DNA of 64,000 nucleotides from Novosphingobium sp. (GTDB lineage: Bacteria > Pseudomonadota > Alphaproteobacteria > Sphingomonadales > Sphingomonadaceae): assembly GCF_024642085.1 (NCBI RefSeq), contig NZ_JAHEBV010000002.1:62001-126000 (forward strand). The letters are read 5' to 3'. This document shows, piece after piece, positions 1-64,000 of this stretch. Every line of letters begins with the position of its first letter. Position 1 is the stretch's first letter. The position numbers and the translations under genes are program-made. Below the pieces are notes generated by a model, which searched no databases, was not told the DNA's origin, and worked only from the letters and a program-made list of their open reading frames with translations.

Positions 1-219
1 AGTAAACGGCTGCTCCGGGCCGCATTGTACGTCGATCGCTGATTCGGCCTGCGTCGTCACGCCCTCACGAGCGGAAAGCGTAATGGGTGTGGCAGATACC
101 GTGCAATTGGAAACGACTTCGACACTCACAGCAATAGCGCCGATGCTGGCTTCGCCGGCCCGCGCCTGCATGGGGGCGGATGAGGCGATCAGGGTCAGCA
201 GGATGGACCGGCGAAGCAC
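1..219 (-). CDS. Secreted spore coat U (SCPU)-like domain protein, N-terminal fragment (truncated by window edge)
   Basis: Manual reverse-strand translation from GTG at 219: MLRRSILLTLIASSAPMQARAGEASIGAIAVSVEVVSNCTVSATPITLSAREGVTTQAESAIDVQCGPEQPFT; signal peptide followed by C-x-V-SATP...V-x-C pattern of SCPU/Csu proteins; no stop to the edge. Confidence 0.5.
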   Translation of the reverse strand, partial: MLRRSILLTLIASSAPMQARAGEASIGAIAVSVEVVSNCTVSATPITLSAREGVTTQAESAIDVQCGPEQPFT

Positions 220-293
220 ATCCTTGACCTAACTCAGCAGACTTGCTGGCGCACTACGGCACGCATCGGTAAATATGCGCATGAAACACCGGA

Positions 294-1250
294 TCAGATT
301 CCGCCGCCAGTAAGGCGCTGGCACACCAGATCAAGCTGATCGAGCGTGCGATAGCGGATGGTAACCGTCCCCGAACGCGGATCGGCATCGGCATTGATTC
401 GCACGGGAAGACCCAGAAACTCCTCCAGATGGCCTTGCACTGCTGCGATATCGGCGGTTGAACCGACATCGGTTTGACCCCGGGCGCGGCGCGGTGCAGC
501 ACTGCCAGGCGATTTGCGTCGAACAAGTTTTTCGACCTCACGCACAGACAGGTGGCGCGCAACTGCGTCGGTGGCCACCATCAAGGCATCTTCAACTCCG
601 ATAAGCGCACGGGCATGGCCCATCGAAAGTCGACCTTCCTCCACCAGCTCAAGTACCGGTTCAGGCAATGTCAGCAGACGCTGGAAATTGGCGACGTGGC
701 TGCGGCTCTTGTCGACAAGTTTTGCAATTTCGGCCTGGGTCAGCCCCTCATCCTCGGCCAATTTGTGATAGGCGCGCGCCTCTTCAATCGGGTTGAGGTC
801 TTCCCGTTGGAGATTCTCGATCAAGGCCAGCGCTGTAATTTCGCGCTCGTCAAGATCTCGAATTAGGGCTGGTATTTCATGCAGTTGCGCTTTTTGCGCG
901 GCCCGCCAACGGCGTTCGCCAGCGACCAGACGATAGCCTTGATCATGCGCTGTAACGATAACTGGCTGGATGACGCCGCGCGCAGCGATCGAAGCGGCCA
1001 GCTCGTCAAGCGCCGCCTCATCAAAACGCCGCCGTGGCTGACCGGGATGCGGCGAAATCGATGCAACCGCCAGCATGGCAAACCCCGCCCCGTTTAGACT
1101 TTGCCCGGCATCACCCGAAAGGCCCGCGACTACCAGCGGCTCTTCGCGACGCGAATCGCCCAGTAAAGCACCAAGACCGCGCCCCAGAGCCGGACGACGC
1201 GGGGATGCCTCAGGTTTGGACGGTGTGCGGACAGCTGGTTCGTCGCTCAT
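294..1250 (-). CDS. parB: Chromosome partitioning protein ParB
   Basis: RPALGRGLGALLGD N-terminus, PGQPRRRFDEAALDELAASI, GERRWRAAQKA, HTH DKSRSHVANFQRLL; downstream of parA with 4-bp overlap; start chosen at MSDEPAV. Confidence 0.95.
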   Translation of the reverse strand: MSDEPAVRTPSKPEASPRRPALGRGLGALLGDSRREEPLVVAGLSGDAGQSLNGAGFAMLAVASISPHPGQPRRRFDEAALDELAASIAARGVIQPVIVTAHDQGYRLVAGERRWRAAQKAQLHEIPALIRDLDEREITALALIENLQREDLNPIEEARAYHKLAEDEGLTQAEIAKLVDKSRSHVANFQRLLTLPEPVLELVEEGRLSMGHARALIGVEDALMVATDAVARHLSVREVEKLVRRKSPGSAAPRRARGQTDVGSTADIAAVQGHLEEFLGLPVRINADADPRSGTVTIRYRTLDQLDLVCQRLTGGGI

Positions 1251-2023
1251 GCAGCCTTCCTTTTTTCCGGCAACCGCGTGATCAATTCGCGTGCCAGGGC
1301 CATGTAGGCGCGGCTCCCGGCGCATGTGTGATCATAGACAAGCGCCGGCAATCCGTGACTCGGTGCCTCTGACAGGCGGACATTGCGGGGAATTACCGAT
1401 TCGAACACTAAACCGCCGAGGCAAGAGCGTACGTCATCGGCAACCTGATCGGTGAGGCGGTTGCGCCGATCAAACATGGTCAATGCAATGCCGACAATCC
1501 CCAGATCAGGATTGAACCGCTGCTGGACCCGTTCGACCGTCTGCAAAAGTTGGCTCAGCCCTTCCAGCGCAAAGAACTCGCATTGAAGTGGGACAAGCAA
1601 TGTATCGGCTGCGGTCAGGGCGTTGAGCGTCAGCAGCCCGAGAGATGGCGGGCAATCAACGAAGCAAATGTCGTGCCCGTGAGCGCCGTTCAGCGCATCG
1701 CGCAACCGATCAGTCCTGTTATCGACTGAGACGAGTTCAATTTCTGCGCCGGAAAGGTCAACGGTTGCAGGGATGATATCCAGATTGGGGATGCGTGTCG
1801 CTTGCAGGCATTCGTTGACGGATACCTGATCGACCAGGAGATCATAGGATGACCGTTCTCGATCATTCGTGGCGATGCCTATCCCGGTTGATGCGTTTCC
1901 TTGCGGATCAAGGTCGATCAGCAGGACTTTCCAGCCTGTTGCGGCCATGGCCGTCGCAATATTTATCGCCGTGGTGGTCTTGCCTACCCCGCCCTTCTGG
2001 TTGGCGATTGCCACGCGTATCAC
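1247..2023 (-). CDS. parA: Chromosome partitioning ATPase ParA
   Basis: IANQKGGVGKTTTAINIA deviant Walker A, DLDPQGNASTG; GTG start (MIRVAIANQKGG) a few nt after the rsmG stop. Confidence 0.95.
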   Translation of the reverse strand: MIRVAIANQKGGVGKTTTAINIATAMAATGWKVLLIDLDPQGNASTGIGIATNDRERSSYDLLVDQVSVNECLQATRIPNLDIIPATVDLSGAEIELVSVDNRTDRLRDALNGAHGHDICFVDCPPSLGLLTLNALTAADTLLVPLQCEFFALEGLSQLLQTVERVQQRFNPDLGIVGIALTMFDRRNRLTDQVADDVRSCLGGLVFESVIPRNVRLSEAPSHGLPALVYDHTCAGSRAYMALARELITRLPEKRKAA

Positions 2024-2028
2024 GACGT

Positions 2029-2679
2029 TTATCCCTTCATTCCGCGCTTTGCCGGTCGTCCAATATTGCCCACGATCACACCAGCTTCTGGGTCTGTCAG
2101 CGATTGTTCCACGTGGAACATATGTCTCCATCCCCCGAGTTCCTGCAATTCATGCGCGGCGGACCTGCCTTTGGGCAACAACCATAGTGTGTCTGCTGTG
2201 GAAAAACGCTCCGATAGGCTTATAAGCTTGTTCAGCGGAGCAAATGCCCGTGCCGAAACGACACGGACCGGAAATGACGAGAGCGACTCCAGTCGATCGC
2301 CATGTATTTCTACATTTTCGAGGCCGAGAGCCAATGTTGCTCTGGTAAGCCAGTCTATCCGCCGCGCCCGCGATTCAACCAGATGAACTTTAGATTCGGG
2401 ACGCAGAGCGGCAATCACCAATCCAGGAAAGCCGGCCCCAGTACCCAAATCAAGCCAGGGTGAACACGTTTCACGTGGAGAGTGCGGCAACAATTGCGCC
2501 GAATCGGCAATGTGGCGCGGCCAAATCAGATCCAGACTTCCAGTGGAAACAAGGTTTTGCTTGCTGTTTTCTTCGGTGAGCAATGTGATCAGCTTTTCCA
2601 ACCGCTCCCCCGCTTGCACATTCCACTCTGGCAGAGCGGAAAGCCAGGCACGCGCCGAACGTTCGTCATTCAATATCAC
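2029..2679 (-). CDS. rsmG: 16S rRNA (guanine527-N7)-methyltransferase RsmG (GidB)
   Basis: [29 protein letters not shown]; position between mnmG and parA. Confidence 0.93.
2105..2120. promoter_or_regulatory. parS: parS centromere-like site (inside rsmG coding sequence)
   Basis: Perfect 16-bp palindrome TGTTCCACGTGGAACA. Confidence 0.9.
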
Positions 2680-4523
2680 GCGGCAATCCGCCGTGCCTGA
2701 ACCAACAACGCGGCCAGAGCAGCGGGCGTAATGCCGGGAATGCGGCCTGCCGCAGCTAGTGTTTCAGGCCGGGCGGATGAAAGCCGTTCAACCATCTCTC
2801 GGGATAGCCCTGGCACGGCTTCGTACGGAAAGGTTTCACCCAGAACCAGTGCGTCAGCGGACCGCATATCGCGCAATTCAGCATCCTGCCGAACCAGGTA
2901 AGGTGCATATGCGGCGTCTTCGGCAATCTCGTCGAGGATATCGCAATCGCCGATCGGCAAATCGCCAAGCCAATTTGAAAGACCAACCATGCTTACGCCG
3001 TCAAAGCGCAACCAATCACGCAGGGTAAGTCGCCCGCCATCGGGCCTTACGGACAGGCCGGCAGCAATAAGGTCACCAGCCGCAACATTTAAGTCGAGAC
3101 GGTCTTCTATCGTTCGCTTGGTTTGCTTTCGGTCCCGAAACCATTCGCGCCGCTCTGCACCAATGCAACCGGCTGCAAGGGCCAGATCGGTCAAGCGGGT
3201 TGAGGCATTGTTGGCCCGTAGACGCAATCGATACTCTGCCCGCGCCGTAAGCATCCGGTATGGCTCGCTTACGCCGTGAAGGGTCAGATCATCCACCATC
3301 ACTGCAAGATAGCTGTTGGCGCGGTCAAGGGGCGCTGGTTCACGATCCAGCACAGACGCAGCAGCGTGCATTCCGGCGACCAAGCCTTGCGCGGCCGCCT
3401 CTTCATAACCGGTGGTGCCATTGATCTGACCGGCGCAAAAAAGACCTGCGATTGTCCGCATTTCGAGGCTTTTTCGCAGACTTCGGGGATCTACATGATC
3501 ATATTCTACCGCGTAGCCCGGCACCACCATGTCGACTTTCTGAAGCCCCGGCATAGTACGCAGCATGGCCAGTTGCACGTCAGCGGGCAATGACGTGCTT
3601 ATGCCGTTAGGATAAACCAGATGCGTATCAAGGCCTTCCGGTTCCAGGAAAACCTGATGCCCATCACGATCGGCAAAACGGTGGATCTTGTCCTCTATCG
3701 AGGGACAATAGCGCGGGCCAGACGCACCGATCGCGCCGCTGAACAACGGTGACCGATCAAGGTTGGCGCGAATGACTTCATGACTCGCCGGGTTGGTTCG
3801 GGTGATCGCGCAAAACACCTGCGGCAAAGGACGCCGCGTACCCATCGCGCTCATCGTCCACGGTTCGCTGTCTGACGGTTGTTCTTCGAGAACAGCCCAG
3901 TCTATCGTCCGGCCATCAAGACGAGGCGGCGTCCCTGTTTTGAGCCGAGCCATCGGTAAGGAAGCTGAACGCAGTTGATCCGCCAACCGTTGCGCCGATG
4001 CTTCATCGACGCGCCCTCCGGTCATGCGCTCTTCACCGCGGAATAACGTACCACCCAGGAACGTGCCGGTACACAAGACCACAGCCCGCGCTTTCAGCGC
4101 TGTCCCGTCAGCCAGCTCTACCCCCGTAACCCTTGCACCTTTAAATTGCAGCGATGCCGCCTCGCCGCCAATCAGGGTCAAATCGCCCTGCAAGGTTAGC
4201 AGCCGCTGAATTTCTGCTTTGAAACGTTTGCGGTCGGCCTGAACGCGTGGCCCCTGGACCGCGGACCCCTTTGAGCGATTGAGCATGCGGTAATGAATTG
4301 CGCCAGCATCTGCAGCGCGGGCGATGATACCATCGAAGGCATCAACTTCGCGTACGAGGTGGCCCTTGCCCAAGCCGCCAATGGCTGGGTTACAGCTCAT
4401 CGCGCCAATGGTAGCCAGGTCAAAGCTAACCAGCGCCACACGTGCGCCCATGCGCGCGGCGACCGCAGCGGCCTCTACCCCGGCGTGTCCTCCGCCGATG
4501 ACAATAATATCAAACCCACTCAT
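2676..4523 (-). CDS. mnmG: tRNA uridine-5-carboxymethylaminomethyl modification enzyme MnmG (GidA)
   Basis: [25 protein letters not shown] motif, [36 protein letters not shown]. Confidence 0.97.
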
Positions 4524-4547
4524 GCGCCGGGACTCTTAGCGCAGACG

Positions 4548-4563
4548 TGTTCCACGTGGAACA
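4548..4563. promoter_or_regulatory. parS: parS centromere-like site (mnmE/mnmG intergenic)
   Basis: Perfect 16-bp palindrome TGTTCCACGTGGAACA, identical to the site at 2105. Confidence 0.9.
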
Positions 4564-5841
4564 TTATTTGCCGATGCAGAATCGTCCGAACAACGTGTCC
4601 AGCATATCTTCGGTCGTGGTCCGGCCTAACAATGCGTCGAAGGCCAGTCGCGAAAGCCGCAAATTTTCCGCGATCAACAGCAGGTCGCCAACCATCGCTG
4701 CTGCGCCAAGCTCATCGGCTGCTTCAGACAGCAGGCGGTGTTGACGCGCGTTAAGTGCCGCTTGCCCAGGCGCCGGCATCGAAAGCCGTGCCGTCTGCAC
4801 CAGATCAGCACGCAGCGCGTCGAGCCCTTCTCCCGTTTTGGCAGATACGCGGTGACGCGGGGTGACTTTACCGGGAAAGTCGGCGCGGTCTTGCTGGGGC
4901 GCAATTTCCCATGCCGATGGTGGTCCCTGCCCTTCAGGACCCAGCCACAAGACAAGGTCAGCCGCTGCCAAAGCGGACCGCGCGCGTTCTACTCCGATGG
5001 CTTCTACTGCGTCTTGCGTTTCGTCGCGGAGGCCTGCGGTATCGAGGAAACGAAAAGGGATACCGTTGATGGCGATGGGATAATTCAAGACATCCCGGGT
5101 GGTACCCGCCAAAGGAGCGGTAATCGCTGCCTCTTCCTGAATTAAAGCATTGAAAAGTGTGCTTTTTCCAGCATTTGGCGGACCCGCCAGTACGACTTTG
5201 AAGCCGTCACGCAACATCTCGGCTCGGGGCTGCGTCAGCCATGCCTGCAAACCGTTCTGCAAGTCTGTGATCTGATCGCCGAATCCAATCGGGAGCCCAG
5301 ACACATCGTCCTCATCTCCGAAATCGAGAATCGCCTCTACCCTAGCCGAAAGCCCAAGCAGCCGATCACGCCACTCATCTACAGTGCGAGACAGGCTGCC
5401 GCTAGCCATCGCAATGGCTGCGCGCCGCTGCAATTCGGTTTCCGCTGCCAACAGATCGGCCAGGCCCTCGGCTTCAGCCAGGTCGATGCGTGCATTGGCA
5501 AACGCACGCCGGGTAAACTCCCCGGCCGTCGCCCCGCGAAGGCCAGGCACATCACCCAGGGCCTGCTCAACCGCCGCAATTACCGCGCGCCCACCATGGC
5601 AGTGCAATTCCAATGTATCTTCGCCTGTCGCTGTTCCTGGCCCCGGCAACCATAGCGCAAGAGCGCGATCAATCAGCTCTCCCCCGCCGTCACGCAGGCT
5701 GACTGTCACCGCTTTGCGCGGCGGCAAAGCCCGCCCGGCAAGGGCCCACAGCGCGGCGTCGGCCTGCGGACCGCTGACACGGATCAAGGCGATTGCTGCC
5801 GGTGGAGGTCCGCTCGACAAGGCGAAAATGGTATCATTCAT
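4564..5841 (-). CDS. mnmE: tRNA modification GTPase MnmE
   Basis: DTIFALSSGPPPAAIALIRVSGP, GPPNAGKSTLFNAL, DTAGLRDETQDAVEAIG, C-terminal FGRFCIGK. Confidence 0.96.
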   Translation of the reverse strand: MNDTIFALSSGPPPAAIALIRVSGPQADAALWALAGRALPPRKAVTVSLRDGGGELIDRALALWLPGPGTATGEDTLELHCHGGRAVIAAVEQALGDVPGLRGATAGEFTRRAFANARIDLAEAEGLADLLAAETELQRRAAIAMASGSLSRTVDEWRDRLLGLSARVEAILDFGDEDDVSGLPIGFGDQITDLQNGLQAWLTQPRAEMLRDGFKVVLAGPPNAGKSTLFNALIQEEAAITAPLAGTTRDVLNYPIAINGIPFRFLDTAGLRDETQDAVEAIGVERARSALAAADLVLWLGPEGQGPPSAWEIAPQQDRADFPGKVTPRHRVSAKTGEGLDALRADLVQTARLSMPAPGQAALNARQHRLLSEAADELGAAAMVGDLLLIAENLRLSRLAFDALLGRTTTEDMLDTLFGRFCIGK

Positions 5842-5879
5842 GGCAGCGGGCGGGCGTCATGCCCGTTCAAACGTAACGC

Positions 5880-6140
5880 TCAGGTATCGTCCCGGGTTTT
5901 TTTTGCGCCGGCAGCAAAGGCATTTCCGCTTTCCATGAAGTTCTGAAACAACTTCATGCCGACTTGTCCCATCGGTGCCAGCCCTTTGGCGAACTCCTGC
6001 AGTTGATCGACGCTGCCCGCCCCCTTCATAGCCTTGGATATGGCATCAACGTAAAACTGGTTGGCTTTGCCCACATCTGGCAGGCCAAGGAAGGTGCGTG
6101 CCTCTTCGGGCGTGCAGTCGATTTCGACGTGAACTTTCAT
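5880..6140 (-). CDS. Small DUF6489-like protein
   Basis: MKVHVEIDCTPEEARTFLGLPDVGKANQFYVDAISKAMKGAG...; start at internal Met of the 141-aa ORF. Confidence 0.65.
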   Translation of the reverse strand: MKVHVEIDCTPEEARTFLGLPDVGKANQFYVDAISKAMKGAGSVDQLQEFAKGLAPMGQVGMKLFQNFMESGNAFAAGAKKTRDDT

Positions 6141-6259
6141 GGTGCCTCCTTGGGCGAGTGCCGGTCCCCTCGCGTGCCCTTGCTGGCATAGCCCCTTGGC
6201 AAAGTCTACGCCGCGCTTACGGTGGGCCGCAATCACCCTATTCCAACCGGAGCGATGAC

Positions 6260-6958
6260 ATGGCCGAATCAGTGCAAATCCCCACAATCGACGGCTCTGG
6301 CGCAATTCCGGCCCACGTTGCGCATCCGTCCGGCACTCCCAAGGGGGCTGTGATCGTCATTCCCGAGATATTCGGGGTCAACGCAGGTATTCGCGGGAAG
6401 TGCGCCAAGTGGGCCGACGCGGGCTATCTCGCGGTTGCGCCGGACATATTCTGGCGGTTTGCACCCGGCGTCGAACTTGATCCTGACATACCCGATCAGC
6501 TGAATGAAGCGTTCGGCTATTTTCAGCGATATGATCCGACTGATGGTGTCTACGATATCGAGGCGGTGATCCACTGGGTGCGGCGCAGCGCCGGCGTGGC
6601 AAAGGTAGGCTGCGCGGGATACTGCCTTGGCGGGCGGCTGGCCTATATGGCGGCGGCACGAACCGATATCGATGCCTCGGTCGGCTATTATGGCGTGATG
6701 ATAGACCAGATGCTGGACGAGGCCCACGCTATCGCCAATCCGCTGATGCTGCACATTCCGACCGCCGATCACTTCGTCGGCCCCGAAGCCCAGGCCAAGA
6801 TTCACGCCGCGTTTGACAGCCACCCCAAGGTTACGCTTCACGATTACGCTGGGCTAGATCACGGCTTCGCCGCCGAAATGGGCCAGCGCCGGGATGAAGC
6901 TGGCGCTCAGATCGCTGATGATCGCACAGCTGCGTTCCTTGCAGAGCATCTGCAATGA
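6260..6958 (+). CDS. Dienelactone hydrolase family protein
   Basis: GAVIVIPEIFGVN, KVGCAGYCLGGRLAYMAAARTD nucleophile motif, LDHGFAAEMGQRRDEA. Confidence 0.88.
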   Translation: MAESVQIPTIDGSGAIPAHVAHPSGTPKGAVIVIPEIFGVNAGIRGKCAKWADAGYLAVAPDIFWRFAPGVELDPDIPDQLNEAFGYFQRYDPTDGVYDIEAVIHWVRRSAGVAKVGCAGYCLGGRLAYMAAARTDIDASVGYYGVMIDQMLDEAHAIANPLMLHIPTADHFVGPEAQAKIHAAFDSHPKVTLHDYAGLDHGFAAEMGQRRDEAGAQIADDRTAAFLAEHLQ

Positions 6959-7353
6959 CCTCGGCGGACCAAGGCATCGCCGCGTGGCATCGTTACATGG
7001 AGAGCGGCGGTAATCGCGATCTTTTGGCAGCGCTGGTGGCAGACGATGCAGTCTTTCACTCGCCCGTCGTCCATACCGCGCAAGTGGGCAAGGCCAAGGT
7101 CATGCTATACCTGCTGAGCGCTGCCAAGGTGCTGGGGAACGACAGTTTCCGCTATGAGCGTGAACTGGTCGACGGCAACGAAGCCTGCCTGGAGTTCACT
7201 GCCACGATTGACGGCATCCACGTTAATGGAATCGATCTCATTACTTTCGATGATCACGGAAAGATAAAGGATTTCAAGGTGATGGTACGGCCGCTCAAAG
7301 CCGTCAACAAGCTTTGGGAATTGATGGCTGCCCAGCTTCAGGCTGCCGACTGA
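6955..7353 (+). CDS. SnoaL/NTF2-like family protein
   Basis: About 130 aa NTF2-like: W..Y...G....LL.ALVADDAVFHSPVVHT...; overlaps the upstream gene by 4 bp. Confidence 0.65.
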   Translation: MTSADQGIAAWHRYMESGGNRDLLAALVADDAVFHSPVVHTAQVGKAKVMLYLLSAAKVLGNDSFRYERELVDGNEACLEFTATIDGIHVNGIDLITFDDHGKIKDFKVMVRPLKAVNKLWELMAAQLQAAD

Positions 7354-7883
7354 AGCGACCCAAGCAGATAGGCCAGCCGCTGATCGACGGGAACCAAAGG
7401 TAACGGCGTAACGTTATATCCATAACGCTTCCACGCTGCTGTGACCGCCTGATCACTGGCAACGGCCGCGTCCCAATCCTGAATGCGCTCGGCATCCTGA
7501 ACATAGATGTCCTCCCACGCCGGAGCACGAAACACCGGCCCTTCATAGCGCAAGGTCCGGCAAGCCCGGTCGACAGAGCGGGGCACGGAAAGACCCGAGA
7601 CGTCAAGAAAACCGACGACATCCGGAAAACCGCGGTCGAACAGAATGATTCCCGGATAGTCGGCAAAACGCTCGTATTCACGGGCGTGAGCCTCGGCCAT
7701 CGCCTCAGCAAAGCCAAGCGGATCCGTTTTGCGCAGGGTCATGCCGCCTGGTTGCTGCAGAATACGCCGTGCAACTTCCGGAGATGTCTGCAAGCCCGCC
7801 GCAGCAGCAGCGTCCAGCAGCGTGGTCTTTCCGGCCCCCGGCGCACCGGTAAGGACCGCGTGCCGGGGTACGGAAAGCGCCAT
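7338..7883 (-). CDS. AAA family ATPase (small P-loop predicted ATPase)
   Basis: HAVLTGAPGAGKTTLLDAAAAAG Walker A, PGIILFDRGFPDVVGF. Confidence 0.75.
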   Translation of the reverse strand: MALSVPRHAVLTGAPGAGKTTLLDAAAAAGLQTSPEVARRILQQPGGMTLRKTDPLGFAEAMAEAHAREYERFADYPGIILFDRGFPDVVGFLDVSGLSVPRSVDRACRTLRYEGPVFRAPAWEDIYVQDAERIQDWDAAVASDQAVTAAWKRYGYNVTPLPLVPVDQRLAYLLGSLQSAA

Positions 7884-7884
7884 T

Positions 7885-9141
7885 TTACTGGTTCATCGTG
7901 GCGAAGAAATCTTCATTGGTCTTGGAATCCTTCATCTTGTCGAGAAGGAACTCCATCGCATCGACCGTACCCATCTGCATCAAGATGCGGCGCAAGACCC
8001 ACATCTTGGATAGCTTGTCCTTTTCGACCAGCAATTCTTCCTTGCGGGTACCGCTCTTGCCCACATCGAGCGCGGGGAAGATGCGCTTGTCTGCTACCTT
8101 GCGGTCCAGCACGATTTCAGAGTTACCGGTCCCCTTGAACTCTTCAAAGATGACCTCGTCCATGCGGCTGCCGGTATCGATCAGCGCGGTGGCGATGATG
8201 GAAAGCGAACCGCCCTCCTCGATGTTGCGCGCCGCGCCGAAAAAGCGCTTGGGACGCTGAAGCGCGTTGGCATCGACACCGCCCGTCAGCACCTTGCCCG
8301 AACTGGGCACCACGGTGTTGTAAGCGCGGCCAAGGCGAGTGATCGAATCCAGCAGGATAACCACATCCCGCTTGTGCTCGACCAGCCGTTTGGCCTTTTC
8401 GATGACCATTTCGGCCACCTGAACGTGGCGGCTGGCTGGCTCGTCAAAGGTGGACGAAATTACTTCACCTTTTACGCTGCGCTGCATGTCGGTGACTTCT
8501 TCGGGCCGTTCGTCGACCAGCAGGACCAGCAGAAACACGTCGGGATGGTTGTCGGTGATCGCTTTAGCGATGTTTTGCAGCAGCACGGTCTTGCCGGTGC
8601 GCGGCGGCGCAACAATCAGCGCGCGCTGGCCCTTACCCTGCGGGCTGATGATATCGATCACGCGCGCCGATTTGTCCTTGACCGTCGGATCAAGCGTATC
8701 GAGACTGAGTTTTTCGTCGGGATAAAGCGGCGTAAGGTTATCGAAATTGACCCGGTGACGAACAGCTTCGGGATCATCGTAGTTGACGCTGACCAGCTTG
8801 GTAATTGCAAAATAGCGTTCGCCGTCTTTCGGCGCGCGTATCTCGCCCTCGACCGTGTCGCCGGTGCGCAGGCCCCATTTGCGAACCTGGTTGGGAGACA
8901 CGTAAATATCGTCCGGACCGGCCAGACAGTTTGCCTCGGGACTGCGCAGGAAACCAAAGCCGTCGGTCAGCACTTCAATCGTGCCTTGGCCGATAATTTC
9001 CTCACCGTCTTCGGCCACTTCTTTCAAAATGGCGAACATCAGGTCTTGGCGGCGCAGGGTTGATGCGCCTTCTACGCCGAGTTCTTCGGCCATTTCGACC
9101 AGTTCGGCCGAGGTTTTTTTCTTGAGTTCTTTGAGATGCAT
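7885..9141 (-). CDS. rho: Transcription termination factor Rho
   Basis: [63 protein letters not shown]. Confidence 0.98.
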
Positions 9142-9281
9142 GTCGGGTTTCCGTTTGTGCGGATTTGGGTAATGGCCGGCCAGATCGAAGGGCTTGGGGA
9201 AAGCGGATCGTGCCGCGGAGAACCGCGTGCGAAGTGCCGGTAGCGCAGCAAATAGGCTGCCGCAGGCCTGCCGTCAACGGA

Positions 9282-9725
9282 TCAGAACGGTTTAACGATC
9301 ACCAGAATGACGATCAGCGCCGCAGCGATGCCCGGGATCTCGTTCAGCATGCGCAGGTGCTTGCCAGTCAGGCGCCGCTCTCCCTGGGCCAAAGCGGCGT
9401 GATATCCGGCCAGCCAGACGTGATAGGCGCTGAGCGCCAGTACCAAACCCAGCTTGGCGTGAAACCAGCCTTGACCAAAGGCGCCAATAGAGACTGCCAA
9501 GGCCAGGCCAAGAAGCCACACCACGACCAGCGAAGGCCACAGAATGATCTTCAGCAGCTTGGCCTCGCGGTCTGTCCACACCGCGTTTTCGGCCGAATCT
9601 ATGGCGCATTCCTGATGGTAGACAAAGAAACGCGGCAACATGAACAGGCCGGCCATCCAAAAAATCACGAACACGACATGCCCGGCTTTCAGCCACAAAT
9701 ACGTCATGGAAAGCACCCACTGCAT
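9282..9725 (-). CDS. hemJ: CopD-family membrane protein, probable HemJ protoporphyrinogen oxidase
   Basis: LWLKAGHVVFVIFWMAGLFMLPRFFVYHQE...WFHAKLGLVLALSAYH; located near hemE and rho. Confidence 0.8.
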   Translation of the reverse strand: MQWVLSMTYLWLKAGHVVFVIFWMAGLFMLPRFFVYHQECAIDSAENAVWTDREAKLLKIILWPSLVVVWLLGLALAVSIGAFGQGWFHAKLGLVLALSAYHVWLAGYHAALAQGERRLTGKHLRMLNEIPGIAAALIVILVIVKPF

Positions 9726-9826
9726 AAGCCAGGTCCATAGAGCCGCGAAGCTATCGAACTCAAGGAAAGATCATGCCGGCCTGTGACTTACCGCTGTCGG
9801 CTTGGCAAGGGCAGACTGTGCAAAGC

Positions 9827-9864
9827 AAAAGGCCCGGAACCGCGTGCGGTCCCGGGCCTTTTGT
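9827..9864 (-). terminator. Rho-independent terminator downstream of the TonB receptor
   Basis: aaaaggcccggaaccgcgtgcggtcccgggccttttgt: long GC stem flanked by A and T tracts, just past the stop of the minus-strand TonB receptor. Confidence 0.8.
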
Positions 9865-9882
9865 CAGAACCGGATCAGGCGG

Positions 9883-12636
9883 TCAGAACTTGCCGCGCAG
9901 TGTTACACCGTAGGTCCGCGGTTCGGCCAGGAATGCAGAAAAGATCTGGCGACCACCGGGGAACGCTGGATAGGTGAACGCGGCTGATGCACCGCCTGCC
10001 TGGAACGGGGTGTTGAAGGCAACCTGAGTATAATCCTTGTCGAACAGGTTCTGAACCCAGGCTTCTATCGCCCACTTCTTGTCCGGACCGCGCAGACCAA
10101 CGCGGGCATTGACCAGGATGAAAGAATCCTGCGCTTTCTGCGGGAACAGGTCAGAACCGGTGTTATAATCGCTGCTTAACCGTCCATCGACGTAGAACAG
10201 GGCAGACAAGCCGGAACTGCCGATGTCCGGGGTCCAAGACGCCGAACTTGTCACGACCAGTTCCGGGGCGTTTGAAAGCTGTTTGCCCGGCAGCAGGCGC
10301 AGTGCAGGATCCAGCGGAGCGCCGCTTTTATTACCGACCAGGTCATTGCGATACTTGGTGCTCGAATAGGTCACACCAAAGTTGAAGGCCAGATTGCGTG
10401 CCGGATTGATGGCGCTTTCAATTTCAACGCCTTGGCTGAGGACGCCGTAGCTGACATCACCGATCGGACATGCTCCGGTGGCTGCGCTGGCATCACGGTC
10501 GAGCCCGCCAAGGCTTGATTTGCAGCCATTGACCGTCTGGACCAGGAAGACCGAACCATTGAAGGTGTTGAGCTGGAAGTTCTTGAACTCCTGCCGGAAG
10601 CCGGTGATCGAGACGCTGAACGGCCGGGTGCCGTATTTCAGCCCGACTTCGTACGCGTTGTTGAGTTCCGGATCGAATTGCAGGTTGCCAACCAGCGACT
10701 GGGCACCGCCAGCAGCCGCAAATGTAGTGGTGGGCACGCCAGCAACCGGCAGGATGGGTAGTTTCAGCGCCGACCGGTCAAGGTTGAAGCCGCCTGCCTT
10801 ATAGCCCTTGGAAAAGCTGGCATAAGCCAGCAGATCGGGCGTGACCTTGTAAGACAGCACGGCAGTGCCGGTGAACTCGCTTTCATTGCGCTTGCTGTTA
10901 ATCGAAACGCCGTTCAGTTCTGCGGTTGAGTTGCCTTGGCAGCCCAGCCCGATCAACGCGCCGGCCAGGCCACGCGCCAAGGCGTTAGCACTGGTGAGAG
11001 CACTGGTCAGACTGCTTTGCAGTGACGTACAGACCGTGTTGTTATTGCCGAAGGTGGCGTTGAAGTCCTTCTTTTCCCACGTGTAGCGCGCGCCCAGGGT
11101 CAGCTTGAGCTGATCGGTAAGCGAAATGATGTTGTGGGTGAACAGCGCGTAATTGCGGCTTTTCTGGTTATAGACATCAGTCGTGCTGCCAAGGTTATTC
11201 AGCCCGTCGAGCGTCGTGAAACCAGCTGCAATTGCTGCACCTGTAGCCCCGCCGCCGCTAGCACTTGCGATAGTTGCCGGTCCGACTGTCGGCGGAACGC
11301 AACCAACGTTGGTGGGCGAATACAGACCGGCAAGAGAGCCTCCGCTGATAATGCGGCAGGTGGCAAAGCGGCCATACTGGTTGCCAAACCGCAAATTGTC
11401 GGACAGCGACAACCGTTCATCGGCAAGGAAGCCACCGATTAACCAGTCCAGCTTATCGTTGAAGGCTGAACCTTGCAGGCGCAGTTCCTGGCTGAAAGTC
11501 TTGAACTGGCGGAACGCATTTCCGTCGTCGGACCGGTACAGAATATCGACCGCTGAATAGTCAGTGTCCGAACCTCCCCCGCTCTTGTATTCGCGGTAAC
11601 CGGTGATCGAGGTCAGCTTGGCGGCACCCAGATCCTGGTTCCATTCAAGGCTGACACCGCCATCGTTGGTGGTACCGTGGAAAGTACGCCCTGAGTTTAC
11701 CCAGATATTACGGCTGAACGGATCGCTGAAACCCGCTGCCGGCTGGCCAAGATCGGTCAACACGCGAACGATATTATTCTGTGCCGGATCGTTGAGCCCG
11801 CCAATCAACGGATTGAAGTTGCGATCAAGATAGACCGCAGCGCAGCAGTCTTCGCTCTTGTGGGAATAATCGCCAATCAGACGGATGGAGGTAGCATCGC
11901 TCGGCTCAAACAGCAGCTGGCCGCGCACGAAATACCGGTTCCGGTTGTTCACGTCGCGGTTGTTTAGCACGTCGTTGTAGAACCCGTCGCGCTTGGAATA
12001 AACGCCGTCGACACGAACAGCGAGTTGGTCCGAAATCGGACCGGTCAATCCGCCAGCCAGCCGCCAGTAGTTGAAGTTGCCGTAAGTCGCTTCGGCATTG
12101 CCCCCGAAAGTGAATGACGGCTTCTTGCTGATCACGTGGATCAGGCCTGCCGAAGCATTGCGCCCGAAAAGCGTACCCTGCGGACCGCGCAGCACTTCAA
12201 CACGTTCGATTTCGCCCAGTTCATTAAGGCCTATACCTGAGCGCGAACGATAGACGCCATCGATGAATACCGCGACAGAACTTTCCAGACCGGGATTGTC
12301 ACCAACCGTGCCGATGCCGCGAATACGCGCCGAACCGTTTGCTTCGGTGCCGGTAGAGGATACGAGCAGCGACGGGGCAAGCTGGTTAAGCTGGCGAATA
12401 TCGTTTGCCCCCGAGTTTTGCAAAGACTGTGCATTGACCGCCGAAATCGCGATCGGCACGTTCGACAAAGCTTCGGCCCGGCGGGTCGCGGTGACGATAA
12501 TTTCACCGCTGGCAGTTTCACCTTCGTCAGCCTGTGCAGTGGAATCCTGCGCGTAGGCCGGCGCGCTGAGCGCCAGAACGCTTGAAGCCGCAACAAGCGC
12601 CTGCAAGCTGATTTTCCGCGAAAAATACCTCATCAA
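9883..12636 (-). CDS. TonB-dependent receptor
   Basis: Signal peptide, GEIIVTATRRAEALSNVPIAISAVNAQSLQ plug, RIRGIGTVGDNPGLESSVAVFIDGVY, C-terminal GVTLRGKF. Confidence 0.95.
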   Translation of the reverse strand: MMRYFSRKISLQALVAASSVLALSAPAYAQDSTAQADEGETASGEIIVTATRRAEALSNVPIAISAVNAQSLQNSGANDIRQLNQLAPSLLVSSTGTEANGSARIRGIGTVGDNPGLESSVAVFIDGVYRSRSGIGLNELGEIERVEVLRGPQGTLFGRNASAGLIHVISKKPSFTFGGNAEATYGNFNYWRLAGGLTGPISDQLAVRVDGVYSKRDGFYNDVLNNRDVNNRNRYFVRGQLLFEPSDATSIRLIGDYSHKSEDCCAAVYLDRNFNPLIGGLNDPAQNNIVRVLTDLGQPAAGFSDPFSRNIWVNSGRTFHGTTNDGGVSLEWNQDLGAAKLTSITGYREYKSGGGSDTDYSAVDILYRSDDGNAFRQFKTFSQELRLQGSAFNDKLDWLIGGFLADERLSLSDNLRFGNQYGRFATCRIISGGSLAGLYSPTNVGCVPPTVGPATIASASGGGATGAAIAAGFTTLDGLNNLGSTTDVYNQKSRNYALFTHNIISLTDQLKLTLGARYTWEKKDFNATFGNNNTVCTSLQSSLTSALTSANALARGLAGALIGLGCQGNSTAELNGVSINSKRNESEFTGTAVLSYKVTPDLLAYASFSKGYKAGGFNLDRSALKLPILPVAGVPTTTFAAAGGAQSLVGNLQFDPELNNAYEVGLKYGTRPFSVSITGFRQEFKNFQLNTFNGSVFLVQTVNGCKSSLGGLDRDASAATGACPIGDVSYGVLSQGVEIESAINPARNLAFNFGVTYSSTKYRNDLVGNKSGAPLDPALRLLPGKQLSNAPELVVTSSASWTPDIGSSGLSALFYVDGRLSSDYNTGSDLFPQKAQDSFILVNARVGLRGPDKKWAIEAWVQNLFDKDYTQVAFNTPFQAGGASAAFTYPAFPGGRQIFSAFLAEPRTYGVTLRGKF

Positions 12637-12782
12637 TCGACTCCCATTGAAATCCGGCCCGACCTTATGCGGTCGTGGTTAGCTGTTCAGTTCTAGACCC
12701 GGCGCAACAATCTCTCAATGTCCGAAATGCTTGGCGAACACAATTAACCGGCAACCAGTGCAAGCAGGCCACATAGCATGCC

Positions 12783-13808
12783 TTAAGGACGCCAACCCCG
12801 AACCAGCGCCAGTAAATGGCCAACATTCTCGACCGGTGTGGTCTGACCAATCCCGTGTCCCAGGTTGAACACGTGGGGTCGATCAGCAAAAGTATCGAGG
12901 ATTTTCAGCGTTTGGCGCTCCAGTTCCGCTCCTCCTGCCAAGAGCAGGAGGGGATCAAGATTGCCCTGCACTGGCATGCGAGAAGGAAGTACACGTGCCG
13001 CCCACAGCGGATCGACCGTTTCGTCGATCCCCACTGCATCAACTTTGGTCTCGCGGACATAGGCATCGAGTTTCTCGCCCGCGCCCTTGGGAAAGCCGAT
13101 GATCGGAACGTCAGGAAATCGCTGGCGAAGCGCTGACACAATCGCTGCGTTGGGTGCCACCACCCAGCGTTCGAACTCTGCAGGAGCCAGGCTGCCAGCC
13201 CAGCTGTCAAACAATTGCACTGCCTCGGCCCCTGCCAGGATCTGGCCGCCAAGATATTCGACCGTCACCGCAGTGATCGCATCGATGATGGCCTGGAACG
13301 CGGCCGGATCGCGGTAAGCCATGGCACGGGTGTCATGCTGGTCGCGGCTGCCCTGACCGTTGACCATATAGGTCGCGACGGTCCACGGGCTGCCGGCAAA
13401 ACCCAGCATCGTCTTGTCTGCGGGCAGGGCCGCGCGCACCAACTTGACTGTTTCATAGATCGGGGAAAGCCGCTCGGGCACCGCGTGAAGCGCGGCCAGC
13501 GCCGCGTCCGCCAACCGCGGGGAGAGGTGTGGCCCCTCGCCCGCCAGGAACTCAAGATCCTGGCCCATGGCATAAGGAACGATCAGGATATCCGAAAACA
13601 GGATTGCCCCGTCAAAGCCGAACCGGCGGATCGGCTGCAAGGTGATTTCGGCCGCCGCTTCGCTATCATAAACCAGCGGCAGGAACCCGCCCTTCTGTTC
13701 ACGCAAAGCGCGATATTCGGGAAGATAACGCCCCGCTTGGCGCATCAGCCAGACTGGCCGATCACTGGAGTTTTCACCCCGCAGGGTACGTAGGAGCAAA
13801 CCGGGCAT
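12783..13808 (-). CDS. hemE: Uroporphyrinogen decarboxylase
   Basis: PVWLMRQAGRYLPEYRALR, GFDGAILFSDILIVPYAMGQ, GFAGSPWTVATYM, FNLGHGI; start set at MPGLLLRTLRGENS. Confidence 0.97.
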   Translation of the reverse strand: MPGLLLRTLRGENSSDRPVWLMRQAGRYLPEYRALREQKGGFLPLVYDSEAAAEITLQPIRRFGFDGAILFSDILIVPYAMGQDLEFLAGEGPHLSPRLADAALAALHAVPERLSPIYETVKLVRAALPADKTMLGFAGSPWTVATYMVNGQGSRDQHDTRAMAYRDPAAFQAIIDAITAVTVEYLGGQILAGAEAVQLFDSWAGSLAPAEFERWVVAPNAAIVSALRQRFPDVPIIGFPKGAGEKLDAYVRETKVDAVGIDETVDPLWAARVLPSRMPVQGNLDPLLLLAGGAELERQTLKILDTFADRPHVFNLGHGIGQTTPVENVGHLLALVRGWRP

Positions 13809-13866
13809 CGGGCGATTCCTAATCAAAACAATAAGATTCTTAAAAGGATTCTGTAGGTTGTTGTGC

Positions 13867-13875
13867 TGTGGAAAG
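13867..13875 (-). promoter_or_regulatory. DnaA-box-like sequence CTTTCCACA
   Basis: Reverse complement of tgtggaaag; 2 mismatches to TTATCCACA. Confidence 0.4.
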
Positions 13876-14004
13876 CGGGGACGACGCGCCCTTGCCTGAT
13901 TTGTGCCGGACTGAACAGGGCCAAGCGCAACGGCGAATCCCTACCCCTGCGCGTCAAGCTTAAGCTATGCCCGCTATCCCCAGCCTGTGGGGAACAGTTT
14001 CCCC

Positions 14005-14013
14005 CTGTCCACA
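14005..14013 (+). promoter_or_regulatory. DnaA-box-like sequence CTGTCCACA
   Basis: 2 mismatches to TTATCCACA; identical 9-mer recurs at 14098. Confidence 0.5.
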
Positions 14014-14097
14014 AGAGTCCATTTCGAAGGCCGGTTGCGGGCAGCGAATCCCTTGCCGAACTTGTGCCTGCTGTTGTCCCGTGGTTTATGCGGGCCT

Positions 14098-14106
14098 CTG
14101 TCCACA
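14098..14106 (+). promoter_or_regulatory. DnaA-box-like sequence CTGTCCACA
   Basis: Second copy of the same 9-mer, just upstream of the DUF299 start. Confidence 0.5.
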
Positions 14107-14126
14107 GGGGCTTTTCCGATCCCGTC

Positions 14127-14957
14127 ATGCCGCGCCTGCACCTGCATCTTTTGTCCGATTCAACCGGCGAAACCCTGGAGATGATCGCCAAGGCAGCGCT
14201 CGCGCAGTTCGAGGGAGCGGATGTATCGCGCCATTTTTGGCCGATGGTCCGCAGCCAACAACACCTTGACCGGATCATGGGTGAAATCGCCAGCAATCCG
14301 GGCGTGGTATTCTTCACGCTGGTCAATGCCGAAACCCGCACCCGGCTGGAAGAGCAGTGCCGCACGCTTGGCCTGCCAATCGTTCCAGTGCTTGATGCAG
14401 CGGTCGAAGCACTAGAAAGCGCACTGGGCCAGCACCCCAAGGCCCGGCCTGGCCGCCAGCATATGATGGATGAGGCATACTTTGCGCGGGTCGATGCGAT
14501 CCAGTTTACCATCGCGCATGATGATGGCGTGCTGTGGGAAGACTGGGAAGAAGCCGACATCGTGCTCGCCGGCGTTTCGCGAAGTTCCAAGACCCCGACC
14601 AGCATTTATCTGGCCAACCGGGGTTACAAGGTGGCCAACATACCGATCGTTGTGGAAAGTCCGCCGCCTTCAGCACTCTACGGCCTGCGACATCCGCTGG
14701 TGGTCGGGCTGACGACTGCGCCAGAACGGTTGATCCAAGTACGCCGCAATCGCTTGCTGTCGCTTAACCAGGCGCCCGAAACGGCCTATGTGGATGAAGA
14801 TCGCGTTGCCAAGGAAGTGCAGTTTGCGCGGCGCATGTTTGCCGACAACGACTGGCCGGTGATCGATGTTACCCGACGCTCGATCGAAGAGGCTGCAGCG
14901 GCGATCATCAACCTCTACAACGAGTTTCTGGCCGCGCGCGAGGCTGCGGCGGAATGA
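14127..14957 (+). CDS. Pyruvate, phosphate/water dikinase regulatory protein (PSRP, DUF299)
   Basis: [55 protein letters not shown]. Confidence 0.93.
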
Positions 14958-15541
14958 CCTTGATCCTTGCTTCGCAAAGCGCCTCACGCAGCGCTATGCT
15001 GAAGGCGGCCGGTGTGCTGCATCAGGCGGTTCCCGCTCATCTTGACGAGCGGGCGATCGAAGCTGAACTGTCAAGCTCGATGCCCGAAACTATTGCTCTT
15101 GCCCTTGCCCAGGCCAAGGCCGAAGCGGTGTCGCGCCAAAGACCGGGCGACCTGGTGCTGGGGAGTGATTCTCTGGTCGTGGTGGGTGGGCGCCGCTTCG
15201 ACAAGCCCGCCAGCCGGGATGAGGCGGCCGCACACCTGCGCTTGTTTTCAGGCAAGCATATGTCGCTCCATTCCGCCGCCGCTTTGGCCCGCGGCGGGCG
15301 GTGCCTGTGGAAGCAGGTTGATACGGCAACTCTGGCCTTCCGCGATCTGTCGGATCGCTTCATCGCTGGATACCTCGATCACGAATGGCCAGCCGTGGCC
15401 GGCTGCGTCGGGGTATTCCGGATTGAGGGGCTCGGCATTCAATTGTTCGAAGAGATTCGCGGTGATCATTTCACCGTGCTGGGAATGCCGTTGTTCCTGG
15501 TATTGCGGGCCCTGCGCGAGTTGAAGGCAATTTCGGCATGA
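14954..15541 (+). CDS. Maf-family nucleotide pyrophosphatase
   Basis: [48 protein letters not shown]; 4-bp overlaps on both sides. Confidence 0.9.
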
Positions 15542-16395
15542 CGCGCCCCTATGCCGAGGTGATCGGCGATCCAATCGCACAGTCGAAGTCGCCTGCGATC
15601 CATTCATTCTGGTTGGACAAGCTCGGTATCGATGCGGGTTACCGTGCATGCCAGGTGCCCCCTGACGGGCTGGAAACATATCTCGCACAGCGTCGAACCG
15701 ACACGGCCTGGCTTGGCTGCAATGTAACCATGCCGCATAAACAGGCTATCATGCCGCTGGTGGACCAAATCGATGCGGCCGCCCAGCGGATCGGGGCTGT
15801 CAACACAGTGGTTCGCAGTGCCCACGGCGTGCTTGCCGGAACCAACACCGATGTAGCCGGATTCCTCGAACCGCTCCAGCCGCTGCTGGGCCAGCAGCAC
15901 CTTTTCCGCATTGCCCGCGTGTTCGGTGCTGGCGGAGCCGCGCGCGCGATTGTCAGTGCGCTGTCCAACGCCGGGTTTGCCATTGTGCTGGCTGCACGTG
16001 ATCCGGCAAAAGCCGCCGAATTGCTGGGCGAACTGGCTCATGGTGATGACAACCACGCGGTCCAGCTTGCGCACTTTGCTCAGCCGACCGATTTTGCTTT
16101 CGATGACAGGCAAGGAATCTGTGACATCGTGGTCAATGCCAGCCCTCTCGGCATGGCGGGGCAGTCACCGCTTGAACTGGATTTCAGCCACGTCCCCCCG
16201 GGAAGTATAATCTATGACATCGTTACTCATCCCCTTGAAACGCCGTTGCTGGTCGCGGCGCGCGAACGGGGGTTTGAAACGGTCGACGGTCTGGCCATGT
16301 TGATCGGTCAGGCCGCTGCGGCATTCGAATTGTTTTTCGGCCAACCTGCGCCGCGCAAATACGACGCCGAGCTGCGCGACCGTTTGACGCGATGA
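15538..16395 (+). CDS. aroE: Shikimate dehydrogenase
   Basis: [52 protein letters not shown]. Confidence 0.95.
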
Positions 16396-16991
16396 GCAAG
16401 CCCTTCATCCTGGGTCTGACCGGATCGATCGGTATGGGCAAATCAGCCGTAGCCGAAATGTTCCGCGCCCTTGGTGTGCCGGTGTTCGATGCCGACGCTG
16501 CGGTGCACGAACTGCAAGGCCCTGACGGCGCTTGCGTGGCCCCGATCGAGCGTGCGTTCCCGGGAACGACCGGCCCGGGCGGGGTCGACCGGCCACGGCT
16601 TGGTGCGGCGGTGTTTGGTGATGCCGAAGCGCTAACACGGCTTGAGGCCATCGTTCACCCCGAAGTGGCTGAAATGCGCCGCACCTTTCTGGCTGACAAT
16701 GCGAACGCAGAGCTGATCGTTTTCGATATTCCTTTGCTGTACGAAAAAACCGGCCAGCACGGGCTTGATGCGGTGGTGGTCGTCTCGGCACCGCCGGAAA
16801 TGCAGCGCGCCAGGGTCTTGGCGCGGCCGGGCATGACGGCGCAAAAGTTTGAACAGATTCTGGCACTGCAGGTGTCCGATGCGGACAAACGCAGCCGGGC
16901 CGACTACGTAATCGACACCGGCATGACGCTGAATCAAACGCGCGATGCCGTCAAAGCATTGGTGCACGGGATCACCACTGCCGAAAAATAG
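16392..16991 (+). CDS. coaE: Dephospho-CoA kinase
   Basis: FILGLTGSIGMGKSAVAEMFRALGVPVFDADAAVHEL, FDIPLLYEKTGQ. Confidence 0.95.
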   Translation: MSKPFILGLTGSIGMGKSAVAEMFRALGVPVFDADAAVHELQGPDGACVAPIERAFPGTTGPGGVDRPRLGAAVFGDAEALTRLEAIVHPEVAEMRRTFLADNANAELIVFDIPLLYEKTGQHGLDAVVVVSAPPEMQRARVLARPGMTAQKFEQILALQVSDADKRSRADYVIDTGMTLNQTRDAVKALVHGITTAEK

Positions 16992-17039
16992 CGCCGCGCC
17001 CCCTTGCGCAGGCGCGCGGACAGGCAGATATTCCCCTTA

Positions 17040-17726
17040 ATGCGTGAAATCATATTCGATACCGAGACCACCGGCCTTGATCCCAAGACCGGCGACCGCA
17101 TGGTGGAAATCGGCTGCATCGAAATGGTCAATCGGGTTACAACCGGGCAAACCTTTCACGCCTATTTCAACCCCGATCGTGACATGCCCCAGGCCGCCGA
17201 AGCGGTGCACGGGCTGTCGATCACTTTCCTGTCGGACAAGCCCCGCTTTCATGAGCGCGCCGCCGATCTACTCGCTTTTCTGGGCGATTCCCCGCTGGTT
17301 GCGCATAACGCCGGATTCGATTTCGGCTTCCTCAATACCGAACTGGAGATGTGCGGCCTTGATCCGGTCGACCGGGCGCGGATGATCGATACTGTCGCGC
17401 TGGCACGGATTCGGCACCCCGGCGCCAAGCTCAGCCTCGATGCATTGTGCTCCCGCTATGGCATCGACCGAAGCCACAGGACGTTGCACGGTGCGCTCCT
17501 TGACGCCGAATTGCTGGCCCAGGTCTATGTTGAACTGACCGGCGGACGCCAGATCGGGCTTCACCTGGCGGAGGATGCGGTGGACAGTCTGGTAGCCGCC
17601 TCCGTCACCTTGACGGTTCGCGAACGACCCCTTCGCCCCGCGCGGCCCCACCGGCCAAATGAGACGGAACTGGCGGCACATGCTGCCTTCCTCGAAACGG
17701 TCAAGGCGCCGCTCTGGCAGTCCTGA
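17040..17726 (+). CDS. dnaQ: DNA polymerase III epsilon subunit
   Basis: REIIFDTETTGLDPKTGDRMVEIGCIE ExoI motif, LVAHNAGFDFGFLN, HGALLDAELLAQVY. Confidence 0.95.
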   Translation: MREIIFDTETTGLDPKTGDRMVEIGCIEMVNRVTTGQTFHAYFNPDRDMPQAAEAVHGLSITFLSDKPRFHERAADLLAFLGDSPLVAHNAGFDFGFLNTELEMCGLDPVDRARMIDTVALARIRHPGAKLSLDALCSRYGIDRSHRTLHGALLDAELLAQVYVELTGGRQIGLHLAEDAVDSLVAASVTLTVRERPLRPARPHRPNETELAAHAAFLETVKAPLWQS

Positions 17727-17765
17727 TCCGAGCTTTCGGGGTTCGAAGACAGGAGTAAGTGATTC

Positions 17766-18332
17766 ATGGATATTCGCGTTTCCGGCCATCAGGTTGAAAC
17801 CGGCGAAGCCCTGCAAAGTCATGCGCAGGAACGCCTTTCCGCCATTGTCGACAAGTATTTCGGCCAGGCGCTGTCCAGCACCGTTACATTCAACCGCGCA
17901 CCGGCCAACGCCTTTCGCTGCGATATCGTCACGCACGCCATGCAGGGATTAGTGCTCAAGGGTGCCGGCATCGCGCAGGACGCGCACGTTGCGCTCGACC
18001 AGGCAGCGGAAAAAATCGACAAGCAGCTGCGCCGCTACAAGCGCCGGATCAAGGACCGCCACGAACAGCACAGCCACGCCAACCGCGCGGAAGACGCTGC
18101 CTATACCGTGTTCGAAGAGCCTGACCATGCAGCGGAAGAAGTTTCCGCCGATGCCCCGGTGGTCATTGCCGAAACCCGCGTCGACGTGCCCGAAACAACA
18201 GTTTCCGATGCCGTTATGATGCTTGATCTGCGTAATACCAACGCACTCCTTTTCAAAAATACGGGTACTGGTCGTCACAACATGGTTTACCGCCGCGGCG
18301 ATGGTTCGATCGGTTGGGTTGAACCTTCGTAA
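17766..18332 (+). CDS. hpf: Long-form ribosome hibernation promoting factor (HPF/RaiA)
   Basis: MDIRVSGHQVETGEALQSHAQERL N-domain and C-terminal NTNALLFKNTGTGRHNMVYRRGDGSIGWVEP dimerisation domain. Confidence 0.9.
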   Translation: MDIRVSGHQVETGEALQSHAQERLSAIVDKYFGQALSSTVTFNRAPANAFRCDIVTHAMQGLVLKGAGIAQDAHVALDQAAEKIDKQLRRYKRRIKDRHEQHSHANRAEDAAYTVFEEPDHAAEEVSADAPVVIAETRVDVPETTVSDAVMMLDLRNTNALLFKNTGTGRHNMVYRRGDGSIGWVEPS

Positions 18333-18458
18333 CGGACAGGGTAAAGGCCCGCGCACTTTCCGGGGGGTGAGGATCAGGGGAACAGTTGCGGTGCTTCCGC
18401 AGTTGACCTTGCACCTGTGCCCCCCTTTTGCCGTTTTACGGAAGCTAGCGCCCCTGAA

Positions 18459-18920
18459 ATGACCGCACTATTTACCCTTTCCCCCAATGCTGTCGGCATG
18501 ATCTTGGCTGATACCAAGCCAATCATCCTGGCTAGCCTGGCTGACCGGTTCGCATCGGTTTACGGGCTGGATCCCGTGCTCGTGCTGGAACGAATCGAAG
18601 AACGCGAAAAGCTAGGCAGCACCGGATTTGGCCGAGGCGTTGCGATACCTCACGCCCGGATGCCGGATTTGAGCCGTCCTGTGGCGGCGTTCTTTCGTCT
18701 CGATACGCCCGTTGCGTTTGATGCTGCCGACGGCATGCCGGTTGACATGGTCTTTGGTCTGTTATCGCCCGAACAGGCGGGCGCAGCGCATCTTCACGCC
18801 CTTGCCGCGATCAGCCGCATGATGCGCGACGAAACGATGCACCAGGCCTTGGGCGAAGCGCCGGGTTCCGAGGCGCTCTACAGCCTGCTGGCCAATTCGA
18901 TAGACCGCGACGCGGCCTGA
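18459..18920 (+). CDS. ptsN: PTS IIA-like nitrogen regulatory protein PtsN
   Basis: LEERE-like REKLGSTGFGRGVAIPHARMPDL active-site His motif; follows hpf. Confidence 0.88.
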   Translation: MTALFTLSPNAVGMILADTKPIILASLADRFASVYGLDPVLVLERIEEREKLGSTGFGRGVAIPHARMPDLSRPVAAFFRLDTPVAFDAADGMPVDMVFGLLSPEQAGAAHLHALAAISRMMRDETMHQALGEAPGSEALYSLLANSIDRDAA

Positions 18921-18944
18921 TTTCGGTTTGCGCCTGACCGGTCC

Positions 18945-19292
18945 TTGATCATCGAACCGCGCTTTCCCGCTCATCTTGAAGTTGCCGGGCTGGTCCGCGC
19001 TGTTGAGGCTGCGGGCGGTTTTGCCGTGGTTGCCGCAAAAGGTGAACGCGACGCTGGCACAATCCTCGTATTAACCATCGACAAGGGCGAAAATGCGCGC
19101 ATCTATGAGCGAATGCCAACTGCTACGGGTCAGCGATCTTGGCGTCTGACATTTACGGAAGACATTGAAAATAAACAAAAAACATCGGAATTTCTAAACC
19201 GCCGACGAGCGCAGGACCCCGATTTGTGGATTGTTGAACTGGATATCGCGAATGGTGAACGGTTCATCGGATTGTCGGGAACTATTGATTGA
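18945..19292 (+). CDS. DUF1491-family protein
   Basis: EPRFPAHLEVAGLVRAVEAAGGFAVVAAKGERDAGTILVL...RRRAQDPDLWIVELDIANGERFI. Confidence 0.7.
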   Translation: MIIEPRFPAHLEVAGLVRAVEAAGGFAVVAAKGERDAGTILVLTIDKGENARIYERMPTATGQRSWRLTFTEDIENKQKTSEFLNRRRAQDPDLWIVELDIANGERFIGLSGTID

Positions 19293-19482
19293 CTCTGCTG
19301 CACTGCGGCAACTAGGGGCGCGCACCTTTTGTTTGTGCGCAGGCGGCGCGGGGGGCACCTAGGCCCGTCACGCTAGCACGCAGACGGGGGACAGCCGGCA
19401 GGGTTTCAGCTGGTATCGGATGGCTCAGGCGATCCCGATCCGACCTTGTTCTGGCGCGTCCACCGCCCAATACGACGGACGA

Positions 19483-20142
19483 ATGAGCCGCAAGCTTAAC
19501 AAGGCCAGCGCACTTGCCATGGCCGCCACAGTAATGACGATAGTCTTCAGCGCCGACGGTTCGGGCGCTGCCGCTCAGGCCGCCAAGGCTGACACGGCAA
19601 TTCAGGAGCCGACTCCTCAAGCGTCGATCTTGATCACCACGCCGCAAGCGCCGGCCGTGGTCACCGAAGGCACTGGTCCGGAAACCGACCCGGTTGCCGA
19701 TGCCCTTCCCCTTCCCGTCATACCCAAAGCCGCGTCGTTGGCCGCGATGGTTGCCGCTCAACCCAAGGTTAGCGACCTCTCGCGGGAACTGAACTGCCTG
19801 GCCGGTGCGATTTATTTCGAATCGAAGAGCGAATCGCTTGCCGGACAGCTCGCTGTCGGACGAGTGGTCGTGGCGCGGTCAAAATCGGGCCGTTTCCCTG
19901 ACTCTTATTGCGGCGTGGTTTTTCAGCGTTCGCAGTTCTCGTTCGTGCGCGGCGCGTCCATGCCTGCGATCCCCAAGGCTTCGAAGCAGTGGAAGAACGC
20001 TGTGGCAATCGCCCAGATAGCCCATTCTGGCGCGTGGAAAAGTCCGGCCGAAGGCGCGTTGTTCTTTCACGCCGCCTATGTTTCGCCCGGCTGGCGCCTG
20101 ACCCGCCTGGCCCGAGTCGACAATCACGTCTTTTATCGGTGA
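19483..20142 (+). CDS. Cell wall hydrolase (SleB/Hydrolase_2 family)
   Basis: ELNCLAGAIYFESKSESLAGQLAVGRVVVARSKSGRFPDSYCGVVFQRSQFSFVR. Confidence 0.88.
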   Translation: MSRKLNKASALAMAATVMTIVFSADGSGAAAQAAKADTAIQEPTPQASILITTPQAPAVVTEGTGPETDPVADALPLPVIPKAASLAAMVAAQPKVSDLSRELNCLAGAIYFESKSESLAGQLAVGRVVVARSKSGRFPDSYCGVVFQRSQFSFVRGASMPAIPKASKQWKNAVAIAQIAHSGAWKSPAEGALFFHAAYVSPGWRLTRLARVDNHVFYR

Positions 20143-20172
20143 GCACGGGCCGGTTGGCCTTAACCCTTATCG

Positions 20173-20946
20173 CTACGCTCCAAACTCAAACCAAACCGGA
20201 GCATGGTCACTGGCTTTTTCGCGGCCGCGGTGGTCTTTATCAACGCCGCAGGCGACCAGCCGGTCGGCCAGCTCGGGCGACAAAAGCCCATGGTCTATGC
20301 GAAAGCCGTGATCGCGCTGCCAGGCGCCGGCCTGGTAGTCCCAATAGGTCCACACGCCGCCTTGCGGATTGTGGGTGGCGAGCGCATCTGTCCAGCCGTC
20401 ACATAGTAAGCGGGAATACGCATCGCGTGATGCCGGTTGCATCAAGGCATCCGCGGCCATCGCAGTGGGTGACCAAACATCGCTATCATTCGGAATGACA
20501 TTGTAATCACCCAGAATGATTGCCGGTACTTCCTGGGCAGCGATTTCGCGCATGCGGCTGCGCAGCCGGTCCATCCAGCGCAGCTTGTAATCGAACTTGG
20601 GGCCGGGCTGCGGATTGCCGTTGGGCAGATAGATGCAGGCCACCCGTGTGCCGAAAACATCGGCTTCTAGGTAGCGTGAATGGTCATCCTCGTCCTCGCC
20701 CGCCAGACCGCGCTGAACTTCGGTTGGGACTATTCCATCCGCCAGAATCGCCACGCCGTTGAAACTTTTCTGGCCATGCCATATCGCGTGATAACCGATC
20801 TTTTCAAAGTCTGCGGCCGGAAACCCGTCATCCTGGGATTTGATCTCCTGCAGGCAGGCCACGCTTGGCCGCGTTTCTTCCAGCCATTCCAGCAGCCGCG
20901 GCAGCCGCGCCTTGATACCGTTGATGTTGAACGTGGCGATCTTCAT
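20173..20946 (-). CDS. xthA: Exodeoxyribonuclease III
   Basis: MKIATFNINGIKARLPRLLEWL, CLQEIKSQDDGFP, YNVIPNDSDVW, FRIDHGLLS, KASDHAPVW. Confidence 0.94.
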   Translation of the reverse strand: MKIATFNINGIKARLPRLLEWLEETRPSVACLQEIKSQDDGFPAADFEKIGYHAIWHGQKSFNGVAILADGIVPTEVQRGLAGEDEDDHSRYLEADVFGTRVACIYLPNGNPQPGPKFDYKLRWMDRLRSRMREIAAQEVPAIILGDYNVIPNDSDVWSPTAMAADALMQPASRDAYSRLLCDGWTDALATHNPQGGVWTYWDYQAGAWQRDHGFRIDHGLLSPELADRLVACGVDKDHRGREKASDHAPVWFEFGA

Positions 20947-21278
20947 CAGATGGCGAAGCTGGATCCGCACCCGCAACCGCTTGCCGCGTTGGGATTGGTC
21001 ACTTGAAAAGCTGATCCGCCAAGCGATTCGACAAAATCGACCATGCTGCCGGCGACCAGATCAAGGCTGACCGGATCAACCACCAGCGCAACCCCGTCGG
21101 TTTCAACCTTGAGGTCGTCAGGGTCTGGTGCATCGGCCAGTTCAAACTTGTACTGGAAGCCCGAACAACCGCCGCCTTCGACGGCCAGGCGCAAGATTGC
21201 GGGCTTACCCTGCTTGGCTGCGATTGCCGCCACGCGCGCGGCGGCGGAATGGCTAAGGGTCATGGTCTGGATGTCCAT
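20946..21278 (-). CDS. erpA: A-type iron-sulfur carrier (ErpA/IscA-like)
   Basis: LRLAVEGGGCSGFQYKFEL and C-terminal ASGCGCGSSFAI three-cysteine signature. Confidence 0.85.
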   Translation of the reverse strand: MDIQTMTLSHSAAARVAAIAAKQGKPAILRLAVEGGGCSGFQYKFELADAPDPDDLKVETDGVALVVDPVSLDLVAGSMVDFVESLGGSAFQVTNPNAASGCGCGSSFAI

Positions 21279-21313
21279 GCAGCCGATGTAGGGTGTCTGT
21301 CCCTTTGCAGCAA

Positions 21314-21742
21314 CTACGCGCTCTGGATATAGCTGCGCATCGCTTCGGCTTCCGCCACTATGTTGTCGATACGGTATTTCACCAGATCACCGATCGAGAC
21401 AAAGTCGGTTAGCTGTCCGTCGTCGACTACCGGCAAGTGGCGTACGCGCCGCCGGGTCATCAAGCCCAAGGCGTCAAGCACTCCGGTCTGCGGGTCTACC
21501 GATATGGCTGGCGATGTCATGACGTCGCCCACCCGCTTGTTCAGCATGGTTGGACCATGGGCGGCCAGTTGATAGACGACATCGCGTTCGGAAAATATTC
21601 CCGCAACACGGCCTTCCTGCATAACCGGCAATGCGCCGATGCGGCGATCGGCCAAAATGGCCACCGCTTCGGCCACGCTGATTGACGCATCGCAGCTGAT
21701 GATCGCGCCGCTGCGCTCCTGGATCAGGCGTGCAATTGTCAT
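21314..21742 (-). CDS. CBS-domain protein
   Basis: Two CBS repeats: AVAILADRRIGALPVMQEGRVAGIFSERDVVYQL and DALGLMTRRRVRHLPVVDDGQLTDFVSIGDLVKYRI. Confidence 0.9.
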   Translation of the reverse strand: MTIARLIQERSGAIISCDASISVAEAVAILADRRIGALPVMQEGRVAGIFSERDVVYQLAAHGPTMLNKRVGDVMTSPAISVDPQTGVLDALGLMTRRRVRHLPVVDDGQLTDFVSIGDLVKYRIDNIVAEAEAMRSYIQSA

Positions 21743-21835
21743 GGGCGCTCTCCCGCAGATGTATGGTGCCGCCATGATGCCACGAAGCCTGTGAATTGGC
21801 CAGTCCGCCACTTGTCAGCCGCCAGACTTGCGATC

Positions 21836-22141
21836 ATGAACAGCGTCATGGTCCGCTCTCCGCTCGACAATGTTGAAAACGCTCAGTTTGCCTGGAACCG
21901 GTTTCGCCGGATGCTGCGCGGCTGGGCACTGGTTTCAGTCCTGTCAGCAGCTGGCGCGGTGGCGTGGTTTTTCAACCAGTTCGGGCTGGTTTCAATCCAC
22001 TTCTACATCGCCGCGGCGCTGGGCATCGGCGCCATGATCATGATGACCGGGGCGTTGATGAGCCTGCTTTTCCTGTCGAGTGGAACCGGCCATGATGACG
22101 CCGTCCGTGATTTTGAACGGCGGGACGATCAGGTCGGGTAA
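21836..22141 (+). CDS. Small two-TM membrane protein, unknown function
   Basis: [20 protein letters not shown] and [28 protein letters not shown] hydrophobic segments. Confidence 0.65.
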
Positions 22142-22506
22142 AGCCGGTAATCCTCGACCGGAACGCCGCCGATCAGATGTTCCTGAATGATGCGTTCCAG
22201 CACCGGTTCTGTGCATGAATGATACCAGACCCCGTCCGGCCAGACCACGGCGACCGGCCCCGCAGCGCAGATTCGCAGGCAGTCCGCCTTGGTCCGCGCA
22301 ACGCCGCCGCCGCCATCAAGGTCGAGCTGCTTCAAACGTTTTTTGAGGTATTTCCACGCAGGCGCGCCGACGCTGCGCGAACAGCACTCGCCCTTTTCGG
22401 GTTCGGCGCAAAGGAAGATGTGGCGGCGCGTGCCTTCACCGCCGATCTTGGTCAGCGCAGCACGGGCCTTGGCAATTTGCGCCCCAGTGCTCACTTCTTC
22501 AGCCAC
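22129..22506 (-). CDS. (2Fe-2S) ferredoxin domain-containing protein
   Basis: [19 protein letters not shown]...[38 protein letters not shown] thioredoxin-like ferredoxin. Confidence 0.88.
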
Positions 22507-24629
22507 CGGCCCAACCAGTCAAACACAGTTTGATGCCATTGCAGTGAGTTCTTGGGTTTCAGCACCCAATGGTTTTCATCGGGGAACACCAGCAGTTCGC
22601 TCGGCACGCCCTTGCGCTGCAAGGCGGTGTAGCTGGCCAGTCCCTGAGTATAGGGAATGCGGAAATCCTTTTCGCCGGTGATGACCAGCATCGGAGTCTT
22701 CCATTTGTCGACGTGGTTCACCGGGTTCCACTTTTCGTACTCGGCAGCGGCCTCATAATAGGGTTTGCCGCCGTGTTCCCATTCGTCAAACCACAATTCT
22801 TCGGTTTCATAGGCCATGGCCCGGGCATCGAACACGCCGTCATGCTGGACCAGGCACTTGAACTGGTCGGGCCATTTTCCCGCAATCCAGTTCATCATGT
22901 AGCCGCCATAGCTGGCGCCCATCGCGCAGGAATTGGCCAGATCAACCTGCGCATCAAGCCGCGCCGCCGCGGCAAATCCCTTTTGAAGATCCTCCAACGG
23001 CTTGCCGCCCCAGTCCTTGTTGATCGCATCGGTAAAGGCCTGACCATAGCCGGTACTGCCATGAAAATCGACCGAGACGACCGCGTAACCTTGGCTCGCC
23101 ACCACGCGGGGGTTCCAGCGGTTGGACCAGCTGTCGTTGAAACTGCCTTGCGGCCCGCCGTGGACATAGAGGATCGCGGGCAGCCTGCCCGCTGCGCCAG
23201 CTGGCTTGGTGATCTGGCCCCACACGGTATCGCCATTTGCCCCGGCAAAGCTGAAGCGCTGGGTGACAACGGACGCACGCGCGGCAAGGGCAGATGCGGC
23301 CACATCCGTAATCCGCATACCGCGCTTGCCCTTCGCGGCAATGTAGAGCTCGGCCGGACCGGCAATCGAATCGCGGGTGAAGACGATCCGCCCGTCGCGC
23401 AAGGGGAACACGGCGCCAATATGCCCTTCACGCTTCACCTCGGGCGAAAGCGCCAAGCGGGTCACCTTGCCGGCCAGATCGACGCGAAAGGCCGGGTTAT
23501 CGAGCACGTCATTGGCAGTAACGATCATCCCTTGCGAATCGGGCATCCAGTCAATTGACCCAACTGAGCGATCCCAACCTTGAGTGAGCGCGCGTTTCTG
23601 GCCAGTCTGCAGGCTGAGCAGGGTCAACACCTGTCGATCAGCTTCGTAACCGGGGCGCGCCATTGCTGCCCAGGCGAGCCACTTGCCATCGGGCGATGCT
23701 GCAGGAAGGGTGTCAGTTGCCAGATTGTCGGGGGTCAGGTTGTGCGGGGCTGTCCCGTCTATCGGGGAATGCCACACGTCTAGATTGGTCGACAGCGGCT
23801 CGTTGCGGTCGGCCTGGCGGGCGGTGAAATAGACCCCCTTCGAATCGGCAGACCACGACAGTTCTTCGCCCCCGCCAAATGGTTTGGACGGGGTATCTCC
23901 GGTCAGCGTATCGGACGGGCCGTCGATGGCGACCACCGCGCTGCTTGCTGTCCCATCTGCGCCAAGATCGACGACGAAGCCGCGGCTGTAATTGCCCGGA
24001 GTTTCCCACGCGTCCCAGTGCCGGACAAAGCCGCTGCCATCCTTGTAGAGCCGCCCGGTGCCAGGGCCGGGCAGTGCTGTGTTACCGTCTTTCTCGCAGC
24101 CCAATGTCGGGCAATCGCGTGCCACATCGCCCCAGACCAGCAAGCGCTTGCCATTGGGCGAAACCTTGAAGCCGGCCACATCGGCCTTGAACCGGGTGAC
24201 CTGTATCGCCGTGAAATCAGCGGCCGGCGGCGCATTGCCGCTGCGCGCCTTGGCCGGCAAGGCCCAAACCTGGGTCAAGCCGTCAGCGGCGGGCTTGCCA
24301 TCCATGCCACTGGCCGACAGCCAGTAAAGCGTACCGTCGGGCGCATAGGCAGGGTCGCTGGCGCCGGTCCAGGGTAACTGGGTTTGCACGCCGGTGCGGC
24401 CCAGCGGGATAAAGCGGATGGCGCCGCTGCGCTTGTACGTGGCGGGATCGGTGGTGGTAACCACCACGGCAACGGTCTTGCCATCGGGTGAAACCGCAAC
24501 AGCGCCAAGCCGCCCTAGAGTGACTAGATCCTGCGCGCTCATCGGCGGGGCGGTTTGTGCCTGGACGGGAACAGCGGACAGGGCGGAGGCCGCGCAAAGC
24601 GCTGCTGCAAGCCAAAAGGTGTGCGTCAT
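22491..24629 (-). CDS. S9 family (prolyl oligopeptidase-like) peptidase
   Basis: Signal peptide, beta-propeller then [53 protein letters not shown]. Confidence 0.93.
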
Positions 24630-24689
24630 GGGCGGCAGGGATAAACGCCTTGGCGCCAAAGGCAAAATGAATTGCCTCGCCCTTCGGGA

Positions 24690-25160
24690 TCAGACCTTTT
24701 TGCCGACGATCCGGGCAATTTCCGCAGCAACCATTCGTTCGACCAGCGGCGGCAGATTGGTGTCGAGCCATTGCGCCAGTGCCGGGCGCAGCAATTCGCG
24801 GGTCAGCCCTTCGAGCGAGGTTTCGCCCGAACGGACGATCTGCGGAGCAGCGGGCGGCTGGGCCAACATCGCCAGCGCGCTCAGCGAATCGCGCATTGAA
24901 CTGGTTGCATCCTCTGTCAGTAGAGGGCTGTCGGGCGCCATCGCCTGATCATCAACATCGTCTGCATCGACCAGATCGGCGTCAGCCAGATCAAATACCT
25001 CGTCGTCGGCAGGATCGGTCTGAGGTGCTGTATCCCGCGAGATTCCGCGCTCTTCGCGGTCCTTGCGTTCTTCTGCAGCGCCAACGCGGTTGTCGCGCGC
25101 GATCACTTTTTTGATCGATTCGAGGATCTCCTCGACCGATGGTTCTCCAGCCTGGCGCAT
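24690..25160 (-). CDS. popZ: PopZ-like polar organizing protein (DUF2497)
   Basis: N-terminal GEPSVEEILESIKKVIA, acidic central region, C-terminal LEGLTRELLRPALAQWLDTNLPPLVERMVAAEIARIV. Confidence 0.8.
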   Translation of the reverse strand: MRQAGEPSVEEILESIKKVIARDNRVGAAEERKDREERGISRDTAPQTDPADDEVFDLADADLVDADDVDDQAMAPDSPLLTEDATSSMRDSLSALAMLAQPPAAPQIVRSGETSLEGLTRELLRPALAQWLDTNLPPLVERMVAAEIARIVGKKV

Positions 25161-25198
25161 CGCCCTGTTACCCCCAGCTGTCCCATGACGGGACTGAT

Positions 25199-26626
25199 TC
25201 ACGGATTGATAACTGAACCGTCCTGCGCCGGGGTGTCAACGGTCCGCGTCGATTGGGGCTTGGGCGCGGGGTCGCTTTGCCAATCCCAGATGATATTTTT
25301 GACACGGTCGTAATTCGTAACCGGATCATACAGCGGTCCGCCATCCAGCCCCAGATCGCGGGCTTCGGCCTTACCCATAGCTGACAGCAGATTGAACCCG
25401 GCAACATAGGCATTGCGCTTGGCCGTCACCAGCTGGACCTGCGCGTTAAGCAGTTCCTGTTCGGCGTTGAGGATATCGAGGATGGTGCGGTTCCCGACGG
25501 TATTTTCAGCGCGCACCCCTTCAAGACTGAGCGCTGCAGCGTCGACTGCGGTTTGCGAAGAGGTGATCAGCGATGTCGCCGCCTGCCAGCTGGCATAGGC
25601 TGAGCGGGTGGCGGCGATCACTTCGCGTTCAATACCGATTTCCTGCTCCAGCGTCGCGCCTTCGCGGGCCTGCGCCTGACGTCGCTGCGCAGCGGGCAGG
25701 CCGCCCTGAAACAACGGGATCGAGGCGCGAATGCCGGCCACCGCGCTGGTCGACGATTGCGCGGCGCCGGGTACGCCGTTCGAGCCCAGATAATCGCTGC
25801 GGTCCGCGCCGGTGAATACGCTGATTGTGGGCAGTCGTCCCGAACCTGCCACGGCAGTGTCGAAACCGGCGGCCTTGCTGCGCGTGCGCGCGGCAACAAG
25901 ATCAGGATTGCTGTCGAGCGCGGTCTGGACGGCCGCATCGACCGAATCGGGCAGGCCCGGCAACGGCGGAGGGGGCTGAAGCGCGACGGGCGCTTTTCCA
26001 ACCACCTGAATATAGCGTTCGCGCGCGGAAATCAGCTGCGCCTCGGCGCTGCGGGTCTGTCCTCCGGCAAGGGCGAATCGTGACTGCGACTGGGCAACGT
26101 CGGTGCGGGTCAGATCGCCGATCTCGAATCGGTCGCGCGTGGCTTGCAGATTGACGCCCAGCGCTCTGGTGTTGCTGCGGTTGAGATTGACCACGGCCTG
26201 TCCGGTGATCACATCCATATAGGCTGCGACCACCTGGCTGAACACGCCTGATTCGGTCGCGCGCAGATCAGCCTGTCCGGCTGCGACCCGCGTGCGTGCG
26301 GCGCGGATCGAATTTTTGATCGCTCCGCCGGCATAAAGCGGCATGCCGACATCGACATTGAAGCCCAGATTGCGATCGGGCGCCAGCGGGCTTGACCCGC
26401 TGGTGTGCAGAAACTCGGTATAGGTTGCACCGGCACTGACCGATGGAAGTGAGGACGATCGCGCGATTGGCACGCCTTCGTCCACCGCGCGCTGCTGGGC
26501 GCGGGCGGCTTGCAATTGCGGATTGGAGGCATACGCCATGGTCAGCGCTTCGCGCAGATCGTCGGCCAGGGCCGGGCTCGCGGCCAGAGCCATCCCTGCA
26601 AGCAGGGCAAAGCGCATCAGGCGCAT
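25199..26626 (-). CDS. TolC-family outer membrane protein
   Basis: Signal peptide, DLREALTMAYASNPQLQAARAQQRAVDEGVPIARSSSLP, ENTVGNRTILDILNAEQELLNAQVQLV. Confidence 0.93.
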   Translation of the reverse strand: MRLMRFALLAGMALAASPALADDLREALTMAYASNPQLQAARAQQRAVDEGVPIARSSSLPSVSAGATYTEFLHTSGSSPLAPDRNLGFNVDVGMPLYAGGAIKNSIRAARTRVAAGQADLRATESGVFSQVVAAYMDVITGQAVVNLNRSNTRALGVNLQATRDRFEIGDLTRTDVAQSQSRFALAGGQTRSAEAQLISARERYIQVVGKAPVALQPPPPLPGLPDSVDAAVQTALDSNPDLVAARTRSKAAGFDTAVAGSGRLPTISVFTGADRSDYLGSNGVPGAAQSSTSAVAGIRASIPLFQGGLPAAQRRQAQAREGATLEQEIGIEREVIAATRSAYASWQAATSLITSSQTAVDAAALSLEGVRAENTVGNRTILDILNAEQELLNAQVQLVTAKRNAYVAGFNLLSAMGKAEARDLGLDGGPLYDPVTNYDRVKNIIWDWQSDPAPKPQSTRTVDTPAQDGSVINP

Positions 26627-26628
26627 AG

Positions 26629-27216
26629 TCAGAAGCTCCAGCTCTTGGGGGCAGAAAAAGAGGGCAGGGTGGGAATACCCATATCGGCAAGCGCGATCAG
26701 CGCGACATTGCCGCCGATCTTGCGGCCCGATGCCAGCCGGGTGACGCCGCGCTGAACCAGCCCGGTAACGATCCGCCCGCCTTCGGCCAGCGCGCTTGCC
26801 AGCCCGTCGGACAGATGCTCAATCGCGCCATCGACCAGGATCAGACTGAAGGTACCCTTGACCCCGGCAGCAGCGGCCATGGCGGAAACCACAGTCACAT
26901 CCGTAACTTGCGAGCGCAGCAGCGCGGCGAGGTAATCGCTGCCGCAGCTGACCACCAGCACCTTGTCATCGGCGCGAGGCGCCGCTTGGCACAGCATAGT
27001 GCCCTGGACCAGCGGAGCGGGCAGCGCCTGACCATCACCCAGCGGCAGGGCGCGGTCGATATAAGCGTGGCCGCGTGCGGCGGCAGGGACATAGTCTTCG
27101 CGCGCGACGGAGCCCATAGCGGCCAAGACCCATTCCTCGTTAACGCCGCTGGGGCGCAGCTGGCTGTCGATCATCGCCTTGCGGGCGGCAGCAGAGTCCA
27201 GAGTGGCTACGCTCAT
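26629..27216 (-). CDS. Protein-L-isoaspartate O-methyltransferase-like protein
   Basis: ARKAMIDSQLRPSGVNEEWVLAAMGSVAREDYVPA; directly upstream of the TolC gene. Confidence 0.82.
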   Translation of the reverse strand: MSVATLDSAAARKAMIDSQLRPSGVNEEWVLAAMGSVAREDYVPAAARGHAYIDRALPLGDGQALPAPLVQGTMLCQAAPRADDKVLVVSCGSDYLAALLRSQVTDVTVVSAMAAAAGVKGTFSLILVDGAIEHLSDGLASALAEGGRIVTGLVQRGVTRLASGRKIGGNVALIALADMGIPTLPSFSAPKSWSF

Positions 27217-27371
27217 CAATCGATGTCCTTTATTGCGGACTGTATTACACAGGCAAAACAGGTAGGCAACTACCCCTGCGATCCCGCCAAAACCCGCCAC
27301 AGCGACTTTGACGACAGGGTTGTGCAGCGCCTATGGGGCGGCGAGCACGAGTTCAAGAGGGAAATCGGCGA

Positions 27372-28895
27372 ATGACCGACATGGTGACCATCAGCGAGCA
27401 GGACCTGATCGAAAGCGTGGCCGACGCGCTACAGTTCATCAGCTATTTCCACCCGATGGACTATATCCGGGCTCTGGGCGATGCCTATGAGGCCGAGCAG
27501 GGACCGGCAGCCAAGGACGCGATCGCCCAGATTCTGACTAACAGCCGAATGTGCGCCGAAGGACACCGACCGATCTGCCAAGACACCGGGATCGTTAACG
27601 TGTTCGTCAAGTGGGGCACGGAATGCCGGCTTGATTCGCGCCGTTCGCTGCAGGACGTGGTCGATGACGGGGTGCGCAAGGCCTATCTCAACCCCGACAA
27701 CAAGCTGCGCGCCAGCGTGCTGGCTGACCCCGCTTTCACCCGCCGCAACACCCGCGACAACACCCCTTGCGTGCTTCATGTGGAAATGGTGCCGGGCAGA
27801 ACCGTGTCGATCGATGTTGCGGCCAAGGGCGGCGGGAGTGAAAACAAGTCAAAGTTCAAGATGATGAACCCCAGCGATTCGATCGTCGACTGGGTGATCG
27901 AGATGTTGCCCCAGATGGGCGCCGGCTGGTGCCCCCCGGGCATGCTGGGGATCGGTATCGGAGGAACGGCCGAACAGTGCATGGTATTGGCCAAGCAAGC
28001 GCTGATGGAGCCGATCGACATGGCCCAGCTGAAGCGGCGCGGCGCGAAGACCGATGTCGAAGCCCTGCGGATCGAGATTTTCGATAAGGTCAACGCACTG
28101 GGGATCGGCGCGCAGGGACTGGGCGGGCTGTCAACCATACTCGACGTCAAGATCATGGACGCGCCGTGCCACGCCGCGGGCAAGCCGGTAGGCATGATCC
28201 CCAACTGCGCCGCCACGCGCCATGCCCATTTCACGCTCGACGGATCGGGCCCCAGCTTTCTTGAAGCGCCCCGGCTCGATGAATGGCCCGACGTGCACTG
28301 GACCCCGGATAAAGCGGCCAAGCGCGTCAATCTTGATGCGCTGACCCGCGAAGAGGTGGAAAGCTGGAAGCAAGGTGACCGGCTGCTGTTGAACGGCAAG
28401 ATGCTGACGGGCCGCGATGCCGCGCACAAGCGCATCCAGGACATGCTGGCCAAGGGTGAGGCTCTGCCAGTCGATTTCAAGGGCCGGGCGATCTACTATG
28501 TCGGTCCGGTTGATCCGGTTCTGGGCGAAGTGGTCGGTCCCGCCGGCCCGACAACCGCGACGCGGATGGACAAGTTCACTGACATGATGCTTGAACTTGG
28601 CTTGCTGACCATGATCGGCAAGGCCGAGCGCGGGCAAGGCGCGGTCGATTGCATTGCCAGGCACAAGGTTGCCTACCTGATGGCGGTCGGCGGTGCCGCC
28701 TATCTGGTGTCCCGGGCGATCCGCGAATCGAAGGTGGTCGCGTTCGAAGATCTGGGCATGGAGGCGATCTACGAGTTCACGGTCGAAGATATGCCGGTGA
28801 CCGTCGCAGTGGATAGCGAAGGCAACAATGTCCACAAGATCGCCCCGCTGGTGTGGCAGGAAAAGATTGCCCGTGAAGGACTGCTGGCCAAGTAA
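27372..28895 (+). CDS. Class I fumarate hydratase (iron-sulfur dependent)
   Basis: CQDTGIVNVFVKWG, PNCAATRHAHFTLDGSGPSFLEAP, YYVGPVDPVLGEVVGPAGPTTATRMD. Confidence 0.93.
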   Translation: MTDMVTISEQDLIESVADALQFISYFHPMDYIRALGDAYEAEQGPAAKDAIAQILTNSRMCAEGHRPICQDTGIVNVFVKWGTECRLDSRRSLQDVVDDGVRKAYLNPDNKLRASVLADPAFTRRNTRDNTPCVLHVEMVPGRTVSIDVAAKGGGSENKSKFKMMNPSDSIVDWVIEMLPQMGAGWCPPGMLGIGIGGTAEQCMVLAKQALMEPIDMAQLKRRGAKTDVEALRIEIFDKVNALGIGAQGLGGLSTILDVKIMDAPCHAAGKPVGMIPNCAATRHAHFTLDGSGPSFLEAPRLDEWPDVHWTPDKAAKRVNLDALTREEVESWKQGDRLLLNGKMLTGRDAAHKRIQDMLAKGEALPVDFKGRAIYYVGPVDPVLGEVVGPAGPTTATRMDKFTDMMLELGLLTMIGKAERGQGAVDCIARHKVAYLMAVGGAAYLVSRAIRESKVVAFEDLGMEAIYEFTVEDMPVTVAVDSEGNNVHKIAPLVWQEKIAREGLLAK

Positions 28896-28926
28896 GGGCC
28901 CTTCGACCAACCACGCCGATGCTTCG

Positions 28927-30249
28927 ATGAAGCGACTGGCCCTGGGGCCGCGCGGTAGGCTAGTGCAGATGGTAATGGAGGATGAGGCTACCCCTTCGCG
29001 CGTGCCGGCGCGCGTCGTCATCGTTTCGGTGGCGGGGCTGTGGCTGGCTTATTTCCTTATCGCCACGCTGCGCGGCTGGCTGGTCGGGCTTGAGTTATAC
29101 GATGCGCTGCTGTGGCGCAGAGCGCTGGTCATAGCCTGTTCGATGGGCGTTACCCTTGCGCTGTGGCCGCTGCTGCGCCTGCTTGACCCGCGGCCTTTGT
29201 GGGAAAAATCGATGGCTGTGTTGCTGGTCGCCTTGCCGGCATCGCTGCTGCTGGCGCTGATAAACCAGTGGGTGTTCGCCTCGGTAGAAGAACAGGCGAC
29301 CGCGCAGATTGGTGCGCGTGAAGGCCTCCGCATTCGCAGTGACGAGGCGGGCAACCTGCTGGTCGATCCGCTTGATCGCGATGAAGATCCCGTCAGCGTG
29401 CAGTCCGGCTCCGCTCCGCCAATCGTGCCGCCGCCATCGCCTGCTATCCCCACCATAGCGCAGCAGGAACAAGGCGATCCGGCCATTACCATCGATGCCG
29501 AAACGCGAAACGACATTCGCTGGCGGCAGTTGGTCGACGTGGCGCTGGGTCGCTATTTTCTGCTACTGGCCTGGACGGCGCTATATTTTGCGCTGGTCAA
29601 TGCCGAGCAGGCCCGCGCGGCAGAGCGGCGCGAAGGCAATTACCGCCGCGCTGCCAAGGCGGCGGAGCTGCGAAGCCTGCGCTATCAGGTCAATCCGCAT
29701 TTTCTGTTCAACACGCTCAATTCGCTGTCGGCGCTGGTGCTGACCGGCAAGGCGCAGGCTGCCGAACGGATGATCCAGTCGCTGTCCGGATTCTATCGCC
29801 GCAGCCTGGCGGGCGATCCCAGCGCGGAACAGGCGCTGAGCCATGAAGTGTCGCAGCAGCAGCTATATCTTGAGATCGAAGCGGTCCGCTTTCCCGACCG
29901 GTTGCGGGCCCAGATTGCGGTTCCGGACAGTCTGCGCCATGCCAGCGTTCCCGGCATGATTCTTCAGCCGCTGGTTGAAAATGCAGTGCGCTATGGCGTG
30001 GCGCCGGTATCCCGTCCTGTGACAATCCGCATTGCCGCGCATGCTGATGGCGACGTTCTGGTCCTGGAAGTGCACGATAACGGACCCGGCCTGCCCAGCA
30101 TTGCAGACAAGGGTTTTGGCATCGGCCTTGCGAACGTCCGCGATCGTCTGGCCGCGCGTTACGGCGATCAGGCCGCGTTGTCGGCGGGCCCTGCATCAGA
30201 TGGAGGCTGGACCGCAACGATCCGAATGCCGCTGGAACAGCATGGTTGA
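28927..30249 (+). CDS. LytS-type sensor histidine kinase
   Basis: N-terminal TM helices; RSLRYQVNPHFLFNTLNSLSALVLTGKAQAAERMI; EVHDNGPGLP...GFGIGLANVRDRLAARYG ATPase motifs. Confidence 0.93.
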   Translation: MKRLALGPRGRLVQMVMEDEATPSRVPARVVIVSVAGLWLAYFLIATLRGWLVGLELYDALLWRRALVIACSMGVTLALWPLLRLLDPRPLWEKSMAVLLVALPASLLLALINQWVFASVEEQATAQIGAREGLRIRSDEAGNLLVDPLDRDEDPVSVQSGSAPPIVPPPSPAIPTIAQQEQGDPAITIDAETRNDIRWRQLVDVALGRYFLLLAWTALYFALVNAEQARAAERREGNYRRAAKAAELRSLRYQVNPHFLFNTLNSLSALVLTGKAQAAERMIQSLSGFYRRSLAGDPSAEQALSHEVSQQQLYLEIEAVRFPDRLRAQIAVPDSLRHASVPGMILQPLVENAVRYGVAPVSRPVTIRIAAHADGDVLVLEVHDNGPGLPSIADKGFGIGLANVRDRLAARYGDQAALSAGPASDGGWTATIRMPLEQHG

Positions 30250-30988
30250 TCCCGCAGCCTTGCGCACCCTTGTGGTCGACGACGAGCCCTTGGCGCTTGA
30301 GAGGATGCTGCACATTTGTCGCAGCCTGGCATCGCTTGATGTGGTTGGCACAGCGCACGATGGTGCTGCGGCGCTGCGCGCAATAGACGAGCACGTCCCC
30401 GACCTGATCCTGCTTGATATGACCATGCCCGAGCTGGACGGCCTTGCCGTGGCACGCGCACTGTCAGCTAGAAGTGTGGCACCGGCGATCATCTTTGTAA
30501 CCGCGCATGACGGGTTCGCCGTCGAAGCCTTCGATCTCGACGCGGTCGACTATGTGCTTAAACCCGTCACCCCCGAGCGGCTGGAACGCGCCGTCTCCCG
30601 CGCGGTCTCCCGCCGCGGCAGCCGCGCTGCGGGCAAGGGTGAATGGCTTACCGAATTCTGGGTGCCGCACCGCTCGGAACTGCTGCGCATCGCGGCTGCC
30701 GATGTCAGCCGGATCGATGCCGAACGCGATTATGTGCGGTTGCATGTTACGGCGCCGGATGGCCCGCCGCGCAGCTACCTGATGCTGCAGACCGTATCGG
30801 GCCTGGAAGCGCGGCTCGATCCTGAGAAGTTCATCCGCCTGCACCGTTCGACGATTCTGCGCCGTGACCGGATCACGGGGCTGCGTCACGATGGGCTTGG
30901 GGTGTGGTCGGCCGAACTGGGCGATGGCAGCGCGGTGCGCATCGGGCGAACCTATCTGGCCAAGGCGAAGGCAATGGCCGGCCGCTGA
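30242..30988 (+). CDS. LytTR-family response regulator
   Basis: LRTLVVDDEPLALERML receiver, LILLDMTMPELDG; C-terminal LytTR IDAERDYVRLHV...FIRLHRSTILRRDRI; 8-bp overlap with kinase gene. Confidence 0.94.
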   Translation: MVDPAALRTLVVDDEPLALERMLHICRSLASLDVVGTAHDGAAALRAIDEHVPDLILLDMTMPELDGLAVARALSARSVAPAIIFVTAHDGFAVEAFDLDAVDYVLKPVTPERLERAVSRAVSRRGSRAAGKGEWLTEFWVPHRSELLRIAAADVSRIDAERDYVRLHVTAPDGPPRSYLMLQTVSGLEARLDPEKFIRLHRSTILRRDRITGLRHDGLGVWSAELGDGSAVRIGRTYLAKAKAMAGR

Positions 30989-31037
30989 TCCCGTCGATGA
31001 TTGCCAAGCGCTGCATTAGCCCTAGGGTGTGGCCAGC

Positions 31038-31304
31038 ATGCCCTTGATCGTGACCTTTCTGCTTGGCATTGCCAACTTCGTTTTGCACCGCGCAGTTGTC
31101 GAAAGCGGGCACCCGCTCCTGACATCGATGGCCGGCCTTTTCCATAGCATGGGTGGCCGCGCTGCGATTGCGGTCGAGTTTGTGATGCTGCTGGGCGCAA
31201 TGCTGCTGATCGCCCAAGGGCACACTATCTGGGCGATGTTTTACGGGGCCTATACCGCATTCAACGCGCTTGCCGCTTGGTTGATCCTGACCGAAAGGGT
31301 CTGA
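31038..31304 (+). CDS. Small membrane protein, unknown function
   Basis: MPLIVTFLLGIANFVLHRAVVESGHPLLTSMAGLFHSMGGRAAIAVEFVMLLGAMLLIAQG; hydrophobic segments. Confidence 0.6.
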   Translation: MPLIVTFLLGIANFVLHRAVVESGHPLLTSMAGLFHSMGGRAAIAVEFVMLLGAMLLIAQGHTIWAMFYGAYTAFNALAAWLILTERV

Positions 31305-31342
31305 ACGGAACATCGCGGCCATTCGCCGGTTGATGCTGCATC

Positions 31343-32194
31343 ATGGACCAATCAAAAAGCCTATGGCTTGTCGTCAATCCGGCAAGCGGCAGCAACGATG
31401 ATGCAGCGCGCGACAGTCTGATCGAGGGTTTGACCAAAGCGGGTCACGCCCCGGACCAGATTGTCGACATAACGGCCGAACCGGATATTTCGCCCGCCGC
31501 GCTCGATCGTGCGGGTGTGGCGATCTTGGCGGTCTTTACCGGCGACGGCTCGCTAAACTCGGTCATTTGCGCGGTGGAAGGATGGGGCGGCAAGGTTCTG
31601 GTCCTGCCCGGCGGGACGACCAATCTGCTGGCCAAGTCTTTGCACGGAGAAGACGTGACCACCGAAGCGGTCCTTGCCGCCTTGGCGGCCGGATCGCTGC
31701 AGGCAACGCGCCGACATGCCATAGCCTACAGCGGCGGCAAGGCGGTGTGCGAACTGCTGGCGGGACCAGGTGCAACGTGGAGCGACGTGCGAGAGGAAAT
31801 GCGCGAAGGCAATCTTGTTGCCATGGCCCAGACTGCTGTTGAAGCGGCCAAGCAGACCAGCAGTGGAGGTTTGGTCCGGCTGTGCGAGCCGGAACTGGGC
31901 AAACCTGATGGCTATGGCGGCGTGCGGCTGGTGCCCGAAGCCGGCGGCATGGCGGTAGACGGTTATGGCAGCGAAGGCGTGGCGGACTATCTGAAGCAGG
32001 GCCTTGCCCTGCTGCGCCGCAACTTTCGCGAAGGTCCGCACGATGAGTTGGGCGAGCATGCGTCCATCCGCTGCGAGACTATCGATGGGTCGAAGATGGA
32101 CCTGATGATCGACGGAGAACGTGCGACGGGAAAGGCGGCCGAGACGTTTTCTCTTGCACCTTTGGCGGTTGATCTGCTTGCTCCGGCGGCATGA
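31343..32194 (+). CDS. Diacylglycerol/lipid kinase family protein
   Basis: LWLVVNPASGSNDDAARD, AILAVFTGDGSLNSVICAVEGWGGKVLVLPGGTTNLLAKSL. Confidence 0.85.
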   Translation: MDQSKSLWLVVNPASGSNDDAARDSLIEGLTKAGHAPDQIVDITAEPDISPAALDRAGVAILAVFTGDGSLNSVICAVEGWGGKVLVLPGGTTNLLAKSLHGEDVTTEAVLAALAAGSLQATRRHAIAYSGGKAVCELLAGPGATWSDVREEMREGNLVAMAQTAVEAAKQTSSGGLVRLCEPELGKPDGYGGVRLVPEAGGMAVDGYGSEGVADYLKQGLALLRRNFREGPHDELGEHASIRCETIDGSKMDLMIDGERATGKAAETFSLAPLAVDLLAPAA

Positions 32195-33003
32195 CCCCGG
32201 ACCTTACTTTTTTTCATATCAGCGATCTGCATTTCGGGCGCGAGGATCGCGGTGCCTTGCAATGGGTGCGCGATGCGATCGCGCTTGAAAAACCGGATGC
32301 GGTGCTGATCACGGGTGACCTTACCATGCGCGCCCGCACCAGCGAGTTTGACGCAGCCTGCGCCTGGATCAGCGATCTGGGTGTTCCCGTGACGGTGGAG
32401 GTGGGCAATCACGACCTGCCCTATTTCAACCTGTGGGAACGTTTTACCGACCCCTATCGCCGCTACCATGCAATCGAGCGGCTGATCGAACGCGAGCTGG
32501 GCTTTCCCGGTTTCGCCGTAGTCCCTTTGCGCACCACTACGCGGGCGCAGTGGCGCTGGCCATGGGTCGATGGATGGGTTCGCGAACCTGCGCTGGCACA
32601 GACCCTGGCAGCGATAGATGCGCTGCCAGCAGAAACGCGGGTGCTGGTCACGGCGCATCATCCGCTGCCGGAACGGTCGCCGGAAGGCAAACACCTTACC
32701 ATAGGGGGAACCCGCGCCATGGCCGAGCTGGCCCGGCGCGGTGTCGCCGCGGTGCTGACCGGTCATGTCCACGATCCGTTCGATCTGGTGCAGGAAACGG
32801 CGCAAGGCCATCTTCGAATGATCGGTGCCGGCACCTTGTCGACCCGGTTGCGATCGACGCCGCCCAGCTACAATCGCATCGAGCTTGCCGGAAGCGACGT
32901 GCGTGTTGCGGTGCGCAATCGCGAACATCTGGCAACGCCGCAAGTCCAGGTGGGCGAAGTCCCAAGCGGACCCTTGCCCGGGGAAACCGCCGCGATAGCA
33001 TGA
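32191..33003 (+). CDS. Metallophosphoesterase
   Basis: FFHISDLHFGRED, VLITGDLTMRAR, VEVGNHDLPYF, LVTAHHPLPE, VLTGHVHDPF. Confidence 0.93.
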   Translation: MTPDLTFFHISDLHFGREDRGALQWVRDAIALEKPDAVLITGDLTMRARTSEFDAACAWISDLGVPVTVEVGNHDLPYFNLWERFTDPYRRYHAIERLIERELGFPGFAVVPLRTTTRAQWRWPWVDGWVREPALAQTLAAIDALPAETRVLVTAHHPLPERSPEGKHLTIGGTRAMAELARRGVAAVLTGHVHDPFDLVQETAQGHLRMIGAGTLSTRLRSTPPSYNRIELAGSDVRVAVRNREHLATPQVQVGEVPSGPLPGETAAIA

Positions 33004-33011
33004 TGGCCATG

Positions 33012-33045
33012 AAAAAAGGCGGCCCGCTTGCGGACCGCCTTTTTC
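33012..33045. terminator. Bidirectional intrinsic terminator between metallophosphoesterase and rpsI
   Basis: gaaaaaaggcggcccgcttgcggaccgccttttt: GC stem flanked by A and T tracts, between convergent genes. Confidence 0.85.
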
Positions 33046-33067
33046 GTCATAGCCGAGGCTAAAAAAC

Positions 33068-33562
33068 TTAGCGCTTCGAGAACTGGAAGCTCTTGCGCGC
33101 CTTGGCCCGGCCGTACTTCTTGCGTTCGACCACGCGGCTGTCGCGGGTCAGGAACCCGGCAGCCTTGACCGCACTGCGCAGCGCGGGTTCAAACTTCGAC
33201 AAGGCCTGGGCAATGCCGTGCTTGACCGCACCGGCCTGGCCCGAAAGTCCGCCGCCCTTGACGGTAGCGATCACATCGTACTGTCCGGCGCGATCGGCGA
33301 TCTGAAACGGCTGGTCGATTACCAGGCGCAGAGTTGGACGGGCAAAATACACGTCCTGATCGCGGCCATTGACGACGATCTTGCCCGAACCGGGCTTGAT
33401 CCAGACACGGGCTACCGCGTCCTTGCGGCGGCCGGTGGCATAGGCACGGCCCTGGGCATCGATCTGCTGTTCGCGCAGCGGGGCGGCAGGAGCAGCCGGA
33501 GTGGCCGGAACGTCGGCGGCAGTGCCGAGGTCAGCCAGGTCGGTGAGAGTGGTTTCGGACAT
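33068..33562 (-). CDS. rpsI: 30S ribosomal protein S9
   Basis: [32 protein letters not shown]-terminal [24 protein letters not shown]. Confidence 0.98.
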
Positions 33563-34041
33563 TATGCGCCCACCTTGTTCTTGCGGTTCATGGCAGCAAC
33601 GTCGAGCGGCTGGGGCTGGGTGCCACCATGGGGATGCTCGGTGCCGGCGTAGAGGTGAAGCGCACGCATCTGCGCGCGGCCCAGCGGGCCACGCGGGATC
33701 ATGCGTTCCACGGCCTTTTCCAGCACGCGTTCAGGGAAGCGGCCGTCCAGCACCTTGTCGGCAGTGACTTCCTTGATCCCGCCCGCATAGCCGGTGTGCT
33801 TGTAATAGGTCTTCTGCTTGAGCTTGTTGCCAGTCAGCCGCACCTTGTCAGCATTGATCACGACAACGTGATCGCCGCAATCGACGTGAGGGGTGAAGCT
33901 TGGCTTGTGCTTGCCGCGCAGACGGTTGGCGATGACCACGGCCAGACGCCCGACTACCAGTCCATCGGCATCGATAAGATGCCAGTTCTTTTCCACCTCG
34001 GCCGGTTTGATCGACCGGGTGACCTTGCTGAGCGCCTTCAT
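33562..34041 (-). CDS. rplM: 50S ribosomal protein L13
   Basis: [71 protein letters not shown]. Confidence 0.98.
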
Positions 34042-34112
34042 GGCCAGCTTTCCTTGTAAAAAGGGGTTACCCTGGGAATTGCGAATCCCTGCACGGGGCA
34101 GGAGAAGGCGGG

Positions 34113-34141
34113 CCATTCGTCCAGATGCCCCGCAAAGTCAA
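34113..34141 (-). promoter_or_regulatory. Candidate sigma70-type promoter for rplM-rpsI
   Basis: Minus strand TTGACT - 17 nt - GAATGG about 70 nt upstream of rplM; good -35, weak -10. Confidence 0.35.
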
Positions 34142-34206
34142 GCTTTTCAGCCCGTTTGCCAAGAGGTAAAATAATACCGCGCCGTATTGCGCTGCGACCA
34201 AACCCA

Positions 34207-34941
34207 TCAGCGCGGCGTCACGGTCCAGACTTCGCGCGAGACATTGGTCGTGCCGGCAAGGCGCGTGGTGGTCACCTTCTCGACCCGGCTGGGAAGCCGC
34301 GCGCCAGCGGCCGCTTCGACCTTAGTGGACAGTTCAACCTCGCCCAGCATTCCCCCTGGCAAGGCAAGGGTGCGCGTTTCGCGATGGTTGGCCGCATGCG
34401 GATCGAACAGTTCGGCCGGTGTCGGGCTATGTCCCGGCATGGCCGTGAGACCGGCAAGCTGGCGCAAAATTTCCTGCCGGCCGCTTACCGGAACCTGGGA
34501 TTTTTCAACAACCTTGAGCGAATGGGCGGTCAAGGTATCGGGGGACACGGGTGCTGCCAATGTACCATCCGTCTGGATTCTGCCCGCCCGGTCAAGCAGG
34601 ATGGGAAAGGCGTGATCGGCGCGGCTGCGTTCAATTTCAGCAAGGGCCGCAAGTTCGGGCGGCGCATTGACCGCGGTATCGATCAGCGACCCTTCAAGCC
34701 GGAAGCCGTCCTGCGCCCGCACGAAGCGAACATCATAACGGCGCGTTACCACAATCGCTTGGCCGTCAGAAAGCAAACGCCACAGCGTACGGGTGATGAC
34801 AGCCGAACGCGGCGGATTGAAATGCTGCGTTCCGGTTTCGCTGGCAAAAGCGCTTGGCGCGCCCGCGCACAAGCCGGGGGCCAGCGCTGCCAGACCGGCC
34901 AGCAAGACCGCATGCCGTGGCCGGCCTGTTGGTGACTTCAT
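34207..34941 (-). CDS. Secreted hypothetical protein
   Basis: Open frame with signal-like HAVLLAGLAALAPGLCAGAPSAFA; exact start uncertain. Confidence 0.6.
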   Translation of the reverse strand: MKSPTGRPRHAVLLAGLAALAPGLCAGAPSAFASETGTQHFNPPRSAVITRTLWRLLSDGQAIVVTRRYDVRFVRAQDGFRLEGSLIDTAVNAPPELAALAEIERSRADHAFPILLDRAGRIQTDGTLAAPVSPDTLTAHSLKVVEKSQVPVSGRQEILRQLAGLTAMPGHSPTPAELFDPHAANHRETRTLALPGGMLGEVELSTKVEAAAGARLPSRVEKVTTTRLAGTTNVSREVWTVTPR

Positions 34942-35051
34942 CTGCACAATTGCGCCCCTCACCCCTGCGCATGGACTGCGGGGCGTTCCGTGCGCACCTA
35001 TCATGAACCGATTAGCGCCGCCATAGGCCTGCGTATCTTTGCGTATCTGTC

Positions 35052-36110
35052 TTAGGTGGCGGACCTGTCAACGGTTCGGCCCAGACAGTGGACCCCCCAG
35101 ACCACCGCAGCGACAAGAAGCGCGCCAACCAGCTGGTGCAGAGCGGCCAGCCACAGTGTCATCCCGCTCATAACCGTGGCGATACCAAGCAGAACCTGTG
35201 TCCCGAAGGCAGCGTGGATAGCCACGGACGCCCGCCGATCGATGGACCTCACCTTGCGGGCCAGCACGATCAGGATCGCCACCACCGCCCAGGCCCACCA
35301 GCGGTGGATGAAGTGCACCAGGTAGAGATCCGACACCAAGGCATGGCCCAGTCCTTGCGACAGATCGATGCCGTCGGGCACAAACCGCCCCTGCATCAGC
35401 GGCCAGGCCTGCCAGTTCAACCAGCCCGATCCGCCAACGTACCCGGCGCGAAGCCCGGCCACCAGTGCGCCATAACCAAGCTGAAGGAGCACCATGGCCA
35501 GAGCCAGCCCTGCAAATGCCGTAACATGTGCGGCGCTGCGTCCACGCGCCTCAGCGCGCAAATCGAGCGCGGTCCAGACCAACGCACCCAGAGTGGTCAA
35601 GGCCAACAGGAGATGTGTGGCGAGGCGGAAATGGCTGACCTTGACATCGTGGGTCAGGCCCGACTTGACCATCCACCAGCCAACTGCGCCCTGAAGACCG
35701 CCCAACGCCAGCAGGCCGACAAGCCGCAAGCGATAGCCCGGTGGAATTGCGCGCCTGACCCAGAACCAGGCCAGCGGCAAGGCAAAGGCAATCCCGATCA
35801 TCCGCCCAAGCAGGCGATGGAACCATTCCCAGAAAAAGATGAACTTGTATTCGGCCAGCGTCATCCCGGCCGGACCATTGACCTCGCGGTATTGAGGAAT
35901 ACGCTTGTAGGCAGCAAACTCGTCCAGCCACTGCGTTTCGTTGAGCGGCGGCAGCGCGCCACTGACCGGTTTCCATTCGGTAATCGACAAACCCGATTCG
36001 GTCAGCCGGGTGATCCCGCCCACTGCCACCATCAGGACCACCAAGGCCGCGACGGTGAACAGCCAGCGTGCCAAGGCCAGCGGACGGGCGGAAGATTGGA
36101 CCGCGTTCAT
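35052..36110 (-). CDS. ctaA: Heme A synthase (COX15/CtaA family)
   Basis: VAVGGITRLTESGLSITEWKPVSGALPP, FIFFWEWFHRLLGRMIG, HFIHRWWAWAVVA. Confidence 0.95.
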   Translation of the reverse strand: MNAVQSSARPLALARWLFTVAALVVLMVAVGGITRLTESGLSITEWKPVSGALPPLNETQWLDEFAAYKRIPQYREVNGPAGMTLAEYKFIFFWEWFHRLLGRMIGIAFALPLAWFWVRRAIPPGYRLRLVGLLALGGLQGAVGWWMVKSGLTHDVKVSHFRLATHLLLALTTLGALVWTALDLRAEARGRSAAHVTAFAGLALAMVLLQLGYGALVAGLRAGYVGGSGWLNWQAWPLMQGRFVPDGIDLSQGLGHALVSDLYLVHFIHRWWAWAVVAILIVLARKVRSIDRRASVAIHAAFGTQVLLGIATVMSGMTLWLAALHQLVGALLVAAVVWGVHCLGRTVDRSAT

Positions 36111-36214
36111 GGCCAGCGCCAGTGCAAAACCAGGCGGCAAAGCGCAAGGGAAATACGCCGACCTGCACCTTGGTGCTTGAATGATGGTATACCGTCACAT
36201 ACATGGGCCCTGCA

Positions 36215-36595
36215 ATGCGTGTAGCCATGCTCTCGATTCGCGACCGGCTTGACCGGGTCGGCGTCCTGTTGTCGGGGCTTTGCGCGGTGCACTGCCTGGC
36301 CAGTCTGCTGCTTGTCGCCGGTATGGGACTGGGGGGTGAGTTTCTGCTCAATCCTGCGATTCACCGGGTAGGACTGGCGCTGGCGATTGCCGTTGGCGCA
36401 GGGACTTTGGTGATGGGTGTGGTTCGCCATGGCGATCCGGTTCCGCTGCATGCCGGAGCCGCCGGGATCGCGCTGATGGGCGTTGCGCTGTTTGTCGGTC
36501 ACGGAACGGCCGAGGCCGTGCTGACCATTGGCGGGGTGGTGCTGCTAGCAGCCGCGCACCTTCGCAATATGCGGCTGAACAGCTGCGCGGCCTGA
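36215..36595 (+). CDS. MerC domain-containing protein
   Basis: LDRVGVLLSGLCAVHCLASLLLVAGMGLGG with four-helix hydrophobic profile; exact start uncertain. Confidence 0.75.
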   Translation: MRVAMLSIRDRLDRVGVLLSGLCAVHCLASLLLVAGMGLGGEFLLNPAIHRVGLALAIAVGAGTLVMGVVRHGDPVPLHAGAAGIALMGVALFVGHGTAEAVLTIGGVVLLAAAHLRNMRLNSCAA

Positions 36596-36646
36596 TCGCG
36601 GTTACACGGCGTTGATTCTCGGCCGATCCGCGCTATCTGCGGAGCG

Positions 36647-37627
36647 ATGACCGAAACAATTTCACTGACCGTCAATGGCGAATTGCGCCGCACCGCTTCT
36701 GGTTCGCTGGCCGATCTGGTCCGGTCCCTAGATCTTGACCCGGCCAAGGTCGCAGTTGAGTGCAATGGAGCGATCGTTCCGCGATCAACCCTTGGGACTG
36801 TGGCGCTGACCGATGGTGACGTGCTGGAAATTGTCCACTTCGTCGGCGGGGGTGACCATGATGACAGCTGGACCGTTGCTGGCCGCACGTTTCGGTCACG
36901 CCTGATTGTCGGCACCGGCAAGTACAGGGACTTTGCCCAGAATGCCGCGGCGCTCGAAGCTTCGGGCGCAGAAATCGTCACCGTCGCGGTGCGCCGGGTC
37001 AACGTCAGCGATCGCGGCGCGCCAATGCTGACCGATTTCATCGATCCCATGAAAATCACTTATCTGCCCAACACGGCGGGCTGCTTCACCGCCGATGATG
37101 CGATCCGCACTCTGCGCCTGGCGCGCGAGGCGGGCGGATGGGATCTGGTCAAGCTGGAAGTGCTGGGTGAGGCCCGAACGCTTTATCCCGACATGCGCGA
37201 AACGTTGAAGGCATGCGAGGTGCTGGCGGGCGAGGGATTTGCCCCGATGGTCTACTGTACTGACGATCCGATTGCCGCCAAACAACTGGAAAGCGCCGGC
37301 GCGGTTGCTGTCATGCCGCTGGGCGCGCCGATCGGATCGGGTCTGGGCATCCAGAACCGGGTAACGATCCGCCTGATCGTTGAAGGTGCGTCTGTCCCGG
37401 TGTTGGTCGATGCCGGGGTTGGCACCGCCAGCGATGCCGCCGTGGCGATGGAACTGGGCTGTGACGGCGTGCTGATGAACACGGCAATAGCCGAGGCCAA
37501 GGACCCGCTGCGCATGGCCCGCGCCATGAAGCTGGCGGTCGAGGCCGGCCGCGACGCCTATTTGTCGGGCCGGATGGCAACCCGCAAGTACGCAGATCCA
37601 TCCAGCCCGCTGGCCGGACTGATTTAG
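36647..37627 (+). CDS. thiSG: ThiS-ThiG fusion (sulfur carrier + thiazole synthase)
   Basis: N-terminal about 67 aa ThiS ending VHFVGGG, then Thi[23 protein letters not shown]...[40 protein letters not shown]. Confidence 0.95.
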
Positions 37628-37691
37628 ACAACACGGTTAACGGGTTTATAACTACCTTGGGTGATCTTGTTCTCATCAAGGGGGCAAGACC

Positions 37692-38219
37692 ATGGCCAAT
37701 ATCGGAACTGCATCGCTGACCATCTCGGAACTGCGCGAGTTTGCCAGCTTCACTTCGTGCGAGCAGCGCTACATCAAGCGCAGCCTCGATGTCGGGCTGG
37801 GGCGGCAGGACGCGTTCAAGCTGTGGGCGCGCGACGATTCGGAAAGCCGTTCGATCCGCAGCCAGTACGTGGTCTACCAAGAACTGAAGGCGCTGCGCGG
37901 CCAGGTCCCGGCAGACACCGGATTCGACGCGTTGGAAGCCTATATCGGCAAGCTGGTGCGCATCGCCGCTTTCGATCTGGCACAGGAACGCATCGACGGT
38001 TTCTCGGCGTTTCGCTTTCTTTATGAACGGCTGCTCGGCGCCGAAGTGCGCCCGTTCCTGCCTTCGGCATTCTGCGCGGCGGCGGCACTTCCGCAGATCC
38101 GCCCCGACAAGCGCAAGCATCTGCTTCAGTCGATCAGCGAAGCGGCCGCCACCGCTCCGGGCTGGTCGGCGCGTGAACCCAGTTTCTATCCCGAATGGGT
38201 GGAGAAGGAAGCGGCTTGA
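37692..38219 (+). CDS. Conserved hypothetical protein, unknown function
   Basis: 175-aa ORF MANIGTASLTISELREFASFTSCEQRYIKRSLDVGLGRQDAF...; GC-rich codon pattern, no family recognised. Confidence 0.65.
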   Translation: MANIGTASLTISELREFASFTSCEQRYIKRSLDVGLGRQDAFKLWARDDSESRSIRSQYVVYQELKALRGQVPADTGFDALEAYIGKLVRIAAFDLAQERIDGFSAFRFLYERLLGAEVRPFLPSAFCAAAALPQIRPDKRKHLLQSISEAAATAPGWSAREPSFYPEWVEKEAA

Positions 38220-38313
38220 GCCGCCTTTCGTTGCGATGCCCTGGCGGGTTCGTAACGCCATATAAACCATTGTGCGCGAAGGTCCGCCCTAGCCAGCGCC
38301 TGGGGAAACGCGT

Positions 38314-40122
38314 GTGAACACCATTACACTTGATGGACTGAACGAAGAAGAGTTCCGGCGTTCGATCGAAATGCGTCTGCGCCACGATCTGGCCGGCGCT
38401 GCGCTTGAACGCTTGCGCGGCTTGATTGCGCTTTTCGCCGGACCGGGCGGCATTTTGCCCGAACGCTTTCTGACCGTTACTTCGGCCGACCTCAATCTTT
38501 ATGGCTGGGACGGACTGGCCGATGCGCTGCACCGCCATGACCGTCCGGGCCGCCCGGTCACCGCATTGTCGATCGCATTTGGCTGGCCCGGGGAAGAGAG
38601 CCCGGTTCCTGACGCCGATGGCCGGCTCAATCCGCTGATCGAAACCGGCTATTACACCGACGATTCGTTTCCGTTTTCGGTCAGCGCCCGCGAAGATCTG
38701 CTTGATGGCTATTCCTACCACGGGTGTACCTGGGCCGATGATTGCGAAGCGACCGAAAGCACGCTCTCGCTTGGCGGCATCGATGATCTGCACGGCGCAT
38801 TGGCCATTCTGGAAGCGCGCTTGCTGGAGAGCGACGAGCCTGACGACGACGGCATTCGCGCCGGGTCACTGGGCGCCTGCCTGCTTTCGGTGCTGCTGTA
38901 CCAGGCCGTATCCGATCGAATCGTTCGCGACGGCCTGCCGCGTCCGTTATGCGTGATGGCCGGCAGCAACGGGGTCTATCCTTATTTTGACGCGCCGGTT
39001 GCGGGAATGCCCGAAGACGCGCGCAAAGCTGCCGAAGCTGCCGAAGAAGACGAAGTGATAGATCGCGGCGTACCCGGCCCGCGCTATTCCAGCCTGCTGG
39101 TAACCGGCATCCCGCGGGCCAAAAAGCGCGCGGTCCTGGTGCTTCAGGAAAGCGCCGAGGAAATGGAAGTGCGTATCGCATCGCTGCGCGGTATCAACCA
39201 CCGCGAAGGTGCGCTACCGCCGCCCGCCCTGCCTGCAGCGGCCAGCGCGGATGAGCCGCCGGTCGGCATCGACCCGGAAACCACGATCATTCCGGTCGTC
39301 GACGGTCCCTTGATGACCAAGAAGGCCCCCGGCCAATCATGGGACTTCCGCGACATGCTGGGTCCGCCGCGCGATGCTGAACCGCCGCACGGCGACCTGT
39401 CGTTCGAACCGCCGTCACAGCCCGAACCGGAAAGCCCGGAAGGGCCGCCGGCTGCGCTGACGCCTGACCGGGCGGAACCCCAGCCCGGGACCAAGCCGCC
39501 AGTTGCCGATCTGCCGTTCGAAGCAGCCCGTCCGGCCGATCCGGCCGATCCGGTCGTACCTGCAGCCGAGCAGTGGCCCGCCACGCCTGAGCCGGCGCAA
39601 ACCGCACTGCCGCAAGATCCGGAACCATTGCCCGAGACCAAGCCGGCGGTTGCCGACCTGCCGTTCGAAACGGCCGGCCCTGGTGATCCGCCCGTACCGC
39701 CGGGAGAGCCTGAACCTGACGAGCCGGAGCCGCCGCTGGCCCAGCTTGCGCCGTTGCTGCCACGCTTGCCCGATCCGGTTGGCGAAGCTGCGCCGCGCCC
39801 ACGTTTTCCAAGCCAGCCCCCGGTCGGGCCCGGCTTTGCCTTTCTGGAACCCAGCCTGCAGATCAGGCTTGAATCGCTGCTCGCCCCGCACGTGCCGGAA
39901 CTGCGCCCGTCCAGTCCCGCACCTGAACCTGAACCGGCCGGGCTTGCAGCAGAAGATCCGGTAACCGAACCGGCCAGTCGCACGCCGGAGCTCGGACCGG
40001 TCTGGCCGTTCGGCATCGACTGGCTTGAAGAAGAAGCCGCCTACGCGGCCGAGCCGGATCATGAACCGGTGCCAGCGCCTACCCTGTGGTCGCGGCTTCG
40101 GGCCTGGCTTGGGCGGCGCTAG
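38314..40122 (+). CDS. Hypothetical protein with long Pro/Glu-rich C-terminal region
   Basis: 602-aa ORF from GTG; folded-looking first ~300 aa then low-complexity P/E/A-rich segment with repeated KPxVADLPFE. Confidence 0.7.
   Translation: MNTITLDGLNEEEFRRSIEMRLRHDLAGAALERLRGLIALFAGPGGILPERFLTVTSADLNLYGWDGLADALHRHDRPGRPVTALSIAFGWPGEESPVPDADGRLNPLIETGYYTDDSFPFSVSAREDLLDGYSYHGCTWADDCEATESTLSLGGIDDLHGALAILEARLLESDEPDDDGIRAGSLGACLLSVLLYQAVSDRIVRDGLPRPLCVMAGSNGVYPYFDAPVAGMPEDARKAAEAAEEDEVIDRGVPGPRYSSLLVTGIPRAKKRAVLVLQESAEEMEVRIASLRGINHREGALPPPALPAAASADEPPVGIDPETTIIPVVDGPLMTKKAPGQSWDFRDMLGPPRDAEPPHGDLSFEPPSQPEPESPEGPPAALTPDRAEPQPGTKPPVADLPFEAARPADPADPVVPAAEQWPATPEPAQTALPQDPEPLPETKPAVADLPFETAGPGDPPVPPGEPEPDEPEPPLAQLAPLLPRLPDPVGEAAPRPRFPSQPPVGPGFAFLEPSLQIRLESLLAPHVPELRPSSPAPEPEPAGLAAEDPVTEPASRTPELGPVWPFGIDWLEEEAAYAAEPDHEPVPAPTLWSRLRAWLGRR
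39489..39669 (+). repeat. Imperfect direct repeat within the Pro-rich coding region
   Basis: GACCAAGCCGCCAGTTGCCGATCTGCCGTTCGAA (39489-39522) and GACCAAGCCGGCGGTTGCCGACCTGCCGTTCGAA (39636-39669), 3 mismatches in 34 nt. Confidence 0.8.
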
Positions 40123-40126
40123 TCGG

Positions 40127-41932
40127 CTAGCCTTTGTAAAGCGCGTCCAGTCGCTCGCCGTAACGGTCTTTGAGCTTGTGCCGCCGGATCTTCAGGCTGG
40201 GCGTCATTTCCTCGTTCTCGATCCCGAAAGCCTCGTCGGCGAAAGTGAACTGGCGAACCTTCTCGATTACCGACAGGTCCTGGTTGACCCGGTCGATCGC
40301 CCCGCGCACGGCTGAGCGGAAGGCAGGCAAATCCTGCAGCGCGTGCAGATTGAACTTTTCATCGTTGGCGCGGGCCCATTCCAATGCCCATTCTGCGTCG
40401 GGCACGATCAGGCCGACCAGATAGGGGCGCTTGTCACCGATCACCATCGCCTGCGCGATTTCGGGCTGCAGGGTCAGCATTCCCTCGATCTTCTGCGGCG
40501 AGACATTGTCGCCCTTGTCGTTGACGATCATGTCTTTCTTGCGGTCGGTGATGACAATCCGGCCCTTGTTGTCGATATGGCCGATATCACCGGTGTGCAG
40601 CCAGCCGTCCTGCAGCGCCTTGGCGGTTTCGGCCTCGTTTTGCCAATAACCGCGCATCACCAGTTCGCCGCGCACCAGGATTTCGCCATCTTCGGCAATG
40701 CGGATTTCGACCCCGTGCATCGGTGGGCCGACGGTATCCATCTTGAGCCCGGCCTTGGGCCGGTTACAGCTGATCACCGGCCCCGCTTCGGTCTGGCCAT
40801 AGCCTTGCAGCATGGTCAGTCCCATTGAGTCGAAGAACACACCGATATCCGGGTTGAGCGGCGCCCCGCCCGAAACCATTGCTTTCAGCCTGCCGCCGAA
40901 CTTGGCGCGAATCTTGGGCCGCAGAGCACGGCTGATGACCAGACCGATCGGCATGTCGCGCAACCGCCTGCGGCCTTTTGCCTTCAGCGTTCCGATCCCG
41001 ACTGCCCGGTCCATCAGGTAGTTCGCCAGCTTGCCCTGCTTTTCGACCTGTTTCATGATCCGGGTGCGCAGCACTTCGAACAGGCGGGGCACGACCACCA
41101 TGATCGTCGGGCGCACTTCCTCGATATTGCTGGCCAGTTTCTCAAGGCCTTCGGAATAATAGATTTGCGCCCCGCACCCGATCGGCAGCATTTGCCCGCC
41201 GGTATGTTCATATGCGTGACTAAGCGGCAGGAACGACAGGAACACCTCGTCGTCCAGTCCGAAATCCTCGTTCAGGATGCGTGCCGCGCCATCGACATTG
41301 CACAGCACCGCGCCGTGATGCTGCATTACCCCGCGCGGCGCCCCGCCGGTTCCGCTGGTGTAAATGATGCAAGCCAGGTCTTCGCGCCCGATCCCGGCAA
41401 TCCTTGCGTCGACCGCAGCCCGGCTGGCAGCGGCATCGCCTTGCAGCAGGTTTTGCCAATCGTGATATTCAAAGCTGCCGGTCTGGGCCATGCGCAGCGG
41501 CTCTATGCCAATGACATGTTCGGCCCGGCTGGAGCGCAGCACTGCACTCAGCAAGGGTTTGGCCAGCTTGTCGTTGGCGACAATCACCGCCCGGGCGCCC
41601 GAATTGTCCAGTACATGCAAATGATCGCGCTCGGTATTGGTGACATAGGCCGGCACGCTGACGCAGCCCGCAGCCATGATCGCGAAATCGGCAATGAGCC
41701 ATTCGGGCCGGTTTTCCGATACGAGCAGCACCCGGTCGCCGGAATTCAGGCCCATTGCACGCAGCGCTTCGGCCAGTTTGCAGATCTGGCGCACGGTTTC
41801 TGCCCAGCTTTGCGATTGCCAGGTTCCGCCGCGCTTGGCCCACAGGAACGGCGCGTCACCGCGCATATCGGCCCGGCTGAACAGCAAATCGACCAGATTC
41901 TTTCTGGTCGGCAGATCGGAAATATCAACCAC
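40127..41932 (-). CDS. Long-chain fatty acid-CoA ligase (AMP-binding family)
   Basis: ACIIYTSGTGGAPRGVMQHHGA, MLQGYGQTEAGPVISCNRP, GWLHTGDIGHIDNKGRIVITDRKKDMIV. Confidence 0.95.
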   Translation of the reverse strand: MVDISDLPTRKNLVDLLFSRADMRGDAPFLWAKRGGTWQSQSWAETVRQICKLAEALRAMGLNSGDRVLLVSENRPEWLIADFAIMAAGCVSVPAYVTNTERDHLHVLDNSGARAVIVANDKLAKPLLSAVLRSSRAEHVIGIEPLRMAQTGSFEYHDWQNLLQGDAAASRAAVDARIAGIGREDLACIIYTSGTGGAPRGVMQHHGAVLCNVDGAARILNEDFGLDDEVFLSFLPLSHAYEHTGGQMLPIGCGAQIYYSEGLEKLASNIEEVRPTIMVVVPRLFEVLRTRIMKQVEKQGKLANYLMDRAVGIGTLKAKGRRRLRDMPIGLVISRALRPKIRAKFGGRLKAMVSGGAPLNPDIGVFFDSMGLTMLQGYGQTEAGPVISCNRPKAGLKMDTVGPPMHGVEIRIAEDGEILVRGELVMRGYWQNEAETAKALQDGWLHTGDIGHIDNKGRIVITDRKKDMIVNDKGDNVSPQKIEGMLTLQPEIAQAMVIGDKRPYLVGLIVPDAEWALEWARANDEKFNLHALQDLPAFRSAVRGAIDRVNQDLSVIEKVRQFTFADEAFGIENEEMTPSLKIRRHKLKDRYGERLDALYKG

Positions 41933-42025
41933 GTGCAGGAAGCCCCTTTATTATGCTGCACAGTTCCTCAAACCCGGAGCCCAAACTAGGCGGGGTTTGG
42001 CCTAGCGGCAAGCATTGGCTTGGCC

Positions 42026-43747
42026 TTATTCGGACACGGCCTTACCCTCGCTGCGCGGATCGGCAGCGCCGATCAGCACGCCGCCGACCATTTCGATGGC
42101 ATTGGCCTTGAGCGGCAGGGCACGCGCGGTGACACTGGCATGGCCCAGTGCGGTCAGCGCCGGAACCATCGCTTCGGCAGCGGAACCCTGTTCGACGTAG
42201 ACGGCATCGCCGCCAGGAGCGAACAGCACCGGCAGGGCCAGCGCATCCTGCGCCGACAGTTTCCAGTCAAGTACGCCAATCACTGCGCGGATGACCTGTG
42301 CCGGGATCGTCGCGCCGCCTGCGGCGCCAACGGCCAGCCGCATGGCGCCATCCGGCCCGAATACCAGGGTCGGGCTCATCGAACTGCGCGGGCGTTTGCC
42401 GCCCTGCACGCGGTTGTTGGCGGGTTTGCCGCCAAAAACCGGGTTCATGTCAAAATCGGTCAACTCGTTGTTGAGGAAATAGCCGCCCGTCATCAGTCCC
42501 GATCCAAACGCGCTTTCGATTGTCGAGGTGTAGGTGACAACATTTCCGCGCCGGTCAGCTGCGACAAAGTGCGACGTGCCGTGCTCTTCCTGCGGGGCGG
42601 GATCGGCCAGAACCAGGCTTTCGGCCCCGCGGGGCATGCCGGCGCTGACCGCAGGCATGGTCTTTTCCGGCGAAATCAGTGCGGAACGCTGCGACAGATA
42701 GTCAGGATCGGTCAACCCCGCCACCGGCACGCGCACGAAATCAGCGTCACCAGAATAGCGGGCGCGGTCGGCATAGGCGAGGCGCATCGATTCGGCGATC
42801 AGGTGCCAGGCTACAGGCGAATCCTTGCCCAGTGCAGTCAGGTCAAACCGTTCCAGCTGTTTCAGCGTGGCGAAAACCGTGGTCGCGCCGGAACTGGGCG
42901 GGCCCATCCCGCAGATCCGGTACAGGCGATAATTGCCGCAAACCGGTTCCCGGTTCTGTGCGGCATAGGCCGCGACATCTTCCTTGGTAACCGGCGCGGG
43001 ATTACGCGCGGCGGTGACCAATGCGGTGACCAGGCTGGTGCTGTTCGGTCCGCTGTAGAAGGCCCTGGGGCCCCGCGCCGCAATCGCCATCAGCGTTGCT
43101 GCCATTTCCGCATTGATCACCCGCGTTCCAACCGCCTTGGGCTGGCCCGACGCGTCATAGAACAGGGCTTTGCCAGCAGGCGTAAACGCGGCGGTCGCTG
43201 CGCTGTTCTTCAGTGCGGCGTTGAGCCGCGGGGTAATGGCGAAACCGTGTCGGGCCAAATTGATTGCCGGGGCGAACAGCCGCGCCCAGGGCAGCTTGCC
43301 GTGGGCCTTGTGCGCCTTGGCAGCCAGGGCTACGTTTCCGGGTACGCCCACGCTGATTGCACCGGGCACGGCATCTGAAAAACTCATGACTTTGCCATCG
43401 CGCACAAACCATTGGTCGCTGGCACTTGCCGGCGCCTTTTCGCGGCCGTCGATGGTAACGACATGCCCGTCGGCCCCGGTTTCGACGAAGAAGCCGCCGC
43501 CGCCGATTCCAGAACTCTGCGGTTCGACCACGGATAGCGCCAGCATCGTTGCAATCGCGGCGTCGGTCGCATTGCCGCCCGCGCGCAGCATCTGTGCCCC
43601 GGCATCGGCTGCGCGGGGATCAGCCGCGCTGACCATGCCCTTGGTGTAGACCTGTGTTGCTGCAGGACGGGCCAGTGCCGCGGGAACGACTGCGAAGGCG
43701 GAGAGGACGGGCAGTGCCAGCAGGGCGACGTGTGTGCGAAGGGTCAT
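42026..43747 (-). CDS. ggt: Gamma-glutamyltransferase
   Basis: Signal peptide; MVSAADPRAADAGAQMLRAGGNATDAAIA, HGTSHFVAADRRGNVVTYTSTIESAFGSG. Confidence 0.94.
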   Translation of the reverse strand: MTLRTHVALLALPVLSAFAVVPAALARPAATQVYTKGMVSAADPRAADAGAQMLRAGGNATDAAIATMLALSVVEPQSSGIGGGGFFVETGADGHVVTIDGREKAPASASDQWFVRDGKVMSFSDAVPGAISVGVPGNVALAAKAHKAHGKLPWARLFAPAINLARHGFAITPRLNAALKNSAATAAFTPAGKALFYDASGQPKAVGTRVINAEMAATLMAIAARGPRAFYSGPNSTSLVTALVTAARNPAPVTKEDVAAYAAQNREPVCGNYRLYRICGMGPPSSGATTVFATLKQLERFDLTALGKDSPVAWHLIAESMRLAYADRARYSGDADFVRVPVAGLTDPDYLSQRSALISPEKTMPAVSAGMPRGAESLVLADPAPQEEHGTSHFVAADRRGNVVTYTSTIESAFGSGLMTGGYFLNNELTDFDMNPVFGGKPANNRVQGGKRPRSSMSPTLVFGPDGAMRLAVGAAGGATIPAQVIRAVIGVLDWKLSAQDALALPVLFAPGGDAVYVEQGSAAEAMVPALTALGHASVTARALPLKANAIEMVGGVLIGAADPRSEGKAVSE

Positions 43748-43757
43748 GGCCTTCACG

Positions 43758-44789
43758 CTATTCTGTTCCAACCGCCTCGGCAATGGTGACAAACCCGTCG
43801 CGCTGCATCTGGCGCCGGATACCAGCTGTAATTGACCGCGCAATGCCGGGGCCGCCGAAAGCCATGGCCGAATAGAGTTGCACCAGACTGGCCCCGGCGC
43901 GGATGCGCGCCCAGGCATCCTGCGCCGTTGCAATCCCGCCAACGCCGACCAGCGGCAGCGCACCGCCGGTGGCCAGGCGAAAATCGCGCAGCCGCTGCTG
44001 GGCCAGATCGCGCAATGGCGTGCCCGACAGGCCCCCGGCTTCATCAGCAAAGCGCGATTTCAACGCCGGGCGGGAAATTGTCGTATTGGACACGATCAGC
44101 GCGCCCAGCTTTTTGTCCATCGCAATCCGGGCAATGGCATCGATATCCGCCGGCTCCAGATCCGGCGCCACTTTCAGGAACACCGGCGGACCGTCTGCAC
44201 CACGCGCCGCCATAACGGCATCGAGCAGCCCGGCCAGCGCCCCTTCATCCTGCAAAGCGCGCAGTCCCGGAGTATTGGGGCTGGAAATATTGACTGCCAG
44301 ATAGCTTGCCAGCGGCGCCATCAAGCGCGCCATGGTGGCATAATCGGCTACGCGGTCGACCGAATCCTTGTTCGCTCCGATGTTGATCCCGACGATTCCT
44401 GGCCGGCCTGCCCGCCGCGCAAGCCTGGCAATGGCGGCCTCGGCCCCGCGGTTGTTGAACCCCATGCGGTTGATCACGCCGCGGTCTTCCTCCAGCCGGA
44501 ACAGGCGCGGGCGCGGGTTGCCGGATTGGGGCAGGGGGGTGATGGATCCGACCTCGGCAAATCCGAAGCCGACGCCAAGCAAGGCGTCCGGAACCTCGGC
44601 ATCCTTGTCGAAACCGGCGGCAATGCCAAGCGGGTTGGGAAAGGCAATTCCCGCCACCTTGGTCGCGAGTGGCCCGTCGGCGCGCGGCTTTGCGCCCAGC
44701 GCAATGAGCTTGAGCGATTGTATCGCAAGGCGATGCGCATCTTCGGCGTCGAGCAGCCGCATGACAGGGCGGAACATGGCATAGATCAT
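43758..44789 (-). CDS. pyrD: Dihydroorotate dehydrogenase (quinone)
   Basis: GIAFPNPLGIAAGFDKDAEV, VNISSPNTPGLR, GVGGIATAQDAWARIRAGASLVQLYSA. Confidence 0.95.
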   Translation of the reverse strand: MIYAMFRPVMRLLDAEDAHRLAIQSLKLIALGAKPRADGPLATKVAGIAFPNPLGIAAGFDKDAEVPDALLGVGFGFAEVGSITPLPQSGNPRPRLFRLEEDRGVINRMGFNNRGAEAAIARLARRAGRPGIVGINIGANKDSVDRVADYATMARLMAPLASYLAVNISSPNTPGLRALQDEGALAGLLDAVMAARGADGPPVFLKVAPDLEPADIDAIARIAMDKKLGALIVSNTTISRPALKSRFADEAGGLSGTPLRDLAQQRLRDFRLATGGALPLVGVGGIATAQDAWARIRAGASLVQLYSAMAFGGPGIARSITAGIRRQMQRDGFVTIAEAVGTE

Positions 44790-44879
44790 GGCGCAACCGC
44801 CTATGACAGGCGTGTTCGGCCGTGTCGATGCAGTCAAAAGGTCAATTGTTTTAAATTGATTGCAACCGACAAATAGCAC

Positions 44880-45031
44880 GATTCATCCGAAAATTTGTCG
44901 ATTCCATACAATCGCCTGCAAACCGAATCGCGTAGTCAGACCTCGCGACCCGAAGGGCTCGAAGCTTTCTGCGACGAGTTCTTGTAACTCAAAGCGGCTC
45001 TCCCGGCACCCCGGGGGAGCCGCTCTTTTAT
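44880..45031 (+). ncRNA. Candidate intergenic small RNA ending in an intrinsic terminator (5' end undefined)
   Basis: pyrD/araC-type divergent intergenic region; small hairpin GAGTTcttgtAACTC at 44976-44990 followed by a strong terminator; no plus-strand gene upstream to account for it. Confidence 0.4.
44993..45030 (+). terminator. Orphan intrinsic terminator
   Basis: AGCGGCTCTCCCGG-cacc-CCGGGGGAGCCGCT-ctctttta: 14-bp stem with one G.U pair and U-rich tail. Confidence 0.75.
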
Positions 45032-45060
45032 GTTGCATAGACGTTACTGGCAGTGCCACG

Positions 45061-46014
45061 ATGATCTTCTGCAAAGGAGGCCGGGTGACATTTTCAAGCG
45101 GGCAAGACGATCAGGCAGCCAAAGGGCAGCTGACATCGTCCAGTCTGATCCGCCTCGATCATTTTCCGGTGCCGGCCGCGCTCGCTCCTTTCGTGGTCAC
45201 CTTGTACCATTTTACCTGCGACGAAATCCTGCTTTCCGATGTAGTTCCAGCAGGCGTCGGTTATGTCATGGCGCTCCTCTCGGGCAGTGCCAAAGTTACC
45301 TTTGCGCATGGCGAAAGCGTGGATGCGCCGCCACTTGCCTTGCTGACGCCGACCAGCGGCGCTGCCCATGTAACCGCCGATGGACCGTTTCACCTGGTCG
45401 GTGCGGCCTTGTCGCCGCTTGGCTGGGGCGCTCTTACGGGGATGCCGGCCTTCGAAGCGCGCAACCAGGTGCTTGCTGCAGCCAGCTGGCTTGGCGATGA
45501 AGCGGGCCCGGCCTTGCGGCGCTGGCGTACCGGTTATGTCAGCGCTGCGCTGACCGGTGAGGCGATCTGCGCCGAATTGGCCGCGATCCTGACGGCGCAG
45601 ATGAAAATGCCGTCGCCGCGCCACATATCCCTGATCCGCGAGACGGGGGACTGGCTATCATCCTCGTTCGACCCCGAACTGTCGGCGCTGGGCCGGTCTA
45701 CAGGCTATTCGGTCCGGCAGGTCGAACGCCTGGTAAAGCGCTATTTCGGTGCTACTCCGCGCGAACTGGTGCGCAAGTACCGTGCGCTGCGTGTGGCGGC
45801 ACTGCTGCAATCGCCGGATTGTGATGACGAACGCGCCGCCGCCCTGACCAATCTGTTCTATGACCAGTCGCACCTGATCCGTGAGATGCGCCATTACCTG
45901 GGACGAACCCCGACGCGGCTGGTGGCCGAGGAATCCGCGTTGACCCAGGCGATGAACGGAATTGACAATTTCCGCCACCGGCGCCCCAGTTTCGCGCGCA
46001 TTCCCAAGGGTTGA
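45061..46014 (+). CDS. AraC-family transcriptional regulator
   Basis: C-terminal HTH: ELSALGRSTGYSVRQVERLVKRYFGATPRELVRKYRALRVAALL...LFYDQSHLIREMRHYLGRTPTRL. Confidence 0.9.
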   Translation: MIFCKGGRVTFSSGQDDQAAKGQLTSSSLIRLDHFPVPAALAPFVVTLYHFTCDEILLSDVVPAGVGYVMALLSGSAKVTFAHGESVDAPPLALLTPTSGAAHVTADGPFHLVGAALSPLGWGALTGMPAFEARNQVLAAASWLGDEAGPALRRWRTGYVSAALTGEAICAELAAILTAQMKMPSPRHISLIRETGDWLSSSFDPELSALGRSTGYSVRQVERLVKRYFGATPRELVRKYRALRVAALLQSPDCDDERAAALTNLFYDQSHLIREMRHYLGRTPTRLVAEESALTQAMNGIDNFRHRRPSFARIPKG

Positions 46015-46040
46015 AAATCGCAGTTTCCGCGACTAGGTGG

Positions 46041-46065
46041 AAATCGGAACGATTCTTTCCGATTT
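46041..46065. promoter_or_regulatory. Perfect 9-bp inverted repeat upstream of the Rrf2 regulator (candidate operator)
   Basis: AAATCGGAA-cgattct-TTCCGATTT, ending 15 nt before the rrf2 start codon region. Confidence 0.6.
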
Positions 46066-46079
46066 AACCGGAGCGGGCA

Positions 46080-46487
46080 ATGCGCCTTTCCAATATGGCC
46101 GACTATGCTGTCCTGACGATGAGCGCCGCCGCGCGCCATTGCGGCGGTTCGCGCGTTGCAGCGGCGCAGCTGGCCGAAGAAACCGGCCTGCCGGTGCCGA
46201 CGGTGCAAAAGCTGGTCAGCCGCCTGACCGCTGCGGGTCTGCTGCGTTCGTCACGCGGGGTGGGCGGTGGGCTCAAGCTGGCGCGTCCGGCTGCGGCGAT
46301 TACGCTGGCCGATATTGTCGAGGCGGTCGACGGCCCGATCGCGCTCGCCCCCTGTGCGGACGAGGCCCACGATTGTGCCCGTGAAGAGGGCTGCATGGTC
46401 CGCCCGCATTGGGCCGAGGCAAGCAGCGCGCTGCGCGGTGCGCTTTCCGCGGTGCCGCTGACCCGCCTGGCGGAGGCGGGCCGATGA
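46080..46487 (+). CDS. Rrf2-family SUF regulator (IscR/SufR-like)
   Basis: [70 protein letters not shown]; three Cys in [15 protein letters not shown]; first gene of suf cluster. Confidence 0.93.
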
Positions 46488-47959
46488 ACGACATGGTCAA
46501 GGATCAGGCCGCGCGCGATGCCGCCGCCAAGGTCGCCGATTACGAACACGGCTGGTCTGCCGATATCGAAACCGATTTCGCCCCCAAGGGCCTGAACGAA
46601 GATACCGTCCGGTTCATTTCGGCCAAGAAGAACGAGCCGGAATGGATGCTTGAATGGCGGCTCAAGGCCTTTCGCCACTGGCTGACCATGCCGATGCCTG
46701 ACTGGGCCAAGCTGAATGTCCCGCCGATCGATTACCAGGATGCCTATTACTATGCCGCGCCGCGGGCCAAACCCAAGCTGGCCAGCCTGGACGAGGTCGA
46801 TCCCGAAATCCTCGAGGTCTACAAGAAGCTGGGCATCCCGCTGGAAGAGCAGAAAGTGCTCGCCGGGGTCGAAGGCGCACGCAAGGTCGCGGTCGATGCG
46901 GTGTTCGATTCGGTCAGCGTCGCAACCACCTTCCGCGAAGAGCTGAAAAAGGCCGGGGTCATCTTCCTGTCGATCTCCGAAGCGATTCGCGAATACCCTG
47001 ATCTGGTGAAGAAATGGCTGGCCAAGGTCGTGCCAATCCATGACAACTTCTTTGCCGCGCTCAATTCGGCGGTCTTTTCCGACGGCACCTTTGTCTACAT
47101 CCCCGAAGGCGTGCGCTGCCCGATGGAGCTGTCGACCTATTTCCGCATCAATGCCGAAAACACCGGGCAGTTTGAACGCACCCTGATCGTGGCGGACAAG
47201 GGCAGTTATGTCAGCTACCTTGAAGGCTGCACGGCGCCGATGCGCGATGAAAACCAGCTTCACGCCGCGGTGGTCGAACTGGTCGCTTTGGACGATGCCG
47301 AGATCAAGTATTCGACCGTGCAGAACTGGTATCCTGGCAATGCCGAAGGACTGGGCGGGATCTACAATTTCGTCACCAAGCGCGCGCTGTGCCAGGGCAA
47401 GCGCAGCAAGGTGTCGTGGACCCAGGTTGAAACCGGATCGGCGATCACCTGGAAATATCCTTCCTGCGTACTGAATGGTGAAGATTCTGTGGGCGAATTC
47501 TATTCGGTCGCGGTCACCAACAATTACCAGCAGGCCGACACCGGGACCAAGATGATCCATAACGGCAAAGGCAGCCGATCGACCATCATCAGCAAAGGCA
47601 TCTCGGCCGGGCGAAGCCAGAACACCTATCGCGGTCTGGTCCGCGTTGCCCCCCAGGCGGAAGGGGTGCGCAATTTCACCCAGTGCGATTCGCTGCTGCT
47701 CGGCAAGGATTGCGGGGCACACACCGTGCCCTATATCGAAGTGCGCAATCCCAGCGCGCAGATCGAGCATGAAGCGACCACCAGCAAGATTTCGGACGAC
47801 CAGCTGTTCTACGCCCAGCAGCGCGGGCTTGGCACCGAAGAAGCGGTGGCGCTGATCGTCAACGGTTTCGCCAAGGAAGTGCTGCAGCAACTGCCGATGG
47901 AGTTTGCGGTGGAGGCGCAGAAGCTGCTGGGTATTTCCCTTGAAGGATCGGTCGGATGA
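46484..47959 (+). CDS. sufB: Fe-S cluster assembly protein SufB
   Basis: [78 protein letters not shown]-like block. Confidence 0.97.
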
Positions 47960-47973
47960 GTTTGGCCCGGACC

Positions 47974-48657
47974 TCAGAAGTCGTAATTGAGAAGTGCGAT
48001 GTCGCGTTCGTAGGCTGCAGCGACCAGATCACGCAGCCGGGGTGTGTAATAGCCGCGATAGTCGCGCCGCGCGCTGCGATTGACATGGCCGAAAACAACG
48101 TGGCGCTTCAAGGTGTCGCTCAGCCAATCCTGGGTCATGGCCATGCTTTCCATCCGGCCGACATGATCGAACCGCATACGCCCCGCACCATCAACAATGT
48201 AGCCATGTTGAGGACGGAAGATCCCGTCACGCGTTGCCGTGTCCTGAACAAAAAGCCATTCCTCCACAAAGGCTTCAAAGCTGTGAAAGCGCTGGATTTC
48301 CTTGCGCACGCGGGGGTTGACCTTGATGGAGATGTCGCCTGCGTCCCCCCGTCCTTGGCTGGCAAATGTCCAGGCAGAAATAAGCCGGTCCCATGGATTG
48401 CGGACGATCGTGAAGCGCGGAAGAGCAAGCACCCGGGGGCCGGACACAGCCAGCAGGTCGGCAAGGCTGAAATGGCCGATGAAGCGTCCGAATATGGCGC
48501 TGGCAATGCTGGTGCCGCCGGTGCGCGGAACGTGGATATATGTCGTACCGGCATCGCGAAAGCTGTCGCCGCGCCGCCGCGCACGGACGCGTTGAAGTGT
48601 AAGCTCTCCGGTATGAAAATGCGACGCCAAAGTGACCAGGCGCTGAGCCAGATGCAT
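47974..48657 (-). CDS. Sulfotransferase family protein
   Basis: TYIHVPRTGGTSIASAIFG PAPS-binding loop, FTIVRNPWDRLISAW, RDYRGYYTPRLRDLVAAAYERDIALLNYDF. Confidence 0.85.
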   Translation of the reverse strand: MHLAQRLVTLASHFHTGELTLQRVRARRRGDSFRDAGTTYIHVPRTGGTSIASAIFGRFIGHFSLADLLAVSGPRVLALPRFTIVRNPWDRLISAWTFASQGRGDAGDISIKVNPRVRKEIQRFHSFEAFVEEWLFVQDTATRDGIFRPQHGYIVDGAGRMRFDHVGRMESMAMTQDWLSDTLKRHVVFGHVNRSARRDYRGYYTPRLRDLVAAAYERDIALLNYDF

Positions 48658-48758
48658 GAATTTATCTCAAAGTTCGAAGATGTTGGCGCCGCAGCTAGGC
48701 GGCCGGCTTCGACTTGCGCACCAGTAAAAACTTATATGGCAATCAACTGCAGCATGAC

Positions 48759-49244
48759 ATGAAAAAGACCCTTTCCGTCCTCCCGCCCGAAGAACGCACC
48801 GACGCCCCCGCCATCGAAAAACGCGGGCGCGGTTGGGCAATTTCAACCTCGCGGCTCGACGCCATCCACGAACAGGCGCGGATCGCGAAGCTAAACCCGA
48901 CTGCGGCGCAGAAGCTGCTGGGCGAGAAGCTGAACGAGGCAAATCTCGGCAAATACAAGCTGACCCGCCAGCAGGTGATTGGATCGGCCATTGTCGACTT
49001 TGCCTGCAACCCGCTCAAGATCGCGGTGTCGATCGACGAAGGCGGCGATCCGGCAGTGACTGCACGGCGCGACAAAAGCCTGGAAGCGGTCGGCATCAAC
49101 CTGCTGCGCTTTGCCGCAGCGGACGTGCTGGCCGATCCCGACGCGGTTGTTGCAGCGGTCGTCGCGGCGATGAAGGCGCGCTATGATGAACGCGGCCGCG
49201 CCCGGCGCAGCCAGCCGCGCGCCGGCCGGGACTATTCCCGGTGA
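48759..49244 (+). CDS. DUF559-like (Vsr/endonuclease-like fold) protein, probably catalytically altered
   Basis: AQKLLGEKLNEANLGKYKLTRQQVIGSAIVDFACNPLKIAVSIDEGGDPAVTARRDKSLEAVGINLLRF resembles DUF559 core. Confidence 0.65.
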   Translation: MKKTLSVLPPEERTDAPAIEKRGRGWAISTSRLDAIHEQARIAKLNPTAAQKLLGEKLNEANLGKYKLTRQQVIGSAIVDFACNPLKIAVSIDEGGDPAVTARRDKSLEAVGINLLRFAAADVLADPDAVVAAVVAAMKARYDERGRARRSQPRAGRDYSR

Positions 49245-49735
49245 GCTTTGCCATCCGCCCCGTAACCAGCGCCGATGCGCCGGCGCTGGCGGAAATGCTC
49301 AACGCGGTGATTCGCGCTGGCGGCACAACGGCCTTGCAGCGCGAGTTTACGCCCGAAGCCCTGGACGAGGCCTACCTGACCGGTCCGCAGGTGCTGTGCT
49401 GCCATGTGGCAGTGGGCGATGACGGCGCGCTGGCTGGCTTCCAGACCCTGGGCCGCTATCCAGGCTTGCCCGCGGACATCGGCGATATTGGCACTTTTGC
49501 GCGAGTGGACGGCAAGCAGCGCGGGGTCGGCTCGGCACTGTTCCCAGCAACCGTCGCGCGCGCTCGCGCGTTAGGCCACAGCGCGATCAACGCGACGATC
49601 CGCGCCGATAATACAGGCGGACTGACGTTTTACGCCAAGCAAGGCTTTGTTGATCACGGCGTGACACGATCGGCGGCCCTGGATGACGGGACGCTGGTCG
49701 ACCGCGTGCACAAGCGCTTTGCACTGGGAGCATGA
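49241..49735 (+). CDS. GNAT-family N-acetyltransferase
   Basis: FAIRPVTSADAPALAEMLNAVIRAGGTTA, RVDGKQRGVGSALFPATVARARALGHSAINATIRADNTGGLTFYAKQGF. Confidence 0.88.
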   Translation: MSFAIRPVTSADAPALAEMLNAVIRAGGTTALQREFTPEALDEAYLTGPQVLCCHVAVGDDGALAGFQTLGRYPGLPADIGDIGTFARVDGKQRGVGSALFPATVARARALGHSAINATIRADNTGGLTFYAKQGFVDHGVTRSAALDDGTLVDRVHKRFALGA

Positions 49736-50079
49736 CGATGCGCATTTTCCTTCTCATGCTTGTTTCGGTGCTCGTCGCCGCGCCCGCTGCGGCCGACGAT
49801 GGGCCGTCTTATGATCTGGCGATCAGCCGCTTGCGCGGATGCGTGACCGCCGGAGCAACAGGCGCGCCGCGCGACACCTTGCAGGCGGCACTGGTGGCGA
49901 TCGGATCGCTGTGCCGGCCGCAGCTCAACACCGCCTACACCGCTTCAGACGCCCGCGTCGATGCGGCGAACCCGCGCGCCGATCGTGATCTTCTGGTCCG
50001 GCTGCGCCAACAGGCGCGGCGCGGCATTGACCATGATCTTACCATCCTTGTTGCCAAGAATGCAGGTTTCCAACCGTAA
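49732..50079 (+). CDS. Small secreted hypothetical protein
   Basis: MRIFLLMLVSVLVAAPAAADD signal peptide; overlaps adjacent genes. Confidence 0.65.
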   Translation: MTMRIFLLMLVSVLVAAPAAADDGPSYDLAISRLRGCVTAGATGAPRDTLQAALVAIGSLCRPQLNTAYTASDARVDAANPRADRDLLVRLRQQARRGIDHDLTILVAKNAGFQP

Positions 50080-50822
50080 TGCTGATTATCGATAACCTTC
50101 ACGCCGCCGTTGCCGATAAGCCGATCCTCAAGGGTCTTTCTCTGACGATCAACGCGGGCGAGATTCACGCCATCATGGGCCCGAATGGCGCGGGCAAATC
50201 GACGCTGGGCTATGTGCTGGGCGGACGGCCCGGATATGAAGTGACCGGCGGAACGGTGACCTTTCAGGGGCAAGACCTGCTTGCGCATGAGCCGCATGAA
50301 CGCGCGGCAATGGGATTGTTCCTGGGCTTTCAGTATCCGGTCGAGATTCCCGGCGTGTCCTTCGTCCAGTTCCTGCGCGAAAGTCTCAACGCCCAGCGCC
50401 GCAGCCGGGGCGAAGAGCCGCTGTCGGGCGGAGAGTTCCTAAAGCTGGCGCGCGAAAAGGCGGCGCTTCTCAAGCTCGATATGGATATGCTCAAACGCCC
50501 GGTGAATGTCGGCTTTTCCGGCGGCGAGAAAAAACGCGCCGAAATGGTCCAGATGGGAATTCTGGATCCCACGCTGGCGATCCTGGATGAAACCGATTCG
50601 GGCCTTGATATCGATGCGCTGCGGATCGTTGGCGACGGGATCAACGCGGTCATGCGCCGCGCGGACAAGGCGGTGCTGCTGATCACCCATTACCAGCGGC
50701 TGCTCGACTACGTGAAGCCCGATTTCGTCCATGTACTGGCAGGGGGGCGGATCGTGCGTACTGGCGGTCCGGAACTGGCGCTGGAACTGGAAGAGCGTGG
50801 GTACGAGGACGTGGCGGCATGA
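50079..50822 (+). CDS. sufC: Fe-S cluster assembly ATPase SufC
   Basis: GEIHAIMGPNGAGKSTLGYVLGGRPGYEVTGGTVTFQGQDL, NVGFSGGEKKRAEMVQMGILDPTLAILDETDSGLDIDALR. Confidence 0.97.
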   Translation: MLIIDNLHAAVADKPILKGLSLTINAGEIHAIMGPNGAGKSTLGYVLGGRPGYEVTGGTVTFQGQDLLAHEPHERAAMGLFLGFQYPVEIPGVSFVQFLRESLNAQRRSRGEEPLSGGEFLKLAREKAALLKLDMDMLKRPVNVGFSGGEKKRAEMVQMGILDPTLAILDETDSGLDIDALRIVGDGINAVMRRADKAVLLITHYQRLLDYVKPDFVHVLAGGRIVRTGGPELALELEERGYEDVAA

Positions 50823-50944
50823 GCGCAACCCTTGCCTTGATGATGGCGTCAACCTCGCCGCTTGCCGCCCATGTGTCCGACGATCAGATTGTTGTCATTG
50901 CCCGCAAGCTGAAAAACTTGCGCGGGCAAGAGGTGGCGCAATGA
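50819..50944 (+). CDS. Predicted 41-aa small protein between sufC and sufD
   Basis: Manual translation MSATLALMMASTSPLAAHVSDDQIVVIARKLKNLRGQEVAQ; ATGA overlaps with sufC stop and with sufD start. Confidence 0.5.
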   Translation: MSATLALMMASTSPLAAHVSDDQIVVIARKLKNLRGQEVAQ

Positions 50945-51681
50945 CGGGGAATCTGGCCGTCCTGCCGACCCGCAGCGAAGAAGATTTTCGCTACGCCGAT
51001 CTGGCGGCGCTGGCACCGCTGTGGCCAGTAACAGAACAGCGGATTGTCGTGCCTGCGGGCGAAACGGGCAGTGTGACGGTGATCCACAGCGGCAGCGATG
51101 CACTGGTTCGCGACATCGCGATCGACCTGGGCGCAGGCGCGCAGTTTTCGCTTTATGTGCTGAGCGCCGGTGAAGCATCCGGGCGGATAGCGGTGCGTGT
51201 CATCCTTCAGGCCGGGGCGCAGTTCCATCTGGGCGCAGCGCAGCTTGCCGGGGGCGATGCGACTGCCGAAATCGTCACCCGCGTCGTCCACGCGGCGCCC
51301 GGGGCGGTCAGCCGCCAGGTGGTCCGTTCTGTTGCGGCGGGTCGGGGCACGGTCAATTATCTGGGCAAGGTTCTGGTCGAAAAGGGCGCTGACGGCACCG
51401 ACGGCGCACAGTCGGTCCGGGCCATGCTGCTCGACCGGACAGCCACCGCCAATGCCCGGCCGGAACTTGAAATCCATGCCGATGATGTAAAATGCGCACA
51501 TGGCTGCGCGGTCGGGGAACTTGATGCCGGCGCGCTGTTCTATATGGCCCAGCGCGGGCTTCCGCCCGAGATTGCCAAGCGGCTCATGCTGCAGGCCTTC
51601 GTTGCCGAAGCGCTCGCCGGGGCGCAGAACGAAGCGGTGCTGCAAGATCAGGCGCGCGCCGCGCTGGAGGCCTTGCTGTGA
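50941..51681 (+). CDS. sufD: Fe-S cluster assembly protein SufD
   Basis: HADDVKCAHGCAVGELDAGALFYMAQRGLPPEIAKRLMLQAFVAEAL. Confidence 0.94.
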   Translation: MTGNLAVLPTRSEEDFRYADLAALAPLWPVTEQRIVVPAGETGSVTVIHSGSDALVRDIAIDLGAGAQFSLYVLSAGEASGRIAVRVILQAGAQFHLGAAQLAGGDATAEIVTRVVHAAPGAVSRQVVRSVAAGRGTVNYLGKVLVEKGADGTDGAQSVRAMLLDRTATANARPELEIHADDVKCAHGCAVGELDAGALFYMAQRGLPPEIAKRLMLQAFVAEALAGAQNEAVLQDQARAALEALL

Positions 51682-52886
51682 GCCAAGCTGCGCTGCTTGA
51701 GGTGAACCGCAAGGCCCAGTTTCCGGGGTTGGCGGACGATTGGCATTACCTTGATACCGCTGCCACTGCCCAAAAGCCCCAGGCCGTGATCGATGCCATG
51801 GCCCACGCCATGGGGCGCGACTATGCGACGGTCCACCGCGGGGTCTATGCCCGGTCGGCCGACATGACGCTGGCTTACGAAGCGGCGCGGCGCAAGGTTG
51901 CCGCCTTTATCGGCGGGCACGAGGACGAAGTGGTCTTTACCCGCGGCGCGACCGAGGCGATCAATCTGGTCGCACAGACCTGGGGGCAGGCGAACCTTAA
52001 GGCAGGCGACCGGATCCTGCTGTCGGTTCTTGAACACCATTCCAACATCGTGCCCTGGCAATTGCTGGCGGCGCGTACCGGGGTGGAAATCGACGTCTGC
52101 CCGCTGACCGCAGACGGCCTGATCGACCTGGATGCGGCACAGCGCGTGTTGACCCCGGCCCACCGCCTGGTCGCCCTGGCCCATGTGTCGAATGTGCTGG
52201 GCTCAGTCCTGGATGTGGCTGGAGCCGCGCGGCTGGCGCATGGGGTCGGCGCCAAGCTGCTGCTCGACGGCTGCCAGGCCGTGCCGCGCCTGGCGGTCGA
52301 TGTCGCGGCGCTCGATTGCGACTTCTACGTCTTTTCGGCCCACAAGCTCTATGGCCCGACCGGCATCGGCGCGCTGTGGACCAAGGCCGACATTCTTGCC
52401 GCCATGCCGCCGTGGCAGGGCGGCGGCGCGATGATCGACCGGGTCAGTTTTGCCGGCACAACCTTTGCCCCGCCGCCGCAGCGGTTCGAAGCCGGAACCC
52501 CCGCGATTGTCGAGGCGATCGCGCTGGGTGCGGCGATCGATTATGTGGCAGAAATTGGCCTCGAGGCGATCCACGCCCACGAACTGGCCCTGGTCCGCAC
52601 GCTCCGGGACGCGCTGCGACGGATGAACGATGTGACCCTGTTCGGGCCCGATGATAGCGCGGGAATTGTCAGTTTTGCGCTGCAGGGGGTGCATCCGCAC
52701 GACCTCGGCACCATATTGGACGAAGAAGGTGTGGCGATCCGGGCCGGACACCACTGCGCGCAGCCGCTGATGGAACACCTTGGTGTGCCGGCGACAGCGC
52801 GGGCCAGCTTCGGCCTGTACAATGATGAAGGCGATGTGACCGCGCTGCTGCGCGGGATCGACCGCACCAGGAGGATTTTCGGGTGA
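51678..52886 (+). CDS. sufS: SufS-type cysteine desulfurase
   Basis: HYLDTAATAQKPQAVIDAM, FTRGATEAINLVAQTWG, YVFSAHKLYGPTGIGALW, IRAGHHCAQPLMEHLG. Confidence 0.97.
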   Translation: MSQAALLEVNRKAQFPGLADDWHYLDTAATAQKPQAVIDAMAHAMGRDYATVHRGVYARSADMTLAYEAARRKVAAFIGGHEDEVVFTRGATEAINLVAQTWGQANLKAGDRILLSVLEHHSNIVPWQLLAARTGVEIDVCPLTADGLIDLDAAQRVLTPAHRLVALAHVSNVLGSVLDVAGAARLAHGVGAKLLLDGCQAVPRLAVDVAALDCDFYVFSAHKLYGPTGIGALWTKADILAAMPPWQGGGAMIDRVSFAGTTFAPPPQRFEAGTPAIVEAIALGAAIDYVAEIGLEAIHAHELALVRTLRDALRRMNDVTLFGPDDSAGIVSFALQGVHPHDLGTILDEEGVAIRAGHHCAQPLMEHLGVPATARASFGLYNDEGDVTALLRGIDRTRRIFG

Positions 52887-53356
52887 ACGAGGAAAGCAAG
52901 TTCAGCATCGAAAGCGTTGAAAGCGTTGCGCCGCCGCCGCGCGCGCGGGTCGACGATGCCGAAAGCCCGGCCGACAAGCTGGAGCGCAAGCGCGACTATC
53001 TGGAAGGCTTCCTTGCTGAAAAGCCTAACAATGTGTCCGACGGCGAACCTGGCGGCGACTTATACGAAGCCGTGATTGCCGCGCTAAAAGACATTTTCGA
53101 CCCGGAAATTCCGGTCAACATCTATGATTTGGGACTAATTTACGGGGTCGACGTCGACGCTGACGGCGCGGTGGCGGTAGCGATGACGCTGACCACGCCG
53201 CACTGCCCGGTTGCCGAATCGATGCCAGGCGAGGTCGAGCTGCGGGTCGGCGCGGTGTCCGGCGTGAGAGACTGCGAAGTCAATCTGGTGTGGGATCCGC
53301 CGTGGGATCCTGCCAAGATGAGCGATGAAGCCCGCCTTGAACTGGGAATGCTGTGA
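52883..53356 (+). CDS. SufT-like Fe-S assembly protein (DUF59/MIP18 family)
   Basis: AALKDIFDPEIPVNIYDLGLIYGVDVDADGAVAVAMTLTTPHCPVAESMPGEV. Confidence 0.92.
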   Translation: MNEESKFSIESVESVAPPPRARVDDAESPADKLERKRDYLEGFLAEKPNNVSDGEPGGDLYEAVIAALKDIFDPEIPVNIYDLGLIYGVDVDADGAVAVAMTLTTPHCPVAESMPGEVELRVGAVSGVRDCEVNLVWDPPWDPAKMSDEARLELGML

Positions 53357-53712
53357 TGACGACAAGCAAACTTCGCCAACGCCCTGCCGCCGTCATCCTG
53401 ACGCCCGCTGCCGAAGCGCGGATCGCTGCGTTGATGGCGCAGGCGCCGGAAGGCGCGATCGGCGTCAAGTTGTCTACCCCGCGCCGGGGTTGTTCGGGCC
53501 TTGCCTATTCGGTCGACTACATCACCCAAGCAGCCAGCATGGATGAACGGATCGAGACACCGGGCGGGACGTTCTTTATAGACGGCGCATCAGTGCTTTA
53601 CCTGATCGGCAGTACGATGGACTGGGCCGAAGACGACTTCACTGCGGGGTTCGTTTTCAAAAACCCCAATGCCAAAGGCAGCTGCGGCTGCGGCGAAAGC
53701 TTTACAATCTAG
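53353..53712 (+). CDS. sufA: A-type iron-sulfur carrier SufA
   Basis: VKLSTPRRGCSGLAYSVDY and C-terminal NAKGSCGCGESFTI. Confidence 0.92.
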   Translation: MMTTSKLRQRPAAVILTPAAEARIAALMAQAPEGAIGVKLSTPRRGCSGLAYSVDYITQAASMDERIETPGGTFFIDGASVLYLIGSTMDWAEDDFTAGFVFKNPNAKGSCGCGESFTI

Positions 53713-54683
53713 GCCTTCGCGGGCCGCGGAACGAAGCTTTCCCCGGTTTCGGCGTCGATAAAGGCGATCAGTGACTTTTCAAGGTCGTCCAGTTCTTCAT
53801 CGGCGTCGAGACGGTCGCGTAGCCAGGATTTTTCGTCGGCTGAAAACACCGCAGCCACTTCGGCTTCATCGCTGAAGTCTGCGAGGTATTCGGCATCGTC
53901 TTCGCTGCCAAGCAAACTTCCAAAACCGGTAAAGTCGGGCTTACTGGTCAGCATGCGGGCCAGAAAACCGCCGACGCCTGCGCCTTCCTTCTTCATGAAC
54001 CGGTCAAGTTCGCTGGCGCGATCGAGGCTCAGCGCCTCGTGCCCGCCAAAACCCAGCAAGTAATTGGCAACACCTTGCACGAACAGCGTCTGCCACTCTG
54101 GAGCGTTGACCTCATGTAACGCAGCATCCTTGATGCGGAATAGCATTTCTGCCTCGGTCCGGCTGACCGCAGCTGGACGATCACCGCCCGACGCAAAAAT
54201 CACCCGGCGCAGCAGGTCGCACTCGGTTTCGTTGATTGCCTTGGGATCGAGCATTCCAGAACGGGTCGGGCCTTCGCCGGTAAGCACGGCATCCTCAATC
54301 TGACGCAAGGTATATGCTTTAAGATTGTCGGGCACATTGGCGGCGATTTCAATCACGCGAACCAATAGCTCGAGCTCGGCAAAAGTGTCGACCTTGCCAT
54401 CGCGATCGATCCGGCTAATCAGTTCGTCGCCCATGGTCTGATCAACATAGCCATAAGGTTCAACGGTGTTGACCACGAAGGCGCTGAGAGCTTCGACAAA
54501 GAAGCGGACCCATTCGCCATTGGCGTCGCGCAACTGCTCATTGGCAAGAAAAAGGCTCTCAGCTTCTTCAGGATCAAGCTTGCCATCGGCCCAGCCAGCG
54601 CCGCGCAGCGCCAGGATTTCGTTTGCATCGATCGTGCCGTCAGCTGCCGCTTGTGCGGCAAGATCACGGAATTGCATGGTCAT
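53709..54683 (-). CDS. Acidic helical protein with duplicated TerB/EF-hand-like modules
   Basis: Repeats: ADGKLDPEEAESLFLANEQLRDANGEWVRFFVEALSAFVVN and AAVSRTEAEMLFRIKDAALHEVNAPEWQTLFVQGVANYLLGF. Confidence 0.7.
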   Translation of the reverse strand: MTMQFRDLAAQAAADGTIDANEILALRGAGWADGKLDPEEAESLFLANEQLRDANGEWVRFFVEALSAFVVNTVEPYGYVDQTMGDELISRIDRDGKVDTFAELELLVRVIEIAANVPDNLKAYTLRQIEDAVLTGEGPTRSGMLDPKAINETECDLLRRVIFASGGDRPAAVSRTEAEMLFRIKDAALHEVNAPEWQTLFVQGVANYLLGFGGHEALSLDRASELDRFMKKEGAGVGGFLARMLTSKPDFTGFGSLLGSEDDAEYLADFSDEAEVAAVFSADEKSWLRDRLDADEELDDLEKSLIAFIDAETGESFVPRPAKA

Positions 54684-54745
54684 GGCAAAGACAAGCCCCC
54701 AATTTCTGTTGGTCAGGCTTATGCCGGATTATCCTTAAGGCCCCG

Positions 54746-55201
54746 TTACCCCTGTTTGACCGGCGGCGGCGGACCTGCGCGAGAGTGCAACATGGCTCCG
54801 ACACAGGCGGCGCGGTCCACGTCTTGGCCGTCACTGGCGCGCCGCGCGTCGACATAGGTAGCAGTCGGTTCTGCGCCCGGCGCGGCAGGATAAAGATACA
54901 CATCAAGAACACAGGCGCTTCCAGTGAACTGCAGCTTACGCGCATCGCCCTCAATCACATCAAGCCTAGCGGCACCGAACTGCCGTACCAGCTGGGCGGA
55001 AGTCGCTCCGATTAACCCTTCGAGCCCAGGGATGACCTGTAGTCGCGGCGTGCCAACCGGGTGGCGTAACGGCGTGCGGACTACGGTTTTGGCAGGCGCA
55101 GCTAATGATCCGGCGGACTTGACGGAATTAGCGCCCCCGCCACTCCCACAAGCGGCTAGCAAGAGGATCAGCGTCAGCGCAGCGGCTATTCTAGAGGACA
55201 T
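54746..55201 (-). CDS. Putative lipoprotein, unknown function
   Basis: MSSRIAAALTLILLLAACGSGGG lipobox. Confidence 0.72.
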   Translation of the reverse strand: MSSRIAAALTLILLLAACGSGGGANSVKSAGSLAAPAKTVVRTPLRHPVGTPRLQVIPGLEGLIGATSAQLVRQFGAARLDVIEGDARKLQFTGSACVLDVYLYPAAPGAEPTATYVDARRASDGQDVDRAACVGAMLHSRAGPPPPVKQG

Positions 55202-55889
55202 GGGGGTTTGCTTCCTTGCGGTGTATCAGATGCGCGGCGGCCGCTGCACCTAGGAATGGGGCGATAAAATTGATGACAGGGACCAGCAGCAACAATGCCA
55301 CGATCAAACCCAGGCCAAAGCGCTCAAGCTTGGAAAGGGGCTCAATGGATTGCGGGGTAGGGCGGTGACGCAGCCAAACCATGTCTTGAAGTTCACGTCC
55401 CAATAAAAGGGCGTTGACGAGCGTGAATACTACCGCTGGACCTACACCCGTGAACAGCAGCACCAGCACAAGCGGGGCGGCCAGCGCGTTGAACACAAGT
55501 GCCCGCCCCGCCCCGCGCAGGCTTGCGCCCAATTCTTCGTGCCAGCCCAGCGCACGGGCGCTGGCTGCAGCGGAAGGATAATGTTGCGCCTCTACAGCAG
55601 CGACCACTTCATCGGCAAATAGCTGGAGCACTGCTAGGGCAACAATCCGCCACAGCACGACTCCGCCCAGTAACACGCCCAAAGCCGCGAGCAGTCCGCG
55701 AACACCTTCGGGTGCGGCCAGATTTGCCTCAGTCAATCCCGCCCAGGCCAGCGCTTGATCAAGCAGCCACCAGCCCGCTGCGCCCAGCATCACAAACGCC
55801 GCCAAAGCTGCAACCAGGCTTTTCAGCCAGATCCTCAGCACTCGAGGCTCCGTCATTTGTCCAAGGGCAAGAGCAAAGGCGCTGAGCAT
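55191..55889 (-). CDS. EI24-domain (CysZ-like) membrane protein
   Basis: Multiple TM segments; PLVLVLLFTGVGPAVVFTLVNALLLGRELQDMVWLRHRP. Confidence 0.78.
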   Translation of the reverse strand: MLSAFALALGQMTEPRVLRIWLKSLVAALAAFVMLGAAGWWLLDQALAWAGLTEANLAAPEGVRGLLAALGVLLGGVVLWRIVALAVLQLFADEVVAAVEAQHYPSAAASARALGWHEELGASLRGAGRALVFNALAAPLVLVLLFTGVGPAVVFTLVNALLLGRELQDMVWLRHRPTPQSIEPLSKLERFGLGLIVALLLLVPVINFIAPFLGAAAAAHLIHRKEANPHVL

Positions 55890-56002
55890 CAGGGCCGCAT
55901 TTCGCGCGCCGCTGTCCTGCTGTCAACGTTGCGGCGCTTGCCCTGCGGCCAGGGGAAGGCTAGGCGCGGCGCGATTTCCCTTGGACTTTCAGGAACCCTT
56001 AG

Positions 56003-56995
56003 ATGTCACATCCCGATCTTGATGTCATAGCCATTGGCAACGCTATCGTCGATGTCATGGCCCCTTGCGAAGACGCGCTGATCGAACGCATGGGACTGGT
56101 GCGCGGCGGCATGACCCTTGTCGATACCGACCGGGCGCATGAACTGTATGAAGTGATGGGCCCGGCGCGCGAGATTTCGGGCGGGTCGGCAGCAAACACG
56201 CTCGCTGGCCTTGCAGCGCTGGGCGCAAACTGCGCGTTTATCGGGCAGGTCGCCGATGACCAGCTGGGTGAGGTTTTCGCCCACGACATCCGCGCCAGCG
56301 GCATTGCTTTTGCCACTGCGGCCCGCACAGGCAATCCGCCCACTGCACGCTGTTTGATCTTCGTTACCCCTGATGGCCAGCGCACCATGAACACATTTCT
56401 TGGTGCGTCGCAGTTCCTGCCCGCCGATGCGCTCGACGAAGCAACGATTGCTGCGGCAAAGGTGCTCTATCTTGAGGGCTATCTTTGGGATCCCGAGGAA
56501 CCTCGCGCCGCAATGCGTCGCGCCATTGCGGCATCCCGCAATGCCGGGCGCAAGGTGGCTTTCACCCTATCAGACGCATTCGTAATAGCGCGCCACGGGG
56601 ACGATTTTCGCCAGATGATCGCGGCTGGGGAGATCGACATTCTGTTTGCCAATCACATCGAGTTGGCGGCACTGACGGGATATGACGATTTCCACGATGG
56701 AATCGCCGCATTGCGCGACTCCGTCCCCTTGTTGGTGGTAACCCGCAGTGCTGACGGTGCGGTTGCGGTCTCAGGCGGGGAATGGGTCGAAGTACCCGCC
56801 GAGCCGATCGAGCGGGTGGTGGACACGACCGGTGCTGGCGATCTTTTCGCCGCCGGGTTCCTGTTTGGTCATGTACGTGGTCGCGGTTTGCACGATTGCC
56901 TGAAACTCGGGGCGATCTGCGCAGCAGAAATCATTTCCCACTATGGCGCGCGGCCTGAAGCAAATCTCAAGGAATTGACCGCGCCTGTCGCTTGA
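56003..56995 (+). CDS. PfkB-family sugar/adenosine kinase
   Basis: DVIAIGNAIVDVM, GGSAANTLAGLAALGANCAFIGQVADDQLGE, VVDTTGAGDLFAAGFLFG. Confidence 0.92.
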   Translation: MSHPDLDVIAIGNAIVDVMAPCEDALIERMGLVRGGMTLVDTDRAHELYEVMGPAREISGGSAANTLAGLAALGANCAFIGQVADDQLGEVFAHDIRASGIAFATAARTGNPPTARCLIFVTPDGQRTMNTFLGASQFLPADALDEATIAAAKVLYLEGYLWDPEEPRAAMRRAIAASRNAGRKVAFTLSDAFVIARHGDDFRQMIAAGEIDILFANHIELAALTGYDDFHDGIAALRDSVPLLVVTRSADGAVAVSGGEWVEVPAEPIERVVDTTGAGDLFAAGFLFGHVRGRGLHDCLKLGAICAAEIISHYGARPEANLKELTAPVA

Positions 56996-57151
56996 CGCCG
57001 GCCGGGTAATACAAAGTTGTGCTCCAGCGGCGCACAACAGTGAGCAATGCAGGCGTGTGCCGCTTTGGTGCGGCATAGGATGGCAGCGTGCACGGCGCCT
57101 TACGCGCTGCTATGATCATGGCTATCGGTGTGGCTGGTAGGATAAGTTTAG

Positions 57152-57553
57152 ATGAACAAGCTCCAGGCAGCCTGCATGATCCTGCCAATTACCGTTGCAT
57201 CTGCCGCTCAGGCTGCACCGATTGGATCCGACTGGCCCGTTATCGCGTCAGTGCGCGATGGCGATTGCGCGCTGCAGATCACCGGCAACGGCAAGATTTT
57301 CCTGATTGCCGCAACCGGCCTGAAGCCAGAGCAAACCGGCCGCTATCAGATCGCCAGCGGTGATATGAGACCAATCGACTGGAATGTGCGCGTCACTAAC
57401 GACGGACGGGCGGTCCGCTATTACCTGCCATTCCGCTGGGGCCAAGCGGGCGAACGGATCGATGGGGGCGTAGTCGATGTGGTTGTCACCGCACCCGGCT
57501 GCGCTTTGAACGCCAGCTTCCCGTGGAAGCGCATCATCCGGGTCATCGATTAG
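57152..57553 (+). CDS. Secreted hypothetical protein
   Basis: [21 protein letters not shown] signal-like N-terminus; overlaps purD 3' end by 4 bp. Confidence 0.6.
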
Positions 57554-58827
57554 GCCTGCTCGCGCGCCACTTCGCGCCAGCCAATATCCTTGCGGCAGAA
57601 CCCTTCGGCAAAATCGATCTTCGCTACCGCGGCATAGGCGCGGGTCTGTGCCTGGGCGACAGTCATGCCAGTCGCGGTGACGTTCAGGACCCGCCCACCG
57701 TTGGCGACCAGCTGCCCACCAACTAGCGCGGTACCAGCGTGAAATACCTTGATCCCGTTCGCTTCGGCTTGAGCCAAGTCGCCGATTGCGCCGCCCTTGG
57801 CTGGCGTATCAGGATAGCCGACGGCGGCCATTACCACAGTCAAGGCGACCTCGTCGGAAAAGCGTGGCGGCGCAATTGCACCAAGACGGTTCTCGGCACA
57901 CGCCAGCAGCAATTCGACCAGGTCGGATTCCAGTCGCATCAGGATGACCTGGCATTCGGGGTCGCCGAACCGGCAATTGTATTCGATCAGCTGCGGCCCG
58001 GTCGCGGTGAGCATCAGTCCCAGGAACAGCACGCCTGAATAGGGCATTCCTTCGCTGGCGAGAGTCTGAACGGTTGGCACTATGATCCGGCTCAGCGCCT
58101 CGGCCTGCAATGCCGGAGTGAGGACGCGTGCCGGGCTGTAGGCGCCCATGCCTCCGGTATTGGGTCCGTTATCGCCATCGCCGACGCGCTTGTGATCCTG
58201 GGCCGAAGCAAAAGGTACCACTGTATGGCCATCGGTCAGGGCAAAGAAGCTGGCTTCCTCGCCTTCCAGAAACTCCTCGATGACCGCTTCGGCTCCGGCC
58301 GCGCCAAAGCGTCCGTCAAATATGTCGCGGACCGCCTGCTCGGCCTCGGCCAAGGTCATGGCGACGGTCACACCCTTCCCGGCTGCAAGGCCATCAGCCT
58401 TAATCACTACGGGCGTGCCGAACCGGGCCAACGCGGCAAGCGCATCGCCCGCGTTGGTCACCCGCTCGTAACCGCCGGTGGGTATACCTGCGCGTGCGCA
58501 CAGGTCCTTGGTGAAACCCTTGCTACCCTCAAGCTGCGCTGCGGCTTTGGACGGGCCAAACACCGGCACACCCGCGCCGCGCAAGGTGTCGGCAAGCCCG
58601 TCAACAAGCGGCGCTTCGGGCCCGATCACCACCAAGCCGATGCGCTGCGCATCGCAAAAGGTCAAAACAGCGCCGTGGTCCGCGGCGTCAAGCCCGACCA
58701 GTTCGGCATGCTGAGCAATTCCCGGATTGCCGGGCGCCGCGAACAGTTTCGTCGTCCTGCGGGATTGCGCCAGCTTCCACGCAAGCGCATGTTCACGGCC
58801 GCCCGAACCGATCAGCAGGATATTCAT
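57550..58827 (-). CDS. purD: Phosphoribosylamine-glycine ligase
   Basis: [75 protein letters not shown]. Confidence 0.97.
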
Positions 58828-60241
58828 GACGCAGCCATTTCCCGAAGCAGAAGAACCCGGCAGGCTGGTAGCGAAGGACGTGGCCGGGGACAACGCCGCC
58901 GCGCAATCTGTCAGCGAGATTTCCGCGATGCTGAAGCGCACAGTGGAAGACCGGTTCGGCTTTGTCCGGGTGCGGGGCGAGCTTTCCGGCGTCAAGCGCG
59001 CCGCTTCGGGCCATGTCTACCTGGCGTTAAAGGATGAGAATGCACGACTTGATGGAGTGATGTGGCGCGGCACCGCGCAGCGCCTGGGCTTCCAACCGGA
59101 GGACGGCCTGGAAGTCGTCGCAACCGGCAAGCTCACCACCTATCCTGGTCGTTCAAACTACCAGATGGTGATCGACCAAATGGAAGTAGCTGGCGAGGGT
59201 GCGCTGCTGGCCCTGCTGGCCAAGACCAAGGACCGGCTTGACGCGGAAGGCCTGTTTGCGGCGGCTCGCAAACAGGCGCTGCCATATCTGCCCAACGTTA
59301 TTGGCGTAGTGACATCGCCCACGGGCGCTGTGATCCGCGATATTCTGCACCGCCTGGCTGACCGCTTTGCAAGCCATGTTCTGGTTTGGCCGGTGTTGGT
59401 CCAGGGCCAGGGTGCAGCAGCGCAGGTGGCTGCAGCGGTCCGTGGTTTTTCGGCTCTGCCCCATCAAGGGGTGATCCCGCGCCCCGATCTGGTGATCATT
59501 GCGCGCGGCGGCGGGTCGATCGAGGATTTGTGGGCCTTCAACGAGGAAGCGGTGGTGCGCGCGATTGCCGAATCGCAAATCCCGGTAATCAGCGCCGTTG
59601 GCCACGAAACCGACACCACGTTGGCCGATTTCGTTGCTGATCGGCGGGCGCCGACACCGACTGCTGCCGCCGAAATGGCTGTGCCGGTGCGCGAGGATCT
59701 GATTGAGCAATTAGCCGAGCTGGCCCTCAGAAAACGCCGCGCGGTGATCCGTCCCCTGCAGCTTGGCCGCGAACGGCTGGCGGCGCGGGCCGATCGGCTA
59801 CCCCGGCTGGCAAGCCTGCTCAGCCCGCAAGCCCAAAAGATTGACGATCTAAGTGAGCGGTTGCGTCGCAGCTTGGCCGATCGCACGCAGCTTTCGCGTA
59901 GCGACCTGCATCGCGTTGGTGCGCACCTGTCTTTGCCATTACTCGCCGCGCGGCTTGACCGCGCACGAGACCGGCTGGATGCGGCTACGCGTTTTCTCTA
60001 TTCGCTCGATCCCGATCGGGTGCTGCAACGCGGCTATGTCCGGGTCACAGCGCAAGATGGGCGCACGCTGATGACCCGGGACGTAGCAGCGGTTGAAGAG
60101 GCCCTCAGCCTTCATTTTCGCGATGGGGTGCTGGCGGTGATGACTGGAAACGCTTCGCCCGCCACAACCGCCGCCCGATCCACGCCCCGCACCAAAGCCT
60201 TACCGCATAACTCTTCTTCGCTTCAGGGGAAATTGCTCTGA
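58826..60241 (+). CDS. xseA: Exodeoxyribonuclease VII large subunit
   Basis: [83 protein letters not shown]. Confidence 0.96.
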
Positions 60242-60267
60242 AAGGTTGATTGGGCTATGCTGCAGAA

Positions 60268-60471
60268 ATGTTAATGTCTGCTACTGATCGCCCCGCGACC
60301 CTGTTCTACCAGCCCAACGGCTTCCGCGTAATCAATCCCGGTAATCACGTTGTCTGCGCTATCAGCGGCGAAGCGGTCCAACTCGAATCTCTCCGATACT
60401 GGAGCGTCGATCGGCAGGAGGCCTATGCCAGCGCGGAATTGGCTACGGGGCGGCTGCTGGAGCAACGCTGA
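60268..60471 (+). CDS. DUF2093-family protein
   Basis: ATLFYQPNGFRVINPGNHVVCAISGEAVQLESLRYWSVDRQEAYASAELA. Confidence 0.8.
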   Translation: MLMSATDRPATLFYQPNGFRVINPGNHVVCAISGEAVQLESLRYWSVDRQEAYASAELATGRLLEQR

Positions 60472-61340
60472 TGCGCCGCACGCTGCTTATCGCCGTAACC
60501 AGCTTCATTGCTTGCGGTTTTTCCATATCGAGCGGCCTTGCTGCCAGCGCCAGTGAAGCACTTGGACTGTCCGGCATTCCGGACCTTTCCCTTTCGGGAG
60601 AAATGACCCAAGGCGGCTGGGCTCGCGGGGTCGCTCCGCGCGGGACCGCGGCGCTCAGCCTCAATGGGAAGGCCGTTCAGATTGCTCCGGACGGCAACTT
60701 TCTGATCGCCTTCGACCGCGATGCCAGTTCTGTGGCACAGCTAGCCTTGCGACTGAACGATGGCCGTTCCAGTGTCCGCCCGTTAACCGTTAAGCCCCGC
60801 GCCTGGAAGCTGGAATATATTCCTATCGGCCCACGCCCGGGAGCTGCGCCAAATGAGGCTTTTGCCATTCGCCGCAGTGGTGAATTAGCGCAGATCAATG
60901 CAGCTCGCGCGGTAGACCATGATATGCAAGGCTGGCGGCAAAAGTTTATCTGGCCAGTCTATGGCCGCTTATCGGGCCGGTTTGGATCTCAGCGGATCTA
61001 TAACGGCACGCCGGGCAGTTATCATTCGGGGATGGATATTGCTACCGGAGCCAGCGGCACGCCGTTCGTTGCACCGGCAGACGGGGTGGTGATCCTGGCG
61101 GCGGACAGTCCTTTCACGCTGGAGGGTCGGCTGCTAATGATCGATCACGGGATGGGACTCAATTCCGCATTTCTCCATGCGTCCAGGCTGGTGGTGAAAG
61201 TTGGCGATGTGGTGCGCCAAGGCCAGTACATTGGCAACATCGGCATGACCGGACGGGCCACTGGCCCGCACCTGCATTGGTCGATTAAATGGCGCGACGC
61301 GCGTCTCGACCCGCTGCTATTTACCGGACCGATGCCTTAA
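60471..61340 (+). CDS. M23-family metallopeptidase (LytM-like)
   Basis: FIWPVYGRLSGRFGSQRIYNGTPGSYHSGMDIATGASGTPFVAPADGVVI, GRATGPHLHWSIKW. Confidence 0.93.
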   Translation: MRRTLLIAVTSFIACGFSISSGLAASASEALGLSGIPDLSLSGEMTQGGWARGVAPRGTAALSLNGKAVQIAPDGNFLIAFDRDASSVAQLALRLNDGRSSVRPLTVKPRAWKLEYIPIGPRPGAAPNEAFAIRRSGELAQINAARAVDHDMQGWRQKFIWPVYGRLSGRFGSQRIYNGTPGSYHSGMDIATGASGTPFVAPADGVVILAADSPFTLEGRLLMIDHGMGLNSAFLHASRLVVKVGDVVRQGQYIGNIGMTGRATGPHLHWSIKWRDARLDPLLFTGPMP

Positions 61341-61738
61341 TCGCTGCAAAGTGCAGCTGGCTGCTATGCCGACATGTGACACTAATACACCAATGCCGGT
61401 TTTGTGCGTGTGAAAACGTATCGGTGGATGTAATCTTCAACGAATTCGCTCTCCTTTGAAATTATGTTGCCGAATTGCGTGGGATTGCACACAGCGCGGC
61501 TGATTTGCGTGACCAATTTATGTGGCAATTTTGCTACAGGTGGGCATTATTGACACGAAACTCGCGCAATTGGCTTTGCCGCATAAGCGTCGTTCGGCCA
61601 TTGGAAGCATCGCTTTTTGCGGCTGACGTGTGCTCCACTTGGGGTCGAGGGGCACCATGATATCGTGCGCGGCTGCATGCAAGAAGCCCTAGGGCCGTCC
61701 TTATCCAAGGGCGTTCCCGTGAACAAAGGGACTGGAAC

Positions 61739-64000
61739 GTGAAGAAAACCACTCTTACTGCTTTGAAGGTTAGCGCGGCTCCGCTCGTGCTGGGCATGGC
61801 CTTCCTCAGCAGCGCCGCATCCGCACAGGACGCGAAAGTTGATTGCGCTGCCAACCCAAATGACGTCGCGTGCGCCGATGAACCGGCAATCGTAGTCACC
61901 GGCTCAATCCTTCGTCAGGTCAACAACCAGACCGTTTCGCCGGTTACCAACGTGACGGCAGAAAATCTTGATCAGCGCGGCCTCAGCACCGTTCAGGACG
62001 GCCTGCAGCAGCTCGCCGCCAACAACGGCCCTGCGCTGACCAACAGCTTCTCCGCCAACGGCGCGTTTGCAGCTGGCGCATCGGCGGTTTCGCTGCGCGG
62101 TCTTTCGACCAACTCGACACTGGTTCTGTTCGACGGCATGCGTGCCGCTTACTACCCGCTGGCCGACGACGGTTCGCGTAACTTCGTCGATCTGAACACC
62201 GTACCCGACGATATCGTTGACCGCATCGAAGTTCTGCGTGATGGCGCGTCGTCGTCCTATGGTGCCGACGCCATTGCCGGCGTTGTCAACATCATCACCA
62301 AGCGTGAAGTAAAGGGACTTTTCGTTCGCGGCGATGCGGGCATTTCGTCGCGCGGCGATGCTGGGCAGTATCGCTTGTCGGCCACCGTCGGCAAGGGCGA
62401 CCTCGATGATGACGGCTATAACGCCTATCTGTCGGGGTTCTACTACAAGTCGAACAAGTTGATGAACCGCGATCGTCCTTATCCGTTCAACACGGACGAT
62501 CTGCGCCAGGTTTGTGGCCCGGATGGGACCTGCGCCGGCGACAACCGTCTCAACGCCCCTTCGGGAGGCATTTTCCCGTCGACTGCAGCCAACCTGCTGG
62601 TTCGCCCCTACAACGCAACGAATACCGCTGCACAAGGTCGCTACCAGAATCTTGGCGGTAATTGCAGCCAGCTTGGTCTTGAGGCTTATAACCTGACTGC
62701 GGCTAACCTGGCAGCCAATACGGCTGCGCCGGCCCAAGTCTGCGTAACGGACTTCACCAACCGCTACGGTACGATTTCACCTGCAATTGAACGTTACGGC
62801 CTGTCGGGCCGTGTAACTGCCAAGCTTGGCGATGCGATCGAAGCCTACGCCGAAGTCAATTTCTTGCAGAGCAAGGTGTCGTACAATGGCTTCCCCGCGA
62901 CAATTCGCGGTACCGCCAATACCGGCATCTATTTCCCGCAGTTTTCGACCTCGACCAGCGCCGGTGCAGTTGCTCCCGGTTCCTTTGTTCTTACCCTGCC
63001 GATCTACGTCTGCCCGAATGGTCAGCCTGATCCCAGCGGTTTGAACACCGGCTGTACTGCAGCGAATGGAACGCTAAACCCGAACAACCCGTTTGCGGCA
63101 CAGGGCCAGGTTGCCCGCCTCATCGGTCGTATTCAGGATCAGCCAACATTCAACCAGACCCGCACGCGTGCTTATCGCGGCGCTCTGGGCGTCAAGGGTA
63201 ACATTAACGACGACATCACGTTCGATGTCGGCGCAACGGCAATGCATGTTGATCTGCAGCGTACGCAGAGCGGCTACTTCTACATCAACAACATCCTGAC
63301 TGCGATTGCGCGGGGAACCTTTAACCTGGTCAACCCGCTGGCAAACACCGAAGCACAGAACGACTATGTCCGTCCTGACAATATCACCCCGGCTACGTCG
63401 GACCAGGTGCAGTTCCAGGCAGTTCTGGGCAGCAAGCTGGCCGAACTGCCAGGTGGACCGCTGCAGATCGGTGTTGGTGGATCTATCCGTTACGAAGCGG
63501 TCGATGCCCCAAGCGCCAACTCGGACATCAACGGCCCGACCCAGCGGTACTTCACGCTTAACGCGTTCGGTACTTCGGGCAGCCGCTGGATCCAGTCAGC
63601 CTTTGCCGAACTTGATGCGCCGATCCTGCCTCAGGTCGATATCAACCTCTCGGGCCGTTATGACCACTACTCGAGTGGTCAGAGCGCATTTTCGCCGAAG
63701 GCCGGTGTCAAGCTTCGTCCGATCGACAGCCTGCTGATCCGCGGAACGTATTCGCGTGGTTTCCGTATCCCGTCGTTCGGGGAAGCAAACGCTCTTCCGA
63801 CCACCGGGTTCGTAAGCAACACTTCGGCAGTCTTCACTGACGCCTTCCTGTCGCAGTATGGTTGCACCAAGGCTACGTTCTCGACGTGCCCTGTTTACAT
63901 CCGTTCAGGATCTTACGGTCAGACGACGCTCGCGTCGCCGAACCTGCAGCCCGAAAAGTCGCGCAGCTTCACCGCTGGCATCTTCTTCGAGCCGATCCGC
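61739..64000 (+). CDS. TonB-dependent receptor, N-terminal part (runs off window)
   Basis: Manual translation from GTG: VKKTTLTALKVSAAPLVLGMAFLSSAASAQ...EPAIVVTGSILRQVNNQTVSPVTNVTAENLDQRG...VDRIEVLRDGASSSYGADAIAGVVNIITKR; open to the edge in frame. Confidence 0.92.
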   Translation, partial: MKKTTLTALKVSAAPLVLGMAFLSSAASAQDAKVDCAANPNDVACADEPAIVVTGSILRQVNNQTVSPVTNVTAENLDQRGLSTVQDGLQQLAANNGPALTNSFSANGAFAAGASAVSLRGLSTNSTLVLFDGMRAAYYPLADDGSRNFVDLNTVPDDIVDRIEVLRDGASSSYGADAIAGVVNIITKREVKGLFVRGDAGISSRGDAGQYRLSATVGKGDLDDDGYNAYLSGFYYKSNKLMNRDRPYPFNTDDLRQVCGPDGTCAGDNRLNAPSGGIFPSTAANLLVRPYNATNTAAQGRYQNLGGNCSQLGLEAYNLTAANLAANTAAPAQVCVTDFTNRYGTISPAIERYGLSGRVTAKLGDAIEAYAEVNFLQSKVSYNGFPATIRGTANTGIYFPQFSTSTSAGAVAPGSFVLTLPIYVCPNGQPDPSGLNTGCTAANGTLNPNNPFAAQGQVARLIGRIQDQPTFNQTRTRAYRGALGVKGNINDDITFDVGATAMHVDLQRTQSGYFYINNILTAIARGTFNLVNPLANTEAQNDYVRPDNITPATSDQVQFQAVLGSKLAELPGGPLQIGVGGSIRYEAVDAPSANSDINGPTQRYFTLNAFGTSGSRWIQSAFAELDAPILPQVDINLSGRYDHYSSGQSAFSPKAGVKLRPIDSLLIRGTYSRGFRIPSFGEANALPTTGFVSNTSAVFTDAFLSQYGCTKATFSTCPVYIRSGSYGQTTLASPNLQPEKSRSFTAGIFFEPIR

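Follow-up and report, generated by a model that had tools for sequence, protein, structure and literature searches.

Genes and sequence elements of the hemE–DUF299 gap

The window, that is, the whole stretch of 64,000 nucleotides that was analyzed (G000:C50:62001-126000), belongs to a draft genome of 2.9 Mb in 65 contigs. The start codon of hemE (an ATG ending at 13808, minus strand) and that of the DUF299 gene (14127) are separated by 318 bp, and the coordinates assigned to the putative origin in the earlier note, 13809-14126, corresponded exactly to this gap from gene start to gene start. The DUF299 protein showed 95% identity with its counterpart of Novosphingobium kunmingense, which identifies the organism as a sphingomonad similar to Novosphingobium. 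Beyond hemE, the genes hemJ, rho, mnmE, mnmG, rsmG, parA, and parB were arranged in this order, and maf, aroE, coaE, and dnaQ followed beyond the DUF299 gene; the names of rsmG, mnmG, and parAB were given from the ORF sequences, with no family search. A TonB-dependent receptor-like ORF (9883-12636, 917 aa, named by eye) separated hemJ from hemE within the otherwise conserved origin-side gene cluster. Two perfect parS sequences were present in the window against 0.01 expected, and parAB and both parS were located 9-12 kb from the gap, in agreement with the expectation that parAB lie near the origin. When the hemE region was used as a query, a second match of 27 bp was found in the same genome, on contig C44. 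The features of the locus are as follows.

294-2131, minus strand: parB and parA, ORFs recognized by eye from the sequence
2105-2120: parS (TGTTCCACGTGGAACA), perfect match
4548-4563: parS (TGTTCCACGTGGAACA), perfect match
12783-13808, minus strand: hemE, uroporphyrinogen decarboxylase (TIGR01464, 390.7 bits)
13809-14126: hemE–DUF299/PPDK-regulator intergenic region, predicted oriC (gene boundaries; GC-skew minimum at the homologous gap of relatives)
13814-14050: GANTC cluster, six sites (13814, 13835, 13847, 13935, 14015, 14046), a number per 318 bp that is equalled but not exceeded elsewhere in the 166-kb contig
13815-13857: AT-rich stretch that probably serves as the duplex unwinding element (best 40-mer, 75% AT)
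13867-13875, minus strand: DnaA box 1 (CTTTCCACA), TCCACA core kept by 102-103 of the 103 homologues, A/T at position 3 throughout
13893-13904, plus strand: conserved element TGCCTGATTTGT, clade consensus TGCCCGAWTTGT, near-invariant columns in the 103-sequence alignment
13934-13939: central CGANTC, CcrM-type methylation site, with CGANTC in the same stretch in 101 of 103 homologues
13975-13992: TATCCCCAGCCTGTGGGG, imperfect inverted repeat, each half similar to a DnaA box, conserved as CC.CaG.CTGTgG
13989-14004: palindrome GGGGAAcagtTTCCCC, not conserved among relatives
14005-14013, plus strand: DnaA box 2 (CTGTCCACA), facultative, full TCCACA core no longer intact in about 30% of the 103 homologues
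14062-14090, plus strand: TTGTGC-N17-TTTATG with CCCGTGG in the spacer, TTGT and TTTA with a constant 17 nt between the hexamers in 94 of 103 homologues
14098-14106, plus strand: DnaA box 3 (CTGTCCACA), TCCACA core ~97-100% per position in 103 homologues
14127-14957, plus strand: DUF299/PPDK-PEPS regulator, RP001 homologue, COG1806 (NF003742, 328.9 bits)

The AT-rich stretch of about 40 bp that the earlier note had placed next to hemE was confirmed. Its segment 13819-13857 contained 72% AT, and the best 40-mer, starting at 13815, was the most AT-rich 40 bp of the window, with about six of the 64,000 40-bp windows being equally AT-rich. In 80 homologous gaps, the first 55 bp averaged 64% AT versus 40% for the remainder. 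Two GANTC sites lay wholly within 13815-13857, and a third (13814-13818) extended across its left edge.

Conservation of the DnaA boxes and GANTC sites

All three box motifs named in the earlier note, CTGTCCACA twice and CTTTCCACA once on the opposite strand, were present. In the whole window, TNTCCACA was found 8 times against 4.6 expected, which indicated no excess, and three of the eight copies were inside the 318-bp gap. Over 80 homologous gaps its density was 7.7/kb, versus 0.02/kb in hemE and 0.22/kb in the DUF299 gene. Box conservation was determined from an alignment of 103 gaps having the common architecture, and among the relatives box 1 was represented by NTWTCCACA. Boxes 1 and 3 were 232-237 bp apart (typically ~234 bp) in 84 of the 89 gaps in which both were found by pattern. 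The gap thus holds a cluster of three TNTCCACA boxes, of which only boxes 1 and 3 are well conserved. As the earlier note had stated, none of them is the canonical TTATCCACA, and no copy of that sequence was found in the gap within one mismatch. Inspection by eye alone revealed no convincing DnaA-trio beside box 1. The proposal that C at position 1 and G at position 3 mark a sphingomonad-type box was rejected: position 3 was always A/T in box 1 and variable in box 3 among the 103 homologues, so this is no rule of the lineage. The GGGGAAcagtTTCCCC palindrome mentioned in the same note does exist; as a functional element, it was rejected owing to its lack of conservation among relatives.

Other near-invariant elements in the 103 gaps were TGCCCGAWTTGT, the central CGANTC, CCCCAGcCTGTGGGG, and TTGT-N17-TTTA with CCGTGG inside the spacer. 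Sampling of more distant family members revealed no TGCCCGAWTTGT-type element. From its sequence, TTGTGC-N17-TTTATG may be the promoter of the DUF299 gene or a low-affinity DnaA element. A scan of 13700-14300 with the sigma-70 promoter consensus gave zero matches, the TTGT-N17-TTTA element included, so that its role as a promoter is a suggestion only.

The GANTC cluster had not been described in the earlier note. GANTC occurred 116 times in the window versus 232 times in shuffled sequences, a reduction by half, and such depletion has been published for genomes with CcrM (PMC3973325). Despite this window-wide depletion, the gap contained six sites. The density over 80 homologous gaps was 15.7/kb versus 2.5-2.7/kb in the flanking genes, and the number per gap was 5.3 versus 1.4 from a first-order Markov model. 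The gap of G005, a closed genome of the same genus, contained 11 sites and was the top window of the 640 kb sampled (next 7), and that of G080, from another genus of the same family, ranked first among the windows of 372 kb (next 5); the extent to which this surpasses the usual GANTC excess of intergenic regions was judged by these ranks alone. Single gaps carried up to 12 sites in the Novosphingobium-type set, and 19 were counted in another genus. One CcrM homologue (6pbd, E 1e-151) and GcrA were found in the genome to which the window belongs.

Several further observations were made on the distribution of these sites. The gap of G080 (G080:C22, ~278009-278351, L252) had its 19 GANTC in 343 bp, or ~55/kb versus 1.7/kb on the contig; it was 97% identical to that of G156 (L293), and the surrounding 1.4 kb was 93% identical between the two species. 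In G005, two windows of 346 bp that were rich in GANTC, with 7 and 6 sites, were located just upstream of dnaA (G005:C1, ~1800-3550, L042). On the contig carrying the window, G000:C50:23511-23938 (L034) contained six sites in 318 bp, equalling the origin.

GC skew, synteny, and the position of the origin

The gap was flanked by hemE and the DUF299 gene in all 29 genomes with both genes inside the fetched locus (own included). The two genes were adjacent in 49 of 49 family loci examined and, at the class level, in 19 of 20 genomes chosen among DUF299 carriers. No match to DUF299 was found in 4 of 121 family genomes (G060, G061, G114, and G143).

Since the genome containing the window is a draft, relatives were used for the analysis of GC skew, which the earlier note had proposed as a check. 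In 20-kb samples of G005, negative skew prevailed from 2.0 to 3.40 Mb; from 3.60 Mb onward the skew was positive, and it turned back near 1.6-2.0 Mb. Over the contiguous 3.34-3.62 Mb, the cumulative minimum was at 3,479,880, about 3 kb from the gap at ~3,476,600-3,476,950. In G037, a closed single contig from another family, the skew was negative as far as the end of the record, which adjoins hemE, was positive onward from base 1, and turned again near 1.5 Mb. On the 372-kb contig of G080 the minimum was at 280,974, and the gap was at ~278,009-278,351. The skew minimum was therefore within 3.3 kb of the gap in both G005 and G080, and the turn at the homologous gap was found in all three genomes. 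In G145 (same genus, one contig), the skew was negative ahead of the gap and positive past it, with a local minimum ~15 kb off. In the window's own contig, the skew was weak and its minimum was 9.5 kb from the gap. Among the relatives with long contigs, the closest was G004, which also showed a weak skew and a shallow minimum tens of kb away. In these two, the skew is too weak for origin placement.

In the genomes checked, dnaA was hundreds of kb from hemE or on a different contig. It was located at 77-1465 (minus strand) in G005, ~430 kb from the gap on the circle, and at 329 kb in G037. In both genomes this position falls within a single skew arm, and an origin at dnaA was therefore rejected. 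This result bears on the explanation that the gap is only a divergent hemE/DUF299 promoter region, where DnaA and CcrM would act as transcription regulators, and that the true origin is elsewhere, for example at dnaA. The conserved TTGT-N17-TTTA arrangement facing the DUF299 gene and the short spacing between the two genes are in its favor, but the skew of G005, G037, and G080 turned at the gap instead of at dnaA, which is ~330-430 kb distant in G005 and G037, the AT-rich stretch and box architecture exceed the needs of two housekeeping promoters, and the roles of origin and promoter are compatible. We regard the promoter-only explanation as very improbable. Lower still is the probability that the gap is a relic of an origin, retained for synteny in a species that initiates elsewhere; the weak skew of the own contig, with its displaced minimum, would fit such a relic, but the window retains boxes 1 and 3 in intact form, together with an intact AT-rich stretch, GANTC cluster, and pair of parS sites.

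A position between divergent hemE and DUF299 genes, DnaA boxes, and an AT-rich region, as known from hemE-linked origins, were all found here. Because synteny, box architecture, the GC-skew minima of relatives, and published predictions for the genus and the family agree, the location of oriC proposed in the earlier note is supported, and we conclude with a probability of about 95% that chromosome replication starts in the gap and that this origin is of the hemE-linked type originally described in Caulobacter under the name Cori. The result, although sound, was to be expected, as hemE-adjacent origins have already been predicted in the genus and in most Sphingomonadaceae. It places the origin for one more sphingomonad and provides a comparative map of conserved origin parts, which corrects the box consensus, shows that the Caulobacter CtrA sites are missing, and highlights the GANTC methylation sites and two near-invariant elements as worth testing.

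Proposed mechanism and comparison with known origins

The location, conservation, and GC skew were computed; the binding of DnaA, the opening of the duplex, and a possible role of methylation are inferred as follows. ATP-DnaA would bind two boxes ~234 bp apart, box 1 on the hemE side and box 3 on the DUF299 side, and the bound DnaA would nucleate binding at weak intermediate sites, namely box 2 and the CCCCAGcCTGTGGGG repeat. Between box 1 and hemE, the DnaA complex would then unwind the AT-rich stretch; the helicase would be loaded there, and the forks would depart both ways. CcrM would methylate the GANTC cluster, leaving the origin hemimethylated for a time after initiation, and this state may tune re-initiation or both flanking promoters.

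Within the genus, oriC of Novosphingobium sp. PP1Y and N. aromaticivorans DSM 12444 has been predicted next to hemE with three DnaA boxes (PMC4059872), the same arrangement as found here. The oriC of PP1Y was reported near a dnaA gene (PMC4059872), whereas dnaA was far from hemE in the genomes checked in this study. A hemE-linked oriC has also been predicted for Sphingopyxis granuli TFA and most Sphingomonadaceae (PMC4741004), and that of TFA resembles the present gap in that its DnaA boxes are conserved and an unwinding element has been proposed for it (PMC4741004).

Caulobacter crescentus Cori and the gap have in common the hemE/DUF299 (COG1806/RP001) junction, an AT-rich stretch, few non-canonical DnaA boxes, and GANTC (PMC1914354, PMC4468827, PMC3973325). 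The gap differs from Cori in lacking CtrA sites and the IHF consensus: no TTAA-N7-TTAA was found in the gap within one mismatch, with exact sites in 1 of 80 homologues, and WATCAANNNNTTR was not found in the gap, the exact consensus occurring in 1 of 80 homologues (exact matches scored only). Of the features of a strict, CtrA-controlled Cori, only the GANTC sites, six in number, were thus found. The box sequences CTTTCCACA and CTGTCCACA are also unlike the G-boxes of Cori, which are TGATCCACA. For the Cori G-box, a T-to-G substitution is described in PMC4468827. The missing CtrA sites fit the report that Sphingomonas melonis pays no cost in growth for the loss of ctrA (PMC8116508). GANTC sites at Caulobacter origins have already been published (PMC3973325), and the cluster described here is a strong instance of this known trait that may have a regulatory role.

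It is a tentative and rather unlikely idea that, in sphingomonads, the conserved GANTC cluster makes CcrM methylation a direct initiation switch in place of CtrA; if true, such a switch would parallel Dam/SeqA control at E. coli oriC. By analogy, the gap resembles E. coli oriC in combining a DnaA-box array, an AT-rich element, and dense adenine-methylation sites, and the two differ in location and in the methylation system, which is GATC/Dam in E. coli and GANTC/CcrM in the gap.
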